A DNA stretch of 64,000 nt from Pseudomonadota bacterium. GTDB taxonomy: Bacteria > Pseudomonadota > Gammaproteobacteria > Burkholderiales > Rhodocyclaceae. The DNA lies in contig JAPLQT010000038.1 in assembly GCA_026399515.1 (NCBI GenBank), positions 31,974 through 95,973 on the forward strand, written 5' to 3'. The position numbers and the translations under genes are program-made. The notes beneath the pieces are model-generated. The model did no database searches, was not told the DNA's origin, and saw only the letters and a program-made list of their open reading frames with translations. Of the stretch, positions 1-64,000 are shown in pieces. How positions within the stretch are numbered: position 1 is the stretch's first letter; each line of letters starts with the position of its first letter.

Positions 1-2479
1 TGGTCGCGCGCCGCGCCGCCCAACTCTATGCCATATCCCGGCGGAAAGTCGATGGTCTTGGCGATCTTCATGGCATCCGCGGTGACCTCGCCCGACGACC
101 TGCCTTGGGCATTGGCAGTCACGGCCATCATGCGTTTGCCGTCCATGTGCTGGATCTGCGCCGGTCCTTTGCCCATGGTGATGGTGGCGATCTGGTCGAG
201 CGGCACCATCATGTTGCTGCCGCTGACGGCGATCGGCAGGCGCTCGATATTCTCGGCATTGACCCGGTCGTCCGGATGCAGACGCACCGCGACGTCGCGC
301 GACTCACCGGTCGGATCGACCCAGTCGCCGACTTCGACGCCGGCGAACGCCACGCGCAAGGCCTGAGCCGCGTCGTTGACTGAAATCCCCAAAGCATTCG
401 CGAGGCCGCGATTCAATTCGATCTTCAGTTCGTCCTTGGGGCTTTGTTCGGAGAGTCCGATATCGACCGCGCCGGGGACACTGCCAAGTTTCTCCATGAA
501 GTCGCCGGTAAGGCTGATCAGTCGCCGTGCATCTGGCCCGTAAAATTGGATCTGCACCGGTTTGCGCGCGCCGTTGCCCAGGTCGTCGAGCACCACGTAT
601 TCGGCGCCTATCAGACGTACCATGAGCTTTCTGAGGTCGACCGCGATTTCGATCGCCGAACGTTTGCGCGCCGTACTCTTGCCGAGATCGACGTAGACCC
701 TGCCGCCACCGGCGTTAACGTTGCTGTTGGTGGCGACCGTCTCCGGCAGGGTGCGAGGGAGGGGGTGCGTACCTCGATGGCGATCATGCCGACGTCCTGC
801 GACGGCAGGAAACTCGATCCGCCGAACTGCACATGCAAGCCTATCGCCGCAACCAGGCTTAGTCCGGCGATGACCGCCATCCAGCGGCGATGATGCAGCG
901 CCCAGGCGATGACGTTTCCATAACGGTCGGACTGACGATTGAACCAGGTGTTGAATTTCGCCAGCCACCGGCTCAGGCCTTTCCTGGGCTGTAGATGATG
1001 TCCGACCGGATCGCCCCAATAGGCGGACAGCATCGGGTCGAGAGTAAATGAAATGAACAGGCTGACCAGGACCGAACTGGCCACCGTCAGCGCAAACGGC
1101 CGGAACCATTCGCCGGCAATGCCCGGCATGAACGCCACGGGAATGAATACCGCGATGATGGAAAAAGTGGTCGCCGCCACGGCCAGGCCGATCTCCTGGG
1201 TTCCCTTGCTGGAGGCGGTGCGGCGGTCCACACCCGACTCCATGTGGCGGACGATGTTTTCGCGAACCACGATGGCATCGTCGATCAGTACCCCGATCGC
1301 CAGCGACAGTCCGAGCAAGGTCATGAAGTTCAGGGTGAACCCGCTCAACCACACCGCGATGAAGGCGGCGATCACCGACGTCGGCAGACTCAAGGCGGTG
1401 ATCAGCGTCGACCGCCAGGAATTCAGGAACACATAGACGACGAAGATGGTCAACACCGCCCCGAACATCAGCGACTCGATGACGTTGTTGAGGCTCTCCT
1501 CGGCGTCTTCGCCGCCATCTTGGGTGACCTCCACGCTGGTGCCGCCCGGCAGGGTCTTGTTCATCTCAACCACCATGGCGCGGATCTTGTTGGCCACTGT
1601 GACGGTGCTGGCTTCCCGCGAACGGGTGACCGATATGCCGACGTTCGGGTGGCCATTGCGCAGGCTGAAGCCGTTCAGCTCGGCGAACCCGTCCGCGGTG
1701 CTGGCGACCTGGCCCAGGCGCACCACTTCATTGCCGCGGCGCTTGATAACGATTTGTTCGAACTCGGCCGGCGACTCGATGCGCCCGACCAGTCGTATGC
1801 TCTGCTCATCCAGCGCGCCGCGGATCTTTCCGACCGGGGCGGTGACGTTCTGGTTGCCCAGCGCGGCCACCACTTCCGCGACCGAGACGTTGTACTCGCG
1901 CAGTTTCTCGGCCCGCAGCAGGATGCTCAGCTCGCGCTTCAAGGCGCCATTGACGGTGACGACCGCGACGCCGTCGATACCGCGGAACTTGTCCGCCAGG
2001 TTGTCTTCCGCCAGGCGTGAAATCTCGGCGTGGGTCTGGGTCTTGGACGACAAGGCCAATTGCATGATCGGCTGGGCCGACGGGTCGACCCGCCGCAGGA
2101 CCGGTTCGCGCATTTCGACGGGCAGTTTGTAGCGCACCGACGAGATGGCGTTGCGTACCTCATCCGAAGCCTCGATCATGTTCTTGTTGAAATTGAAAAT
2201 GATCACGATGGTCGCGTTGTTTTCGCTGGCGGTGGCGCGCAATTGGTAGACGCCGGAGATGCTTTGCAGCGATTTTTCGATCCGGTTGATGACTTCCCTT
2301 TCCACGGTATCCGGCGAAGCGCCCGGGTAGGGGATGCTGATCACCAGCACCGGCTGTTCGACATCCGGGATCTGATTGACGCGCAGCTTCTTGAGCGCCA
2401 GCAGGCCCAGGCACATCAGGGCAATGATGATGACCACCATAGCCATGGGACGCTTGATGCTGAAGTCGGAGAGGAACAT
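1..2479 (-). pseudogene. RND efflux permease (HAE1/AcrB-like), frameshifted and cut by the window edge
   Basis: This is the inner-membrane pump of a proton-driven RND tripartite efflux system. It begins MFLSDFSIKRPMAM with the first transmembrane helix. The porter domain follows, then the TM4 signature LIDDAIVVREN with the paired Asp residues that relay protons in the family. The frame is intact down to about position 760 (GMIAIEVRTP). It then leaves homology, ending as a nonsense tail at 611. The homologous sequence (TLPETVATNSNVNAGGGRVYVD) resumes at once in another frame and runs open to base 1. Family members usually carry some 20-25 more residues between these two blocks, so a short non-triplet deletion is the simplest explanation. 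The adaptor gene lies 2 bases upstream, so the two form an operon. Either the gene is dead or the assembly has an error here. Confidence 0.85.
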
Positions 2480-2481
2480 GG

Positions 2482-3645
2482 CTAGGACCCCGCGGCTTTT
2501 TCGGCGCCGGGCTTTGTCGCCGCATCGGGATTAGCCGCAAGCGGTGTGGCGACAACCGCGGCAACCACCTGCTGACCATCTTTCAGAGTCGACAGCGGAT
2601 TGCGCACCACTTGATCGCCGTCGCTCAGCCCGCTCAGCACGGCGAAATCGCCTCGCCGCGGATCTCGCTCGCCGATCACCAGGCTGGTCTTGGAGAGCTT
2701 GCTGTCCTTGACGCGCCAGGCATAGGCCTGATCGCCGTTGCGGATCAGGGCCGCGTCGGGAATCATCAAGACCTGGATGCTGCCCGCCTCGATCCGGCCT
2801 TCCGCATAGAGACCCGAGACGCGCGGTTGGCTGTTGTCGACAAAACCGACCAGGACCTCGACTTGGCGCGTGGTGGGATTGGCCGCCGGATCGACGCGTT
2901 TCACACGGCCGGTGAAGGTCTGCTGATTGTAGCCATTGACCTGGAAGATGACCGGCTGTCCCACTTTCACGCTGCTGATCTTGTCGGCCGAAACATAGCC
3001 TTCGAAGCGCATGCTGGTCGGATCGACCACCTTCAGCAATTCCTTGCCGACCTGCGCCGTATCGCCGGCGGAAACCTTGCGTTCGCTGATCACGCCGGCG
3101 AACGGCGCCCGCACCTCGGTCCGCTGCAACTGTTGGCGGGCTTGCACAGTTCGGGCCTGCGCCGCGATCAGGTCGCTCTGGGCATTATTGCGGCGGATTT
3201 CGGTATCTTCCAGTTGCTGCATGGACGCCATGCCAGATCCGCGCAGGGTCTTCAGCCGTTGAAATTGCCTTTCGGCCTGGTCGAACGCCTGTGTGGCCGA
3301 ACGCGCCGCCGCTTCGGCGGAGGTCATGCTGTCCCGGATCGCGGTGTCATCCAGACGTACCAGCAAGTCGCCGCGATTGACGCTTTCGCCGTTTTCCTTC
3401 AGGACATTCAGGACCACCGCGGGTATTTCCGCTCTCAGGTCTGCTTTACGCTCGGGTTGGATGGAGCCGGTGATCGCCGGGCCGGAAGCCAGGTTGCCGC
3501 CACGGACGGTGAGCAGATCTTCAGCCGCGATCAGCACCGATTGTTCCCCGGGCGCGCCGGCGTTCTTGTCGGCTTTTTCCATCACTTTGCCGCAGCCCGC
3601 TAAGGCTGTGGCGAGGGCGAAAATCAAGAAAATTTGGCGCAACAT
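2482..3645 (-). CDS. RND efflux periplasmic adaptor (membrane fusion protein), lipoprotein
   Basis: This adaptor links the RND pump to an outer-membrane channel. The chosen start (MLRQIFLIFALATALAGC) gives a short lipoprotein signal peptide with lipobox LAGC, so Cys18 would be lipidated. A GGAG site lies about 7 bases upstream. An upstream in-frame ATG at 3672 would only add nine residues before the signal. The protein is 387 aa, normal for the family. It shows the split lipoyl/barrel-sandwich halves around a coiled hairpin (roughly residues 85-170), then beta-barrel and membrane-proximal domains. The permease starts 2 bases after its stop, so the genes are surely co-transcribed. Substrate cannot be told from sequence. 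Confidence 0.9.
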   Translation of the reverse strand: MLRQIFLIFALATALAGCGKVMEKADKNAGAPGEQSVLIAAEDLLTVRGGNLASGPAITGSIQPERKADLRAEIPAVVLNVLKENGESVNRGDLLVRLDDTAIRDSMTSAEAAARSATQAFDQAERQFQRLKTLRGSGMASMQQLEDTEIRRNNAQSDLIAAQARTVQARQQLQRTEVRAPFAGVISERKVSAGDTAQVGKELLKVVDPTSMRFEGYVSADKISSVKVGQPVIFQVNGYNQQTFTGRVKRVDPAANPTTRQVEVLVGFVDNSQPRVSGLYAEGRIEAGSIQVLMIPDAALIRNGDQAYAWRVKDSKLSKTSLVIGERDPRRGDFAVLSGLSDGDQVVRNPLSTLKDGQQVVAAVVATPLAANPDAATKPGAEKAAGS

Positions 3646-3995
3646 AAGGTTGTTCTCCGGATAGGATCGCATTCTGGCGCGGCAGCGGCTCGGTAAGCCA
3701 TGACGCGAAAGACAACCAGCCCGTCATTATGCACGACGAAAGACCGATGCGGACTGACGGCCAACGGATGAAAACGCTTCGATCAGGCTAGTACCCTAAA
3801 CTCACAGGCGGGCACCAGTGCCGCAATCTACCGGAGGCTGTCGCCGGGTTCGACGGCTGTGCGATGAATTGCAGTCATCGGGGCGTGAATTGCCTGTGGA
3901 CGCGACGAATCACCCCGCGAGAGAAGCTCTCGCGGGGTGGGATGGCCGAAAACGGCCCGGAGTGAGGCTATAAGCGGCTGGAGGTTAGCAACAGG
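3646..3995. other. Intergenic region between the box genes and the efflux operon
   Basis: This 350-base stretch has no convincing ORF. It should hold the efflux operon promoter near 3700-3800 (minus strand) and carries a strong hairpin at 3911-3939. No boxA reading frame is present although boxB ends just upstream. Confidence 0.6.
3911..3939 (-). terminator. Strong GC hairpin downstream of boxB
   Basis: The 13-base arm CACCCCGCGAGAG pairs perfectly with CTCTCGCGGGGTG around a 3-base AAG loop. It starts 57 bases after the boxB stop. There is no T-run on either side, so it is not a textbook intrinsic terminator. It may instead stabilise the 3' end of the boxCB transcript or assist termination. 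Confidence 0.5.
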
Positions 3996-5420
<1,425 letters not shown>

Positions 5421-5574
5421 GTTCGCTCCAGTTCGGTAAATGGTTATTCGGTGCAGTAGTTCATCTCTCATTCCGTTTCAAAATCAAGTGTGACGCGAAG
5501 ATGAGCCGCAGACAGTGCGAATAGCACGGCAAGGCGAAGTCGACAAAGTCACGATTGATTTTGATACGGAATGG

Positions 5575-7224
5575 TTAGACGCGTTCCCAGTTGAATTGTG
5601 CTTTGGCGCCCTTGCCGTAGAGCTTGAGAGCGCCTTTTTCTCCGACCGCGTTGGGCCGGTTGAAAATCCAGTTCTGCCAGGCGGTGAGGCGGCCGAAAAT
5701 CTTGGTATCCATGGTTTCGGCCCCGGCGAAACGCAGCGACGCCTCCATGCCGGTCAGCGCATCGGGAGAAAGGCTGGTGCGCTCCTCGATGGCGACGCGG
5801 ATTTCGTCTTCCCAGTCCAGGTCGTCCGGGGCGAAAGTGATGAGGCCCAGTTCCAGCGCCTGCTCGGCCGATAGCGCCTGCCCCAGTTGCGCCCGCGACA
5901 GTTCGACCGGCGCTTCTTCCTGGCTGAAGTGGGTCTGCAAGCGGCTCAAGCCGTTGTTCATCGACAGTGGACCGAAGTTCATTTCGCCCAGCGTTATCCG
6001 TGGCGTGCTGCTGGAAACATCGGCCTGCGCCAGCATGTAGCTGCGGTCGGCGGCCAGGGCCAGTTCGAACAGCGTACCCGAAAAACAGGAGTCCGCGTCG
6101 AGCAGGGCGATCAGGCTGCGCGAGGTGACATCTAGCCGGCGCAGGGTACGCCGCAGCATGCCGAGCGTCTCGCGCACGAACCAGTGGTTGCGATGCGCCA
6201 GCAGCGCCTGGTCCATGGCCAGCGCCGTCGCCGCGTCGCCGCGCGTTTTCAGGATCCAGGTGCCGACTTCGAGTTGATTGATGCGCAGCATCAGGATGGC
6301 GTCGTCGAGTTCGCGCGCCATCGCCAGCGGCCACCAGTTGGCGCCCTGGGCCAGGATGGCGGCGATGTCCTGCGGGATATCGGTCTTGCCGTCCGGCGCG
6401 CGGACGGTGAGGGTGGCAACGCGGGTCACCGGATCGATCGCCGCATCCACCCACTGATAATGGTAGCCGGCGGCGTCCACCGTCCGCGCCAGCGGTGTCA
6501 GCGTAATGCCGTCGGCATCGTGCGGGCGGTCGCTGCGTTGCGCCAGTTCGCCGGCGCGCGTGGCGACGCGCGCCTTGAAATCGTTGGGCTTGGCGTAGTC
6601 GTCGATCAGCTTCCACTGCTTGGCGCGTTCGGCGCGCACGCCTTCGGCGGTGGTGCAGAACACATCGGCGATATCGCGGCGCACCCGGCGCTTGTCGACC
6701 AGGCGGGTCAGGCCGCCGGTGCCGGGCAACACCCCGAGCAGCGGCACTTCCGGCAAGCTCACGGTCGACGACCGGTCATCCACCAGGATAATCTCGTCGC
6801 AGGCCAGCGCCACCTCGTAGCCGCCGCCGGCCGTCGTGCCGTTCAGCGCGGCGATGAACTTCAGCCCGGAGTTGCGGCGCGATTCCTCGATGCCGTGGCG
6901 GGTCTCGTTGGTGAATTTGCAGAAGTTGACCTTCCAGGCATGGCTGCTGGTGCCGAGCATGTAAATGTTGGCGCCGGCGCAGAACATCCGCTCCTTGCCG
7001 CTGGTCAGCACCACGCAACCGACTTCCGGATGCTCGAAGCGGATGCGCTGCAAGGCATCGTTGAATTCGATGTCCACCCCCAGGTCGTAGGAATTGAGCT
7101 TCAGTTCGTAACCCGGGACGATCCCGCCCTGTTCGTCGATGTCCAGGGTCAGCGTGGCTACCGCGCCGTCGCAAGTCAGGCGCCAGTGCTTATAACGGTC
7201 GGGATGGGTATCGAAAGTAATCAT
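5575..7224 (-). CDS. boxC: 2,3-epoxybenzoyl-CoA dihydrolase BoxC
   Basis: BoxC is the crotonase-superfamily enzyme that opens the ring of 2,3-epoxybenzoyl-CoA, giving a dehydroadipyl-CoA semialdehyde and formate. The protein is 549 aa, about twice a simple enoyl-CoA hydratase, as expected for BoxC. The N-terminal half has the crotonase core with CoA/oxyanion segments (MFCAGANIYM near residue 100, LNGTTAGGGYEVALACDEI near 150). A second crotonase-like half follows (LALAADRSYML). GGAG lies 6 bases upstream of the ATG. It is the first gene of a boxC-boxB unit behind the promoter at 7329-7369, which has BoxR-type TGCA boxes. Its sequence looks intact. Confidence 0.95.
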   Translation of the reverse strand: MITFDTHPDRYKHWRLTCDGAVATLTLDIDEQGGIVPGYELKLNSYDLGVDIEFNDALQRIRFEHPEVGCVVLTSGKERMFCAGANIYMLGTSSHAWKVNFCKFTNETRHGIEESRRNSGLKFIAALNGTTAGGGYEVALACDEIILVDDRSSTVSLPEVPLLGVLPGTGGLTRLVDKRRVRRDIADVFCTTAEGVRAERAKQWKLIDDYAKPNDFKARVATRAGELAQRSDRPHDADGITLTPLARTVDAAGYHYQWVDAAIDPVTRVATLTVRAPDGKTDIPQDIAAILAQGANWWPLAMARELDDAILMLRINQLEVGTWILKTRGDAATALAMDQALLAHRNHWFVRETLGMLRRTLRRLDVTSRSLIALLDADSCFSGTLFELALAADRSYMLAQADVSSSTPRITLGEMNFGPLSMNNGLSRLQTHFSQEEAPVELSRAQLGQALSAEQALELGLITFAPDDLDWEDEIRVAIEERTSLSPDALTGMEASLRFAGAETMDTKIFGRLTAWQNWIFNRPNAVGEKGALKLYGKGAKAQFNWERV

Positions 7225-7328
7225 GAGGCTCTCCGGGGGAATTGCCGAGCTTGCAACGTGGATGGAGCAGCGGACGCCAAGTTAAACCGCATGCCACCAG
7301 AATAATTTAATTCTAAAGCATGGTAGGT

Positions 7329-7369
7329 ATTATATTGCAGTAATGTGTTTCGTCAAGCACTATGTTGCA
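7329..7369 (-). promoter_or_regulatory. boxCB promoter with BoxR-type TGCA boxes
   Basis: On the minus strand there is a near-consensus sigma70 promoter: -35 TTGACG (7356-7351), a 16-base spacer, and -10 TATAAT (7334-7329). The predicted start near 7322 leaves a leader of about 100 bases before boxC. Two exact TGCA boxes flank it: one at 7336-7339 touching the -10 and one at 7366-7369 just above the -35. They are exactly 30 bases apart, with partial copies at the two 10-base steps between (TGTT at 7346, AGCA at 7356). BzdR/BoxR repressors are known to bind direct TGCA repeats. Repression of boxCB by the BoxR at 14802-15698 is therefore a reasoned inference. Confidence 0.75.
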
Positions 7370-7550
7370 CAAGACGTATCCCGCCCCACCTCATTGCCAG
7401 GAGAGTTCCGAACTGCCATAGTCCTGGCCGGAATATTACGCGCGAAGAAAGCCGGGAACGAACGCTATGCCCATGATCCTAAAAGCTCTTCTGTCGGCAA
7501 GCGCAGCGACATGTCGGTGGCAGGCAAACCACCGGCCGGGCCATTGATCG

Positions 7551-8576
7551 ATGTCTTTCCTCAAACCGGGTCGCCGCGCCGTAAATCTGGCGTTGCAGGG
7601 AGGCGGCGCGCATGGCGCGTTTACCTGGGGCGTGCTGGATTATCTGCTCGAAGACGGCCGGCTGATCTTCGAAGGTATCAGCGGAACCAGTGCCGGCGCG
7701 ATGAATGCGGTGGTCCTGGCGCAGGGCTTGATGACCGGAGGGGCAGAGGGCGCCCGTGCGGCGCTCTCGAACTTCTGGAACGCGGTCGCCGACAGCGTTC
7801 CTTTTGTCCAATCGATGGGGGCGGATGATGGCGAAGCGCCAAAGCTGGGACCGGCGCTGAAGTTGATGCTGCATTTGACGGACCACTTTTCGCCGAGCCA
7901 ACTCAACCCGTTCGACCTCAATCCGCTACGCAAGATCGTCGCCAAGCAGGTGAACTTCGAGCAGTTGCGCAGCGGCAGCCCGGTCAAGCTGTTCATCGCG
8001 GCCACCCACGCCAATTCAGGTAAGCTGAGGATGTTCCGATCCTCGGAGTTGTCGGTGGATGCGATCATGGCGTCCGCCTGTCTGCCGAGCATCCACCACC
8101 CCATCATGATCGACGGCGAGCCCTACTGGGACGGCGGATTCAGCGCCAATCCGGCCGTCTTCCCGTTGTTCTACCACTGTGACAGCCACGACATTCTACT
8201 GGTCCTGCTGACGCCCCTCAAGTACCAGGAGACACCGTACTCCGCGCAGGAAATCAAACAGCGCCAGCAGGACTTGGGTTTTCAAGCCACCTTCCTGCGG
8301 GAGATGCGGATGTTCGCCCATCTGCGGGAGTTCGTGAACGAGTCCTGGTTGAAGCTCGGCCGCTTCGAGCGCCGTGTCGCCCGCGCCAACTTCCACGTCA
8401 TCGCGGCCGACGAACTGATGGGAGGACTCCCGGCGGAAACCAAGATCATCGCCAACAAACAGTTCTTCGTCATGCTCCGGGACAACGGACGGAAGCATGC
8501 GAAGACCTGGCTGGATCTGCACCATGGCGCCATCGGCAAGCGATCCACGGTTGATCTGTCCAGCCTCTTCTACTGA
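7551..8576 (+). CDS. Patatin-like phospholipase
   Basis: This is a 341-aa serine hydrolase of the patatin family, predicted to act on acyl lipids. It shows the full catalytic set: the oxyanion-hole glycine loop GGGAHG (about residue 18), the nucleophile elbow GTSAG (about 46), and the catalytic Asp in DGGFSANP (about 202). No signal peptide is seen, so it is probably cytoplasmic. There is no good ribosome site before the ATG at 7551, so the start is uncertain. It is transcribed away from boxC, and the shared 326-base intergenic region carries the boxC promoter. Many betaproteobacteria have such a gene near polyhydroxyalkanoate or lipid genes; here the context gives no hint of substrate. Confidence 0.88.
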   Translation: MSFLKPGRRAVNLALQGGGAHGAFTWGVLDYLLEDGRLIFEGISGTSAGAMNAVVLAQGLMTGGAEGARAALSNFWNAVADSVPFVQSMGADDGEAPKLGPALKLMLHLTDHFSPSQLNPFDLNPLRKIVAKQVNFEQLRSGSPVKLFIAATHANSGKLRMFRSSELSVDAIMASACLPSIHHPIMIDGEPYWDGGFSANPAVFPLFYHCDSHDILLVLLTPLKYQETPYSAQEIKQRQQDLGFQATFLREMRMFAHLREFVNESWLKLGRFERRVARANFHVIAADELMGGLPAETKIIANKQFFVMLRDNGRKHAKTWLDLHHGAIGKRSTVDLSSLFY

Positions 8577-8612
8577 TTCGGTTCCACCGTCTGTCTCCGC
8601 TCCTGCCGGCGC

Positions 8613-9563
8613 TCATGCCGCCACGCGCACACAAATCTTGCCATGCACCTTGCCCTCCCGCATTCGACGCTGAGCCGAAGCCACTTGATCCAGGCCGATG
8701 ACTTCGCTGATATGCGGCACGATCACCTTGTCGGCGGCCAGTGTCGCCAAACGTTCAAGTAATGCCGAATTGGTCTTGAGCAGGAAAGGTACGCACCTTT
8801 GACGAGAGCTGAGCCGGGCCATGAGTGCTTCCAGGAATAAGGCGGGGCGGGGCATGGTATTGACATAGATACCGTTCGGCCCCAGGCGCGCTTTGGCGCC
8901 GGAGAAAGTCGTGGATGCGGCGGCATCGAAAATCACATCGAAGCGCTCATCGATGTATTGCCATCCGGCGACCTTGTAGTCGATGACGTGATCGGCGCCG
9001 ATCGACCGAACATAGTCGACATTCGCCGTGCCGCATACGCCGGTAATGCGTGCCCCGATCGAACGGGCAAGTTGCACGGCGCTGGCGCCCACGGCACCGG
9101 ACGCTCCCGTGATCAAGACCGACTGACCGTGGCGGAGGTGGGCAATGTCGACCAGCGTCTGCAAAGCGGTGCCGGATGCAACCGGCAGACAGGCCGCCAC
9201 CTCATCACTCACGGCGTCGGGGATAGGTGCGATCAGGTCGGTGGAAACGGAGACGAACTGTGCGCATGATCCGTCCCCGCACATGGGATCGACGGAACCG
9301 AACACCCGTTGCCCCACCGCATAGCCTTGCACATCCTGGCCCAAAGCAGTGATTTCACCCGCAAAGTCTTTTCCTGTAATGGCCGGACGCCTGGGTCGGC
9401 CAAGCATACGCAAAATGCCGCTACGCAGCTTGAAATCGACGGGATTCAAGCTGGCGATATCGACTTTCACCTGGACTTGGCCGGTGGCGGCTCTTGGCGT
9501 GGGGATCTCGCGTATCAGCAAGACGGATTCATCGCCAAAACGTTCATAGATGACTGCTTGCAT
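8613..9563 (-). CDS. Zinc-independent medium-chain dehydrogenase/reductase (quinone reductase-like)
   Basis: This 316-aa protein has the MDR fold: an N-terminal GroES-like domain (ITGKDFAGEITALG) and a Rossmann domain with the nucleotide loop ITGASGAVGASAVQLA near residue 152. The cysteine/histidine zinc ligands of alcohol dehydrogenases are absent. That places it with NADPH-dependent quinone or enone reductases. Substrate is unknown. It is convergent with the patatin gene (37 bases apart) and divergent from the small gene at 9862. Confidence 0.85.
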   Translation of the reverse strand: MQAVIYERFGDESVLLIREIPTPRAATGQVQVKVDIASLNPVDFKLRSGILRMLGRPRRPAITGKDFAGEITALGQDVQGYAVGQRVFGSVDPMCGDGSCAQFVSVSTDLIAPIPDAVSDEVAACLPVASGTALQTLVDIAHLRHGQSVLITGASGAVGASAVQLARSIGARITGVCGTANVDYVRSIGADHVIDYKVAGWQYIDERFDVIFDAAASTTFSGAKARLGPNGIYVNTMPRPALFLEALMARLSSRQRCVPFLLKTNSALLERLATLAADKVIVPHISEVIGLDQVASAQRRMREGKVHGKICVRVAA

Positions 9564-9861
9564 GTCGGCACCCGATCTATGCGGAGAAGGTCCGGCAATC
9601 TTACCTCAGCTTGCGGTGTCCCTGTATCTTTCGCGGCACCTTCTCGGTCCGCGCCCCGGGTGGCGTTGTTGCCGGACGTGGTGTTGTTACAGGCAAGATT
9701 TGCCAGATCGCGTCACCGATTGGTCGGCCATGGCCATTGCGTGAATTGCTAAGCCTTTGACGCTCTTCTTCTCTTCTACTGTTGCACACGTTATGCGTAT
9801 TCTTTAGCCAGGATGATCAGGCTCCCGACCGCCTGAATATCGAAAGCAACAGGAGACGACC

Positions 9862-10050
9862 ATGTACCATGTTCCTGACCAAAATGAAGAAGTCTATTCG
9901 GACGAGATTTCGCAGTCGACAAATTACGTCGTCAGACGCTACGACGAGAAACTGGATGACGCCATCCGCTTGGATGAAGCCAGGCAAGCCGTTCTGGACA
10001 GTGGCTACCCTGAATACTGGACGCCCGTCGACGATTGGTGGCTCGACTGA
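9862..10050 (+). CDS. Small acidic protein of unknown function
   Basis: This encodes 62 residues and I do not recognise it. It is supported by an excellent ribosome site (AGGAG, 7 bases before the ATG). The protein is rich in Asp, Glu, Tyr and Trp with no membrane segment, and ends YWTPVDDWWLD. The 298 bases upstream (9564-9861) hold no other gene and should contain its promoter. It stands alone, 190 bases before the HflX gene. Confidence 0.55.
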   Translation: MYHVPDQNEEVYSDEISQSTNYVVRRYDEKLDDAIRLDEARQAVLDSGYPEYWTPVDDWWLD

Positions 10051-10240
10051 GCGGTGCTGGATCAGGCGAGGTCGATTCGCAATAGTCCAGCGCGATTGAC
10101 GATTTCGGAACGCAGCCCTCAAGTTGCTCAAAGGGATGGCCGTCGATGTTGGGCGCGAGGCCTGCGCATGGTCAACGCCGGCAATTAGTGCATTGACGGG
10201 TATTATCCGGCTTCGCCCACCCAAGAGCAGCAATCCCCGA

Positions 10241-11596
<1,356 letters not shown>

Positions 11597-11700
11597 ATTC
11601 GGATTGGCCCAATCTTCCCGGGTACGCCGCGAATGTAAGCAATGCCTCCCGGTCGACCACTCCCGCGCTTGTGCTGTACCGCCGCGGTGAGTCCCACAAT

Positions 11701-12192
11701 TCACCTCCCTCGGCGCGCGTGCATGAATGGACTTAGTGCAATCGACGCTTCCGCCAGAGGGTATCGACGCGGTTGAGTAATCATCGTGCGTCGGTTGATC
11801 ACGAGGATGGAAAGAGCTTCGACCCAGTTCCAATACTCAAGCCGCGCCTCGTCCGGAAACCCGACATCATCAAGAGCGCAAAGCATCTCTGCCAGCCAAA
11901 CGTTGCGTGCTGTCTCGTCGATAGTGATGGGAAGATGTTGCGCTCGTAGCCAGAGGTGACCATGCGATTGACCAAACGTGGACAATCCGGCGGCTGTCTT
12001 GACGATAAAGTTGGCGATTTGCTCGACGACGGCCGTAAAGCGGTCTTGATCTGACGGAAACAAATGTCCGATGCTTGAATTGCGCAGCCGCTCGTGATGA
12101 CGTCTAACCAACCCCCGTAGCGACGCTTCCCCCACGACTGCGAAAAGACTGGGCGATAGGGATGGTATCGACGGGAACGCCAGGTCGAACAT
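11701..12192 (-). CDS. Truncated (group II-like) hemoglobin
   Basis: This is a heme protein of the truncated globin family, likely binding O2 or NO. The start at 12192 is set by a GGGAGG ribosome site 6 bases upstream, giving 163 aa. The family pattern is clear: HLFPSDQDRF, then HLWLRAQHLPITI with the expected proximal (F8) histidine in QHLP, followed by ARNVWLAEM with the group II tryptophan. At the B10 region the usual aromatic pair is replaced by His-His (RRHHERL), which would change the distal pocket. The C-terminal tail of about 30 residues is longer than usual. It lies downstream of the histidine kinase on the same strand, 162 bases away, so the two may be linked functionally. Confidence 0.8.
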   Translation of the reverse strand: MFDLAFPSIPSLSPSLFAVVGEASLRGLVRRHHERLRNSSIGHLFPSDQDRFTAVVEQIANFIVKTAAGLSTFGQSHGHLWLRAQHLPITIDETARNVWLAEMLCALDDVGFPDEARLEYWNWVEALSILVINRRTMITQPRRYPLAEASIALSPFMHARRGR

Positions 12193-12354
12193 GGCATCCT
12201 CCCGACATGACTCGTTACCGTGTTGTTGCGGCTTTTCAACGGACTTGGGGTGGGTTGTCTTTACCATCGGCACATCGTGCCACTACTCGCGCGGAATGAC
12301 AATCTCCTGTCTCTCATCTCATCGGGCGACGGAGTTACCAAGTTGACTGCCGGA

Positions 12355-14667
<2,313 letters not shown>

Positions 14668-14801
14668 TTGTATTCTTCCGACTGGAGAACCAAAACGCCG
14701 CATTGGATTGCCGGATAACAATGGTAACTCAAAGCGGCGGGGCCCGGTCACTACACCGCCCTACGGATGGACAGCTAAGGTCCAAGCCTTAGCCGTGAGA
14801 C

Positions 14802-15698
14802 TCAGCCGCCGATCAACTCGACGAGTTCCGCCAGGGATTGTTCGGCTGTCTTGCCCGATGTTTCCAGCACCGCGTCGGCCTCGTTGTAGAGGGCGGCGCG
14901 GCCGGTCAGGATGCGTTGCAGATCCTCCATGGCTTCCTGGTTGCCGCCCATCGGCCGCGTGTCGCCCTGAGCCATGACGCGGGCCATGTGCTCGTCGGGC
15001 GTGGCCTTGAGCCAGATCGTGTAACAGGAGGAGAGGAGCAGGTCGAAGGTGGCGGGTTCCGAGACGATGCCGCCGCCGGGCGCGAGGACGAAGGCGTCGT
15101 GGCTTTCGATCAGCGATTCCAGGCTGCGCTTTTCGTAGCGCCGGTAGGCGGCCTGGCCGTAGAGGGAGAAAATTTCGTGGATCTGGGTGCAGGTCTCGCG
15201 CTCGATCTCGCGCGCCAGTTCCAGAAAAGGCACGCCGCGCCGCTGCGCCAGAAGCGAGCCCAGGGTGGTCTTGCCGGCGCCGCGCAAGCCGATCAGGGCG
15301 ATTCGCCGGCGCCGGTCGGTCTCGCCGCTGCCGTCGAACTCGGCCATCAGAAGATTGCGCGCCCGCGCCAGTTTCTTGGCGGGCAAACGCGAGAGAAACT
15401 GCGTGAGCAAGGTCAGTTCGACCGGTTGTTCGGGCGCCTCGCTGACCAGTTCCGGCAACGGGTTGCCGAGCGCCTCGGCGATCTGGCGCAGCAGGATGAT
15501 GGAGATGTTGCCGTGTCCGGTCTCGAGCTGCGCCAGATAACGCTCGGAAACGCCGGAGTCCTGGGCCAGGAGTTTGCGCGTCATGCCGTGGCGCGCCCGC
15601 AACACCCGGATGCGTTCGCCCAGGACGCGCAGGTAGTCGTTCTCGGCGGCGCTCAGATCCGGTCGCTGTAGTTTCTCGTCACTATCTTTCCTGGCCAT
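14802..15698 (-). CDS. boxR: Transcriptional regulator BoxR (HTH plus shikimate kinase-like domain)
   Basis: This is a repressor of benzoate degradation genes that is released by benzoyl-CoA. The 298-aa protein has an XRE-type helix-turn-helix at about residues 25-85 (LLAQDSGVSERYLAQLETGHGN). A linker and a C-terminal shikimate kinase-like domain follow, with the P-loop GLRGAGKTT at 137-145. This fusion is the hallmark of BzdR/BoxR. It is divergent from the flavodoxin-ligase operon, with 181 bases between the starts. A -10 hexamer TATAAT lies at 15759-15754 on its strand. TGCA boxes in the shared region suggest it controls itself and the operon. Confidence 0.93.
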   Translation of the reverse strand: MARKDSDEKLQRPDLSAAENDYLRVLGERIRVLRARHGMTRKLLAQDSGVSERYLAQLETGHGNISIILLRQIAEALGNPLPELVSEAPEQPVELTLLTQFLSRLPAKKLARARNLLMAEFDGSGETDRRRRIALIGLRGAGKTTLGSLLAQRRGVPFLELAREIERETCTQIHEIFSLYGQAAYRRYEKRSLESLIESHDAFVLAPGGGIVSEPATFDLLLSSCYTIWLKATPDEHMARVMAQGDTRPMGGNQEAMEDLQRILTGRAALYNEADAVLETSGKTAEQSLAELVELIGG

Positions 15699-15730
15699 TC
15701 AAGAGTCCTTAGGCGGGTTTGATGTCTGCG

Positions 15731-15836
15731 TGCGAGTGCTTGAGGGTTGATGAATTATACTGCTTTGGTTCGGAATATATTGCACTTTGGCGAATCGGTG
15801 TTAGGATTATGGTTATCGATTTTGCCGACCACTGCA
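15731..15836. promoter_or_regulatory. Divergent boxR / ligase-operon control region with TGCA boxes
   Basis: Exact TGCA boxes occur at 15781-15784 and 15833-15836. Near matches sit at strict 10-base steps upstream of the first: TGCG 15731, TGAA 15751 and TGCT 15761. On the minus strand a TATAAT (15759-15754) is the likely boxR -10. A plus-strand promoter is less clear; TTGCAC (15780) with TAGGAT (15802) at a 16-base spacing is one candidate overlapping the first box. Binding by BoxR is inferred from the known TGCA preference of the family. Confidence 0.5.
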
Positions 15837-15879
15837 ACGGGTTCGGCCTGACTCACCCCTCTCGATCAAGGCGAAACGA

Positions 15880-16341
15880 ATGCACCTGACCATACTCGTG
15901 GGCACCATGACCGGCACAGCCGAACTGGTGGCCGAAGAAATCCAGACCGTACTCGAAGCCGATGGCCATGGCGCCGACATCAAGCTCATGGATGGGCTGG
16001 ATTCCGCGGTATTCCAGCCCGATGGTCCCTATTTGATCGTGACTTCCACTTACGGCCAGGGTGATGTTCCGGACAACACCCGTGCGCTGATGGATTCGCT
16101 GGAGCGCAGCAAACCGGATCTGTCCAAGGTGCGCTACGGCATCTTTGCGCTGGGCGATCGCACCTATACCGAGACCTTCTGCCTGGGCGGCAAGCAATTC
16201 GACGCGATGTTGCGCGACCTGGGCGCGCAACGCGTTGGCGAGATCCTCATGCACGACGCCAGCGCCGGAACCATGCCGGAAGAGGTGGCGCTGGACTGGA
16301 TCCCGGGATGGCTGAGTCTTTGCGAGGAGAGCCTCGCGTGA
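15880..16341 (+). CDS. Flavodoxin / MioC-like FMN protein
   Basis: This is a 153-aa flavodoxin-fold electron carrier. The FMN phosphate loop is seen at residues 8-15 (GTMTGTAE). The isoalloxazine-contact loops follow: TSTYGQGDVPDN near 54 and ALGDRTYTETFC near 90. It is the first gene of the ligase operon and overlaps the next gene by four bases. Its position next to boxR and the benzoate-CoA ligase suggests it supplies electrons to an enzyme of the pathway. Whether it could stand in for or assist the missing BoxA is speculation. Confidence 0.87.
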   Translation: MHLTILVGTMTGTAELVAEEIQTVLEADGHGADIKLMDGLDSAVFQPDGPYLIVTSTYGQGDVPDNTRALMDSLERSKPDLSKVRYGIFALGDRTYTETFCLGGKQFDAMLRDLGAQRVGEILMHDASAGTMPEEVALDWIPGWLSLCEESLA

Positions 16342-16802
16342 CGTCGCTCGATGCGTTCACCAGCCGGGTCGCCGAAGTCACGGCGACGATCGCCGGTCTG
16401 CCGTTGGACAAGACTTTGGAGCAACGTCTCAACGCCGAATTTCCCGCCGGCGGAACATTCTTCCGTGACATACGCAAGGCCTGCGAGGAAGCCATTGCCG
16501 CCGGCTGGATGTGCCAGCAGGGCGAGGGTTCGCGCAAGTTCGGCCGCATCGTCCAGCCCGGAGCCGCGACCCATAACTTCAGCATCGACGTGGTGGACAT
16601 TACGGACCTGGTCGGACCGCACCACCGCCATCCCACCGGCGAGATCGACATGATCATGCCGCAGACGCCCGGCGCGCGCTTCGACGGCCGCGACGAGGGC
16701 TGGCTGGTCTATCCACCCGACAGTGCGCATCGGCCGACGGTCAGCGACGGGCGGGCGCTCATTCTGTATTTGTTGCCAAACGGCGAAATCGAATTCAGCT
16801 AA
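16338..16802 (+). CDS. DUF4863 protein (hydroxylaminobenzoate lyase-like cupin)
   Basis: The best start is GTG at 16338, overlapping the flavodoxin stop as GTGA with GAGGAG 8 bases upstream. An ATG at 16308 would overlap more and adds sequence without similarity. The 154-aa protein has a cupin-like metal-binding stretch, GPHHRHPTGEIDMIMP at about residue 93. The family is related to the PnbB lyase that acts on 4-hydroxylaminobenzoate. In benzoate clusters its role is unknown to me; a detoxifying or CoA-ester proofreading function is possible. Operon position between the flavodoxin and benzoate-CoA ligase (24 bases to the next gene) ties it to aromatic acid metabolism. Confidence 0.75.
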   Translation: MTSLDAFTSRVAEVTATIAGLPLDKTLEQRLNAEFPAGGTFFRDIRKACEEAIAAGWMCQQGEGSRKFGRIVQPGAATHNFSIDVVDITDLVGPHHRHPTGEIDMIMPQTPGARFDGRDEGWLVYPPDSAHRPTVSDGRALILYLLPNGEIEFS

Positions 16803-16826
16803 AGTCAATATGCCAAGGAGATAGAG

Positions 16827-18458
16827 ATGGGCTACGAGGTTTCCACTGCGGATCATGATGTAAATCCCCCCCAGGTGCATATTCCTCGTAACTACAACGC
16901 CGCCGACGACCTGCTCGGACGCAATCTCCAGGCCGGTCGAGGCGGCAAGCTGGCGGTCTGCGACGATCAGGGCGAATACACCTATAGCCAGGTTGCCGAG
17001 CGCGTCAGCCGTTTCGCCAACGTGCTCGGCGGGCTCGACGTGGGCATGGAGGCGCGGGCCTTCGTCGCGCTCTACGACACCATCGACTTTCCCACCGTCT
17101 TCCTCGGCTGTATCAATGCCGGCGTGGTGCCTATCGCCGCCAATACGCTGCTCACCACGGCGGATTACGAATTCATGCTGAACGACAGCCGGGCATCGGT
17201 GCTGATCGTTTCGACCGGGCTGCTGCCGGCCTTCCAGACGCTGCTATCGAACGCTCCCTACCTCAAGCACGTGATCGTCTCCGGCGGCGGCGATTCGGTT
17301 TTGGCGGCCGGTCAACTGCGACTCGCCGACTTGATGGCGCAAGCCTCGCCCGAGTTCGCGACAGCCCCCACCACGGCCGACGATATCTGCTTTTGGCTGT
17401 ATTCCTCCGGCTCGACCGGCAAGCCCAAGGGCACGGTGCATATCCACAGCAGCCTGATCCTGACGGCGGAACTGTACGCCCGGCCGGTACTGGGCATAGT
17501 CGAAGACGACGTGGTGTTCTCAGCGGCCAAGCTGTTCTTCGCCTATGGTCTGGGCAACGGCCTGACCTTTCCGTTTTCGGTCGGCGCCACAGCGGTGCTG
17601 ATGGCCGAACGTCCGACGCCGGCATCGGTGGGCCGCGTGTTGCGCAAATACCAGCCGTCGATCTTCTACGGCGTGCCCACCCTGTATGCCGCCATGCTGG
17701 CCAGTCCGGATCTGCCGCGCCGCGACGAACTACCCAAGCTGCGCCGCTGCACCTCGGCCGGCGAGGCGCTGCCGGCCGACATCGGGCGGCGTTGGCAGGA
17801 GCATACCGGCGTCGACATCCTCGACGGCATCGGCTCCACCGAAATGCTCCACATCTTCCTTTCCAACCGCCCCGGCGATGTGCGCTACGGCAGCACCGGC
17901 AAGCCGGTGCCGGGCTACGAGATCCGCCTGGTGGACGAGGCCGGCCAGCCGGCGGCGCGCGGCACCATGGGCGAATTGCAGGTGAATGGGCCGAGCGCGG
18001 CGATCATGTACTGGAACAATCGCGAGAAGACCCTGGCGACCTTCCAGGGGCCATGGACCCGCTGCGGCGACAAGTATGTCCAGGACGAGGACGGCTATTT
18101 CATTTACTGTGGGCGTTCCGACGATATGCTCAAGGTGTCCGGCATCTATGTCTCGCCCTTCGAGGTGGAGGCGGCGCTGATGACCCATCCGTCGGTGCTC
18201 GAAGCGGCGGTGATCGGGGCGAACGACGAACAGGACCTGATCAAGCCCAAGGCCTATGTCGTGCTCAAGAACGGCATCCAGCGTACACCGCAACTGGTCG
18301 AGGAACTCCAGGCCCATGTCAAGACCAAGCTGGCGCCCTACAAGTATCCGCGCTGGGTGGAATTCCTCGATGAACTGCCGAAGACCGCCACCGGCAAGAT
18401 CCAGCGCTTCAAGCTGCGTGGACAACGTCAAGGCTCCTTCGCCGCACCGGGCGCTTGA
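16827..18458 (+). CDS. bclA: Benzoate-CoA ligase
   Basis: This AMP-forming ligase activates benzoate to benzoyl-CoA, the entry step for BoxB. It is 543 aa, the usual length. Motifs in order are the P-loop YSSGSTGKPKG (about residue 191), the aromatic pocket segment FFAYGLGNGLTFP (about 235), GIGSTEMLHIF (about 337), the hinge YCGRSDDMLKVSG (about 427), and the catalytic Lys in PKTATGKIQRF near the end. AAGGAG precedes the ATG. The benzoate assignment rests on overall resemblance to Bcl/BadA enzymes and on the boxR context; some relatives also accept fluoro- or hydroxybenzoates. Confidence 0.9.
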   Translation: MGYEVSTADHDVNPPQVHIPRNYNAADDLLGRNLQAGRGGKLAVCDDQGEYTYSQVAERVSRFANVLGGLDVGMEARAFVALYDTIDFPTVFLGCINAGVVPIAANTLLTTADYEFMLNDSRASVLIVSTGLLPAFQTLLSNAPYLKHVIVSGGGDSVLAAGQLRLADLMAQASPEFATAPTTADDICFWLYSSGSTGKPKGTVHIHSSLILTAELYARPVLGIVEDDVVFSAAKLFFAYGLGNGLTFPFSVGATAVLMAERPTPASVGRVLRKYQPSIFYGVPTLYAAMLASPDLPRRDELPKLRRCTSAGEALPADIGRRWQEHTGVDILDGIGSTEMLHIFLSNRPGDVRYGSTGKPVPGYEIRLVDEAGQPAARGTMGELQVNGPSAAIMYWNNREKTLATFQGPWTRCGDKYVQDEDGYFIYCGRSDDMLKVSGIYVSPFEVEAALMTHPSVLEAAVIGANDEQDLIKPKAYVVLKNGIQRTPQLVEELQAHVKTKLAPYKYPRWVEFLDELPKTATGKIQRFKLRGQRQGSFAAPGA

Positions 18459-18490
18459 GCGCAAGTGTTTACGGGCTTGATCGGACCCAC

Positions 18491-19978
18491 ATGAACGCGG
18501 CTGAAATCCTGATTGCGGCGGGCGCCGACGAGCGGATCGCCCTGGAGTGCGGCGAGCGCCGACTCAGCTACGCCGAATTGCGCGACGCGGTGCGCCGCGC
18601 CACGGGTGCCTGGCGCCATCTGGGTCTGCTGGAGGACGAGCGCGTCTTGATCTTCGCGCCGGACGGCATTGCCTGGGTGATTGCTTACCTCGGCGCGATC
18701 GCCGCCGGCGGCGTCGCGGTGGGCCTCAACTCGCGCCTGTTCGAAAAGGAACTGGGCGTCATACTCTCCGAAAGCGGCGCGCGCTTCATCTGCTGCGAAG
18801 CCGGCTCGCTGCCGCTCCTAAATGCTTTATGCGCCAAACTCGAACATCCGCCGCGTATCCTCGAAATGGACGGCGAGGCGTCGGAATGGCAGCGCCTGCT
18901 CGCCTCAGCCCCGGCGCTCGAAGCGGTGCCGCGGCGGCCGGAAGACATGGCCTTCTGGATCTACACCTCGGGCACCACGGGGCGACCCAAGGCAGTGATC
19001 CATGCCCAGCGCATGGTAGACGGCTGCATGGCAGTCGCTCAGGAACTTCTCGGACTGAGCGTCAACGACCGCCTGTATGCATCCTCCAAACTGTTCTTCG
19101 CCTATTCCCTGGGCAACAGCTTGCTCGCAGGATTGCGGCTGGGCGCCACGGTCGTCCTCGACGGCGAGTGGCCCACGGCAGAGCGTGTCGCCGCGATCTG
19201 CGAGCAACACCATCCGACGGTGCTGTTCAGCGTGCCGACCCTTTACCACAAGATCGTCCAGGCGGGCCTGGCGCAACGCCTCAAGGTTGCCGGCGTGCGG
19301 CATTTGGTATCGGCGGGCGAGTCCCTGCCGATGTCGGTGCGCCGGGCGCTGGAGGATGCCACCGGCATCTCCCCGCTGAGCGGTTACGGCACTTCCGAAA
19401 CCTTGGCGCTGATGCTCTATTCCCGCGACGATAACGGCATCTTGCGGCCGACGCCGCTGACCGAGGTGCGCAATTGCGAGGCCATTTCTGAATCGGACAA
19501 GGGCATGCCGCGGCGCTTGTGCTTCAGCCACCCTGCGGTGGCGCTCGGCTACTGGCAGCGACCTGAGGCCCAGACCGATTTCCACGACGGCTGGTTTTCG
19601 CCGGGCGACATGTTCGTGCCGTGCGAACGTGATACGCCCGCCTGGGAATACTCGGGCCGTACCGACGACATGCTGAAGATTTCCGGCCAGTGGGTGAGCA
19701 CCATCGCGGTGGATCAGGCCTTGCTCGCCGCTTGCGGCGACAGCGTGCAGGAACTGGGCAGCGTGGCGCTGAAAAATGCCGAGGGGCTGACGGAAATCGC
19801 CGTCTTCGTGGTGCCGGCCGCTGGCCGCGCGGCGGATGCGCAGGCACGCCTGGCGGCGGGCATCGCGGCGCTGCCGGGCTTCAAGCGGCCACGCCGGATA
19901 CGCCTGATGGAGAGCCTGCCGCGCACCGCCACCGGTAAGCTCCAGCGCAACAAGCTGGCGGGAATGTTGCAGGAGTAA
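18491..19978 (+). CDS. Second benzoate-CoA-ligase-like acyl-CoA synthetase
   Basis: This is a paralogue of the preceding ligase, 495 aa from ATG 18491. A TTG at 18455 overlapping the upstream stop is an alternative start. It keeps the AMP-binding motifs: YTSGTTGRPKA, FFAYSLGNSLLAG, GYGTSETLALML, YSGRTDDMLKISG and the Lys of PRTATGKLQRNK. The P-loop has Ala where the usual Gly follows Lys, as in many active members. It likely activates another aromatic or short acid, such as a hydroxybenzoate. It closes the four-gene operon; no clear terminator follows. Confidence 0.87.
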   Translation: MNAAEILIAAGADERIALECGERRLSYAELRDAVRRATGAWRHLGLLEDERVLIFAPDGIAWVIAYLGAIAAGGVAVGLNSRLFEKELGVILSESGARFICCEAGSLPLLNALCAKLEHPPRILEMDGEASEWQRLLASAPALEAVPRRPEDMAFWIYTSGTTGRPKAVIHAQRMVDGCMAVAQELLGLSVNDRLYASSKLFFAYSLGNSLLAGLRLGATVVLDGEWPTAERVAAICEQHHPTVLFSVPTLYHKIVQAGLAQRLKVAGVRHLVSAGESLPMSVRRALEDATGISPLSGYGTSETLALMLYSRDDNGILRPTPLTEVRNCEAISESDKGMPRRLCFSHPAVALGYWQRPEAQTDFHDGWFSPGDMFVPCERDTPAWEYSGRTDDMLKISGQWVSTIAVDQALLAACGDSVQELGSVALKNAEGLTEIAVFVVPAAGRAADAQARLAAGIAALPGFKRPRRIRLMESLPRTATGKLQRNKLAGMLQE

Positions 19979-20072
19979 AGCTTGGGGATGAACTGGGCAA
20001 CGATTCCAGGAGATGCGACCTTGTTCCAGAAGTTGAGCCGCTGAGCCTTTGGATCGCCACCTAATTCGCAGG

Positions 20073-20663
20073 TTATGTCAGCGCATCGTCTACGAATTGC
20101 AGTCGATCCTGTCCCCAGAACATTTGATCGCCGACAAAAAATGTTGGCGCTCCGAAAACGCCGCGCTCCACTGCTTTGGTCGTGTTCTCCTTCAATCTGT
20201 CTTTGATGGCCTGATCGCCCACTAATCCGACGAATAATTCGGGATCGATTCCGTTGTTCCTAAGGACCTCACCAACCTCATTTGGCAGATTCAGATTGCG
20301 GGGCGCTTCGAACATTGCATTGAAGATTGCCGCAAGATAGCGTTGGAACTCCTCGTCGCTTCGCATCTGCATGGCGACCGCGCCGCGCATCAGATGCAGC
20401 GTATTGATAGGAAAGTGCGGGTTCATCGTCATGTGAACGTTGTAAGTGTTTGCCCAACGTTGCAAGTCCAGCATCGAGTAGCGTCCTTTGGCCGGCACCT
20501 CGATGGGGCTGCGGTTCCCCGTGGCCTGAAATATTCCTCCCAGCAATATCGGCGTCCAAAGAATTGCGGAATTCCGGGCCTTCGCAATCCTGGGCAGCTG
20601 GTGATAAGCCAGATAGGTGTAGGGGCTGCCAAAATCGAACAAGAACTCCACCTGCTTGGTCAT
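20073..20663 (-). CDS. 2-hydroxychromene-2-carboxylate isomerase-like DsbA/kappa-GST protein
   Basis: The family includes glutathione-dependent isomerases of naphthalene and related pathways. From ATG 20663 (GGAG 8 bases upstream) it has 196 aa. The N-terminal thioredoxin strand leads to FGSPYTYLAY, where the Ser is the family's glutathione-activating residue. The C-terminal cis-Pro loop is GVFGAPTFFVGDQMFWGQDRL. It is the last gene of the MarR-MFS-MATE-SDR operon, 26 bases after the SDR. Its substrate is likely an aromatic or conjugated compound that also induces the operon. Confidence 0.87.
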   Translation of the reverse strand: MTKQVEFLFDFGSPYTYLAYHQLPRIAKARNSAILWTPILLGGIFQATGNRSPIEVPAKGRYSMLDLQRWANTYNVHMTMNPHFPINTLHLMRGAVAMQMRSDEEFQRYLAAIFNAMFEAPRNLNLPNEVGEVLRNNGIDPELFVGLVGDQAIKDRLKENTTKAVERGVFGAPTFFVGDQMFWGQDRLQFVDDALT

Positions 20664-20689
20664 GACGCATTCTCCATTGAATGGTTTGC

Positions 20690-21430
20690 TTACCAGCGCT
20701 CGATCCACGGTCTTAGGTCCAGCTCATGGGTCCAGGCATCGCGCGGTTGCGTATGAAGATACCAATAGTTGTCGGCGATGTGATCGGGATTAAGGATCCC
20801 ATCCTGGGCCTTCATCGCATACCTCTCGGGAAAGTTCTCACGGATGAAATCGGTATCGATTGCACCATCGACGATCACATGAGCGACATGGATGTTCTTG
20901 GGACCTAGCTCGCGCGCCATGCTCTGCGCCAAAGCGCGCAGTGCATGCTTCGCTCCCGCAAAGGCGGCAAAGTTGGCTGCGCCGCGCAGACTGGCGGTGG
21001 CCCCTGTATAGATGATGGTTCCACGACCGCGAGCAACCATGCGCTTGGCGACCTCGCGCCCAGCCAGAAAACCACCTAAACACGCCATCTCCCAGATCTT
21101 GAAGTACTTGCGAGCACTTTCGTCGAGAATGCTGCAGGGAACATTGGCGCCAATGTTGAATACCATGACGTCAATCGGTCCAACGTCACGCTCGATCTCT
21201 TCAACCAGTTTGACGACTTCCTCTTCCTTGCGGGCGTCCGAGGCAAAGCCGTGGGCGCGTCCACCATCGCGAACAATCCCCTCGATGAGTGGGGCGAGTT
21301 TTTCTGCACTGCGCCGGGTGGCGCAGGCGATCAGTCCCTCTTTGGCGAAGCGCCTGGCGATCGCACCGCCGGTTGCATCGCCGGCGCCGATGATCAACGC
21401 GGCTTTCGGTTGAACTGGTGTTGAGCCCAT
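20690..21430 (-). CDS. Short-chain dehydrogenase-like protein lacking the catalytic Tyr
   Basis: This is a 246-aa Rossmann protein of the SDR superfamily. The cofactor loop GAGDATGGAIA is at residue 15 and the structural Asn motif appears as NIGAN. At the active site the canonical Tyr-x-x-x-Lys reads Phe-Ala-Gly-Ala-Lys (AAFAGAKHAL), and the upstream Ser position is Ala/Thr. Ordinary SDR proton transfer therefore looks impossible. It may bind NAD(P)H without classical catalysis or use other chemistry. AAAGGA precedes the ATG. It sits between the MATE transporter and the isomerase in one operon. Confidence 0.85.
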   Translation of the reverse strand: MGSTPVQPKAALIIGAGDATGGAIARRFAKEGLIACATRRSAEKLAPLIEGIVRDGGRAHGFASDARKEEEVVKLVEEIERDVGPIDVMVFNIGANVPCSILDESARKYFKIWEMACLGGFLAGREVAKRMVARGRGTIIYTGATASLRGAANFAAFAGAKHALRALAQSMARELGPKNIHVAHVIVDGAIDTDFIRENFPERYAMKAQDGILNPDHIADNYWYLHTQPRDAWTHELDLRPWIERW

Positions 21431-21458
21431 TCGAAGTTCCTTTCGACAAGATGATGAA

Positions 21459-22844
21459 TCAGACCGAACGTACCTTTGGCGGACCCCAGCGCGTCAGAAA
21501 CACAGCAATCGCCGTCGAGGCACCATAGGCAAACATGGATAGGCCGACGAGGGCGAAAATGGTCCATGGTGGCTGCTGCGACTGCGCCAGCCACCATCCG
21601 CCGCAGGCAACCACAAAGAGGCGCACCGTCGCGGCCAGCACCGGTCCAAGTATCCTTCCTGACCCTAGCGACGAAAAGTACAGGCATAGGCCCAACCCGA
21701 AGAACGCATAGCATGGTCCCGCCCAGGCAAAGTACAGACTGGCCATGGCCATTACGGCGGCATTGCTGGTGAACATGCCCGCCCAAAGGTCGGGTCCGAG
21801 GGCGACCAGGAGGCCGATCACGCCCAGGCAGAGAGCCGATATGGCGCCGCCGGTCCAGGCCACGCGGCGCGCACGCTCGACATTGCCGGCGCCGATCGCC
21901 ATGCCGACCATGGGGACGCAGGAAACACCTATGGAAAAGACAACCGGGATCAGGAGGAATTCCAGGCGCGCGCCAATGCCGTAACCGGCGAGAGCCTCGG
22001 TACCAAAATAGGACACCAGCCGGGTCAGTATCAGGATCGTGAGAATCGCCTGCACGGGTGCGATGCAGGCAACCGCGCCAACCTTGAGGATGTCACGAAA
22101 CATTTCCCACCTTAGGTCGGCAAATCGAAACCGGAGCGACACTTTCGCGTTGCCGGATAGCAGATACCATGTGAGAAGCGCAGCACCGCATGCATAAGCA
22201 ACCACCTGACCGAGCGCAATGCCCCGCATTCCCAATTTCGGGAATGGAAAGATGCCGAGGCCAAGTCCTCCTCCAAGGATGATTTGCAGAGCGGCAACGA
22301 GAAACAAGGCGATCGACGGAACCCTCATGTTGCCGCAACCGCGAATCGTCGAGGCAAGAGTGTTGGTCAGCCAAATAGCACTGGCGCCGATGAAAACAAC
22401 GTTGGAATACGCCAGTGCCTCGGCGAGCGCCTCGCCGCTTCCGCCAAGGATGCTGTAAAGGGCTGGGCCGAGCACCAGGAAGAAACAAGTGAAAACGGCA
22501 CCGGTGGTCAAGCCGATCATGGTTGCGTGCAACACCAAGCTTTCGGCGCGTGGCTCGTCTCCACTGCCCAGCGCACGGCTGATCGCCGATGAGATGCCGC
22601 CACCCATGGCGCCCGCGGACATCATCTGCTGAAGCATTACCATCGGAAAGACCAGCGCCATTCCCGCCAACGCGGCGATACCAAGTCGGCCAACGTAAGC
22701 CGTTTCGGCGACGGCGACCAAGGCCGTTGCCAACATCGACAGCATGTTCGGCAGACTTAGGCGAAGCAGCGTTGGAACGATCTGTGCCGTGAGTAGCGCG
22801 CTGGCTGCGCTCGCCGATGGTCGCGGTCGAACAGGAGACGTCAT
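21459..22844 (-). CDS. MATE family multidrug efflux transporter
   Basis: This is a cation-coupled exporter with about 12 membrane helices in two bundles. Typical stretches are LPNMLSMLATALVAVAETAYVG in the first bundle and GIGARLEFLLIPVVFSIGVS in the second. ATG 22844 is preferred over the TTG at 22853. The start is 39 bases after the MFS stop and the SDR follows 28 bases after its end. The association with a MarR repressor suggests export of the inducing aromatic or its product. Confidence 0.9.
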   Translation of the reverse strand: MTSPVRPRPSASAASALLTAQIVPTLLRLSLPNMLSMLATALVAVAETAYVGRLGIAALAGMALVFPMVMLQQMMSAGAMGGGISSAISRALGSGDEPRAESLVLHATMIGLTTGAVFTCFFLVLGPALYSILGGSGEALAEALAYSNVVFIGASAIWLTNTLASTIRGCGNMRVPSIALFLVAALQIILGGGLGLGIFPFPKLGMRGIALGQVVAYACGAALLTWYLLSGNAKVSLRFRFADLRWEMFRDILKVGAVACIAPVQAILTILILTRLVSYFGTEALAGYGIGARLEFLLIPVVFSIGVSCVPMVGMAIGAGNVERARRVAWTGGAISALCLGVIGLLVALGPDLWAGMFTSNAAVMAMASLYFAWAGPCYAFFGLGLCLYFSSLGSGRILGPVLAATVRLFVVACGGWWLAQSQQPPWTIFALVGLSMFAYGASTAIAVFLTRWGPPKVRSV

Positions 22845-22883
22845 GGACGGCAAGCCGGAATCCAGGTCGATGCCAATGTCGGA

Positions 22884-24098
22884 TTAGGCGGGGACGACGG
22901 TTCGGACCACCGGCGCCTCACGGATCGGAAGGTTGACCAATGCAGCGGCCGCCGCCAGGGCCATATCGGCGTACCACATCCACGTGTAATCCCCAAGCTG
23001 GGTAATTGCCAAACCACCGAGATAGGCACCGAGAAACCCTCCAATTTGGTGCGACAGCAAGGTAAGTCCGAACAACGTCGCCAGATAACGGACGCCAAAA
23101 AGCTTACCGACAATGGCAGCAGTGGGCGGTACCGTCGCTAGCCAGGTAAAGCCTAAACCTGCTGCGAAAAAATAATAGACCATCTCGGTTCTTGGCATCA
23201 GTAGGTACCAAGCAATCAATAGAGCACGAGAGCCATACATGGCGGCCAAAACGTATTTGCTGCGATAGCGCGAAATGCAGGAGCCGGCGTAGAGACTTCC
23301 AAAGATGTTGCCCAGTCCGATGATGGCGAGAGACCAACTGGCGACAGAGGGTGGTAGCCCGCAAAGGTTGACCTCACCCGGTAAGTGGGTAACGAGAAAG
23401 GCAATGTGAAATCCGCAAGTAAAGAAGCCAGCGTGCAGGAGTAGGTAGCTTGGGTTCTTCATGGCGTCGCCGACGGCGCTCATCAGACCTGCTTCTCCAT
23501 GAGTAGGTTTAACCGGCTCATGGCCGGGTGGCGTTACTTTCGCAATTAGCGGAATCGCAGCCAGCGTCATGACGGCCATGGCCCACATCGCACCCATCCA
23601 GCCCAGCGTCTGGATAAGCTTCTGGAGTATCGGCGCAAAGACAAACTGGCCGAAAGAGCCACCTGCGTTGATGACCCCGGACGCGGATCCTCGTGATTCA
23701 ATCGGTAAGCGCTGAGCTGCAGCGCCGATCAAGACGGAAAAGCTGCACGCCCCAGAGCCGATCGCTGAAAGCAGTCCGAGTGAGACGATCAGTCCGAAAC
23801 CGGAATTCATGAACGGTGTAATGGCGCTGCCGATTACCAGGATCAAGACGCCGCCTACCAATACCGGGCGAGGACCGTAATGATCGGACAAGGCGCCGGC
23901 AAGCGGTTGCGCCGCGCCCCACGTGAATTGTCCGATGGCGAGTGCCAGGCTGATAGTCGCGATGCCGAGTCCAGTCGTCGTATTGAGCGGACTGATAAAC
24001 AGCCCCATACCCTGGCGTGTTCCCATGGTGATCATTAAGACACCAGCGGCAGCCAGCGTTGTAATCAGTACATCGGGCCTTTGCAACGAGCGGAACAT
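22884..24098 (-). CDS. MFS transporter
   Basis: This is a 404-aa twelve-helix major facilitator, similar to oxalate/formate or monocarboxylate exchangers (GTRQGMGLFISPLN, SDHYGPRP in loop 2-3). The ATG at 24098 follows AGAGAGGT; the upstream frame to 24332 overlaps marR and is not used. It starts 19 bases after marR, so the genes are co-transcribed. It could import the operon's substrate while the MATE protein exports; direction is not visible in the sequence. Confidence 0.9.
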   Translation of the reverse strand: MFRSLQRPDVLITTLAAAGVLMITMGTRQGMGLFISPLNTTTGLGIATISLALAIGQFTWGAAQPLAGALSDHYGPRPVLVGGVLILVIGSAITPFMNSGFGLIVSLGLLSAIGSGACSFSVLIGAAAQRLPIESRGSASGVINAGGSFGQFVFAPILQKLIQTLGWMGAMWAMAVMTLAAIPLIAKVTPPGHEPVKPTHGEAGLMSAVGDAMKNPSYLLLHAGFFTCGFHIAFLVTHLPGEVNLCGLPPSVASWSLAIIGLGNIFGSLYAGSCISRYRSKYVLAAMYGSRALLIAWYLLMPRTEMVYYFFAAGLGFTWLATVPPTAAIVGKLFGVRYLATLFGLTLLSHQIGGFLGAYLGGLAITQLGDYTWMWYADMALAAAAALVNLPIREAPVVRTVVPA

Positions 24099-24117
24099 GG
24101 TGACCTCTCTGAACGGA

Positions 24118-24567
24118 TTAGGTCGGGACGGTAGTGGACTCGAGCAGCGCCACACAATCGTCAAGGAGGAGATGCAGGGCGCTGACTTGCTCGGCACCGA
24201 GAATCGCATTAATAGTTCGCTGTGCCGCTTTCCAGTGTTGCTGAGCTTCGATTTGTTTGCCGCGGCCAACCGTAGTAATGGTGACGAGGCGACTGCGCGC
24301 ATCGGCGCCGGCACCCTGCAATATCCAACCACCCGCTACCAACGGCTGTAGGTTCCGCGTCAGGGTCGAGGCGTCGAGGCCCATCTGCCTGGCCAGTTCC
24401 CCCGGCGCGATTGGGCCGAGGCGCATGACATGGGTGAGCAACGAGTATTGAGTTGTTTTGAGTCCGGACTTGGCGAGTTCGATGTCGTAGTGCCTGGACA
24501 GCAGCCTCGATAGCTGTCTGGCTTTGAAATTGGTACAACCTCTCGGGGCATTATGTGTGGAACTCAT
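24118..24567 (-). CDS. MarR family transcriptional regulator
   Basis: This 149-aa winged-helix dimer regulator starts at ATG 24567 (MSSTHNAPRG). The wHTH region runs LKTTQYSLLTHVMRLGPIAPGELARQMGLDASTLTRNLQPLV, and the wing contains ADARSRLVTIT. It is first in its operon. A perfect 15-base palindrome lies 14 bases upstream of its start, fitting autorepression that also covers the two transporters, SDR and isomerase. Confidence 0.9.
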   Translation of the reverse strand: MSSTHNAPRGCTNFKARQLSRLLSRHYDIELAKSGLKTTQYSLLTHVMRLGPIAPGELARQMGLDASTLTRNLQPLVAGGWILQGAGADARSRLVTITTVGRGKQIEAQQHWKAAQRTINAILGAEQVSALHLLLDDCVALLESTTVPT

Positions 24568-24574
24568 AATATGA

Positions 24575-24601
24575 TTGTACTTACAACTATTGTAAATGCA
24601 A
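24575..24601 (-). promoter_or_regulatory. MarR-type operator palindrome
   Basis: TTACAA-CTA-TTGTAA (24581-24595) is a perfect inverted repeat with a 3-base centre. It is nested between two further TTGTA/TACAA-type dyads (24575-24586 perfect, 24590-24601 with one mismatch). It lies just upstream of the marR start in an AT-rich stretch suited to a promoter. Regulator assignment is inferred from position and symmetry. Confidence 0.7.
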
Positions 24602-24756
24602 GCATTATTGTCGATAGCGACTAGCCGCCGAAATTGGCGGAATAGTCTCGATATACATGTCAGTTCACTCAGCGCTGTTTTCGTCGTTGGCGGCGAAGGC
24701 CCAATGTTCCCCGGTGGCGTAGGCAACGTCCGCTGACGCCCTGGATGCCAGCGTTT

Positions 24757-25305
24757 TCATGACCTGTCGCACAGTCGCGTTCTGCTTGACCTCGCTTGAG
24801 CCATCAACTGGCGAGTCTCGCCAATATGTGTCTGCACGGCTTCGCCGAGATGTCGATCCAAAGCATTGGCGAAGGCAGCGGGATCGAGGCCGATCGTTTC
24901 GGCCATTGCAAGCAATACCGCTCGATCCGTGAAGCGGCGCCCCTCGACGTAATGCGCGATTTGCAGTTGCCCGATCATGTCCAGACCGCGACCCGCGATT
25001 TGCTCGGCGGCCAGCATCGCGGCAATGGTCGGTTCAGAATCGAAGACAGCGGTCGTGTCACGGAGCAGGCCGTTGAAATAGGCATCGCCAAAGTTCTGAC
25101 CGGTCAATTCCGCAATCCGTGCGTCATGCTGCATGACGAATTCACGTGGCTGGAGAGTTATGGTTTGGCGATTTGCGCCAGTCATCATGCCACCACCATG
25201 GGCGCATACGGTGACCATTTCGCGGGCAGCCTATACCGGCGGAGCCGCGCCGTAACACGAGCCTCACAATGGGTCATCGATGTAAAGCAAGGTAATAGAA
25301 TTCAT
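24757..25305 (-). pseudogene. DsbA-family oxidoreductase pseudogene with stop at the CxxC motif
   Basis: The C-terminal part reads open from 25218 (VCAHGGGMMTGANRQ, FVMQHDARIAELTGQNFGDAY, AHYVEGRRF), which I recognise as a DsbA-family thiol-disulfide protein. Its active-site N-terminus lies upstream in the same frame. From ATG 25305 the codons give MNSITLLYIDDPL, then TGA (25266-25264), then GSCYGAAPPV, TAG (25233-25231) and AAREM. Homologues have LCGWCYGAAP here, so the first Cys codon became TGA and Trp became Ser, with a second stop 11 codons later. The rest of the frame is undamaged, implying recent decay. No good ribosome site precedes 25305. Confidence 0.85.
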
Positions 25306-25473
25306 GATTGGGATCCGAATGAAGGTTGTCGAAGCGAAGCCCGTCGTGATCCCGTACCGCCGGAATCGGCGATACGGGAAAGGTCCTATATGCGTGCATC
25401 CGTTACATCGAGTTTCCGCCCAAGTCGGCGCGCCGGCTCGGTTGAGAGATCCCGACAGAGTCGGCGCCGAGGA

Positions 25474-26367
25474 TCACCACTTCATCTCGCCCTTGTTGAC
25501 CTTGGCCCCGATATCGAGTGCCATGCCCAAGCCGGCTTGCGGGTAGGCCTTCTTCATGTTCTCGATCAGTTCAGCGGCGCTCTTGGCCTTGGCCGCTTCG
25601 TCTTCGAAACGCCGCAAGTAATCGCGGGTGTAGCGCACGGCGCTCACGTCCAGGGCGGTGCCGGTGGCCATGTGGCCGGGCACGACCAGCGAAGGCTTCA
25701 GCGCTTCGATCTCGTCCAGTTGGGCCAGCCAAGCCTTGTGTTCGCTGGGTTTCTGGGTATCGGCGGTCCACACATGAATGTTGCCGAAGATGCCGATGTT
25801 GCCGGCGATGGTCTTGATCGACGGAATCCATACGTAGGGGCGATGGGCCAGCTCACCCGTGGTGCCGCGCACCTCGATGGTCTCGCCATCGACGCTCAGG
25901 GTCATGCCTTGCAGTAGTTCCGGCACAATTGGCTTTTGCGGCGCATTATTACCCATCTTCGGCGACCAGAAAGCCACCTTGCCGGCCAGCTTGGCCTGGA
26001 TCTTCTCGCGCACCGCCGGGGTGGTCAGTACCTGAGCTTGCGGGAAGTAGTTCTTCAGCACTTCGGCGCCAAAGTAGAAGTCGGGGTCGGCATTGCTGAT
26101 GAAGATGGTCTTCAGCGTTTTGCCGCTATCGAGCACATTGGCGGCAACACGCAGAGCATCGGCACGAGTGAAGCCGCTGTCAATCACCATGGCTTCGCTC
26201 TTGCCGCTCACAACGACGGCATTGACATGGAAGCTGTTGCCGTCAGCGTTATAGACCTTGATGGTCAGGGGGGCAGCGACTTGTGCGCCGACGCCGGTGG
26301 AAGCAACAACGCCCAGCGTCATCAGGGCGGGAAACATAAAACGGGTTAGTTTGTTGGTGTAGGGCAT
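25474..26367 (-). CDS. Exported metallo-beta-lactamase-fold protein with altered metal site
   Basis: The 297-aa protein starts with a cleavable signal peptide (MPYTNKLTRFMFPALMTLGVVASTGVGAQ), so it acts in the periplasm. AAGGAG precedes the ATG. The MBL fold is visible, but the HxHxDH metal motif reads SNADPDF near residue 90. Two or three histidines are replaced, while the later histidine in PGHMATG remains. It may bind one metal or none. It is divergent from the LysR gene at 26476, which probably regulates it. Substrate is unknown. Confidence 0.85.
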   Translation of the reverse strand: MPYTNKLTRFMFPALMTLGVVASTGVGAQVAAPLTIKVYNADGNSFHVNAVVVSGKSEAMVIDSGFTRADALRVAANVLDSGKTLKTIFISNADPDFYFGAEVLKNYFPQAQVLTTPAVREKIQAKLAGKVAFWSPKMGNNAPQKPIVPELLQGMTLSVDGETIEVRGTTGELAHRPYVWIPSIKTIAGNIGIFGNIHVWTADTQKPSEHKAWLAQLDEIEALKPSLVVPGHMATGTALDVSAVRYTRDYLRRFEDEAAKAKSAAELIENMKKAYPQAGLGMALDIGAKVNKGEMKW

Positions 26368-26475
26368 GGTGATCTCCTTGAGTTGGTTAGTAGGTGCTGC
26401 GAGGCGAACTTTAGTTATTGCGTAATGTTTGATAAAGTCCGTCTTGGTTAATTGTTTATTGCACGGATTGATTAA

Positions 26476-27417
26476 ATGGATCGCTTAACTGCCGTTCGCG
26501 TCTTCGTGGAAGTGGCGGATCGTGGCAGCCTGACGCAGGCGGCGGAAGGATTGGACATGTCCGTCGCCATGGTCAGCCGCTACCTCGCTGCGGTGGAAAC
26601 ATGGTTCGAAGCGCGTTTATTGCACCGTACGACGAGGAAAATCAGCCTGACGGACGCCGGACTGGCTGCTTTGCCATCGTGCAGGCAATTGCTCGATATC
26701 GCCGAGGATGTTCAGTACATTGCGGCGGCGAGAAGTCGCGTGCCGGCCGGGGTGTTGCGCGTGACAAGCTCCAGTTCCTTTGCCGATGCACAACTCACAG
26801 CGGCACTGGTGGATTTCCAGCGCTTGTATGCGCAGGTGGAAATCGTGCTGTCGGTCTCCGATAAGGCAACGGATTTGGTCGCGGAGCGTGTCGATCTGGC
26901 CGTGCGCATTACCAACTCGCTGGACCCGACCATGATTACCCGGCCCCTGGCCCGTTGTCGATCCATGTTGTGCGCATCGCCTGATTATTTGGCGCGCCAT
27001 GGCGCACCACGGGACGTCTCCGACTTGCAGAGTCATCGTTGCATCGCGCATGCGTTCGGCATCGGCGGGCAGTATCGGTTCTCGCTTGCCGGTCAGGTGA
27101 TTGAGGCGCCTGTACGCTGGAGTTTCCACACCAACGAAACGGCAGTCCTCAGGCGGGCTGTACTATCAGGCGCGGGTATCGGCATGCTGCCGACCTACTA
27201 CGTGCGGGAGGATCTACAGCATGGTCAGCTTCTCCGCTTGCTTCCGGACTACGAACCGCAAGAGCTGGGCATCCACGCGATCTATCTGTCGCGACAACAC
27301 CAGCCTTTGGCGTTGCGCTTGCTGGTGGACTTCCTTGTCCAGCGCTTTGGTGGAGAGGTCGCCCCGTGGGATGAGGCACTTGCACAGCAAGCCTCCGATG
27401 CAAGTCCAGCTCGTTGA
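26476..27417 (+). CDS. LysR family transcriptional regulator
   Basis: This 313-aa protein has an N-terminal winged HTH (AVRVFVEVADRGSLTQAAEGLDMSVAMVSRYL) and a periplasmic-binding-protein-like effector domain from about residue 90. The 108-base gap to the divergent MBL gene is AT-rich and should contain both promoters; I could not single out a convincing T-N11-A box. By the usual LysR arrangement it controls the MBL gene. Confidence 0.92.
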   Translation: MDRLTAVRVFVEVADRGSLTQAAEGLDMSVAMVSRYLAAVETWFEARLLHRTTRKISLTDAGLAALPSCRQLLDIAEDVQYIAAARSRVPAGVLRVTSSSSFADAQLTAALVDFQRLYAQVEIVLSVSDKATDLVAERVDLAVRITNSLDPTMITRPLARCRSMLCASPDYLARHGAPRDVSDLQSHRCIAHAFGIGGQYRFSLAGQVIEAPVRWSFHTNETAVLRRAVLSGAGIGMLPTYYVREDLQHGQLLRLLPDYEPQELGIHAIYLSRQHQPLALRLLVDFLVQRFGGEVAPWDEALAQQASDASPAR

Positions 27418-27719
27418 GTAACCAGGTCATCGCATGCTCGGTGCGGCGATCACCAAGATCGCTGACCGCAAGGGCACGGTCTTGTCACGATTTTTTGTGA
27501 GCCGGATGCGCTTCTGAAACCACGGTGCGGCGCATGAACAATGCAGAACGAAAAATTCGTGCGAGCCGATTACCTTGAACGACCGGTTTCAAGACAGGCT
27601 GGTATCGAGTTGCTTGCAGGTAGCCGCCAGTGTAAGGCACGACCTCAACGAAGAACGGCGGCAGCGGTAGAATCCCTGTCGCCGCTCTTTCATCACTTGA
27701 GCCCTAGAGGATTTTCACC
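27418..27719. other. Intergenic region, no gene seen
   Basis: This stretch of about 300 bases lies between the LysR gene and the hydroxy-acid dehydrogenase. A 61-codon ORF at 27541 has no ribosome site or recognisable product. The region should contain the promoter of the downstream gene; no clear hexamers or terminator hairpin were found. Confidence 0.5.
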
Positions 27720-28871
27720 ATGCTAACGCCCGCTTCGGTCGACGACTACCGCGAACTGGCCCGGCGCCGTCTGCCGCGCCAGCTGTTCGACTATATCGAC
27801 GGCGGCAGCTACGAGGAAGTCACGCTCGCCGCCAACCGCGCCGACCTGTTGGCGCTGCGGCTCCGGCAGCGGGTGATGCGCGACGTGTCGCGGATCGATA
27901 CCAGCGCCAAGGTCTTGGGACAGACCATCAAGCTGCCGCTGGCGCTGGCGCCGATAGGCCTGGCGGGGTTGATGGCGCGGCGAGGCGAAGTGCAGGCGGC
28001 GCGCGCGGCGGAGAAGGCCGGCGTGCCTTTCTGCCTGTCGACGGTGTCGCTCTGCTCCATCGAGGAAGTGCGCCAAGCGACGACGGCGCCGTTCTGGTTC
28101 CAGCTTTACATGATGCGCGATCGCGGCTATGTCAGGGAACTCCTGCAACGCGCCGAGGCCGCCGGTTGTAGCGCCCTGGTCTTCACACTCGACCTGGCGG
28201 TGCTCGGCTCGCGCTACCGCGATACCCGCCACGGCATGAACGGCGGTCTGACGCTGGCCGGCAGGCTGGCCAAGGCCTGGGATACGGCCCGGCGCATCGG
28301 CTGGCTGCGCGATGTGGCACTGGGCGGGCAACCCCTGGTGTTCGGCAATCTCGCCGCGGCGGTGCCCACCGGGAAGAACCTCTTCGACTTCAAGCGCTGG
28401 GTGGATGCCCAGTTCGACGCCAGCGTCACCTGGCGCGACCTCGATTTCGTGCGTGAGAACTGGCGCGGGCCCATCATCCTGAAGGGCATCCTGGACGCGG
28501 ACGACGCCCGGTCCGCCGCCGATATCGGCGCCCAGGCGATCATCGTCTCCAACCACGGCGGCCGCCAGCTCGACAGCGCACCGTCCAGCATCGCCGCACT
28601 GCCCGCCATCGTGGATGCGGTCGGCGACCGGCTCGAAGTCTTCATGGACAGCGGCATCCGCAGCGGCCAGGATATCGCCAAGGCGCTGGCGCTGGGTGCC
28701 CGCGCCGCCATGATCGGGCGACCGTGGATCTGGGCCCTGGCCGCGCGGGGCGAAAGCGGAGTGACCGAGGTGCTCGACATCCTCGCCCGGGAACTCCAGG
28801 TCACGCTGGCGCTGCTCGGCGAAGCGCGAGCCGACAAGCTCGATTCCGAGGCGCTGCTGGCGCGGGAATGA
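27720..28871 (+). CDS. FMN-dependent alpha-hydroxy-acid dehydrogenase (LldD-like)
   Basis: This is a 383-aa TIM-barrel flavoenzyme that oxidises L-2-hydroxy acids such as lactate or mandelate. The N-terminal LFDYIDGGSYEE, the active-site SNHGGRQLD (catalytic His, Arg) near residue 278, and the phosphate-binding GRPWIWAL are present. The Tyr residue of FWFQLYMMRD is also in place. Length is normal. With the thioesterase that follows, it could belong to mandelate/aromatic acid use, but L-lactate is equally possible. Confidence 0.92.
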   Translation: MLTPASVDDYRELARRRLPRQLFDYIDGGSYEEVTLAANRADLLALRLRQRVMRDVSRIDTSAKVLGQTIKLPLALAPIGLAGLMARRGEVQAARAAEKAGVPFCLSTVSLCSIEEVRQATTAPFWFQLYMMRDRGYVRELLQRAEAAGCSALVFTLDLAVLGSRYRDTRHGMNGGLTLAGRLAKAWDTARRIGWLRDVALGGQPLVFGNLAAAVPTGKNLFDFKRWVDAQFDASVTWRDLDFVRENWRGPIILKGILDADDARSAADIGAQAIIVSNHGGRQLDSAPSSIAALPAIVDAVGDRLEVFMDSGIRSGQDIAKALALGARAAMIGRPWIWALAARGESGVTEVLDILARELQVTLALLGEARADKLDSEALLARE

Positions 28872-28926
28872 AACAACGGCTCCGGCGGAGCCTGATCACA
28901 TATCGATATTTCAAATTGAGAGAGCC

Positions 28927-29391
28927 ATGACCACACGCATCATCGATGACATTTTCTACAGCGAACGCCTGGTGCGCTTTTCCTATTGCGATCCCGCCGG
29001 CATCGTCTTTTATCCGCAATATTTCGTCATGTTCAACGGCCTGGTCGAAGACTGGTTCAACCAGGGACTGGGCGTCAATTATGCAAAATACATCACCGAG
29101 CAGCGGCGCGGCTTGCCCATCGTCAACCTCGGCTGCGATTTCATCGCGCCTTCCAAGATCGGCGAGATGATCACGCTGGGCCTGCGATTGGAACACCTCG
29201 GTACAAGCTCCATGAAGTTCGAGGTGACCTGCTCATACAAGGGCGTGGTGCGGGTGCGGGCAAAGATGGTGCTGGTCAACATGGACCTCGACAAGGAATG
29301 CGCGGTGCCGCTGCCCGACGAACTGCGCGGACTGATGGTCGGTTTTCGCGAGGGAAAGCTGGACATCAACCGCTACCATGAGGACGGTTGA
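28927..29391 (+). CDS. Acyl-CoA thioesterase, 4-hydroxybenzoyl-CoA thioesterase family
   Basis: This is a 154-aa single hotdog domain. The motif FSYCDPAGIVFYPQYF (about residues 18-33) carries the catalytic Asp of the 4HBT family. GAG-type sequence precedes the ATG. It starts 55 bases after the hydroxy-acid dehydrogenase and is probably co-transcribed. Box-pathway bacteria often have such a thioesterase to release CoA from dead-end aromatic CoA esters; that role is inference here. Confidence 0.9.
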   Translation: MTTRIIDDIFYSERLVRFSYCDPAGIVFYPQYFVMFNGLVEDWFNQGLGVNYAKYITEQRRGLPIVNLGCDFIAPSKIGEMITLGLRLEHLGTSSMKFEVTCSYKGVVRVRAKMVLVNMDLDKECAVPLPDELRGLMVGFREGKLDINRYHEDG

Positions 29392-29507
29392 ACGATTTAT
29401 TTTCCGAAGGCAAGGGAGGCCGAGTTGCCGGCGACCGCGCGTCGATTAGAATGCGTACCCTGTTCGACCCAGTAATCAAGTAACCGCGTTCATCAATGGA
29501 GTGTTAA

Positions 29508-31115
29508 ATGAAGGTCAATCTGCCCGTCACCGATGTCGAATTCCCGTTCCCGAAAGGGGAAACGATCGTTTCGAAGACGGATCTCAAGGGCGCCATCACC
29601 TATGCGAACGACGTCTTCATCAAGATCAGCGGCTTTTCACAAGAGGAATTGCTGGGCAAGAACCACAACCTGGTTCGCCATCCGGATATGCCCCCCGAAG
29701 CTTTCGCAAACTTATGGACGACCATCCAGTCGGGCCAACCCTGGCGAGGTATCGTCAAGAACCGCTGCAAGAACGGCGACTATTACTGGGTCAAGGCGCT
29801 CGTCGTAGCGGTGCGGGAGCATGACCAGACCATAGGCTACATGTCGGTCCGGACCGAGCCCAGTGCCGCCGAGAAATCTTCCGCCGCCGCGCTGTATCGG
29901 GCCATCAACGCCAAGCAGGCGAAGTTGCCGGGCGCTACGCTGATAGATCGGATTTTCCGCTTGTCCTTCAACACGCGATTCGCAATGTTCGTAACGCTGA
30001 TGACCCTGCTGGCCGTGGCTGCCGGTGTGGCCGGGCTTGCCGGCCAGGGCACCCTCACGGCCTTGATCTGCGCAGCCACCATGGCTGTGGCGATCGGCAG
30101 CGTGGGGTTCATGTCGGCGACCATCTCCCGTCCCTTGCATGAAGCCATCGGCTATTTCGATCAGATTGCCCAAGGCAATCTTTTCAACGATATCCCGATC
30201 AATCGGCCGGATGAGGTTGGGCGCGTGCTGGCTGCCCTGGCGGTCGCCCAGACGCACTTGAGCGTGATGATCGACGAAATTCGCCTGAGCGCGCGTAGCG
30301 TCCATCAACGTTGCGATCAACTGAACGACGAGGTGCGGCGGGTCACCCAGGTTTCCCACGATCAGACCGATCGCATCACCCAGGTCAGCGCCGCGATGGA
30401 CGAATTGTCATCGTCGGTCAAGGAAGTCGCCGAAAACGCGACCAGCGCGGCGAGTTCGGCGAAAACGACGTTGCAGATTGTCGATGACGGCCATTCCCGC
30501 ATGACCAGCAGCATCGAAGCCACCCACAAGGTCGTCGAGGCCGTGCAGGTTTCCGCCGAGCATATCCGGCAATTCAGCGGCGCCATCGCCAAGATCGGCG
30601 GCATGGCGGGCAATATCAAGGAGATTGCCGACCAGACCAATCTCCTGGCCTTGAATGCGGCGATCGAGGCGGCGCGGGCTGGCGAGCAGGGGCGCGGCTT
30701 TGCCGTGGTGGCGGACGAAGTCAGGAAACTCGCCGAGCGCACTTCCAACACCACCGCTGAGATCAACCGGATGCTGGCGGATGTCCAGGTCACCACGCAC
30801 TCCGCAGTGATGTCGATGGAAACCGCCGTCGAACGCGTCCAGGAAGGGCGGGGCTTGATCGAGGAAACCTACCAAGGCTTCGAGAACATCACCAGTTCGA
30901 GCCGGCGCGTGACGGAGTTTTCAGAAGGCATCGCCGAGGCGGCGCATGAACAGTCCATCGCCACCGGTGAAGTGGCGGGCAATACCGAACAGATTGCACA
31001 GTTGATAGAACAGAACAACGCCTCCATCGTCGAGGTCAGGGATACGGTTGGCGAATTGAACAAGACCGCCGACTACCTGCGCAGCGTGGTGGAACACTTC
31101 AAGGTCAATGCGTGA
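29508..31115 (+). CDS. Aer-like PAS-containing methyl-accepting chemotaxis protein
   Basis: This 535-aa energy or redox taxis receptor has an N-terminal PAS domain (about 10-115, [26 protein letters not shown]). Two membrane helices (about 160-205) with almost no periplasmic loop follow, then a HAMP region. The long signalling coiled coil carries the conserved hairpin [20 protein letters not shown] near residue 375. The stimulus would be sensed inside the cell, in the PAS pocket, perhaps through FAD. No C-terminal CheR pentapeptide is present. It stands alone, not in a che operon. Confidence 0.93.
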
Positions 31116-31180
31116 AGGACAGGCTACTCCGTGAGTCGCCGCTCATGCCGGGTGAGGGCCGCACCGGTTGGGGCAGGTGA

Positions 31181-33205
31181 CTAGTTCGCCTGGGGACGTA
31201 GGTCGTAGAGTTCCATGGTGTTTCTGCCGCGACTCGGCCGCCATAGCGCCGGATCGACGAGCTTGCCGTTGCTCTTGACCCACTCGGCGATGGGCTTGCC
31301 GGCGGCATCGGCGCCCATCCTGCGGCTGACGATGGGCAGATCGCCAAGCATTACAAAGCGAATCTTCCCTTCATTGGCCATGCGGGCGAGTTTGTCGACG
31401 CCGAGCGCGGGGTCGAGTCCGTGAAATCCGCCTCGCGCCATCACCGGCTCGCCCGTGGCGATGATGAGACTAGCGGCTAACTGCGTCGTCGATGTCGCCA
31501 GCAGAAAACGCTCGTCGCCGCGGTTCGCCTTGAGGAATTCGACCAGCGTGGACGTGTCGGTGAATAGCCCAAAGCGGCTTCGTCCGCCTGTTTCGGCTGT
31601 GCTGGAAGCGGCGATCAGGCGCTGTAGATCGGCAGACGGCAGCATCCCATAGCCCGGTGCCAGCACGGCACTCAATGACCACGCCAGGGGCAGCGCCAGC
31701 AACGCGGCGATGCCAAGCGCGAGAGCGCTCGCGGCAAGCATGCGTGCGGCCCGCCTGGCCATGCCGGTGACCGAGACGACGATCAGGATGGAGGCTGCCG
31801 CCAGGCTCCCGCCGACCGGCGCGATATGCAGCCAGCCCAGCCATTTTTCCGGCGGGTCGATGACGGTGTCGAGGGTCCAGCCCAGCGCGCCGGCTTGCAG
31901 GTACAACTGCCAGGCGGCGCCGAGCAGCAGTCCCAGGGGAAGCAGGACCGCAAACCTTTCCTGTTGGCGGTAGCGGCCCCACAGGCCGGCAATTCCTATG
32001 CCGGCCAGGGCTGCCAGCGCGGGCGCCAATGTGGCCATATAGTAGAAATGGATGATGCCGCCCATGGCGCTGTATACCGCGACATAGGAAACGCTCCAGA
32101 ACAGCCAGAACAGCATGGTCAGTTGCCGCAGCGCCGGCGGTTCGCGCCGGCGAATCTCGAAAGCGCCGCCGACCAGTGCCAGCAAGGCCAGCGGCAGCAG
32201 CCACTCGACCTGCGCACCCAACAGGCCGCCGGCCAGCCGCAGTGGCCCTGTCGGCGTTTGCACGAATTGGCGCGACAGCTCGCTGCGCATTCTGGATGCG
32301 GTTTCGGCGCGGCTGTTTGCAATCGTTCGAGGCTCCGTGCCGGGCGATAAAGGCGCCACCGATTCGTCTCTCGCGGGAATTTTCGCCTGGATCATGAAGC
32401 GGCCGAGGGCGTTGTGGCCGACCACCAGTTCCAGCATCGAGTTGTGCCGGCTGCTGCCGACGTAAGGCCGGTTTTCCGTTGGCGTCGCCTCGTAGGCGAG
32501 CACCCAGGGCAGGGCGCAGGCGGCCAGGACCAGGCTTGCCATCGCCAGGTCGAGCAGCCGTCGCCGCCAGTGCCGCGGCATGCCTATCAGGTAAATCAGG
32601 AAGAAGCCGGGCAGCACGACGAATGCCGCCAGCATCTTGACGTTGAAGGCCAGCCCGACCAGGGCCATGGACAGGAACAGCATGCGCCGATGGCCGGTCT
32701 CCGCCGCCTTCAGCAAGGCCCAGCTCGCCAGGAGCAGTGTCAATACCAGGCAGCTATCGGTGTTGTTAGTGCGGTTGACGGCGACCCATACCGGCGTTAT
32801 CGCCATGAACAAGGCCGCCAACAGGGCGGGCAGCGCGCTGAATTGGCGCCGCACCAAGCGGTATAGTACCCATACTGCGGCCACGCCCTCCAGCACCTGG
32901 GGCAGGAGAACACTCACGGGATGGAATCCGAACAGCTTGACGCTCAGGACCTGGAGCCAGAGCGCGACCGGAGGTTTGTCGACGGATATGAAACCTGCCG
33001 GATCGAAGGCGACGAAAAAGAAGTTGTGCCAACTCATGCTCATGCTGCGCACCGCGGCGGTGTAATACTCTGCCCCCCAGCCGCTGCGTTCCAGTTCCCA
33101 CCAGCGCAAAGCCAGGGCCAGCACCAGGATGGACAACAAGGCGAGCGGCTCCCACGGGCGCCTGCTCAAGCAAGCTGGGGCTACCGGGATGGGATGGCTA
33201 TCCAT
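31181..33205 (-). CDS. GT39-type membrane glycosyltransferase (ArnT/PMT-like)
   Basis: This polytopic enzyme transfers a sugar from a lipid-linked donor on the periplasmic face. From ATG 33205 it is 674 aa with about 10-12 helices. The first periplasmic loop holds the acidic residues typical of the family (the segment around FDPAGFISVDKPPVALWL). A soluble C-terminal region of about 150 residues closes the protein. No strong ribosome site is visible; the frame is open to 33325. The acceptor (lipid A, protein or other glycan) cannot be told. Confidence 0.85.
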   Translation of the reverse strand: MDSHPIPVAPACLSRRPWEPLALLSILVLALALRWWELERSGWGAEYYTAAVRSMSMSWHNFFFVAFDPAGFISVDKPPVALWLQVLSVKLFGFHPVSVLLPQVLEGVAAVWVLYRLVRRQFSALPALLAALFMAITPVWVAVNRTNNTDSCLVLTLLLASWALLKAAETGHRRMLFLSMALVGLAFNVKMLAAFVVLPGFFLIYLIGMPRHWRRRLLDLAMASLVLAACALPWVLAYEATPTENRPYVGSSRHNSMLELVVGHNALGRFMIQAKIPARDESVAPLSPGTEPRTIANSRAETASRMRSELSRQFVQTPTGPLRLAGGLLGAQVEWLLPLALLALVGGAFEIRRREPPALRQLTMLFWLFWSVSYVAVYSAMGGIIHFYYMATLAPALAALAGIGIAGLWGRYRQQERFAVLLPLGLLLGAAWQLYLQAGALGWTLDTVIDPPEKWLGWLHIAPVGGSLAAASILIVVSVTGMARRAARMLAASALALGIAALLALPLAWSLSAVLAPGYGMLPSADLQRLIAASSTAETGGRSRFGLFTDTSTLVEFLKANRGDERFLLATSTTQLAASLIIATGEPVMARGGFHGLDPALGVDKLARMANEGKIRFVMLGDLPIVSRRMGADAAGKPIAEWVKSNGKLVDPALWRPSRGRNTMELYDLRPQAN

Positions 33206-33491
33206 AGGCGGTTCGGCGGTGTCGGCAATCAAGGCAATCACTCGGGCGATCCTTGCAGGCGTCGAAAACGCGGGCAGACTCGATTCTATTCCAGTCCGTC
33301 TCCGGGTTCCGGCATGACCCGGCAAACGCCATAATCTGCACCGACCGTGAACTAATCCACATTCCTACAAAGACTTGTGGCCAAGGCCGGTAAAGTTTCC
33401 CCGGGGGATTGCCGTTAATCATGATGTATGGATACTCAGGCATGACAAACGCACGACTGAATCGAAACCTACTGTTGAAAGGGTCGAGGCC

Positions 33492-33695
33492 ATGGCAATC
33501 GAAACCAGAACCTCCATAAGCAAAACTCAGGTTGTTTTGCCTAAGCATGACGTCGAACCCGCCGGCTCCACCGGTCATTCCAAGCAGGACGGCCAGCGGG
33601 AGCAGGCGAAACAGCGGGAAAAAAGACCCGACTCGCACCCGATTTCGAACTATCGGGGCCAGATGACCGGAGTATTCATCGACGTCACGGTATAA
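33492..33695 (+). CDS. Possible small hydrophilic protein
   Basis: This encodes 67 residues starting MAIETRTSIS, unrecognised. A GAGG site lies close before the ATG, and an intrinsic-terminator-like hairpin follows at 33765-33796. Composition is polar with many Lys, Gln and Arg. An ORF on the opposite strand covers the same bases but looks less protein-like. Existence of the gene is uncertain. Confidence 0.35.
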   Translation: MAIETRTSISKTQVVLPKHDVEPAGSTGHSKQDGQREQAKQREKRPDSHPISNYRGQMTGVFIDVTV

Positions 33696-33764
33696 GTTCC
33701 TTCCGCCGCATCCGCGCCTCAAGTAACTAGCTCAGGCGCCACCGGCTCCGCCGCATGCCGTGTC

Positions 33765-33796
33765 GCGGTATGCGAGAAGATATCGCCTTGTTTTTT
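33765..33796 (+). terminator. Intrinsic terminator-like hairpin with T-run
   Basis: The stem GCGGTAT pairs with ATATCGC (one G-U pair) around an 8-base loop and is followed by CTTGTTTTTT. It would end transcription of the small plus-strand gene upstream. Confidence 0.45.
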
Positions 33797-33948
33797 GAGC
33801 GCGCTGACCTATATTCTGGGGAGCCTTGTGCGATTGCGCGCAAGCCTTCGCTCGTGCAGCGACCAGGGTTATCCATTCAGGAGAACCTCTCAATGTTTGA
33901 GTCCCTTTCCCCTCGTACGATTGCCGCGTATTGACCGGGAGTTGACAC

Positions 33949-34929
33949 ATGAAAGGTCAACTGGGCGATGCCGGTAACACCAATAGCCTCGTGCCGAAAT
34001 CCATCGGCACCGGCTTCGCCGCGATAGCGGCGGGTGGATGGCACACCATTGCGCTCAAGTCGGACGGCAGCCTGTGGGCGTGGGGCGAGAACTTGAACGG
34101 CCGGCTTGGCGACGGCACCACCACCGATAGCCACGTTCCCAAGTTGATCGGCACCGGCTACGCCAAGATCGCGGCGGGGAGGTATCACTCGGTCGCCCTC
34201 AAGTCCGACGGTAGTCTGTGGGCGTGGGGCTACAACGGGCAAGGTGAGTTGGGCGACGGCACCACCGTCGAAAGCCACGTGCCGAAGCTGATCGGCACCG
34301 GCTATTCCGTAATTACGGCGGGGGGCAATCACACTGTTGCCCTCAAGACCGACGGCAGTCTCTGGGCCTGGGGATATAACATTTATGGTCAGCTTTCCGA
34401 CGGTACCACCCGCAACAGTCACGTACCCGAGCGGATCGGCACCGGGTACACCGAGATCGCCGCGGGACTGGACCATACCGTGGCCCTCAAGTCCGATGGC
34501 AGCTTGTGGGCGTGGGGCAGCAACGAGGAAGGCCAACTCGGCGACGGGACGACCAACGATAGCCACGTCCCCAAGCTGATCCGAGCCGGCCCGACGGCGA
34601 TTGAGTACCCGGATGCACTTGCGCCCACGGCGCCCGGTAAACCCGCGACAGCGACGACATTGCCGCCAAGCGCGGCGAACGCCGACACGAAATCCGATAC
34701 CTTGTTCAACTGGATGGAAGTGAATTACGCCGGCATGTTCGCGCCGCCTGGTTCCAAGTCGATGAGCTTCGGCCCGTATTACTTGCGCTACTATTCCGCG
34801 ACCAACGCCTATCTGCTTATCATGCCGACGAACGGTCATCTATATTATCTGGGCCCGCTGTCGGCCAACACGCATATGGATCTTGGCGCTGTCCAGACCT
34901 GGTATGCAAATGCCGGCTGCGCCTCGTGA
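33949..34929 (+). CDS. RCC1-repeat protein with a C-terminal betaproteobacterial domain
   Basis: The 326-aa protein has four to five RCC1 propeller repeats of about 50 residues (consensus ALKSDGSLWAWGxNxxGQLGDGTT). A Pro/Thr/Ala linker and a C-terminal domain of about 75 residues follow (LFNWMEVNYAGMFAPPGSK, ending WYANAGCAS). I have seen that C-terminal domain in secreted proteins of betaproteobacteria. The start falls in mid-repeat (MKGQLGDAG) and there is no signal peptide, although GGGAG precedes it by 8 bases and a TGA is just upstream in frame. The gene may have lost its 5' part, so export is doubtful. Confidence 0.8.
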   Translation: MKGQLGDAGNTNSLVPKSIGTGFAAIAAGGWHTIALKSDGSLWAWGENLNGRLGDGTTTDSHVPKLIGTGYAKIAAGRYHSVALKSDGSLWAWGYNGQGELGDGTTVESHVPKLIGTGYSVITAGGNHTVALKTDGSLWAWGYNIYGQLSDGTTRNSHVPERIGTGYTEIAAGLDHTVALKSDGSLWAWGSNEEGQLGDGTTNDSHVPKLIRAGPTAIEYPDALAPTAPGKPATATTLPPSAANADTKSDTLFNWMEVNYAGMFAPPGSKSMSFGPYYLRYYSATNAYLLIMPTNGHLYYLGPLSANTHMDLGAVQTWYANAGCAS

Positions 34930-34986
34930 GACAGCGGTTTGCCAGGCTGTTCCGTCAGGTGTAGTCGAGTCGGCGGTCTGCCAGTG

Positions 34987-36285
34987 TCATCGCGTCAGCC
35001 GGTAGATCATGATGGCCGTCCTGATGCTGGCTTGTTCGATGGACTTCACATCCAGGTCTTCGTCCGGCGAATGTGCGCCGGTTCCCCTTGCGCCCATGCC
35101 GTCCAGGCTGTCCACATAGGGCGCCGCGAACTGCACGTCGCCGGCGCCACGCAAGCCCGGCGGCAGCGGGGCGATGGTGCCGAGTCCTGCAGCGGCGCTG
35201 GCCTTGGAATAAAGTTCGAGAACTTTCAGGTTGCCCGGTGTCGGCGACATCGGCGGATAGGTTTCGCGGAAACTGATTTCGGCGCTGGTGCCGGGAAGGT
35301 TCTTCGCCACGATTTCGCGCATGCGGGCATGGGCCTTATCGCGTTGCTCGACGCTGAGGTAACGCAAATCGCCTCTGACAAGCGTGGTGCGCGAGATCAC
35401 ATTGGTCTTGCCGAAGGCCGTGCCCCTGGTCGCCGCATCGTCGTAAGTGACTTCGGTGCCACCGAGGATGACGCCCGGGTTGAAGGTGAGGTCCGGTTCG
35501 ATGAGCTGCTCGCGGAAGCTGTTCAAGATGCGCGCGGTTTCATAAATGGCGCCGTAACCGTCCTCGCCGAATACGCCGGCGGAATGCCCCTGTTTTCCCT
35601 TGACCTCCAGCGCGAAACCGCCCGACGCACGCCGGCCGACGGTCCCGGTGTCGTTGCCGCTCTTGTCGCGTACCGTGCCTTCGAACGCCAGCGCCACATC
35701 GCTGCGTTTGGCCGCGGCGATCATGTCGGCGCGCGCAATCGACAGCGGCGAACCGGCGCGCTCCTCGTCTCCGCTGAGGACGACCGAGATCGTCGTATGC
35801 TCCAATGCGCCGACCGTCTGCAAGGCGCGCAAGGCTTCGATGATGATGACGTCGCCGCCTTTCATGTCGGATACTCCTTGCCCGCGTACCCTGTCGCCCT
35901 GGCGGTTCCATAGCTGCACCGGGCTGTTCTTCTCGAAGACCGTATCCAGATGTCCGATCAGCAGCAAACGTTTACCCTGGGTGCCTTCGCGCTCCGCCAC
36001 CAGGTGACCGGCGCGCTGCATGGCCGGGGGCATGTCCACCCACCGGGTCTTGAAGCCCAGCCGGTCGAATTCGGTGCGGAACAGACCACCGACTTCGCGC
36101 ACGCCTTCGTGGTTCATGGTGCCGCTGTTGATGTTGACGCTTTGCTCGAGCAGCTTGATCGCATCCTCCGAACGTGCCTTGACCGCCGCCACGATCTGCT
36201 GCTCGGTGGCGGACAATTGCGCCGCCGCCGGCACCGCGGCCAATCCCAGAAATACCGCTGCGCAAACGCGTCTTAGGTGATTCAT
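34987..36285 (-). CDS. Exported M20 family metallopeptidase (carboxypeptidase G2-like)
   Basis: This is a 432-aa zinc exopeptidase. The ATG at 36285 follows AGGAG and opens a signal peptide (MNHLRRVCAAVFLGLAAVPAAAQ), so it works in the periplasm. Zinc-ligand motifs are present: LIGHLDTVF, GVSDMKGG and LSGDEERAG. The HSAGV segment marks the dimerisation domain. The family removes C-terminal glutamate from folates or peptides; the exact substrate is unknown. It is convergent with the RCC1 gene. Confidence 0.92.
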   Translation of the reverse strand: MNHLRRVCAAVFLGLAAVPAAAQLSATEQQIVAAVKARSEDAIKLLEQSVNINSGTMNHEGVREVGGLFRTEFDRLGFKTRWVDMPPAMQRAGHLVAEREGTQGKRLLLIGHLDTVFEKNSPVQLWNRQGDRVRGQGVSDMKGGDVIIIEALRALQTVGALEHTTISVVLSGDEERAGSPLSIARADMIAAAKRSDVALAFEGTVRDKSGNDTGTVGRRASGGFALEVKGKQGHSAGVFGEDGYGAIYETARILNSFREQLIEPDLTFNPGVILGGTEVTYDDAATRGTAFGKTNVISRTTLVRGDLRYLSVEQRDKAHARMREIVAKNLPGTSAEISFRETYPPMSPTPGNLKVLELYSKASAAAGLGTIAPLPPGLRGAGDVQFAAPYVDSLDGMGARGTGAHSPDEDLDVKSIEQASIRTAIMIYRLTR

Positions 36286-36487
36286 CTTAGCTCCTGAAAT
36301 GGAATTGAAGTTCAACGCCAAAGCCGGGAGTATGCATGATGGATTCGATATCTGGCAATCGACGGACGCTCGATGTCGAATGCATCGATACCAGTCCTGG
36401 CGCATCCTGAATCAAGTATATTGCCGTGTACAATTCCCGACGGGTCTTCCGTCCTTGCCGTTGTCATGAATGTTTCAGGAGTACGAT

Positions 36488-37098
36488 ATGAACCTGTCCC
36501 GCATCGTTCCAGCCATTATTCTGGTGTCAACTTGCATGAACGCTATCGCCGCGGACCGCTTGCCGACAATTCCCCCGTCGAATTACACCGACGAGCAGCG
36601 CAAAGCGGCCGATGAATTTCTGGCCGCCCGTAAAGTGCCGGTGTTCGGGCCTTTCGAGCCGCTCATGCATAGTCCACCGGTGATGAATCAAGCTCGGGCC
36701 ATGGGTGACTACCTGCGGCGATAGGCAACATCCTGAGCGAGTTGGCGATCCTGATCACCGCGCGTGAATGGAGCCAGGACTACGAGTGGTACGTGCATTA
36801 CCCGATCGCCCTGAAGGCCGGAATCAAGCCGGAAATCGCCCTGGCCATCTTCGAAGGACGGCGTCCCAAGGGCATGAGCGACGACGAGGAAATCGTCTAT
36901 GACTTTTCCATGGAGTTGCACAAGAACAAGGCAGTATCCGATGCGACTTACGCACGCGCCGAGAAACGTTTCGGGCCCAAGGGAGTTGTCGATCTGACCG
37001 GAATCAATGCCTACTACACCCTGCTCGCCATGCAGATGAACGTGGCCAAGTATCGAATCCCCGCCGACGGCAAGAAGCTTCCGCGTTTGCCTGATTGA
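36488..37098 (+). pseudogene. Exported carboxymuconolactone decarboxylase-family protein, frameshifted
   Basis: AGGAG precedes ATG 36488, which opens a signal peptide (MNLSRIVPAIILVSTCMNAIAA) and the CMD-family N-terminus (RKVPVFGPFEPLMHSPPVM). After MGDYLRR the frame hits TAG at 36722-36724. The family sequence resumes in another frame as IGNILSELAILITAREWSQDYEW and runs intact to 37098. Homologues have a few extra residues at the join (GDYLRYK...IGN), so a small non-triplet deletion is likely. No slippery sequence for programmed frameshifting is seen. Confidence 0.82.
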
Positions 37099-37120
37099 AC
37101 CTGCGGCTATTCCCGGGGAT

Positions 37121-38026
37121 CTAGGAACCCGTCATATCGACCAGACGGCTGTCCGGGGCGCAGGATCGCCATTGCCCCAACATCGCCGGACGAGCGTCGC
37201 CCTCCGGAATCAGTCCGAAGGCCGTGCCGTCGGCCTCTTGAGAGGCGTGCAGGGCGACATCGCAATCGTAGAAAACCGGACCCTTCAGCCAGGCATCGAG
37301 GCGTTGCGGACCTTCCGCGTCGGGGGCCGGGAGGCGGGCCATGCACTGCCCAAGCACCAGTTGCGGATGGTGGAATGCCCGCCGAAAACCGAATAGCCGG
37401 GCATAGCTGTTCGACAGGTGTATGCCATTGTAGTCGCCGGTCAGGCGCCCGAATTGCCGCCCGACACCCGATAGCGTGTGCCATCGGGCAATCACCGAGT
37501 CGCCAATGTTCGGTGCGGGCGCCAGCGGCGACGTCGCGCTTGCCTGGCCGAAGCGGCCGCGATAATAAAAGGTGTTCAGGCTTTCCCAAAGCAGCCCTGT
37601 CTTCGAGTGCACCGTGGTGCGCAGGTCGACCTCCGCTCCCTTGTCGAGAATGCGCTGGTCGGCGACATGGGTATCCACGTCGAGCGCTTCGTTGCCTGAA
37701 ATCGGCCGGTGCTGCAACAGATGGTTTCGGATCTGCAATGCGCCCCAGATCGGGAGCGGAAAGGCCGGGCAGGTCAGGATCGCCATTTGCAGCGGAAAAC
37801 TGATCACGTGGGGATAGAGCATCGGCAAGCCTTCGGCGGCCTTGAGTCCGGTGAGTCCGAGGAAAGTCTTGAGTCCGCGCTGATCGATGGGCATCTCGTT
37901 CCAGATGGCGCGAACGGGAGGAAATCCGCCCGCGTTTCTGAGCCCCGGAGAAGGCTGCAAGGCGCGCAGCATGTAAGCCAGCGTGGAGGGACGTCGATTG
38001 AATTCCAGGACCAGTTTCGCAGACAT
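37121..38026 (-). CDS. MaoC-like hotdog-fold hydratase/dehydratase
   Basis: This is a 301-aa protein with two hotdog-like halves. The C-terminal half has a MaoC-type active-site stretch (FGRLTGDYNGIHLSNSYARLFGF), with Asp and His at the hydratase positions. AAGGAG precedes the ATG. It probably handles an acyl-CoA or acyl-ACP; no fatty-acid genes flank it. It is convergent with the broken CMD gene. Confidence 0.75.
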   Translation of the reverse strand: MSAKLVLEFNRRPSTLAYMLRALQPSPGLRNAGGFPPVRAIWNEMPIDQRGLKTFLGLTGLKAAEGLPMLYPHVISFPLQMAILTCPAFPLPIWGALQIRNHLLQHRPISGNEALDVDTHVADQRILDKGAEVDLRTTVHSKTGLLWESLNTFYYRGRFGQASATSPLAPAPNIGDSVIARWHTLSGVGRQFGRLTGDYNGIHLSNSYARLFGFRRAFHHPQLVLGQCMARLPAPDAEGPQRLDAWLKGPVFYDCDVALHASQEADGTAFGLIPEGDARPAMLGQWRSCAPDSRLVDMTGS

Positions 38027-38091
38027 GAGCGCTCCTTGAGTGGCAGTCGGCGCGATACAACGCCGCTTATTATCAACTGTTCATAGCTTGA

Positions 38092-39387
38092 TTAAAAGGC
38101 GTGTGCCCGCTTGAATTGTTGCCTGGCGAGCATTTCGTCGACGGAGGCGCCATAGCCGACATATAGCGCAGTACCGGAAGGCAGCGCGCGTGCATCGAAG
38201 TCCCGCAGGATGTCGAAGTTGACGGCTCCGGGTGCAGCCAAGGTCAATAATGGACCGACGGCGGCGGACCAGCCTTGGGCGGTCCTGAAATAAATCGCTG
38301 TGCCTAAAAGGGCGGCTACATAGATTTGTTGGGCGCCAATCGCAGTGGTCTGAATATTGCCGCGCGCCGAATAGGCAGCCAGCGTGCCGCTTTCCACTGT
38401 GTCGATACGATTGCCGCTGATCGTTCCCGCTGTGCCGGCGGTGAAGTTCAACTGGCGCACCAGATCATGGGTCCTGGCGGATTGGCCGCCGATGTTGTGC
38501 GCAAGGTCGATTGCATAGCGCGGCAGGGTGGATTTGACCCAGACCTCAAGCGCATTGTCTCCGGGCGCCGGGATGAAGGTCTTGATGTTGCGTGCGTAGC
38601 TGCCGTCCAGATAGGCATTGGAATAGTCGATGCCGACGGCGCTGTAGTTGAACAGTCGCAAGGCATGGGCGCCCGTCCCGTCCTGTTCGACGATGGCGGC
38701 GATCTCCAGTTTCGCGGCCGCCCCCTTCGAATCGGCCGGGAGAGAATTGCCATAACCGGGGTCGGTCCGAATGCCCTTGCCGCCATACAGATTCGCGCAA
38801 GTAGTGATGTCGTCGCCATAAAGCTCGTAGGGCGCGAGGGCGGGCATCGCGTTGTAGGGATTGGCATACATGATCGAGTAAGGATCGTCGCTGTGGTCCA
38901 ATCCGAGCAGGTGGCCGATTTCGTGGACCAGCACATTCGGGTTGTATTGGATGGCGGCGCCGATGCTGGTGCTGATGCGTATCTTGCCGCTGGTGAAATA
39001 GGTGTAATTGCTCGCCGAGTCCTCGCTGTCCGGCGCCGCGTCGGCTGCCTGAGGATAGGGCAGGGCGGCATAGCCCATCACGACTTCGCTCCTGGCGCTG
39101 GTCTGGTCCAGTGTGGTGGTCGTGGATCCGGAATATTCAGCGCTGATGTTGCACACTGCGGACCATGCATCGAAGGCGCGTTGCACAGTTGCCAGGATTG
39201 CCGCTTCGTCGGCGCCGGGCGCGATGCCAGCAGGGTTGTAGCGCCAGGAAATTCTTCCGTCACGCCATTTTCCGGGGGACATGAAATACACGCCCGAATA
39301 AGCTTCGATGGGCGCCAGCAATGCCGCCAGGAAGAAAATCAGGCAGACCAGCTTGCGCGGAGGCAAGCCCGATCCTGCCTTGGGCAT
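38092..39387 (-). CDS. Exported matrixin-type (M10-like) zinc metalloprotease
   Basis: The 431-aa protein begins with a signal peptide (RKLVCLIFFLAALLAPIEA). A compact metzincin domain holds the zinc motif HEIGHLLGLDH (H155, E156, H159, H165) and the Met-turn SIMY (M173). The remaining 250 residues look like beta-rich C-terminal domains of unknown role. The ATG overlaps the stop of the upstream RCC1 gene (TAATG), so translation is coupled. The frame is open to 39750, but that part overlaps the RCC1 gene and is not coding. Target proteins are unknown. Confidence 0.88.
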   Translation of the reverse strand: MPKAGSGLPPRKLVCLIFFLAALLAPIEAYSGVYFMSPGKWRDGRISWRYNPAGIAPGADEAAILATVQRAFDAWSAVCNISAEYSGSTTTTLDQTSARSEVVMGYAALPYPQAADAAPDSEDSASNYTYFTSGKIRISTSIGAAIQYNPNVLVHEIGHLLGLDHSDDPYSIMYANPYNAMPALAPYELYGDDITTCANLYGGKGIRTDPGYGNSLPADSKGAAAKLEIAAIVEQDGTGAHALRLFNYSAVGIDYSNAYLDGSYARNIKTFIPAPGDNALEVWVKSTLPRYAIDLAHNIGGQSARTHDLVRQLNFTAGTAGTISGNRIDTVESGTLAAYSARGNIQTTAIGAQQIYVAALLGTAIYFRTAQGWSAAVGPLLTLAAPGAVNFDILRDFDARALPSGTALYVGYGASVDEMLARQQFKRAHAF

Positions 39388-41603
39388 TATTGAGCCGCTT
39401 CGAGGTCGGCGCTCGGCATGGTCCTGAAAGTCAGGCGCCCATCGCCGATCTCGCCGAAGTAGTTCACTCCCCAGGTCCACAGGCTGCCGTCCGCCTTGAC
39501 GGCTACATTTGAGCGATTTCCCGCAGCCATGGAGACGAAGCCCGTGCCCAATTTCTGCGGTGCGGCGTTGTCGGCATCGCCGGCGTCGCCGGTGGGTGGC
39601 TTGCGATAGTCCACTCCCCAGGTCCACAGGTCGCCATCCAGCGACAGAGCGAGGACATGGCTGTCGCGCACCGACACCGTCTTCCAGCCCGAGCCCAGCA
39701 ATACCGGGCGACTGGATGCCTCGGTGGAGAATCCGAAACGGCCCAGGCAACCGGCGCCCCAGCCATACAGACTGCCATTGGCCATCAGCGCCATGCTGAA
39801 ACCGCGGCCGGCCTGGACCGACTTGAATCCGTCGCCGATCCGGACCGGGACCACGCTATCGATATTGGTGCCATTCCCGAGCTGGCCGCTGCTGTTGTCG
39901 CCCCACGCCCACAGACTGCCATCCTGCTTGATGCCCAGGCTGTGGCTGTCGCCGACGGCAATGTCGACATAGCCACTTCCGATCGCTATCGGCAGCAGTT
40001 GGGACTGGCGCGTTCCATCGCCCAGTTGCCCCGATGCATTGTTTCCCCAGGCCCACAGCGAACCGTCATCCTTGATTCCCAGGGAGTGGATACTGTGGCC
40101 GGCGATCTTCACGAATTTTTCGCCGATCTTGACCGCCTTGATGACCAGCCCGTCGGCTTGGCCGTTGCCGATTTGGCCATACATGTTGTCGCCCCAGGCC
40201 CACAGCGTATGGTCCGACTTGATTCCCCAGAAGCTGTTCCAGCCGCCTGCGATCGAGGTGTAGCCGCCGCCGACCTGGATTGGGACCGAGCGCTGGATAT
40301 ACGCCGGCCGGCTGCCGTCGCCGTATTCTCCCTGGATATTCTCGCCCCAGGCCCACACCGAACCATCCGCCTTCAGTGCGATATTCGCCTCGACGCCTGC
40401 CGCCGCCGCGACAAAGCCGGCGCTGGCGATTTGGGTCGGCAGGTAATACACGATGGGGCTGCCATCGCAAAGCTGGCCGGTCTGATTGCTGCCCCAGACG
40501 AGGGGCCTGCCGCCTTGCTTCAAGGCGGCCATATGTTCGAGACCGGACGATATTGCCGAAAAATGACCGCCGACCCTGCCGAAGGACGTCCTTCCGAAGT
40601 CATTGACGATTTGATCGCCGAGCTGGCCGAAACGGCCTCCTCCCGCGGCCAACAGATTGCCGCCGAGATCCAGTACCGCAGTGTGATAAACCCCGGCGGT
40701 CACCGCCATATAGCTGCCGGGAATCTGGATCGGCGTCGGGCTGTCGACGGTATCGCCGTTTCCCAACTGACTAAAAGAGTTCCAACCCCAAACCCAAAGC
40801 GAGCCGTCTTTCTTGATCGCCGCGCTGTGCAACGGACCGGCCGCGATCGCGCTGAAATTGGTGCCGATCTGGAGCGGGGTGCTGCTGCTGGTGAAGGTTC
40901 CGTCACCGAGCTGGCCCTTGTCGTTCTTTCCCCATGCCCACAGCGTGCCATCTTTCTTCAGTGCCAGGACATGGGAATTGCCGGCCGCCACAGACTGGTA
41001 GCCAGTGTCGATCTGGACCGGCCCCTTCTTGTCACGGAAAGTACCGTCGCCCAACTGGCCTTCGCTGTTCGAGCCCCACGCCCACAGACTGCCGTCGCTC
41101 TTGATGCCGAGCGAGAAATACCCGCCTACGGCCGCATCCACGAACCCCGTGCCCAGGACTTGGACTTGCCCGTAAACGCGCCTGGCCGATGAGCCATTGC
41201 CAAGCTGGCCGTAGGTATTTTCGCCGGCGCCCCACAGCGTGCCATCGCGCTTGATGAAAAAAGTATGGCGCCCACCCCCGGTGACCACTTTGACCGTTTC
41301 GGTGGCGACCATGATCGGCGAGCTCACCTGCGTATCCACGGCGCCCAGTTCCCCGTAAAGGTTCGCGCCGCATCCCCAGACGATGCCGTCTCGTTGCAGG
41401 ATGAAGGTCGTGCCGTTTCCGCCGGCCACTTGGGTGAAATCGGTTATCGCAACCGAATCGGCACTCGCCAGCAAACCCAGCACGCTGGCGGCGAAGGCGA
41501 ATGAATATCGCCCAGACGTTATTGGAAGGAGGCTTTTGTTTCGCGCCGCGCCGGCCTTCGATTTCGGAGCTTGACAGGGATGACCCGAGGCGCAACAGGA
41601 CAT
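39387..41603 (-). CDS. Large RCC1-repeat beta-propeller protein, probably exported
   Basis: The 738-aa protein is almost wholly RCC1 repeats: about 13 copies of a roughly 50-residue unit (GIKSDGSLWAWGxNxxGQLGDGT), enough for two seven-blade propellers. Before them is a Cys-rich N-terminus (MSCCASGHPCQ) and a hydrophobic segment (about 33-50) that may act as a late signal or anchor. AAGGAG lies 6 bases before the ATG. The metalloprotease gene overlaps its stop by one base, so the pair is made together. RCC1 propellers are binding scaffolds, so it may present substrate to, or inhibit, the protease. Confidence 0.87.
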   Translation of the reverse strand: MSCCASGHPCQAPKSKAGAARNKSLLPITSGRYSFAFAASVLGLLASADSVAITDFTQVAGGNGTTFILQRDGIVWGCGANLYGELGAVDTQVSSPIMVATETVKVVTGGGRHTFFIKRDGTLWGAGENTYGQLGNGSSARRVYGQVQVLGTGFVDAAVGGYFSLGIKSDGSLWAWGSNSEGQLGDGTFRDKKGPVQIDTGYQSVAAGNSHVLALKKDGTLWAWGKNDKGQLGDGTFTSSSTPLQIGTNFSAIAAGPLHSAAIKKDGSLWVWGWNSFSQLGNGDTVDSPTPIQIPGSYMAVTAGVYHTAVLDLGGNLLAAGGGRFGQLGDQIVNDFGRTSFGRVGGHFSAISSGLEHMAALKQGGRPLVWGSNQTGQLCDGSPIVYYLPTQIASAGFVAAAAGVEANIALKADGSVWAWGENIQGEYGDGSRPAYIQRSVPIQVGGGYTSIAGGWNSFWGIKSDHTLWAWGDNMYGQIGNGQADGLVIKAVKIGEKFVKIAGHSIHSLGIKDDGSLWAWGNNASGQLGDGTRQSQLLPIAIGSGYVDIAVGDSHSLGIKQDGSLWAWGDNSSGQLGNGTNIDSVVPVRIGDGFKSVQAGRGFSMALMANGSLYGWGAGCLGRFGFSTEASSRPVLLGSGWKTVSVRDSHVLALSLDGDLWTWGVDYRKPPTGDAGDADNAAPQKLGTGFVSMAAGNRSNVAVKADGSLWTWGVNYFGEIGDGRLTFRTMPSADLEAAQ

Positions 41604-41776
41604 GATCGACTCCTTCAGGAAACGCTTGGGTTAGAAACCTTCAACTGCGCCCATTATGCCCCTGTACTTGGATTCGAGTCGTGATTTATTGCACGGTGAT
41701 ATCGATAAATGAGAACACCACTGCTGCCATGAGCCCAGTGTTTCCGGCTTGAATAGCCACTACTTTATTATGGTCA

Positions 41777-43930
41777 TCATGCCTTGCGCAGATCGTGGTG
41801 CTTGAGCGGTAGCGAGCGTATGCGTTTGCCCGTCGCGGCAAAGATCGCGTTGCATACCGCCGGGGCTATCCCCAGGATCGCCGGCTCGCCATGACCGCCC
41901 CAGAATCCGCCGGTGGGCACCAGCACGGTCTCCACCTTGGGCATGTCGGGAAGAGGCATCAGTCTGAAGTTGTGAAAGTTCGATTCGACGATGCGCCCGT
42001 TCCTCACATTGTTTTCCTGCTGGAAGACGGCGCTGAGACCGTAAACCACATTGCTCTCGGCCTGCGCCCGGCAGGTGTCGGGATTCACCACATATCCCGA
42101 GTCGATGGCGACGATCACGCGATGCACCTTGGCTACTCCCTTGGCGCTGACCGACAGTTCCACCACCATCGCGGTGTAGCTGCCGAAGCCATCGATGGAA
42201 GCGAGGCCGCGATGCAGTCCTGGGGGCATAGGCGAACCCCATGCCGCCGCTTTCGCCACAGCCTCCAGCACCAGCCGGTTCTTGTCGCCCGCCCTGAGCA
42301 TGGCGAGACGGAAATCGAGCGGGTCCTTGCCCGCGGCCGACGCCAGTTCGTCGATGAAACATTCGCGGTAGAAGGCGTTTTGCTGGCCCGGTGCGCGCCA
42401 GAAGCCGACCGGGACGTGGCCGTTGCGCCTGGCATAGTCCACCTGCTGGTTCGGGATCTCGTACGGCGCATCGTTGAATGAGCGCACGGCGGAGAAGTCG
42501 ATGCCGTCCTTGAGGGGCGCCTCCGGCATCAATACCGCGAGGATGGACGGGCAGGCAATCCGCGTATGCAGCGCCACGAGCTTGCCCTGTGCGTCGAGGC
42601 CGCCCTTCATGCGTACCATGCTGGCGGGGCGGTAAAAGCCATGCTGCATGTCCTCCTGGCGCGACCACATCAGCTTCACCGGCACGCCCGGCATCGACTT
42701 GGCGATGGTCACGCCCTGCCTGACGAAATCCTGCGATCCGCCGCGCCGGCCGAAGCCGCCGCCCAGCATCATCTTATGCACCTCGACCTTCTCCTGGGGC
42801 AGGCCGGCGGTCTCCGCCGCGACGGCCAGGGAAGCCTCCCCGTTTTGCGTTGAGGTCCACACTTCGAGGAAGCCATCGGGCTTGAACCATGCCGTGCAGG
42901 TCTGCGGTTCCATCGTCGCGTGATTGAGGTAGGGGGACTGGTACTCGGCCTCGACCACCTTGGCGGCGGATGCCAGCGCCGCGTCGGTATCGCCGAGCTT
43001 GCGCGCCTGAGGCAGCTTGGGATCGGCGAGGCCTTCGCGAAACATCGCGGCGATGGTTTCATTGGACGCATTGCCGTGGGCGCCGACATCCCACTCGACG
43101 ACGATCTTGTTCAAGGCCTGGTCGGCGCGCCACCAACTGTCGGCGATGACCGCGATGAAGTTCTCTTCGCGCAGGACTTTCTTCACCCCGCGCATTTTTT
43201 CCGCGATTCGCGCATCGAGACTCTTCACTTTGCCGCCGAACACCGGGCATTGGGCGATCGATGCATGCAGCATGCCGGGCAGCGCCACGTCGACGCCGAA
43301 GACCGGCTTGCCGAGCACCTTGTCGGGGATATCGAGGCGGTGCATGGATTTGCCGGCGATCTTCCAGTCCTTGGAATCGCGCAGCTTCACGTCCGACGGC
43401 GGGGTGAGCTTGGCCGCCGCGCCGGCGACCTGACCATAGCGCAGCTTGCGTCCCGACAGCACATGCGTGATGACACCCTTGTCTACGCTGCACTCGTTGG
43501 CCGGCACTTGCCATTGCGCGGCCGCCGCGGCGACCAGCATCTCGCGCGCACTGGCGCCGGCTTTGCGCACATAGTCCTGGGAACCGCGTATCCCCATGCT
43601 GCCGCCGGTAGACATCGAACCCCAGATGCGCTTTCTGCGGATGTGCTCATTCGGCGAAGCGAATTCGGCACTGACCTTGGCCCAGTCGCAATCCAATTCT
43701 TCGGCGACGAGTTGGGCGAGCGCGGTATAGCTGCCCTGTCCCATCTCGGAGCGCGCGATACGGATCACCACGCGGTCATCGGGGTGGATCACCACCCAGG
43801 CATTCACTTCGGTGCTGGAGACCCCGCCGGCAGCTTTCGCGGCGACCGGAAACCAGAATTCGAGGGCCAGCCCGCCGCCGATGGCGGCGGAGGCTTTCAT
43901 GAAATCCCGGCGGCTTAGCGTGATCGTCAT
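41777..43930 (-). CDS. Molybdenum hydroxylase large subunit (IorB-type), Tat-exported
   Basis: This 717-aa catalytic subunit of the xanthine dehydrogenase family is like isoquinoline 1-oxidoreductase beta or aldehyde dehydrogenases of that group. The N-terminus [15 protein letters not shown] is a twin-arginine signal, so the enzyme is periplasmic. The cofactor loop GGGFGRRGG and the final [10 protein letters not shown] with the catalytic Glu are present. The start overlaps the small-subunit stop by four bases (ATGA). A cytochrome c subunit, often third in such operons, is absent here. It would hydroxylate an N-heterocycle or oxidise an aldehyde. Confidence 0.92.
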
Positions 43931-44412
43931 GATGCTGTTCCTTTCCTGGCGGCGCCGGGCAGGGCGCGCATTTCGGCCGCGGCATGAATGGCCTTCTTCA
44001 CCCTGGCGTAGGTGCCGCAGCGGCACAGGTTGGTCATCGCCGCGTCGATGTCGTCGTCGGTGGGTCTGGGTTTCTTGTCGAGCAGTGCCGCCGCCGACAT
44101 GATCATGCCCGTCTGGCAGTAGCCGCACTGTGGGACTTCATGTTCGATCCACGCCGCCTGGATGGGATGCAAATCCCGTTTGGCCAAGCCTTCGATGGTG
44201 AGAATTTTCTTGCCCACTGCCTCAGACACCGGCAACGAACAGGATTCCACGGCCACGCCATCGATATGCACCGTACAGGCGCCGCACAGAGACATCCCGC
44301 AGCCATACTTGGTACCGCGCAGGTTCAGGTGATCGCGCAGAACCCACAGCAAGGGCATCTCAGGTTCGACATCGACGGTGTGGCTGCGGCCGTTAACGTT
44401 GAGTTTTAGCAT
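43927..44412 (-). CDS. [2Fe-2S] small subunit of the molybdenum hydroxylase (IorA-type)
   Basis: This 161-aa protein has a plant-type ferredoxin domain with CGMSLCGAC and a later Cys (about residues 39-60). A four-helix [2Fe-2S] domain with CGYCQTGM and CRCGTY follows (about 98-135). All eight cluster cysteines are visible. It has no signal peptide, so it would be co-exported with the Tat-bearing large subunit. It is the first gene of the two-gene operon. Confidence 0.94.
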
Positions 44413-44529
44413 GCTGGTGTCCTCGGAAGGGAAGGTTCGAATCCTAGTCCAACGGACCGAGGTTGTGAAGGCTTTGGAGGGTAGTCGGTCGGATCAGACA
44501 AAGCCAACTTTGCATTTCATAGATACGCA

Positions 44530-45324
44530 TCAATGTATCTCAGCCACCTTCCGGTACATGCGGACCGCGGCATCATTGGCTTCCCGTACCTTTTGAAAAT
44601 GGTCAAGTGCATTCTTTGCTCCTTGTTGGTGCTCCAAATGAATTTCTACCGTCCTTAAACGATCATGGTCGATTCGCGCCTCGGCATGAATTCTGGAATA
44701 TTCGATGGCGTCCTTGTTCGCCTTGGCCTTGTCCAGAATCTCCTTGGACTGACGCAACTGTTCGATATGGTTCGCTGCTTCACGGACATTGGCAAGAATA
44801 TCTGCCGCGACCTTATCGCGCCCGCTTCGGTCGGCGTCGACTCTGACGGTCGTAACATGCCGTGCGTTCTCTTTTTCAAGATCAGCCGCCCTGATGTCCT
44901 TGACTGTCTCGGCCGTCATTGCTTCCCTCTTTTGCTCCTGAATGTGCGCGGTCTGCGCTGTCTTGGCGCGTGCCCGATCGGCCTGCGCATTCGCATTCAG
45001 ATACTTCATGTCTTCCACAAATTGCGCCCTTTTCTGATCCCTTTCGGCGTCGATATCCTTCGTAAAGGCAACGTTCGATGCATTCACTTCGGCGATTCTT
45101 CGCTCTTCGATTCGGTTGCTTACCTGCGTATTTTCCTCGCTGAGACGGGCATGCGCGGCTTGGGAGATCGAGATGGTATCGACTTGCCTGGAAACCACCC
45201 GATTGTCCGCGGTCATCGTCACCTGACGATTGTTCAGTTCATCCCGTCGCTGTTGCAGCGATTGGGACAGGCGGGCTTCATAGTTCACGCCAGTGGAACT
45301 TGCGGGTTGAATGGAGAGGCTCAT
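44530..45324 (-). CDS. Coiled-coil protein of unknown function
   Basis: The 264-aa protein starts at ATG 45324, 8 bases after AAGGAG. After a short disordered N-terminus it is nearly all charged helix with heptad character and many Ala, Arg, Glu and Lys (about residues 70-260). There is no membrane or signal segment. The stretch DTISISQAAHARLSEE recalls the N-terminal region of FlgM-type or flagellar accessory proteins, but this is too weak to assign. I do not recognise the family. Confidence 0.65.
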   Translation of the reverse strand: MSLSIQPASSTGVNYEARLSQSLQQRRDELNNRQVTMTADNRVVSRQVDTISISQAAHARLSEENTQVSNRIEERRIAEVNASNVAFTKDIDAERDQKRAQFVEDMKYLNANAQADRARAKTAQTAHIQEQKREAMTAETVKDIRAADLEKENARHVTTVRVDADRSGRDKVAADILANVREAANHIEQLRQSKEILDKAKANKDAIEYSRIHAEARIDHDRLRTVEIHLEHQQGAKNALDHFQKVREANDAAVRMYRKVAEIH

Positions 45325-45724
45325 TCCGGGCTCCTTCTCACCGGAAACTATCGATGGATCCCGATCACGGTGGTCACCAAACCCGATTTGCCGGGCAAGC
45401 ATGGGGATCGATCCGGTCGCCAGGGCGTACCCGATCCAGCGAACATTCGACGGGGGAAGAGCACTAAGACCTACCGCGAAACCCTACTGTCGGCCGCCAT
45501 CAGGCGGTCAGATCAGTCCGGTCGCGGCGCCGCAATACTCAAACAGGATCTGGATGCGCATTTACTTTATAGACGATAGTCAAATTTTGTAAATGACTTA
45601 TGTCGCGCAATGGCGGCATCATGCGCTGCTACAATGATTGACGGTCTGCCGGCCGTATCGACGACAGCGGACGCAGCCGAATGATCTGCGTGCTGGAAGA
45701 TCATCACAATGAGACCGGAACATC

Positions 45725-46342
45725 ATGAGAACAAGTACAACTTTCCCCCTTGTCGTTACACTTGCCCTCGAGTTCAACCATCCCTCGAAGAAGGTCATTC
45801 AAATCGGCGCCGTTTTGGGTGATCTGCAAATGGGTGACATCGTCAGCAGATTTTCGTGCTACGTGAATCCGGATGAGGTCATGAATCCGAATAGCGCCAT
45901 TCTGGCCGGCATTACGCAAGAAACTCTGGAAGCGGCGCCTGATATCGAGGGGGCGTATCTTCAAATGGCCGACTGGTTAAAGCCGCACGAATCCAATCGT
46001 TCCTTGATTCCATTGGTTTGGGGCGGCAAGGACAATGAAGCCCTTTGCAAGGCGCTCGGCCTTAAGCCGAGTGACGCGGAATGGTGCTTCGGGCCGCGAT
46101 CGACCGACATCAAGAGAATGTATGCGCTTTGCCGCGGTTATCCCTGGTTGATTACCTTCTTGATGTCATTCGGCCTCGAAAGCATGCTTGTCGGCACACT
46201 GGCGTCTTGCGTCGAAAAACTTGGGATGACATTCGAAGGCACTCCTTACAACGCCTTGCACAATGCCGAGAACGCGTTTCATGTATACATCGCTCTCATT
46301 CGCCAGATCCAGCCAGGCGCCGGTGCGCCTGTGGCCAGCTAG
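45725..46342 (+). CDS. DEDDh exonuclease-fold protein with a lost active site
   Basis: The 205-aa protein resembles ERI-1/KapD-type 3'-5' exonucleases (VIQIGAVLGDLQMGDIVSRFSCYVNP, GITQETLEAAP). In the motif I position the canonical DxE reads ALE (residues 14-16). In motif III the canonical HxALxDA reads YNALHNA. Motif II Asp (WGGKDN) and the motif I Glu remain. With three of five DEDDh residues replaced, nuclease activity is unlikely, though RNA binding could persist. It diverges from the coiled-coil gene. The reading frame is intact, which argues for a kept function. Confidence 0.75.
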   Translation: MRTSTTFPLVVTLALEFNHPSKKVIQIGAVLGDLQMGDIVSRFSCYVNPDEVMNPNSAILAGITQETLEAAPDIEGAYLQMADWLKPHESNRSLIPLVWGGKDNEALCKALGLKPSDAEWCFGPRSTDIKRMYALCRGYPWLITFLMSFGLESMLVGTLASCVEKLGMTFEGTPYNALHNAENAFHVYIALIRQIQPGAGAPVAS

Positions 46343-46460
46343 CGCTACGGTGTATGTCTCATGTAACCGCGCCTTTTCCATGCGCCTCAGCCGCGTTTGA
46401 AATCCGCCGTGCTTACCCGGCGAGGCATCACCGCGATGGCGACCGACCGCTACGGAGAAT

Positions 46461-46769
46461 TCACGTCGACAGCGTGCGGCCCAGCTTGCTTTCAATAGCC
46501 TGTATCTTGCTTTTCAGGCGCCCGCTTTTTCCTGCCCGGTAATCGATCTTCATCGAGGTGGAAATCCGGTCGCAGTCCTGGCTCATGGTCTTATGGCAGG
46601 CCGTGACCAGCGCCATCACCTCGTCCCACTCGCCCTCGACGATAGTGCCCATGGGTGTCAGTTGATAAGGCAGGCCGCTCTTGTCGATGATGTCCAGCGA
46701 CCGTGCCACATATTCGGAAAGGCTCGCGCCCTTGTCGAACGGGGACATCGCAAATTCCAGCAGTACCAT
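46461..46769 (-). CDS. UPF0045 / MTH1187 family thiamine-binding protein
   Basis: This is a 102-aa small ferredoxin-like fold protein (MVLLEFAMSPFDKGASLSEYV, TPMGTIVEGEWDEVM), a family shown elsewhere to bind thiamine-like ligands. ATG 46769 follows GGGAGG; the ORF opens at 46796 without need. Its role in the cell is uncertain. It is divergent from the LysE genes. Confidence 0.9.
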   Translation of the reverse strand: MVLLEFAMSPFDKGASLSEYVARSLDIIDKSGLPYQLTPMGTIVEGEWDEVMALVTACHKTMSQDCDRISTSMKIDYRAGKSGRLKSKIQAIESKLGRTLST

Positions 46770-46893
46770 TTGAGTACCTCCCTCAGTAAATATCATCCTC
46801 GCCCGGCGTGGTTGCGGCGTAAAATTCCGACTTTACTCCAATCGATGTCAGGCAGTTCCGGACAACGCTTGTCCAGCACGCCACCAATTGACC

Positions 46894-47529
46894 ATGATTC
46901 CGATCGAAACACTGGCCATGTTCTTCGCCGCTTCGCTGCTGCTTGGCCTATCGCCGGGTCCAGACAATGTTTTCGTGTTGACCCAGTCCGCGCTGCGGGG
47001 GGCAAAGGCGGGGCTCATCGTGACGCTGGGCTTGAGTACCGGCCTGGTAGTCCACACCACGGCGGTCGCGCTGGGTGTCGCGGCGATTTTCCAGGCATCG
47101 GCGCTGGCCTTCACGGCCTTGAAGCTGATCGGAGCAGCCTACCTGGTGTATCTCGCCTGGCAGGCGTTTCGCGCTTCGGCGATGGGGATGGCCGGCGCGG
47201 GTAATGGCGATAACTTCGGCATCGGCAACTGGCAGTTGTATCGTCGCGGCATCATCATGAATGTCACGAATCCAAAAGTATCGATTTTCTTCCTGGCGTT
47301 TCTGCCCCAGTTCGCCGATCCCGCTCGCGGTTCGCTGAGTCTCCAGATGATGCTGCTCGGCGGACTCTTCATCATTGCAACGCTGTTGGTCTTCGGCGGA
47401 GTGGCGCTGCTGGCGGGTACTCTGGGCGAGTGGCTGAAGCACTCCGACAAGGCTCAACGCCTGATCAACCGGGTTGCCGGAACGGTTTTCATCCTGCTGG
47501 CCCTGAAGCTGGCCAGCGCCGAAAGATAG
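46894..47529 (+). CDS. LysE/RhtB family amino acid exporter
   Basis: This is a 211-aa exporter with six membrane helices. The family signature LLGLSPGPDNVFVLTQSALRGAKAG is near the N-terminus and NVTNPKVSIFFLAFLPQF is mid-protein. The ATG at 46894 is preferred to the TTG two codons upstream. It is the first of two tandem paralogues, 13 bases apart. Confidence 0.92.
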   Translation: MIPIETLAMFFAASLLLGLSPGPDNVFVLTQSALRGAKAGLIVTLGLSTGLVVHTTAVALGVAAIFQASALAFTALKLIGAAYLVYLAWQAFRASAMGMAGAGNGDNFGIGNWQLYRRGIIMNVTNPKVSIFFLAFLPQFADPARGSLSLQMMLLGGLFIIATLLVFGGVALLAGTLGEWLKHSDKAQRLINRVAGTVFILLALKLASAER

Positions 47530-47542
47530 GGCCGATTAAACC

Positions 47543-48163
47543 ATGTTCGATATCCAGCACTATGCGAGCTTCATCGCCGCGATCCTGATCTTTCAAATGA
47601 TTCCCGGTCCCGGCACGCTGGCCATCCTCGGCGCGACCGCGCGCAGCGGTGTCAGTGGCGGCATGGGCGTGGTGTTCGGGACTGTGTCGGGCGATTTCGT
47701 GTATATGCTGGCGGCGGTGTTGGGACTCGCCGCCATCCTGACGGCCTACCCGACGGTCTTCGCCGCGATGCAATGGTTCGGCATTTCTTATCTGTGCTGG
47801 ATCGGTTTCAAGCTGTTGACTGAGCCGGTGACCGACACGGCGGCGAGCGATACCAAGCGTCACAGCGCCTGGTATTTCTTCCGCCAGGGCTTCACCGTGG
47901 CGCTGACCAATCCCAAGGCGATCATGTTCTTTATGGCCTTCTTCCCGCTCTTCGTGCGACCTGACGCGCGGCCCATCACCCTGGTGTCGATGATGGTGCA
48001 TGTCACCCTGACCTGTCTGCTATATCAAATCGGTTTGGTGTTGATCGGCAACCTGGCCGCGCGGCTGCTGTCCGGAGTGCCGGGAGTCAGGACGATTGCC
48101 AATCGCCTGGCGGGCTTGGCCTTGATCGGGTTCGGCCTGAAGCTGGCGCTGGACGACCGTTGA
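47543..48163 (+). CDS. LysE family exporter, second tandem copy
   Basis: This is a 206-aa paralogue of the gene before it, with the family signature FQMIPGPGTLAILGATARSG and TNPKAIMFFMAFFPLF. The usual Pro-Gly-Pro motif is kept, but the two proteins differ widely, so this is an old duplication or two separate acquisitions rather than a recent copy. It is probably co-transcribed with the upstream exporter, possibly with the aminotransferase 63 bases downstream. Confidence 0.92.
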   Translation: MFDIQHYASFIAAILIFQMIPGPGTLAILGATARSGVSGGMGVVFGTVSGDFVYMLAAVLGLAAILTAYPTVFAAMQWFGISYLCWIGFKLLTEPVTDTAASDTKRHSAWYFFRQGFTVALTNPKAIMFFMAFFPLFVRPDARPITLVSMMVHVTLTCLLYQIGLVLIGNLAARLLSGVPGVRTIANRLAGLALIGFGLKLALDDR

Positions 48164-48226
48164 AGACCGATCGCGCCGTATCGAAAACGTCGAACGAATA
48201 TCCTGAAATTCTTATTGGAGATAACT

Positions 48227-49348
48227 GTGCCAAGTCTGCTGCCTAATGTCGATCCCGATGGCCTGCTCGAATACTCCGTGGTTTACACGGACCGCTCGAT
48301 CAACCATATGTCGAAGTTTTTTCAGGGGGCGATGAAGGACATTTCATTCACGCTCAAGAGAGCCTATAACGCCCGGTCGGTGGTCGTGGTTCCGGGCAGC
48401 GGCACCTTCGGTATGGAATCCGTGGCGCGACAGTTCGCCACCGGCAGGAAATGCCTGGTGATCCGCAACGGATGGTTCAGTTACCGCTGGAGCCAAATCT
48501 TCGAGATGGGCAAAATCCCCACCGAATCGACGGTGCTGAAAGCCAGGCCGACCCAAAGTGGCCGGCAGGCGGCCTATGCGCCGGTGCCGATCGAAGAAGC
48601 GATCGCGGCCATCAAGGAAATGAAGCCCGACGTGGTATTTGCTCCCCATGTCGAAACGGCGTCCGGCATCATGCTGCCCGACGACTACCTGCGCGCCTTG
48701 GCGGACGCGACGCATTCGGTCGGCGGGCTATTTGTCCTGGATTGCGTCGCCTCGGGAACGGTCTGGGTCGACATGGAAGCCAACGGGGTCGATGTCCTCA
48801 TCAGCGCTCCGCAAAAGGGCTGGAGCGGCCCGCCTTGCTGCGCCCTGGTGATGCTCGGCGCTCTGGCGCGAGAAAGGATCGAATCGACCACCAGCACCAG
48901 TTTCGCCTGCGATTTGCGCAAGTGGCTGCAGATCATGGAAACCTACGAGCAGGGCGGGCATGCCTATCACGCGACCATGCCGACGAACGCTCTCTGCGCT
49001 TTCCGTGATGTCATGAAGGAGACGGAACAATGCGGCTTCGACAAGGTTCGCGCGGCGCAGTTGGAACTCGGCAGCAAGGTGCGCGCGCTGTTGGCCGGCA
49101 AAGGTTTCAGGAGCGTTGCGGCCGAGGGCTTCCTGGCTCCCGGCGTGGTGGTCAGCTATACCGATGACGAGGCTATCCGCACCGGCAAGAAATTCCTGGA
49201 CGCAGGCCTGCAGATCGCCGCGGGCGTCCCCTTGCAGTGCGACGAGCCGGAAGACTTCAAGACTTTCCGGATCGGGCTGTTCGGCCTGGACAAACTCGCC
49301 AACATCGATCGAACCGTCGCAAGCCTGGCAAAAGTGCTGACCGACTAG
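48227..49348 (+). CDS. Class V aminotransferase (alanine/serine-glyoxylate type)
   Basis: This is a 373-aa PLP enzyme. The likely start is GTG 48227, six bases after GGAG; a TTG at 48215 sits inside the ribosome site. PLP-binding Lys is in SAPQKGWSGPP (about residue 199), with the phosphate-binding VVPGSGTFGME near 55 and Asp in LDCVASG. Donor and acceptor are not determined; homologues transaminate serine or alanine with glyoxylate. The hydroxyacid dehydrogenase at 49721 would fit hydroxypyruvate/glyoxylate metabolism. Confidence 0.9.
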   Translation: MPSLLPNVDPDGLLEYSVVYTDRSINHMSKFFQGAMKDISFTLKRAYNARSVVVVPGSGTFGMESVARQFATGRKCLVIRNGWFSYRWSQIFEMGKIPTESTVLKARPTQSGRQAAYAPVPIEEAIAAIKEMKPDVVFAPHVETASGIMLPDDYLRALADATHSVGGLFVLDCVASGTVWVDMEANGVDVLISAPQKGWSGPPCCALVMLGALARERIESTTSTSFACDLRKWLQIMETYEQGGHAYHATMPTNALCAFRDVMKETEQCGFDKVRAAQLELGSKVRALLAGKGFRSVAAEGFLAPGVVVSYTDDEAIRTGKKFLDAGLQIAAGVPLQCDEPEDFKTFRIGLFGLDKLANIDRTVASLAKVLTD

Positions 49349-49391
49349 CGCTTGTCGCTGAAGTCATGTTCGTCGTCAAAGGACCATAACG

Positions 49392-49724
49392 ATGTTCGCC
49401 CAGACGCCCGCACCGCCTTATTACTCAGTGATATTCACGTCGCAACGCCGCGCCGACGATAGTCTTGCGGGCTACGATGCGATGGCCGAGCGCATGGTCG
49501 AATTGGCGGCGCAGCAACCCGGCTTTCTCGGCATCGAGAGCGCCCGCAATGCCGAAGGGTTCGGCATTACCGTGTCGTACTGGGCGAGCCTGGAGGCGAT
49601 CAGTGCCTGGAAGGCCAACACCGAACACCGGGTGGCCCAGGCCAACGGCCGGCGCTTCTGGTACCAGCATTTCGAATTGCGCATCGCCAGGGTCGAGCGG
49701 GCCAATTCCAGCGAAGCAAGCTAA
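49392..49724 (+). CDS. Antibiotic biosynthesis monooxygenase (ABM) domain protein
   Basis: This is a 110-aa ferredoxin-like dimeric alpha+beta barrel protein (PGFLGIESARNAEGFGITVSYWASLEAISAWKANTEH). The family includes cofactor-free monooxygenases and heme or polyketide-related enzymes, but most members like this are uncharacterised. Its stop overlaps the stop of the convergent dehydrogenase gene by two bases. Confidence 0.85.
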   Translation: MFAQTPAPPYYSVIFTSQRRADDSLAGYDAMAERMVELAAQQPGFLGIESARNAEGFGITVSYWASLEAISAWKANTEHRVAQANGRRFWYQHFELRIARVERANSSEAS

Positions 49725-50701
49725 CGCGCTGGTTTTTCCACCTGCGGGTTGAGCAGGTTGGGCGGCCGGTCTCCGTTCAAAGCTGCGATCAGGTTGTCGG
49801 CGGCGAGCATCGCCATCTTCATGCGCGTCGCCGACGATGCCGAGCCGATGTGCGGCGTCAGCACCGCGTTGTCTAGCGTGAAGAAACGCGGATCGAGTGC
49901 CGGTTCTCCCTCGAACACATCCAATCCCGCGCCGGCGATGCGCCGTGCTTGCAAGGCCTCGATCAACGCGGCATCGTCGACGATGCCGCCGCGGGCGACA
50001 TTGATCAAGTGCGCGGTCGGCTTCATCTGCGCCAGTTCGGCGGCGCCGATGGCGTGGTGTGATTCGGGCGAGTAGGGCAGCATCAACACCAGGAAGTCGG
50101 ATTCGCGCAGCAGCGTGGCCCTGTCCACGCATGTGGCGCGGCATTCGGCTTCGCGTTGCGCCGACAGGCGGGTACGGTTGTGGTAGATGACGCGCATCTC
50201 GAAGCCGGCGGCGCGGCGTGCCACGGCCTGGCCGATGCGCCCCATGCCGAGTATGCCCAGGGTGGCATGGTGCACGTCCTGGCCCAGCCAGCCCTTGAAT
50301 TTCCAGCCGCCCCACTGTCCGGTGCGCACCCATTGGTCGGCGGCGGCGATGTGCCGGGCGCTGGCGAGCAGCAAGGCCCAGGCGATGTCGGCGGTGGTGT
50401 CGTCGAGTACCCCGGGGGTATTGGTGGCCATCACGCCGGCGCGGGTGCAGGCATCGAGGTCGATATTGTTGTAGCCGACGGCGCTGTTGCACACCACCTT
50501 CAGGCGCGGGCAGGCCGCCAGCAGCGCCGCGTCGATGCGCTCGGTCGGCATCGTCAGGACGCCGTCCTTGTCCGCCAGCCGTGAGGCCAGTTGTTTCGGC
50601 GTGAGCGGCGCATCGACGGCGTGATAATCGACCTCGAAGTGCTGCTCCAGACGCGCCAGTACCTCGGGATAGACCTCGCGCGAGATCAGAATCTTATGCA
50701 T
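49721..50701 (-). CDS. D-2-hydroxyacid dehydrogenase (glyoxylate/hydroxypyruvate reductase-like)
   Basis: This 326-aa NAD(P)H enzyme is close to GhrB-type reductases. It has the Rossmann loop GILGMGRIGQAVA at about residue 149, the substrate loop NSAVGYNNID, catalytic Arg in NVARGGIVDD, Glu in FEGEP, and His in LTPHIGSA. The true start is ATG 50701 with GAGG upstream; the frame stays open to 51745 by chance, opposite the GMC gene. It probably reduces glyoxylate or hydroxypyruvate. Confidence 0.93.
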   Translation of the reverse strand: MHKILISREVYPEVLARLEQHFEVDYHAVDAPLTPKQLASRLADKDGVLTMPTERIDAALLAACPRLKVVCNSAVGYNNIDLDACTRAGVMATNTPGVLDDTTADIAWALLLASARHIAAADQWVRTGQWGGWKFKGWLGQDVHHATLGILGMGRIGQAVARRAAGFEMRVIYHNRTRLSAQREAECRATCVDRATLLRESDFLVLMLPYSPESHHAIGAAELAQMKPTAHLINVARGGIVDDAALIEALQARRIAGAGLDVFEGEPALDPRFFTLDNAVLTPHIGSASSATRMKMAMLAADNLIAALNGDRPPNLLNPQVEKPAR

Positions 50702-50770
50702 GCTATTCGCCTCATCGGAAACTTGCCAAAATAAACCAGGGTTTGTCGTCGCCCATAATGATGCCCAATC

Positions 50771-52444
50771 ATGGGTAGAATTGCATCTCAAACTTTCATG
50801 ACGGACATTATGGAACCGCGTGATTACGGGGAGTTCGGGGCGTTCGACTACGTCATCGTCGGTGGCGGCACCGCCGGTTGCGTGCTGGCCAACCGCCTGT
50901 CGGCCGATCCCGAGGTCAGCGTGCTGTTGCTCGAAGCCGGCGGCAAGGACGACTGGATCTGGATCCACAGCCCGATCGGCTACTTGTACTGCATCGGCAA
51001 TCCCCGCACCGACTGGTGCTACGAGACCGAAGCCGAGCCCGGGCTGAACGGCCGTTCCATCATGTATGCGCGCGGCAAGGTGCTGGGCGGCAGTTCCTCG
51101 ATCAACGCCATGCTCTACCTGCGCGGCCAGGCCCGCGACTATGCGGAGTGGGCGGAAATCACCGGCGACTCGCGCTGGAACTGGGACAGCGTGCTGCCGG
51201 TGTTCAAGTCCAGTGAGGATTACTGGGGCGGCGCCGACGCGATGCACGGCGATAAAGGCGAATGGCGCGTCGAGAAGCAGCGCCTGCATTGGGACATCCT
51301 CGACCGCTATGTCGAAGCGGCCAAGCAGGCCGGCATCCCATTCAGCGGTGACTACAACCGCGGCGACAACTTCGGCATCGGCCACTTCGAAGTGAACCAG
51401 AAGAAGGGCGTGCGCTGGAATACCTCGAAGGCCTTCCTGCGCCCGGCGCAGCAGCGACCGAACCTGAAGGTCGTCACCGGCGCGCTGATCGACAAACTGG
51501 TGCTGGAAAACAAGGAGGCCCGCGGAGTCGAGTTCCGCCTCGGCGGCGTTGCCTATCGTGTCGGCGCCCGCATCGAGACTCTGCTCACGGCGGGCGCCAT
51601 CGGCTCGCCGACGATCCTGCAACGCTCGGGCATCGGCCCCGGTGCCTTGCTGCAGCAACATGGCGTGCCCCAGGTCCATGAACTCGCGGGCGTCGGCGCC
51701 AACCTGCAAGACCATCTGCAACTGCGCATGATCTTCAAGGTGCATGGCATCACGACCCTCAACCAGCGCGCCAACAGCCTCTGGGGCAAGGCCATGATGG
51801 GCTTGGAGTACGCGTTGTTCCGCTCCGGCCCGCTAGCGATGGCGCCGAGCCAGCTCGGCGGGTTCTTCCGTTCTTCGCCGGAGGTGGCCACGCCGGACCT
51901 GGAGTTCCACGTTCAACCGTTGTCGTTGGACAAGTTCGGCGACCCGCTGCATTCCTTCCCCGCCTTCACCGTCAGCGTATGCAACCTGCGGCCAAGCTCG
52001 CGCGGGATCGTACACATCCGCGACCGCGACCCGGAGACTCACCCGGTGATTGCCCCGAACTACCTATCGACCGAGTCAGATCGCCGCGTAGCCGTGCGTG
52101 CCCTGCGCATGACACGCCAAGTGCTCAGCCAGCCTGCCCTGGCGCCTTACCGCCCCGACGAATTCCTGCCGGGCGCCGGGATTCAAGGCGACGAGGAACT
52201 GGCGAAGGCCGCAGGCGACATCGGCACCACCATCTTCCATCCGACCTGCACCTGTGCCATGGGACGCGACGGCGATCCCCAGGCGGTCACCGATTCGGAA
52301 CTGCGCGTGCGCGGCATCGCCCGCCTGCGCGTGATCGACGCTTCGGTGATGCCGACCATCACCTCGGGCAACACCAACTCGCCGACGCTGATGATTGCCG
52401 AGCGGGGAGCGCAACTGGTGCGCGCGGCGAGAAAGAGCCGCTAG
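50771..52444 (+). CDS. GMC family FAD-dependent oxidoreductase (choline dehydrogenase-like)
   Basis: This is a 557-aa alcohol oxidoreductase. FAD-binding VGGGTAGCVLANRLS is at about residue 30, GMC signature 1 includes GKVLGGSSSINAM and signature 2 GAIGSPTILQRSGIG. The C-terminal active site has FHPTCTCAMG (His) and SGNTNSPT (Asn). In-frame ATGs at 50798 and 50810 are equally possible starts; no clear ribosome site decides. It is divergent from the dehydrogenase. Substrate is unknown, probably an alcohol. Confidence 0.93.
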   Translation: MGRIASQTFMTDIMEPRDYGEFGAFDYVIVGGGTAGCVLANRLSADPEVSVLLLEAGGKDDWIWIHSPIGYLYCIGNPRTDWCYETEAEPGLNGRSIMYARGKVLGGSSSINAMLYLRGQARDYAEWAEITGDSRWNWDSVLPVFKSSEDYWGGADAMHGDKGEWRVEKQRLHWDILDRYVEAAKQAGIPFSGDYNRGDNFGIGHFEVNQKKGVRWNTSKAFLRPAQQRPNLKVVTGALIDKLVLENKEARGVEFRLGGVAYRVGARIETLLTAGAIGSPTILQRSGIGPGALLQQHGVPQVHELAGVGANLQDHLQLRMIFKVHGITTLNQRANSLWGKAMMGLEYALFRSGPLAMAPSQLGGFFRSSPEVATPDLEFHVQPLSLDKFGDPLHSFPAFTVSVCNLRPSSRGIVHIRDRDPETHPVIAPNYLSTESDRRVAVRALRMTRQVLSQPALAPYRPDEFLPGAGIQGDEELAKAAGDIGTTIFHPTCTCAMGRDGDPQAVTDSELRVRGIARLRVIDASVMPTITSGNTNSPTLMIAERGAQLVRAARKSR

Positions 52445-52656
52445 TAATGAGGGAATACGTATTTGGTGGTTGATTTGGCGTTACGCAATGCCACAAGGAA
52501 ACCGACCATATCAGCCAGCCGATCTGGTCGTCCCAGTAAGGCCAAGATGGGCCGTTCACGCGATCCATTCCGTTCGCGTAGAATTACGCGCGAACTTGGC
52601 GTGTGATTTCCTACAGGCTAGCCAGGAAGCCAAATGATGCCCGACATGGAACGGAT

Positions 52657-53367
52657 ATGCGCAAGGTAACCCCTGTGATTCCAACTGAGTCGGAGAAGAT
52701 TTGGCTACGAGAACTCATACGCCGGTATCAATCGGGAGAGCCTGTTGACCCCTGGGTAATGAGAATAGCACTCCGGGACAAACTGCCCGCGGATTTTGCA
52801 CCGTCAAGAATGAATCCTCTTCTTGCTGGAACGAATGCCATCACGTTGCTTGGCATTCTCGCTGTGGATCCCGGCAGCGAACTCGCCCGGGACACGGAGC
52901 GGGTGATACTTGCAATTCGAGACCTATTGATCAAGAACCCCCACGTCAGGAACGTGACGGCAGCCGAGATTGCGCAGCAATTGGATCTGGATAGCGAATA
53001 CACGGAAAAACTATTTGGTCTAATGGCTACGGTCGGGTCGTTTTGGGCGTCCGCCTCCGGCACCACTACCGGCCGTGGCGGTCTTTCGTCGATAAATGTT
53101 GACAGGGAAGAATGCCTAACTGCCTTTATGGCATTTCGTGATATTCAAACGCAAGTCAACCAGATCCTTGCCGAACGTGAGCAAGCAGCTCTCAGCGCGT
53201 CGAACGCGTTGCAGCAAACTTATAACCTAGCCGTACTCCAGGCAAATATCCCGACTACTGATAACCGCCCGCCAGAAATCCTCCAACTCAAGCCAAGCTT
53301 CTACGGAGTAGGCATCGACTTGAAGGCCCTGTGGCGACGTTTGTTGGCGTTGTTTGCAAAGCGATAA
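52657..53367 (+). CDS. Hypothetical protein
   Basis: The 236-aa product (from ATG 52657 after GGAACGGAT) is not recognised. It appears soluble and mostly helical; the middle part AAEIAQQLDLDSEYTEKLFGLMATVGSFW resembles a winged-helix segment. The C-terminus ends in a basic and hydrophobic helix (LKALWRRLLALFAKR) that might sit on a membrane. Codon use looks less GC-biased than neighbouring genes, as does the TA module downstream, suggesting an accessory patch at about 52450-54400. Confidence 0.6.
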   Translation: MRKVTPVIPTESEKIWLRELIRRYQSGEPVDPWVMRIALRDKLPADFAPSRMNPLLAGTNAITLLGILAVDPGSELARDTERVILAIRDLLIKNPHVRNVTAAEIAQQLDLDSEYTEKLFGLMATVGSFWASASGTTTGRGGLSSINVDREECLTAFMAFRDIQTQVNQILAEREQAALSASNALQQTYNLAVLQANIPTTDNRPPEILQLKPSFYGVGIDLKALWRRLLALFAKR

Positions 53368-53518
53368 GGGCTACGTTCGGATTAGTTTGTTCGGCATCGG
53401 TCGTTTCCAGAAAGTCGGCGCTGATGAGGCCACTGCGGGGCGGGCGGTTGAGAAAACTGCGCTCTCCTTACCGCTACAGATGGCGGCACGGCTATGCATG
53501 CTGTCGTGAAAATCAATG

Positions 53519-54034
53519 TCACGCCCCTTTGATTACTTTTCGCAGATCTTTGATCAACAGGTGAAGGTGATACGGGTCGGTCGGGCTTGGATCAAAATCG
53601 AAATGCTCATAGAACCGCCGAGCTTCAGTGTTCTTGGCATGAACAATGATCGCGCGGATACCGGCAATATCGGCAGCCTGAAGCGTTCTGGCGAGAGCAT
53701 CATGCAGTAGGGCCGCTCCTAATCCTTTCCCTTTGGCCTCATTGTCGACGGCGAGTCTGGCGAGCAACATCACCGGAACAGGATGACGGGCCAGGCCTTT
53801 CACCATTCGCATGGGTGCCTGAGAGTGGGCAATGGCTCCGACTGCCAGGCTGTAATATCCGACGATCTTTTCGTCAGCTAGCGCCACATAGGTCTGCGCG
53901 CTGCCGGCCGACTGGTTGTTCAGAGCAAAGCGGGAAATGTAGCGATTGAGATCCTCGTACCCGCAGTTAAAAAAATCGACGATGTGGGCGCGATCAAGCT
54001 TCTGAATGACCCAATCGGCTTTCCTTGCCACCAC
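53519..54034 (-). CDS. GNAT acetyltransferase toxin (TacT-like)
   Basis: This 171-aa protein belongs to the group of toxins that acetylate charged tRNAs. The acetyl-CoA loop is seen as LARLAVDNEAKGKGLGAALLHDA (V-x-x-x-x-G-x-G-x-G/A type) and the catalytic-region Tyr as RRFYEHFDFDPSP. The N-terminal FNCGYEDLNRYI is typical of the DUF1778-linked class. It lies 6 bases after the antitoxin gene on the same strand. Confidence 0.92.
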   Translation of the reverse strand: MVARKADWVIQKLDRAHIVDFFNCGYEDLNRYISRFALNNQSAGSAQTYVALADEKIVGYYSLAVGAIAHSQAPMRMVKGLARHPVPVMLLARLAVDNEAKGKGLGAALLHDALARTLQAADIAGIRAIIVHAKNTEARRFYEHFDFDPSPTDPYHLHLLIKDLRKVIKGA

Positions 54035-54040
54035 AAGCCG

Positions 54041-54304
54041 CTACCTGCCAGTTTTCATCAAGCGGGCAAGGCGGGGCCGTGCGCGAGGCGGCGCGTCAAG
54101 CGCGGCCTGAAATGCCTGCCATTGGGCGTCATCGAGAATGAACAAACGCCGATCCGCCAAGGTCTCGGCGGCTGACGCCAAGCCGCTGTCCAGCAGAAAT
54201 TCGCTGACTGTTTTGTCTTGGGCTTGGGCCGCGGCCTGGATCATCTCCTTGGCGGCAGGCGAAATACGCAAATCGACCCGTTGGGTCTTCGAGGAAGTTA
54301 GCAT
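54041..54304 (-). CDS. DUF1778 ribbon-helix-helix antitoxin (TacA-like)
   Basis: This 87-aa protein has an N-terminal RHH DNA-binding domain (QRVDLRISPAAKEMIQAAA, KTVSEFLLDSGL). The C-terminal neutralising region (DRRLFILDDAQWQAFQAALDAPP) matches the family. AGAGGTGG precedes the ATG. It is the first gene of the toxin-antitoxin pair and probably represses the promoter at 54334-54362. Confidence 0.94.
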   Translation of the reverse strand: MLTSSKTQRVDLRISPAAKEMIQAAAQAQDKTVSEFLLDSGLASAAETLADRRLFILDDAQWQAFQAALDAPPRARPRLARLMKTGR

Positions 54305-54333
54305 GGCGCCACCTCTGAGCTTGACTGAAGCCC

Positions 54334-54362
54334 AGTATAACGTGTGTTCAATATCCGTACAA
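54334..54362 (-). promoter_or_regulatory. Promoter of the toxin-antitoxin operon
   Basis: On the minus strand TTGTAC (54362-54357), a 17-base spacer and TATACT (54339-54334) form a good sigma70 promoter ending 29 bases before the antitoxin ATG. The antitoxin RHH domain is expected to bind here. Confidence 0.7.
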
Positions 54363-54490
54363 TAGTTTCAGATTGGAGGCTGGTGTCCAGTCGCTCCTTG
54401 TGGCCGAACTGGGACAATGGACACACGCCCACGGACATGGCGCAGCGCACGACGGAAAATCAATCACCGATTACGGATAGCCGCAAAAAA

Positions 54491-57166
54491 CTAATGCGCC
54501 TGCCCGAGGTAGGCGGCCTGGACGGCGGGATCCTTCTTGAGCTGTGCCGCGTCGCCATGCACCGCGATGCGCCCGTTTTCGAGTACATAGCCGTAGTCCG
54601 CCACTTTCAGCGCCGCGGCGGCGAACTGTTCGACCAGCAGCATGGTGATGCCTGCGCTTTTCAGGCGCGCTATGGTGCGGAACACTTCCTCGACGAGCAG
54701 CGGGGCGAGTCCCATCGAAGGCTCGTCGAGCAGCAGCACGTCTGGGTTCAGCATCAGCGCGCGGCCCATCGCCAGCATCTGTTGTTCGCCGCCCGAGAGG
54801 GTGCCGGCGAGCTGTTCGCGCCGTTCCTTGAGGCGCGGGAACAATTCGAACACCCGCTCCAGGTCGGCCTGGATGTCGCCCTTGGGGCGGCTGAAAGTGA
54901 GCCGGGGGTAGGCTCCCAGCAGCAGGTTGTCGGTTACCGAGAGCGTGGCGAAAACCCGCCGTCCCTCGGGGGAATGGGCCATCCCGGCGCGGGCGATGCG
55001 GTGCGCGGGCAGGCCGGTGATGGCTTGCCCGCCCAGGCGGATCTCCCCGCCGGTCGGCGCGATCATGCCGGAGATTGCGCGCATGGTGGTGGTCTTGCCG
55101 GCGCCATTGGAGCCGATCAGGGTGACCACCTTGCTTTTCGGAACTTCGAGAGAAATACCGTGCAGCACTTCGACCTTGCCGTATCCGGCTTGCAGGTTGT
55201 GTATCTTCAGCATCTGTGTTCTCCGCTCAAGCGCCGGCGGGCTGGGTTTCATCATGACCTTGGGATCGGCCTGCACCGCCGCCGGCTTCCCCTCGGCGAT
55301 CTTCTGGCCGAAATCCAGCACCGTTACCGTATCGGAAATGCCCATCACCACGTCCATGTGGTGCTCGATCAGGATCACCGTGATGCCGTGATCGCGGATC
55401 TTCTGGATGATGCCGATCAGCTCCTTGATGTCCGGCGCGGTGAGTCCCGCGGCCGGCTCGTCGAGCAGGATGAGGCTGGGGTTGAGGGCTAGCGCCCGGG
55501 CGATTTCCAGCAGCCGCTGCTTGCCGTAAGGCAGGTTCCTGGCCTCCTCGTTGTGCAGCGCGTTGAGCCCCACGAAGTCGAGCAGCGAGGCGGCGCGTAC
55601 TCTTGCATCGCGCTCCTCGGCACTATAGCGGCCGCTTTGCAGCATCACGTCGACGATATGGCTCTTGAAGGTGTGATGCAGTCCTACAAGCACGTTCTCG
55701 ATGGCGGTCATCTCGCCGAACAATTGCACGTTCTGAAAAGTGCGCGCCACGCCGGCCAGCGCTATGGCCGAAGGCGTATTGCCGGAAATGACGGCGCCGT
55801 TGAATTCGACCTGGCCGGCGGTCGGCTGGTAGATGCCGGTGAGCACGTTCATCATGGTGCTCTTGCCCGAGCCGTTCGGCCCGATCAGCCCGTGGATCGA
55901 TCCCTTGACCACGTTCAGGTCCAGTTCGTTGAGCGCCTTGAGGCCGCCGAACTGCATCAGGACCTTCCGGGCTTCCAGCAGGTGGCCGCTGCCCGACACG
56001 GCATGATCCGGCGCCGCCCAGATGTGGCGGTCGTCGCCGTGATCCAGGTAGACCTCATGGTGGCGTATGGCCTTCGGACGGAAACGCTCGACGATGCCGC
56101 GCAGGTAGCCGACGATGCCGTCTTGCAGGTAATAGACAACGAACAGAGTCATGAAGCCGAAGATGGTCAGGCGCCAGTCGGTGATGTTCTCCAGATAATA
56201 GGAGAATACCGCCATGCCCACGGTTGCCGCGACCGGCACCGCGATTTCGCGGGCGGTCTTTTCCTTCTTGAACAGCGACCACGCGGCGGTGGCGACGGCG
56301 ATGGTCGCCGCAATGGAGGCGATCTGGCGGAACAGTTCGATGTCGGAAAGCAGGCTGGGCAGCATCACCACGATCAGCGCGCCGACCAGCCCGCCGCTGC
56401 GGGTCTTGCGCCCGCCCATGATCACCGCCAGCAGGAACAGGATGGTCAGCTCGAAATTGTAGGTGTTGGGCGAAATGTATTCCTCGGAATAGGTGTACAG
56501 GCTGCCCGCCAGCCCGGCCAGCGCGGCGCTGATGACGAAGGCGTAGACCTTGTATCGGTACACCGACACGCCCATGCAGTCGCAGGCCACCGGGCTGTCG
56601 CGCAAGGCCTCGAAGGCCCGCCCGAGGTGGGACTTGACGATGCGATGCACGACGATCAACGCGGCCACCATGAGCAGGGCCACCACGTAGAAATATTCCA
56701 CCTCGCCGAGCTTGTGGCCGAAGAATATCGGCTTTGGCACCTTGATGCCCAGCGGTCCTTCGGTGAGGAAAGTCATCTCGTTGATGAGGATCTGGATGAT
56801 GGTGCCGAAAGCCAGCGTGACCATCGCCAGGTAAGGGCCGGTGACGCGCAGCGCGGGCAGGGCGAGGACCGCGCCGAACAGGGCGGCGACCGCGATGGCA
56901 CCCGGGACAGCGAGGTAGAACGGCATGCCGAACTTGAAGAACAATATCCCTGCCGTGTAGGAGCCGATGCCGAACAGCCCGGCATGGCCCAGCGAGACCT
57001 GGCCGGTGTAGCCCACCACGATGTCCAGCCCGAACAGCAGAATCGCATAGATCAGGATGGTTTCGGCCAGGTGGATGTAATAAGGATTCGTCACTACCTG
57101 GGGAAACAGGGCCAGCGCAGCGATAGCCAGCGCGACCAGGACATAGTTCTTTCTGCGCATGCTCAT
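54491..57166 (-). CDS. ABC transporter LivM-LivG-LivF read as one 891-residue ORF
   Basis: Three normally separate parts of a branched-chain/aromatic acid importer read through in one frame. Residues 1-390 are a LivM-type permease with extra helices. About 395-640 is a LivG-type ATPase (P-loop GPNGSGKST, RTFQNVQLF, LLDEPAAGL). 652-891 is a LivF-type ATPase (P-loop GSNGAGKTT, LSGGEQQM, LLDEPSMGL). Permease-LivG fusions are known. The join to LivF looks accidental: LivG lacks its usual IEAYLG end, and the linker MMKPSPPALERRTQ is out of frame with a TGA just before the livF ribosome site (GGAG, ATG 55213). A deletion of about 19 bases would explain it. LivF can still start on its own. The ATG overlaps the livH stop. 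Confidence 0.85.
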   Translation of the reverse strand: MSMRRKNYVLVALAIAALALFPQVVTNPYYIHLAETILIYAILLFGLDIVVGYTGQVSLGHAGLFGIGSYTAGILFFKFGMPFYLAVPGAIAVAALFGAVLALPALRVTGPYLAMVTLAFGTIIQILINEMTFLTEGPLGIKVPKPIFFGHKLGEVEYFYVVALLMVAALIVVHRIVKSHLGRAFEALRDSPVACDCMGVSVYRYKVYAFVISAALAGLAGSLYTYSEEYISPNTYNFELTILFLLAVIMGGRKTRSGGLVGALIVVMLPSLLSDIELFRQIASIAATIAVATAAWSLFKKEKTAREIAVPVAATVGMAVFSYYLENITDWRLTIFGFMTLFVVYYLQDGIVGYLRGIVERFRPKAIRHHEVYLDHGDDRHIWAAPDHAVSGSGHLLEARKVLMQFGGLKALNELDLNVVKGSIHGLIGPNGSGKSTMMNVLTGIYQPTAGQVEFNGAVISGNTPSAIALAGVARTFQNVQLFGEMTAIENVLVGLHHTFKSHIVDVMLQSGRYSAEERDARVRAASLLDFVGLNALHNEEARNLPYGKQRLLEIARALALNPSLILLDEPAAGLTAPDIKELIGIIQKIRDHGITVILIEHHMDVVMGISDTVTVLDFGQKIAEGKPAAVQADPKVMMKPSPPALERRTQMLKIHNLQAGYGKVEVLHGISLEVPKSKVVTLIGSNGAGKTTTMRAISGMIAPTGGEIRLGGQAITGLPAHRIARAGMAHSPEGRRVFATLSVTDNLLLGAYPRLTFSRPKGDIQADLERVFELFPRLKERREQLAGTLSGGEQQMLAMGRALMLNPDVLLLDEPSMGLAPLLVEEVFRTIARLKSAGITMLLVEQFAAAALKVADYGYVLENGRIAVHGDAAQLKKDPAVQAAYLGQAH

Positions 57167-58053
57167 ACTTTCTTGATCGCGGTCTTGCCGAACAGTCCGG
57201 CAGGCTTCACGGCCAGTACCAGGAGCAGCAGCAGCAGGCCGGGCACTTCCTTGTAGCCGGTGGAGATGTAGAAGCCGGTGAAGGTCTCCGCGACGCCGAG
57301 TATCAAGCCGCCGATGATGGCGCCCATCCCCGACGTCAATCCGCCGATGATGGCCACCGCGAATGCCTTGAGGCCCAGCGCGGAACCCATGGTTGCGCCG
57401 GTCAGGGTGAGCGGTGCGACCAGCACGCCGGCGACGGCGGCGGTCATCGAGGACAGCGCATAAGAAAAGGTGATCACCATGCCGGTATTGATGCCGACCA
57501 GGCCGGCGGCATCCCGGTCGTTCGAGGTGGCGACCACGGCCTTGCCGTAGATCGACTTGCGGTTGAAAATCTCCACCGCAAGCATCATCAGCAGGGCGCC
57601 GCCCACCACCAGCACCTGCATGGGCTGGACGTTAGCACCGAATATCTGGAAAGGCGTCTCGGACAGCGGCGAGGGAAAGCGCAGGTCATCCTTGCCCCAG
57701 ATGTTTTCCGCGGCGTTCTTGAAGATGATCGCCAGTGCGATGGTGGACATGATCCAGCCGAATTCGGATTTGATCTTGATGGCCGGCCGCACGCCTATCC
57801 ATTCGACCAGCATGCCCTGAAGCGCGCCGAATACCATCACGATGGGGATCATCAGCCAGTAGTTGAGATACGGCCCGCCGAGCACGTTGCCCGCCAGGCT
57901 GAGTCCCACCAGCGCCCCCAGCATCAGCGCTTCGCCCTGGCCGAAGTTGAGCGTGCCGGAAGTGGCGAAAGTCAGTTGGTAGCCGAAAGCGATGACGGCG
58001 TAGATCATGCCCAGGGCGATGCCGCTGACGGCGAGTTGCAGAAAAATATCCAT
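57163..58053 (-). CDS. ABC transporter permease, LivH type
   Basis: This is a 296-aa inner-membrane permease with about eight helices (TLNFGQGEALMLGA, AFAVAIIGGLTSGMGAIIGG). GGAGTC lies 9 bases before ATG 58053. Its stop overlaps the following permease-ATPase start by four bases. It forms the transport channel with the LivM part. It is second in the operon after the binding protein. Confidence 0.93.
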   Translation of the reverse strand: MDIFLQLAVSGIALGMIYAVIAFGYQLTFATSGTLNFGQGEALMLGALVGLSLAGNVLGGPYLNYWLMIPIVMVFGALQGMLVEWIGVRPAIKIKSEFGWIMSTIALAIIFKNAAENIWGKDDLRFPSPLSETPFQIFGANVQPMQVLVVGGALLMMLAVEIFNRKSIYGKAVVATSNDRDAAGLVGINTGMVITFSYALSSMTAAVAGVLVAPLTLTGATMGSALGLKAFAVAIIGGLTSGMGAIIGGLILGVAETFTGFYISTGYKEVPGLLLLLLVLAVKPAGLFGKTAIKKV

Positions 58054-58196
58054 GGTATCGACTCCGCACAGGAGGCTGGAAGCCCGCCCGTTGAGTGAAA
58101 CTAACAAAACCGGGTTGTACGCGCGTGGCGCCAACCCGGCGAATTACGATGATTGCGTTGCGCGGCGACGATCATACGCCGCGCAACGGCCAACAC

Positions 58197-59354
58197 CTAC
58201 TTGGCGTGCACCACGTGGCCGTTCTGGACCATGCCCATCACCACATCGCCTATTTTGATGACTTCGTGGTCGTCATGGGTGAACGGGTGGTCGTAGGTTT
58301 TGACCACGCCTTCCATCTTCTCCTTGAGGTTTTCCAGGGCCTCTCTCACCTTGACACCATCCGTCGTGCCGGCTTGCTTGATCGCGGCGGCCAACAAGAA
58401 CATGGAGTCATAGCCCTGAGCTGCGGATACCGGCGACGGGATGCGGTCCACCTTGTAGGTCTTCTGGTAGGCCTCGATGAAGGCCTTGCGCTTCGGCGTG
58501 TTGCCTTCCTGGATGAAGGTCTGCGGCATGATGGCGCCTTCGCCGTTCTTGCCGGCGTTGTCGATGAAGTTGGCCATCGACAGGGTCCAGCTACCGAGGA
58601 TCGGCACTTTCCAGCCCAGCTTCTCCATGCCATTGGCGATCTGCGCCAACTCCGGCCCGATCCCGTAGGTGATGACCACCTGAGCACCCGCCTGCTTGGA
58701 CTTCAGCAGTTGGGCGGTCATGTCCACATCCTTGATGTTGTACTTCTCCACTGCCACGGCGGTGATGCCCTTCTTGGCCAAGGCTTTTTCCAAGTCCTCG
58801 CGACCTAATTGGCCGTAGTTGGTGGAGTCGGCGAGGATCGCCACCTTGGTCAGCTTGCGCTTGGTGACGACCTCTTCGACGATCAAGGCGCATTGGATGG
58901 AATCGTAGGCGGAAGTGCGGAACACATAACTGTCGGGAAACTCCGGCGGCATGAACTGCTTGGTGATGACGGTGGCGGTGGCGACGTTGTTCATCACCGG
59001 AATCTTCGCCTCCTGATAGAAGCGCTGCGCGGCCAGGGAGACGCCGGAATTGATGAAGCCGATGCCGGCCGCCACTTTTTCCTTGTTGATCAGTTCCTGG
59101 GTCACCTGGATACCACGCTCGTTTTTCGCTTCATCGTCGCGTTCGATGAGCTGAATCTGGCGCCCCAGGATGCCGCCTTTTGCGTTGATTTCAGTCGCGG
59201 CCAGCTTGACGCCGTCGCGCATGCTGACGCCCATCGGCGAAGAGCCGCCGGTGAATGGGCCGGACAGGCCGATCTTGATCGGGTCCGCGGCAAGCGCTGA
59301 AAAAGCGGCGCCCAATGCCAATGTAGCGATAATCGATTTTATCTTCACGTTCAT
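58197..59354 (-). CDS. ABC transporter substrate-binding protein (aromatic or branched-chain acid type)
   Basis: This 385-aa periplasmic protein has a signal peptide (MNVKIKSIIATLALGAAFSALA) and a type I periplasmic fold (IKIGLSGPFTGGSSPMGVSMRDGVKLA). GGAGGAGT abuts the ATG; a GTG two codons later is possible. Members of this subfamily often occur in benzoate or hydroxybenzoate clusters, so benzoate uptake is a fair guess, but the gene is 35 kb from the ligase here. No TGCA boxes were found upstream. Confidence 0.9.
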   Translation of the reverse strand: MNVKIKSIIATLALGAAFSALAADPIKIGLSGPFTGGSSPMGVSMRDGVKLAATEINAKGGILGRQIQLIERDDEAKNERGIQVTQELINKEKVAAGIGFINSGVSLAAQRFYQEAKIPVMNNVATATVITKQFMPPEFPDSYVFRTSAYDSIQCALIVEEVVTKRKLTKVAILADSTNYGQLGREDLEKALAKKGITAVAVEKYNIKDVDMTAQLLKSKQAGAQVVITYGIGPELAQIANGMEKLGWKVPILGSWTLSMANFIDNAGKNGEGAIMPQTFIQEGNTPKRKAFIEAYQKTYKVDRIPSPVSAAQGYDSMFLLAAAIKQAGTTDGVKVREALENLKEKMEGVVKTYDHPFTHDDHEVIKIGDVVMGMVQNGHVVHAK

Positions 59355-59578
59355 ACTCCTCCGGTATAGGTAAATCAGAAAAACTTCACGCTTGTGCTGC
59401 TTTATTCTTATTGGGCAAGACGCGCTACTGGACTTGGTAATACTCACACACCATGCCAACTTCGGCAATCAATATTTTATATTCCAAATATCGGGCAATA
59501 TACGGACGCCACTGGAAAATGTTCAATCCTCCGGATCCCCGATCACCGTCGAGAGCGATAGTCTTGGCGATTACCGTT

Positions 59579-61102
<1,524 letters not shown>

Positions 61103-61147
61103 CAATCTCCGTCCTTGGCGTGAATGAACATCAGTCCGCCGAGAGCT

Positions 61148-61169
61148 AACGTTCATAATCCTGAACGTT
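61148..61169. promoter_or_regulatory. IclR operator candidate, perfect 8-base inverted repeat
   Basis: AACGTTCA, six bases, TGAACGTT is a perfect dyad, with another half site TGAACG at 61181-61186. It lies between mmsA and the iclR gene, 46 bases above the mmsA start, a natural position for repression of mmsA. Confidence 0.75.
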
Positions 61170-61293
61170 GTGCTATTATCTGAACGCAGCATACGACAAA
61201 TTTTGTTGAGTCGTCAACCATCGAAAGCGATTCGGAGAATTCGTTACACACAGCGTTGCACCAGCGACGAAACCGCAAGGAGCCGGGACCAAA

Positions 61294-62085
61294 GTGGAAA
61301 ATGCGCGCAGTCTGCCTAAAGGCATCGTTCCGTCCATCCTCAAGGCGATCCAGATCCTCGATACCCTCGCCGCGGCGAAGGCTCCGATGACCTTGGCCGA
61401 ACTCACGCAGCATCTTCAACTTCCCAAGAGCAGCGTGCTGGCGCTGTGTACCACCCTGACCGTGACCGGCATGCTGAGCCGTCTCGACAACGGCGCCTAT
61501 CGCTTGGGCACGCATCTCCTCGATCTGTCCCATGCCTATCTGGCCAATATCGACTTGACCAAGGAGTTCGTCAGCACCTGGGACTCGCTTGCCATGCCGG
61601 CGGGAGAAGGCATCGTTCTGGGTGTTCTGGATGGGACCGACGTGGTGTATGTCGCCTGCCGCAACAGCGACTCGCCGCTCGGCGTCACCTATCGCATCGG
61701 CATGCGCCTTCCCGCCAACTGCACGGCGACCGGCAAGGCGCTGTTGAGCACGCTGCCGGACGAACGGGTGCGGGCGTTATATGCAGGCAAGGCGCTGGAG
61801 AAATTGACGCCGCACAGCCATGTCACACTGAAAGCCTTGCTCAAGGATCTACATGCGACGCGCATCCGCGGATATGCCGTCGATGACGAGGAGACGCGCG
61901 AGGGGATGTGCTGCTTCGGCGCACCGGTATTCGATTCCTCGGGCAGCAATGCCATCGCCGCCGTCGCGGTTAGCACCCTCAAGCGTCCCGGCGATAACGA
62001 CGGCAACCCGGCGGTTACGCAGGCCGTACTGAAATTCGCCCGGGTTCTGTCGAAACGGCTGGGCGCCAAAGGCAAGCTGCTTTGA
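61294..62085 (+). CDS. IclR family transcriptional regulator
   Basis: This is a 263-aa regulator with an N-terminal winged HTH (PMTLAELTQHLQLPKSSVLALCTTLTVTGML). A C-terminal effector domain has the family segment NCTATGKALLSTLPDERV. The start is GTG 61294, with GGAG about 11 bases upstream. It is divergent from mmsA and probably senses a semialdehyde or CoA intermediate. Confidence 0.92.
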   Translation: MENARSLPKGIVPSILKAIQILDTLAAAKAPMTLAELTQHLQLPKSSVLALCTTLTVTGMLSRLDNGAYRLGTHLLDLSHAYLANIDLTKEFVSTWDSLAMPAGEGIVLGVLDGTDVVYVACRNSDSPLGVTYRIGMRLPANCTATGKALLSTLPDERVRALYAGKALEKLTPHSHVTLKALLKDLHATRIRGYAVDDEETREGMCCFGAPVFDSSGSNAIAAVAVSTLKRPGDNDGNPAVTQAVLKFARVLSKRLGAKGKLL

Positions 62086-62093
62086 CGGTGGAA

Positions 62094-62369
62094 TCAGAAC
62101 AAACTCGCGACCACCCATCGATCGCGGTTCAGGAGTCTGGTCAGTCCCTTGACGACTTCGCCCGACGCCCCGCGTTTGTCGGCATGATGCTGGAATGTTT
62201 CGAGAGCCTTGGGTAAAGGGTAAGCGGTTTCGAACCACTCTTCCCTGAAATCCTCGAAGGGCATCGAGCGCGCCGAGAGTTTGCCGCCTTTCATCGGGAC
62301 CAGCGTGACCTTGAAGCCGTCATTGCGAATCACTATCGCCGTGGTTCTTTGTGTGTTGATGACTACCAT
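62094..62369 (-). CDS. Small protein of unknown function
   Basis: This is a 91-aa product from ATG 62369 (GGGGAG upstream). It looks soluble, a small beta-rich N-terminus (MVVINTQRTTAIVIRNDGFKV) followed by helices (FEDFREEWFETAYPLPKALETFQHHADKRG). The family is not recognised. It is convergent with the IclR gene, eight bases away. Confidence 0.65.
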   Translation of the reverse strand: MVVINTQRTTAIVIRNDGFKVTLVPMKGGKLSARSMPFEDFREEWFETAYPLPKALETFQHHADKRGASGEVVKGLTRLLNRDRWVVASLF

Positions 62370-62537
62370 CCACGCTCCCCACATCAATGGTTTGGAACAT
62401 TAACGGCAGTTTCTGAAAAATATTCAGTCGGACTACTCACAAACTGTTACACCCCGGTGGTCATCAGCCGGGTTCACCGCGCGTTATTTGACTCAACCAA
62501 CAGTTTGTTGGTCTCGACACCACGCGGAGAATACAAA

Positions 62538-62981
62538 ATGTCCAAGCTCACCGCTGCACTAATGGCCACACTGCTTGCCACCGGGGCGATGGTGGGAACT
62601 CCGGCATGGGCAGATCGTGGTAATGCCAATTTCGATCACCGCAATGGCAATTTCGATCGCGGCGACGACCGTTACGATCGCGGTCGCGGCCATGGTTACA
62701 GTCGTGGCTATAGTCGTGGCTACGGTCATGGCGACAATGCCTGGGGCTGGGGTCTCGGCTTATTGGCCGGCTCCGCTATCCTGCTGGCCGCCTCGGAGCC
62801 CAGGCGGGTGTTTGTTTCGGCTCCGGTGTCGGTTTATGCGCCGCCCGCGCCACCATTGGCGGTCTATGCGCAGCCGAGTGTCCAGTGGTGGTATTACTGT
62901 TCCGCGTCCGCCAGCTATTTCCCCTACGTCAATTATTGTCCCTCGGGTTGGACCAGAGTGCCCGCGATGCCGCCAAGGTAA
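62538..62981 (+). CDS. Small exported protein with Arg/Gly/Asp repeats and a YYC-CxxGW motif
   Basis: The 147-aa protein begins with a signal peptide (MSKLTAALMATLLATGAMVGTPAWA). A low-complexity part follows, with NGNFDRGDDRYDRGRG and SRGYSRGYGHG repeats. Then come one hydrophobic segment (LGLLAGSAILLA) and the C-terminal motif WYYCSASASYFPYVNYCPSGWTRVP. That motif with two Cys is common in small exported proteins of beta- and gammaproteobacteria, function unknown. GGAG lies 8 bases before the ATG. Confidence 0.82.
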   Translation: MSKLTAALMATLLATGAMVGTPAWADRGNANFDHRNGNFDRGDDRYDRGRGHGYSRGYSRGYGHGDNAWGWGLGLLAGSAILLAASEPRRVFVSAPVSVYAPPAPPLAVYAQPSVQWWYYCSASASYFPYVNYCPSGWTRVPAMPPR

Positions 62982-63069
62982 GAATTTTCCGACCGGCCGC
63001 CAGTCAGGCTCATCCTGTGAGCCTCTGACACGTCATGCTTCCTCCATCGACCCGATCAAGGAGGAAACC

Positions 63070-64000
63070 ATGCCCGCGTCCGTCACCGAAAACCTCGAAC
63101 TCTTCGCCGCCGAGAGTATCGACCTTCAATTCCCTGAAAGCCACGATGAGCAAGGCGATATCGACGCCTTCATTGCCGCCCTGGAACGCAAGTACCGCGA
63201 CCGCATCGTCGCCAGGGTCGACCTGCCCGCCCAGGAGGCCCGCTATGCGGACTTTCCCGAGGGTCTCGACCCGGGTCTGTGTGCGGCATTGGCTGCGCGC
63301 GGCATCGACAGGCTCTACAGCCACCAGCGCACCGCCATCGACCATGCGCTGGCCGGACGCCATGTGGTGATCGCCACGCCCACCGCTTCGGGCAAATCGC
63401 TCTGCTACCACTTGCCGGCATTGCAGCGTTTCCGTCGCGACGGCGCCAAGGCGCTGTATCTGTTTCCGACCAAGGCGCTGGCCCAGGACCAGGTTGCGGA
63501 CCTGCTGGAAATCAACCGTGCGGGTTCATTGGGCCTGCGCACCTATACCTTCGACGGCGACACGCCGAATGATGCGCGCCAGGCGATCCGCCGGCATGGC
63601 GACCTGGTGGTCACCAATCCCGACATGCTGCACCAGGGCATCCTGCCGCACCACACCAAGTGGGCGCAGTTCTTCGAGAATCTCGACACCATCGTCATCG
63701 ACGAGCTGCACACCTATCGCGGCGTGTTCGGATCGCACCTGGCCAATGTCATCCGTCGTCTGAAGCGCGTCCTGCGCTTCTATGGCGCCGATCCGGTGTT
63801 CATACTCTGCTCCGCCACCATCGCCAATCCGGCGGAACTTGCCTCCCGGCTGATCGGTGAAAGCGTGGTTGCCGTCGACGAATCCGGTGCACCGCAAGGC
63901 GCGAAGACGCTGCTGATGTGGAATCCTCCGGTCGTCAATGCGGATCTGGGCCTGCGCGCTTCGGCCCGTTCGCAGACCCTGCGCATCGTCCGTCAGTCGC
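63070..64000 (+). CDS. DEAD/DEAH-box helicase (MrfA/YprA-like), 3' end beyond the window
   Basis: The first 310 residues of a superfamily 2 helicase are present. AAGGAGG lies 5 bases before ATG 63070. Motif Q region YSHQRTAID, motif I ATPTASGKS, motif Ia FPTKALAQDQ, motif II DELH (VIDELHTYRG) and motif III CSATI appear in order. The pattern fits the MrfA/YprA family, whose members have a C-terminal DUF1998 zinc domain and act in DNA repair; that part is outside the window. Confidence 0.88.
   Translation, partial: MPASVTENLELFAAESIDLQFPESHDEQGDIDAFIAALERKYRDRIVARVDLPAQEARYADFPEGLDPGLCAALAARGIDRLYSHQRTAIDHALAGRHVVIATPTASGKSLCYHLPALQRFRRDGAKALYLFPTKALAQDQVADLLEINRAGSLGLRTYTFDGDTPNDARQAIRRHGDLVVTNPDMLHQGILPHHTKWAQFFENLDTIVIDELHTYRGVFGSHLANVIRRLKRVLRFYGADPVFILCSATIANPAELASRLIGESVVAVDESGAPQGAKTLLMWNPPVVNADLGLRASARSQTLRIVRQS

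Follow-up and report, generated by a model that had tools for sequence, protein, structure and literature searches.

What does an RCC1-repeat protein do for a metalloprotease whose gene overlaps its own? The question is raised by a gene pair in a 64,000-nucleotide stretch of a Rhodocyclaceae genome (hereafter the window), for which a first-pass annotation had proposed an exported RCC1 double propeller coupled to a matrixin-type protease, the propeller acting as inhibitor, chaperone or substrate receptor in a surface or predation-like system. To our knowledge, few exported bacterial RCC1 proteins have an assigned role, and among the titles listed from the open-licence literature none concerned an RCC1-M10 pair; RCC1 and matrixin came up together in one paper, on tumour biomarkers. 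That an exported bacterial protein has RCC1 repeats is in itself not unusual, as BLIP-II (PMC9218822) and a protein of Myxococcus outer-membrane vesicles (PMC4158809) illustrate.

The overlapping genes and their products

The RCC1 gene precedes the matrixin gene on the same strand (Table 1), and base 39387 is common to the stop codon of the former and the ATG of the latter, which places the annotated TAATG junction at exact coordinates as a one-base overlap. The RCC1 gene has an AAGGAG ahead of it and the matrixin ATG, as judged by eye, no clear Shine-Dalgarno sequence; together with the overlap, this makes it likely that the matrixin is translationally coupled to the RCC1 gene. A 552-aa version of the matrixin beginning at a TTG, given in the list of open reading frames, was rejected as a not likely start in favour of the ATG at 39387. 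On the same strand, a gene for a molybdopterin-binding oxidase subunit lies 173 bp upstream of the pair and a gene without a Pfam match at E 1e-3 lies 65 bp downstream. A second, shorter RCC1 gene is found on the opposite strand at 33949-34929, 3.2 kb past the protease gene. The genome-wide chance of an RCC1 gene lying directly upstream of an M10 gene on the same strand came to 0.16%, a rough value that assumes eight RCC1 genes against the seven repeat clusters seen and applies to a pair picked after the fact.

Table 1. Positions of the gene pair and its features in the window
Feature	Position	Strand	Basis and details
RCC1-repeat protein, likely exported	39387..41603	-	738 aa, about 14 blades; Pfam RCC1 E 1e-84, RCC1_2 14 stretches
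Shine-Dalgarno-like AAGGAG of the RCC1 gene	41610..41615	-	Sequence; 6 nt ahead of the ATG
N-terminal extension and export-like hydrophobic stretch of the RCC1 protein	41448..41603	-	Residues ~1-52; sequence
TAATG stop/start overlap of the RCC1 and matrixin genes	39385..39389	-	Sequence
Matrixin-type metalloprotease	38092..39387	-	431 aa; Pfam PF00413 (Peptidase_M10) 49.4 bits, cut-off 24
Export-like hydrophobic N-terminus of the protease	39298..39387	-	Residues ~1-30; hydropathy 2.94 at residue 13
M10 catalytic domain	38782..39270	-	Residues ~40-202; full Pfam model 1-159 matched
Zinc site HEIGHLLGLDH, then S	38893..38925	-	Sequence
Met-turn SIMY	38866..38877	-	Opens SIMYANPYN, a stretch common to several relatives
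C-terminal GYG module of the protease	38095..38430	-	Residues 320-431; also present on RCC1 proteins and, among others, a serpin and an ice-binding protein

With regard to the protease, the full zinc site HEIGHLLGLDHS (HExxHxxGxxHS) and the Met-turn SIMY are both intact, as annotated. About 10 residues separate the export stretch from the catalytic domain by eye, so that a pro-domain is not evident; a short pro-segment is possible, since that of karilysin comprises 14 residues (PMC4404884). The structural model of the protease, built on a three-sequence alignment, had a mean pLDDT of 36.9 and was too poor to use; its C-terminal part resembled many beta-sandwiches (Z up to 6.9), which is not a specific match. 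With Pfam matches up to E 1 considered, neither protein showed a hemopexin model. Both proteins are likely exported, a part of the earlier proposal for which their hydrophobic N-terminal stretches are the sole basis; in the RCC1 protein the top 15-residue hydropathy is 1.83, at residue 34.

The RCC1 protein carries tandem repeats above the Pfam cut-offs of PF00415, PF13540 and PF25390. A blade HMM, seeded in part with the protein's own repeats, found 13 whole units and in addition two partial units at residues 54-73 (3.5 bits only) and 708-730; the total would be about 14 if the partial end units close one blade, where the annotation gave about 13. The structural model (mean pLDDT 59.5) has two more confident lobes, at residues ~102-320 and 450-665, which are compatible with the proposed double propeller and fall short of proving it; the protein probably forms two seven-bladed propellers. 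The best Foldseek match of the model was UVR8 (E 1.6e-28), but with an rmsd of 21.8 across the whole alignment, and the RCC1 domains of UVR8 and HERC were the top matches listed for the protein in PDB and Foldseek searches, again with a large rmsd over the whole length. BLIP-II was absent among the PDB matches listed for the protein or its model.

Linkage of RCC1 and M10 genes in related genomes

The first-pass annotation was to be refuted by a lack of both conserved linkage and physical interaction; of these two halves, the first applies to the operon, since no such linkage was found in the order sample. The window's own genome contains two M10 genes and, counted as clusters of repeats, seven RCC1 genes, not all of which have an export-like start. 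The second M10 gene, on contig C120, encodes a paralogue with the same plan as the window protease plus an extra middle segment; the RCC1 HMM found no RCC1 neighbour there, and the gene is adjoined by one for a small export-like protein. Nor did the M10 HMM find an M10 domain near any of the genome's five RCC1 loci on other contigs. The protease is missing from all three congeners, two of which have RCC1 matches, one of them weak and interrupted by stop codons.

In the family sample, 13 of 297 genomes (own included) matched the protease at E 1e-3, almost all of them weakly, and RCC1 was absent from the twelve stretches fetched from eight of these 13. The order sample comprised 399 genomes, of which 14 matched the protease at E 1e-5 and 107 had PF00413 at E 1e-3, 81 of them over the cut-off (own included). 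From these, 54 other M10 loci were taken, 14 from the protease matches and 40 from the upper part of the PF00413 matches listed, with about 8 kb on either side, or less where contigs end. RCC1 was found near none of the 54 with an HMM seeded with four RCC1 proteins of the own genome, which recovers all seven of its RCC1 genes and all 40 RCC1 loci described below. It should be underlined that the M10 HMM (seeded with relatives of the window protease) recovered the domain in 41 of the 54 at E 1e-3, so that 13 rest on the Pfam match alone, and that several matches, possibly serralysin-like, do not extend over the whole Pfam model.

The reverse comparison started from the 35 of 399 genomes (own included) that matched the RCC1 protein at E 1e-20. 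Forty RCC1 loci were obtained from 30 of the 34 other genomes, leaving out G335, G568, G656, G680 and some further matches, and the M10 HMM, which could miss divergent M10 domains, found an M10 domain at none of these loci, some of which are cut by contig ends. A scan of the same loci for HExxHxx[GN]xx[HD] gave two matches, one in a doubtful ORF and the other an astacin, encoded on the opposite strand with one ORF in between. A wider search of genome contigs gave two Chitinimonas loci only, probably in the same two genomes as G443 and G479, and RCC1 is absent near those. As for other exported neighbours, three genomes of a single genus have subtilisin-like genes next to M10. A post hoc Fisher test (p 0.036) included the window itself and a rounded count of other loci and was not relied on. 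A conserved RCC1-M10 operon was thus rejected for the order sample, and the operon is private to its lineage as far as sampled.

An M10-RCC1 fusion in a distant lineage

In a phylum-wide sample, nine of 398 genomes (own included) gave a match to the protease at E 1e-4. Of the nine loci that do not belong to the own genome, all of which were retrieved, one, in genome G830, encodes M10 and RCC1 domains on one chain; RCC1 was not seen at the other eight, some of which sit on short contigs. The fusion protein (L228) is 848 residues long up to the contig end, where its ORF is left open, with M10 at residues 53-230 and seven RCC1 blades at 466-807, both above the Pfam cut-offs, and with Ig-like segments in between as judged by eye. 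It is a single case, from a draft genome that is 76% complete and comes from a distantly related lineage within the phylum. The protease part is found in five of the 11 genomes of the G830 genus and carries RCC1 in G830 alone, whose second M10 gene is also without RCC1. Dockerin-type repeats occupy the place of RCC1 in the three M10 relatives scanned, namely two from congeners of G830 and the second M10 protein of G830 itself (PF00404, E 3e-4 to 1.2e-3, all under the Pfam cut-off), and two more M10 proteins from congeners have similar repeats by eye. Since the relatives carry these repeats at the same place, RCC1 takes an accessory-module slot of this M10 group in one lineage.

A tree of 29 catalytic domains, rooted for drawing only, places the window protease in a group of 11 rows together with its C120 paralogue, Chitinimonas (two identical rows), G846 and six proteins of the G830 genus, including the fusion. 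The support of this group (93/92, not starred) is fair and not strong. The stretch MYANPYN follows the zinc site in seven of the 11 rows and in none of the 15 other rows with the motif printed. The dockerin-bearing proteins of the G830 genus thus share a tree group with the window protease, but the place of their dockerin-type repeats is taken by RCC1 in the fusion and by a GYG module in the window protease. The order of the parts also differs, the RCC1 gene coming first in the window's gene pair and RCC1 being C-terminal in the fusion.

The same-chain case in G830 supports a functional link between RCC1 and M10. Two types of association within one small M10 group, against none at the other loci sampled, suggest a function. 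Since the window was itself chosen for the association, the independent count of RCC1-M10 association is one.

Interpretation of the gene pair

We tentatively propose, with a confidence somewhat short of even, that the RCC1 propeller serves outside the cell as a recognition or docking subunit for the co-made exported matrixin, in a manner resembling the hemopexin domain of MMP-1. The two proteins would be co-produced from one coupled transcript and both exported; the matrixin, whose C-terminal module is common to many exported proteins, would be the catalytic subunit, and the RCC1 protein, as a separate extracellular subunit, would tether the protease, by physical contact, to its substrate or surface. 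MMP-1 requires its four-bladed hemopexin propeller for cleavage of triple-helical collagen (PMC1885970). The likeness lies in an M10 catalytic domain being combined with a beta-propeller and, for the G830 chain, in the same order of catalytic domain, linker domains and propeller. In contrast to the animal enzyme, the blades are of RCC1 type, about 14 in the window's pair and seven in the fusion against four of hemopexin, the window propeller is a separate protein, and no pro-domain was seen in the window protease. A propeller need not mean docking, since that of hemopexin is also named for inhibitor binding (PMC1885970).

The main competing reading is that two unrelated secreted genes have come to adjoin by chance in a lineage with many exported modular proteins, so that the products are co-made and do not work together. 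This is doubtful yet quite conceivable. It agrees with the lack of linkage at the 54 M10 and 40 RCC1 loci, at the C120 locus and at the five own RCC1 loci, and with the missing protease in the three congeners; RCC1 genes may moreover be dense here, with seven in the genome and one 3.2 kb from the pair, and M10 genes elsewhere adjoin other exported genes, as with the subtilisin-like genes and the small protein at C120. However, a gene overlap in which the protease has no clear ribosome site of its own implies coordinated synthesis, and another lineage has M10 and RCC1 on one chain.

An inhibitor or immunity function, in which the upstream propeller would keep the protease capped until it has left the cell, has precedents in the potempins and BLIP-II. 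In the KLIKK-potempin operons of Tannerella forsythia, to which karilysin belongs, the partner gene likewise precedes a bacterial matrixin gene in the same operon, inhibitor first (PMC7296668), and BLIP-II is an exported RCC1-type propeller that inhibits enzymes, namely beta-lactamases (PMC9218822); the lack of an evident pro-domain, with its ~10 residues ahead of the catalytic domain, would also suit a separate inhibitor. The differences are considerable: the potempin partner is a small lipoprotein inhibitor whereas the window partner is a 738-residue RCC1 protein whose hydrophobic stretch is, by eye, not followed by a Cys, the window protease does not end in KLIKK, and the RCC1 protein has about twice the blades of the single seven-bladed ring of BLIP-II. 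Neither the C120 paralogue nor the two Chitinimonas relatives have an RCC1 neighbour, a pro-segment of only 14 residues is credited with latency in karilysin (PMC4404884), and a permanent inhibitor on the enzyme's own chain, as in G830, would be odd. We therefore regard inhibition as unlikely. That the RCC1 protein is a dedicated export or folding chaperone of the protease could be read from the gene overlap, but RCC1 is absent at the paralogue and at the other M10 loci examined, the G830 fusion excepted, and in G830 it sits on the protease's own chain, which makes this role very improbable. The unconserved operon, the three congeners without the protease and the RCC1-free paralogue argue against an obligatory inhibitor or chaperone. 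Among the three roles first suggested for the propeller, the existence of the fusion and the fact that pairing is not obligatory favour docking or substrate receptor; no observation points specifically to predation.

If docking is the function, an RCC1-guided matrixin would parallel, by convergence, the animal enzymes guided by hemopexin, and exported bacterial RCC1 proteins would gain a testable job. A further step, which we consider somewhat unlikely, is that bacteria have independently built the animal type of metalloprotease plus propeller, an RCC1 ring standing in for hemopexin, fused in one lineage and co-translated as two subunits in that of the window, with the double ring as an exchangeable targeting subunit of the exported matrixin. 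In a 2025 study of marine metagenomes (PMC12587646), in which a word search for hemopexin, propeller and dockerin gave no match, the abundance of microbial MMPs correlates with that of chitinases, a correlation that hints at animal-derived substrates.

C-terminal modules

The GYG module at the C-terminus of the window protease is matched by no Pfam or NCBIfam model. It was found in seven of 12 genomes, which had been picked for related matches or as congeners, with seven matches in the own genome, 31 in G058 and 30 in G567, and it was absent from all three congeners. Five RCC1 proteins of two other genomes, G415 and G567, carry it, in four cases at the very end and in one with about 115 residues after it. 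It thus seems that RCC1 and M10 proteins draw on one module pool, which fits the same location for both and is no proof of contact.

By eye, a second C-terminal stretch, YYLGP, is common to four RCC1 proteins of the own genome, the M10 protein L084, the M10-like L037 (without zinc motif and under the Pfam cut-off) and the small protein encoded next to the C120 M10 gene. The seven matches of its HMM are the HMM's own seven seeds, so that the stretch is without independent support. The GYG module is further carried by a serpin and an ice-binding protein of the own genome; in G567, its carriers include DUF1800, subtilase and PQQ-propeller proteins.

A module shared by diverse proteins

The C-terminal part of the matrixin (M10) encoded beside the RCC1 gene (residues 320-431) contains a module, here called the GYG module, that is about 105 residues long, bears GW and LYVGYG-like signatures and was matched by no Pfam or NCBIfam model. 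Its carriers are highly diverse (matrixin, RCC1, serpin, ice-binding, DUF1800, subtilase and PQQ propeller proteins), most have export-like starts, and the module lies at either terminus or internally. Matches reached a maximum of 31 per genome; there were none in the three congeneric genomes searched. In the window's own genome, the module is common to a serpin (PF00079, E 4.9e-107) and both matrixins, so that one module is common to proteases and a protease inhibitor.

Coordinates of the GYG module and associated genes
Feature	Location	Strand
GYG module	window 38095-38430; L173, L174, L179, L180, L203, L204, L206-L212, L214-L222	- (window)
Astacin and RCC1 protein with GYG module	L173:4606-6177 and 7747-10518	opposite
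Serpin with GYG module	L204:329-1996 (contig C6, own genome)	
Second, shorter RCC1 gene	window 33949-34929	+

Other RCC1 and protease genes

At L173, a single ORF separates the astacin (PF01400, E 1.5e-50) from the RCC1 protein. The second RCC1 gene of the window lies 3.2 kb from the RCC1-matrixin pair on the opposite strand; the ORF as listed has no export-like start, and it is possibly truncated or its start was missed. RCC1-repeat genes also occur on viral contigs (30 loci, L093-L122), several of these loci having two or three such ORFs each.

At L079, L081 and L082, the gene directly 3' of the M10 gene is large, and its product has the subtilisin-type motif GTSMAAPH, recognised by eye. This two-protease pair recurs in three genomes that belong to a single genus within the order, and its C-terminal repeats are alike.
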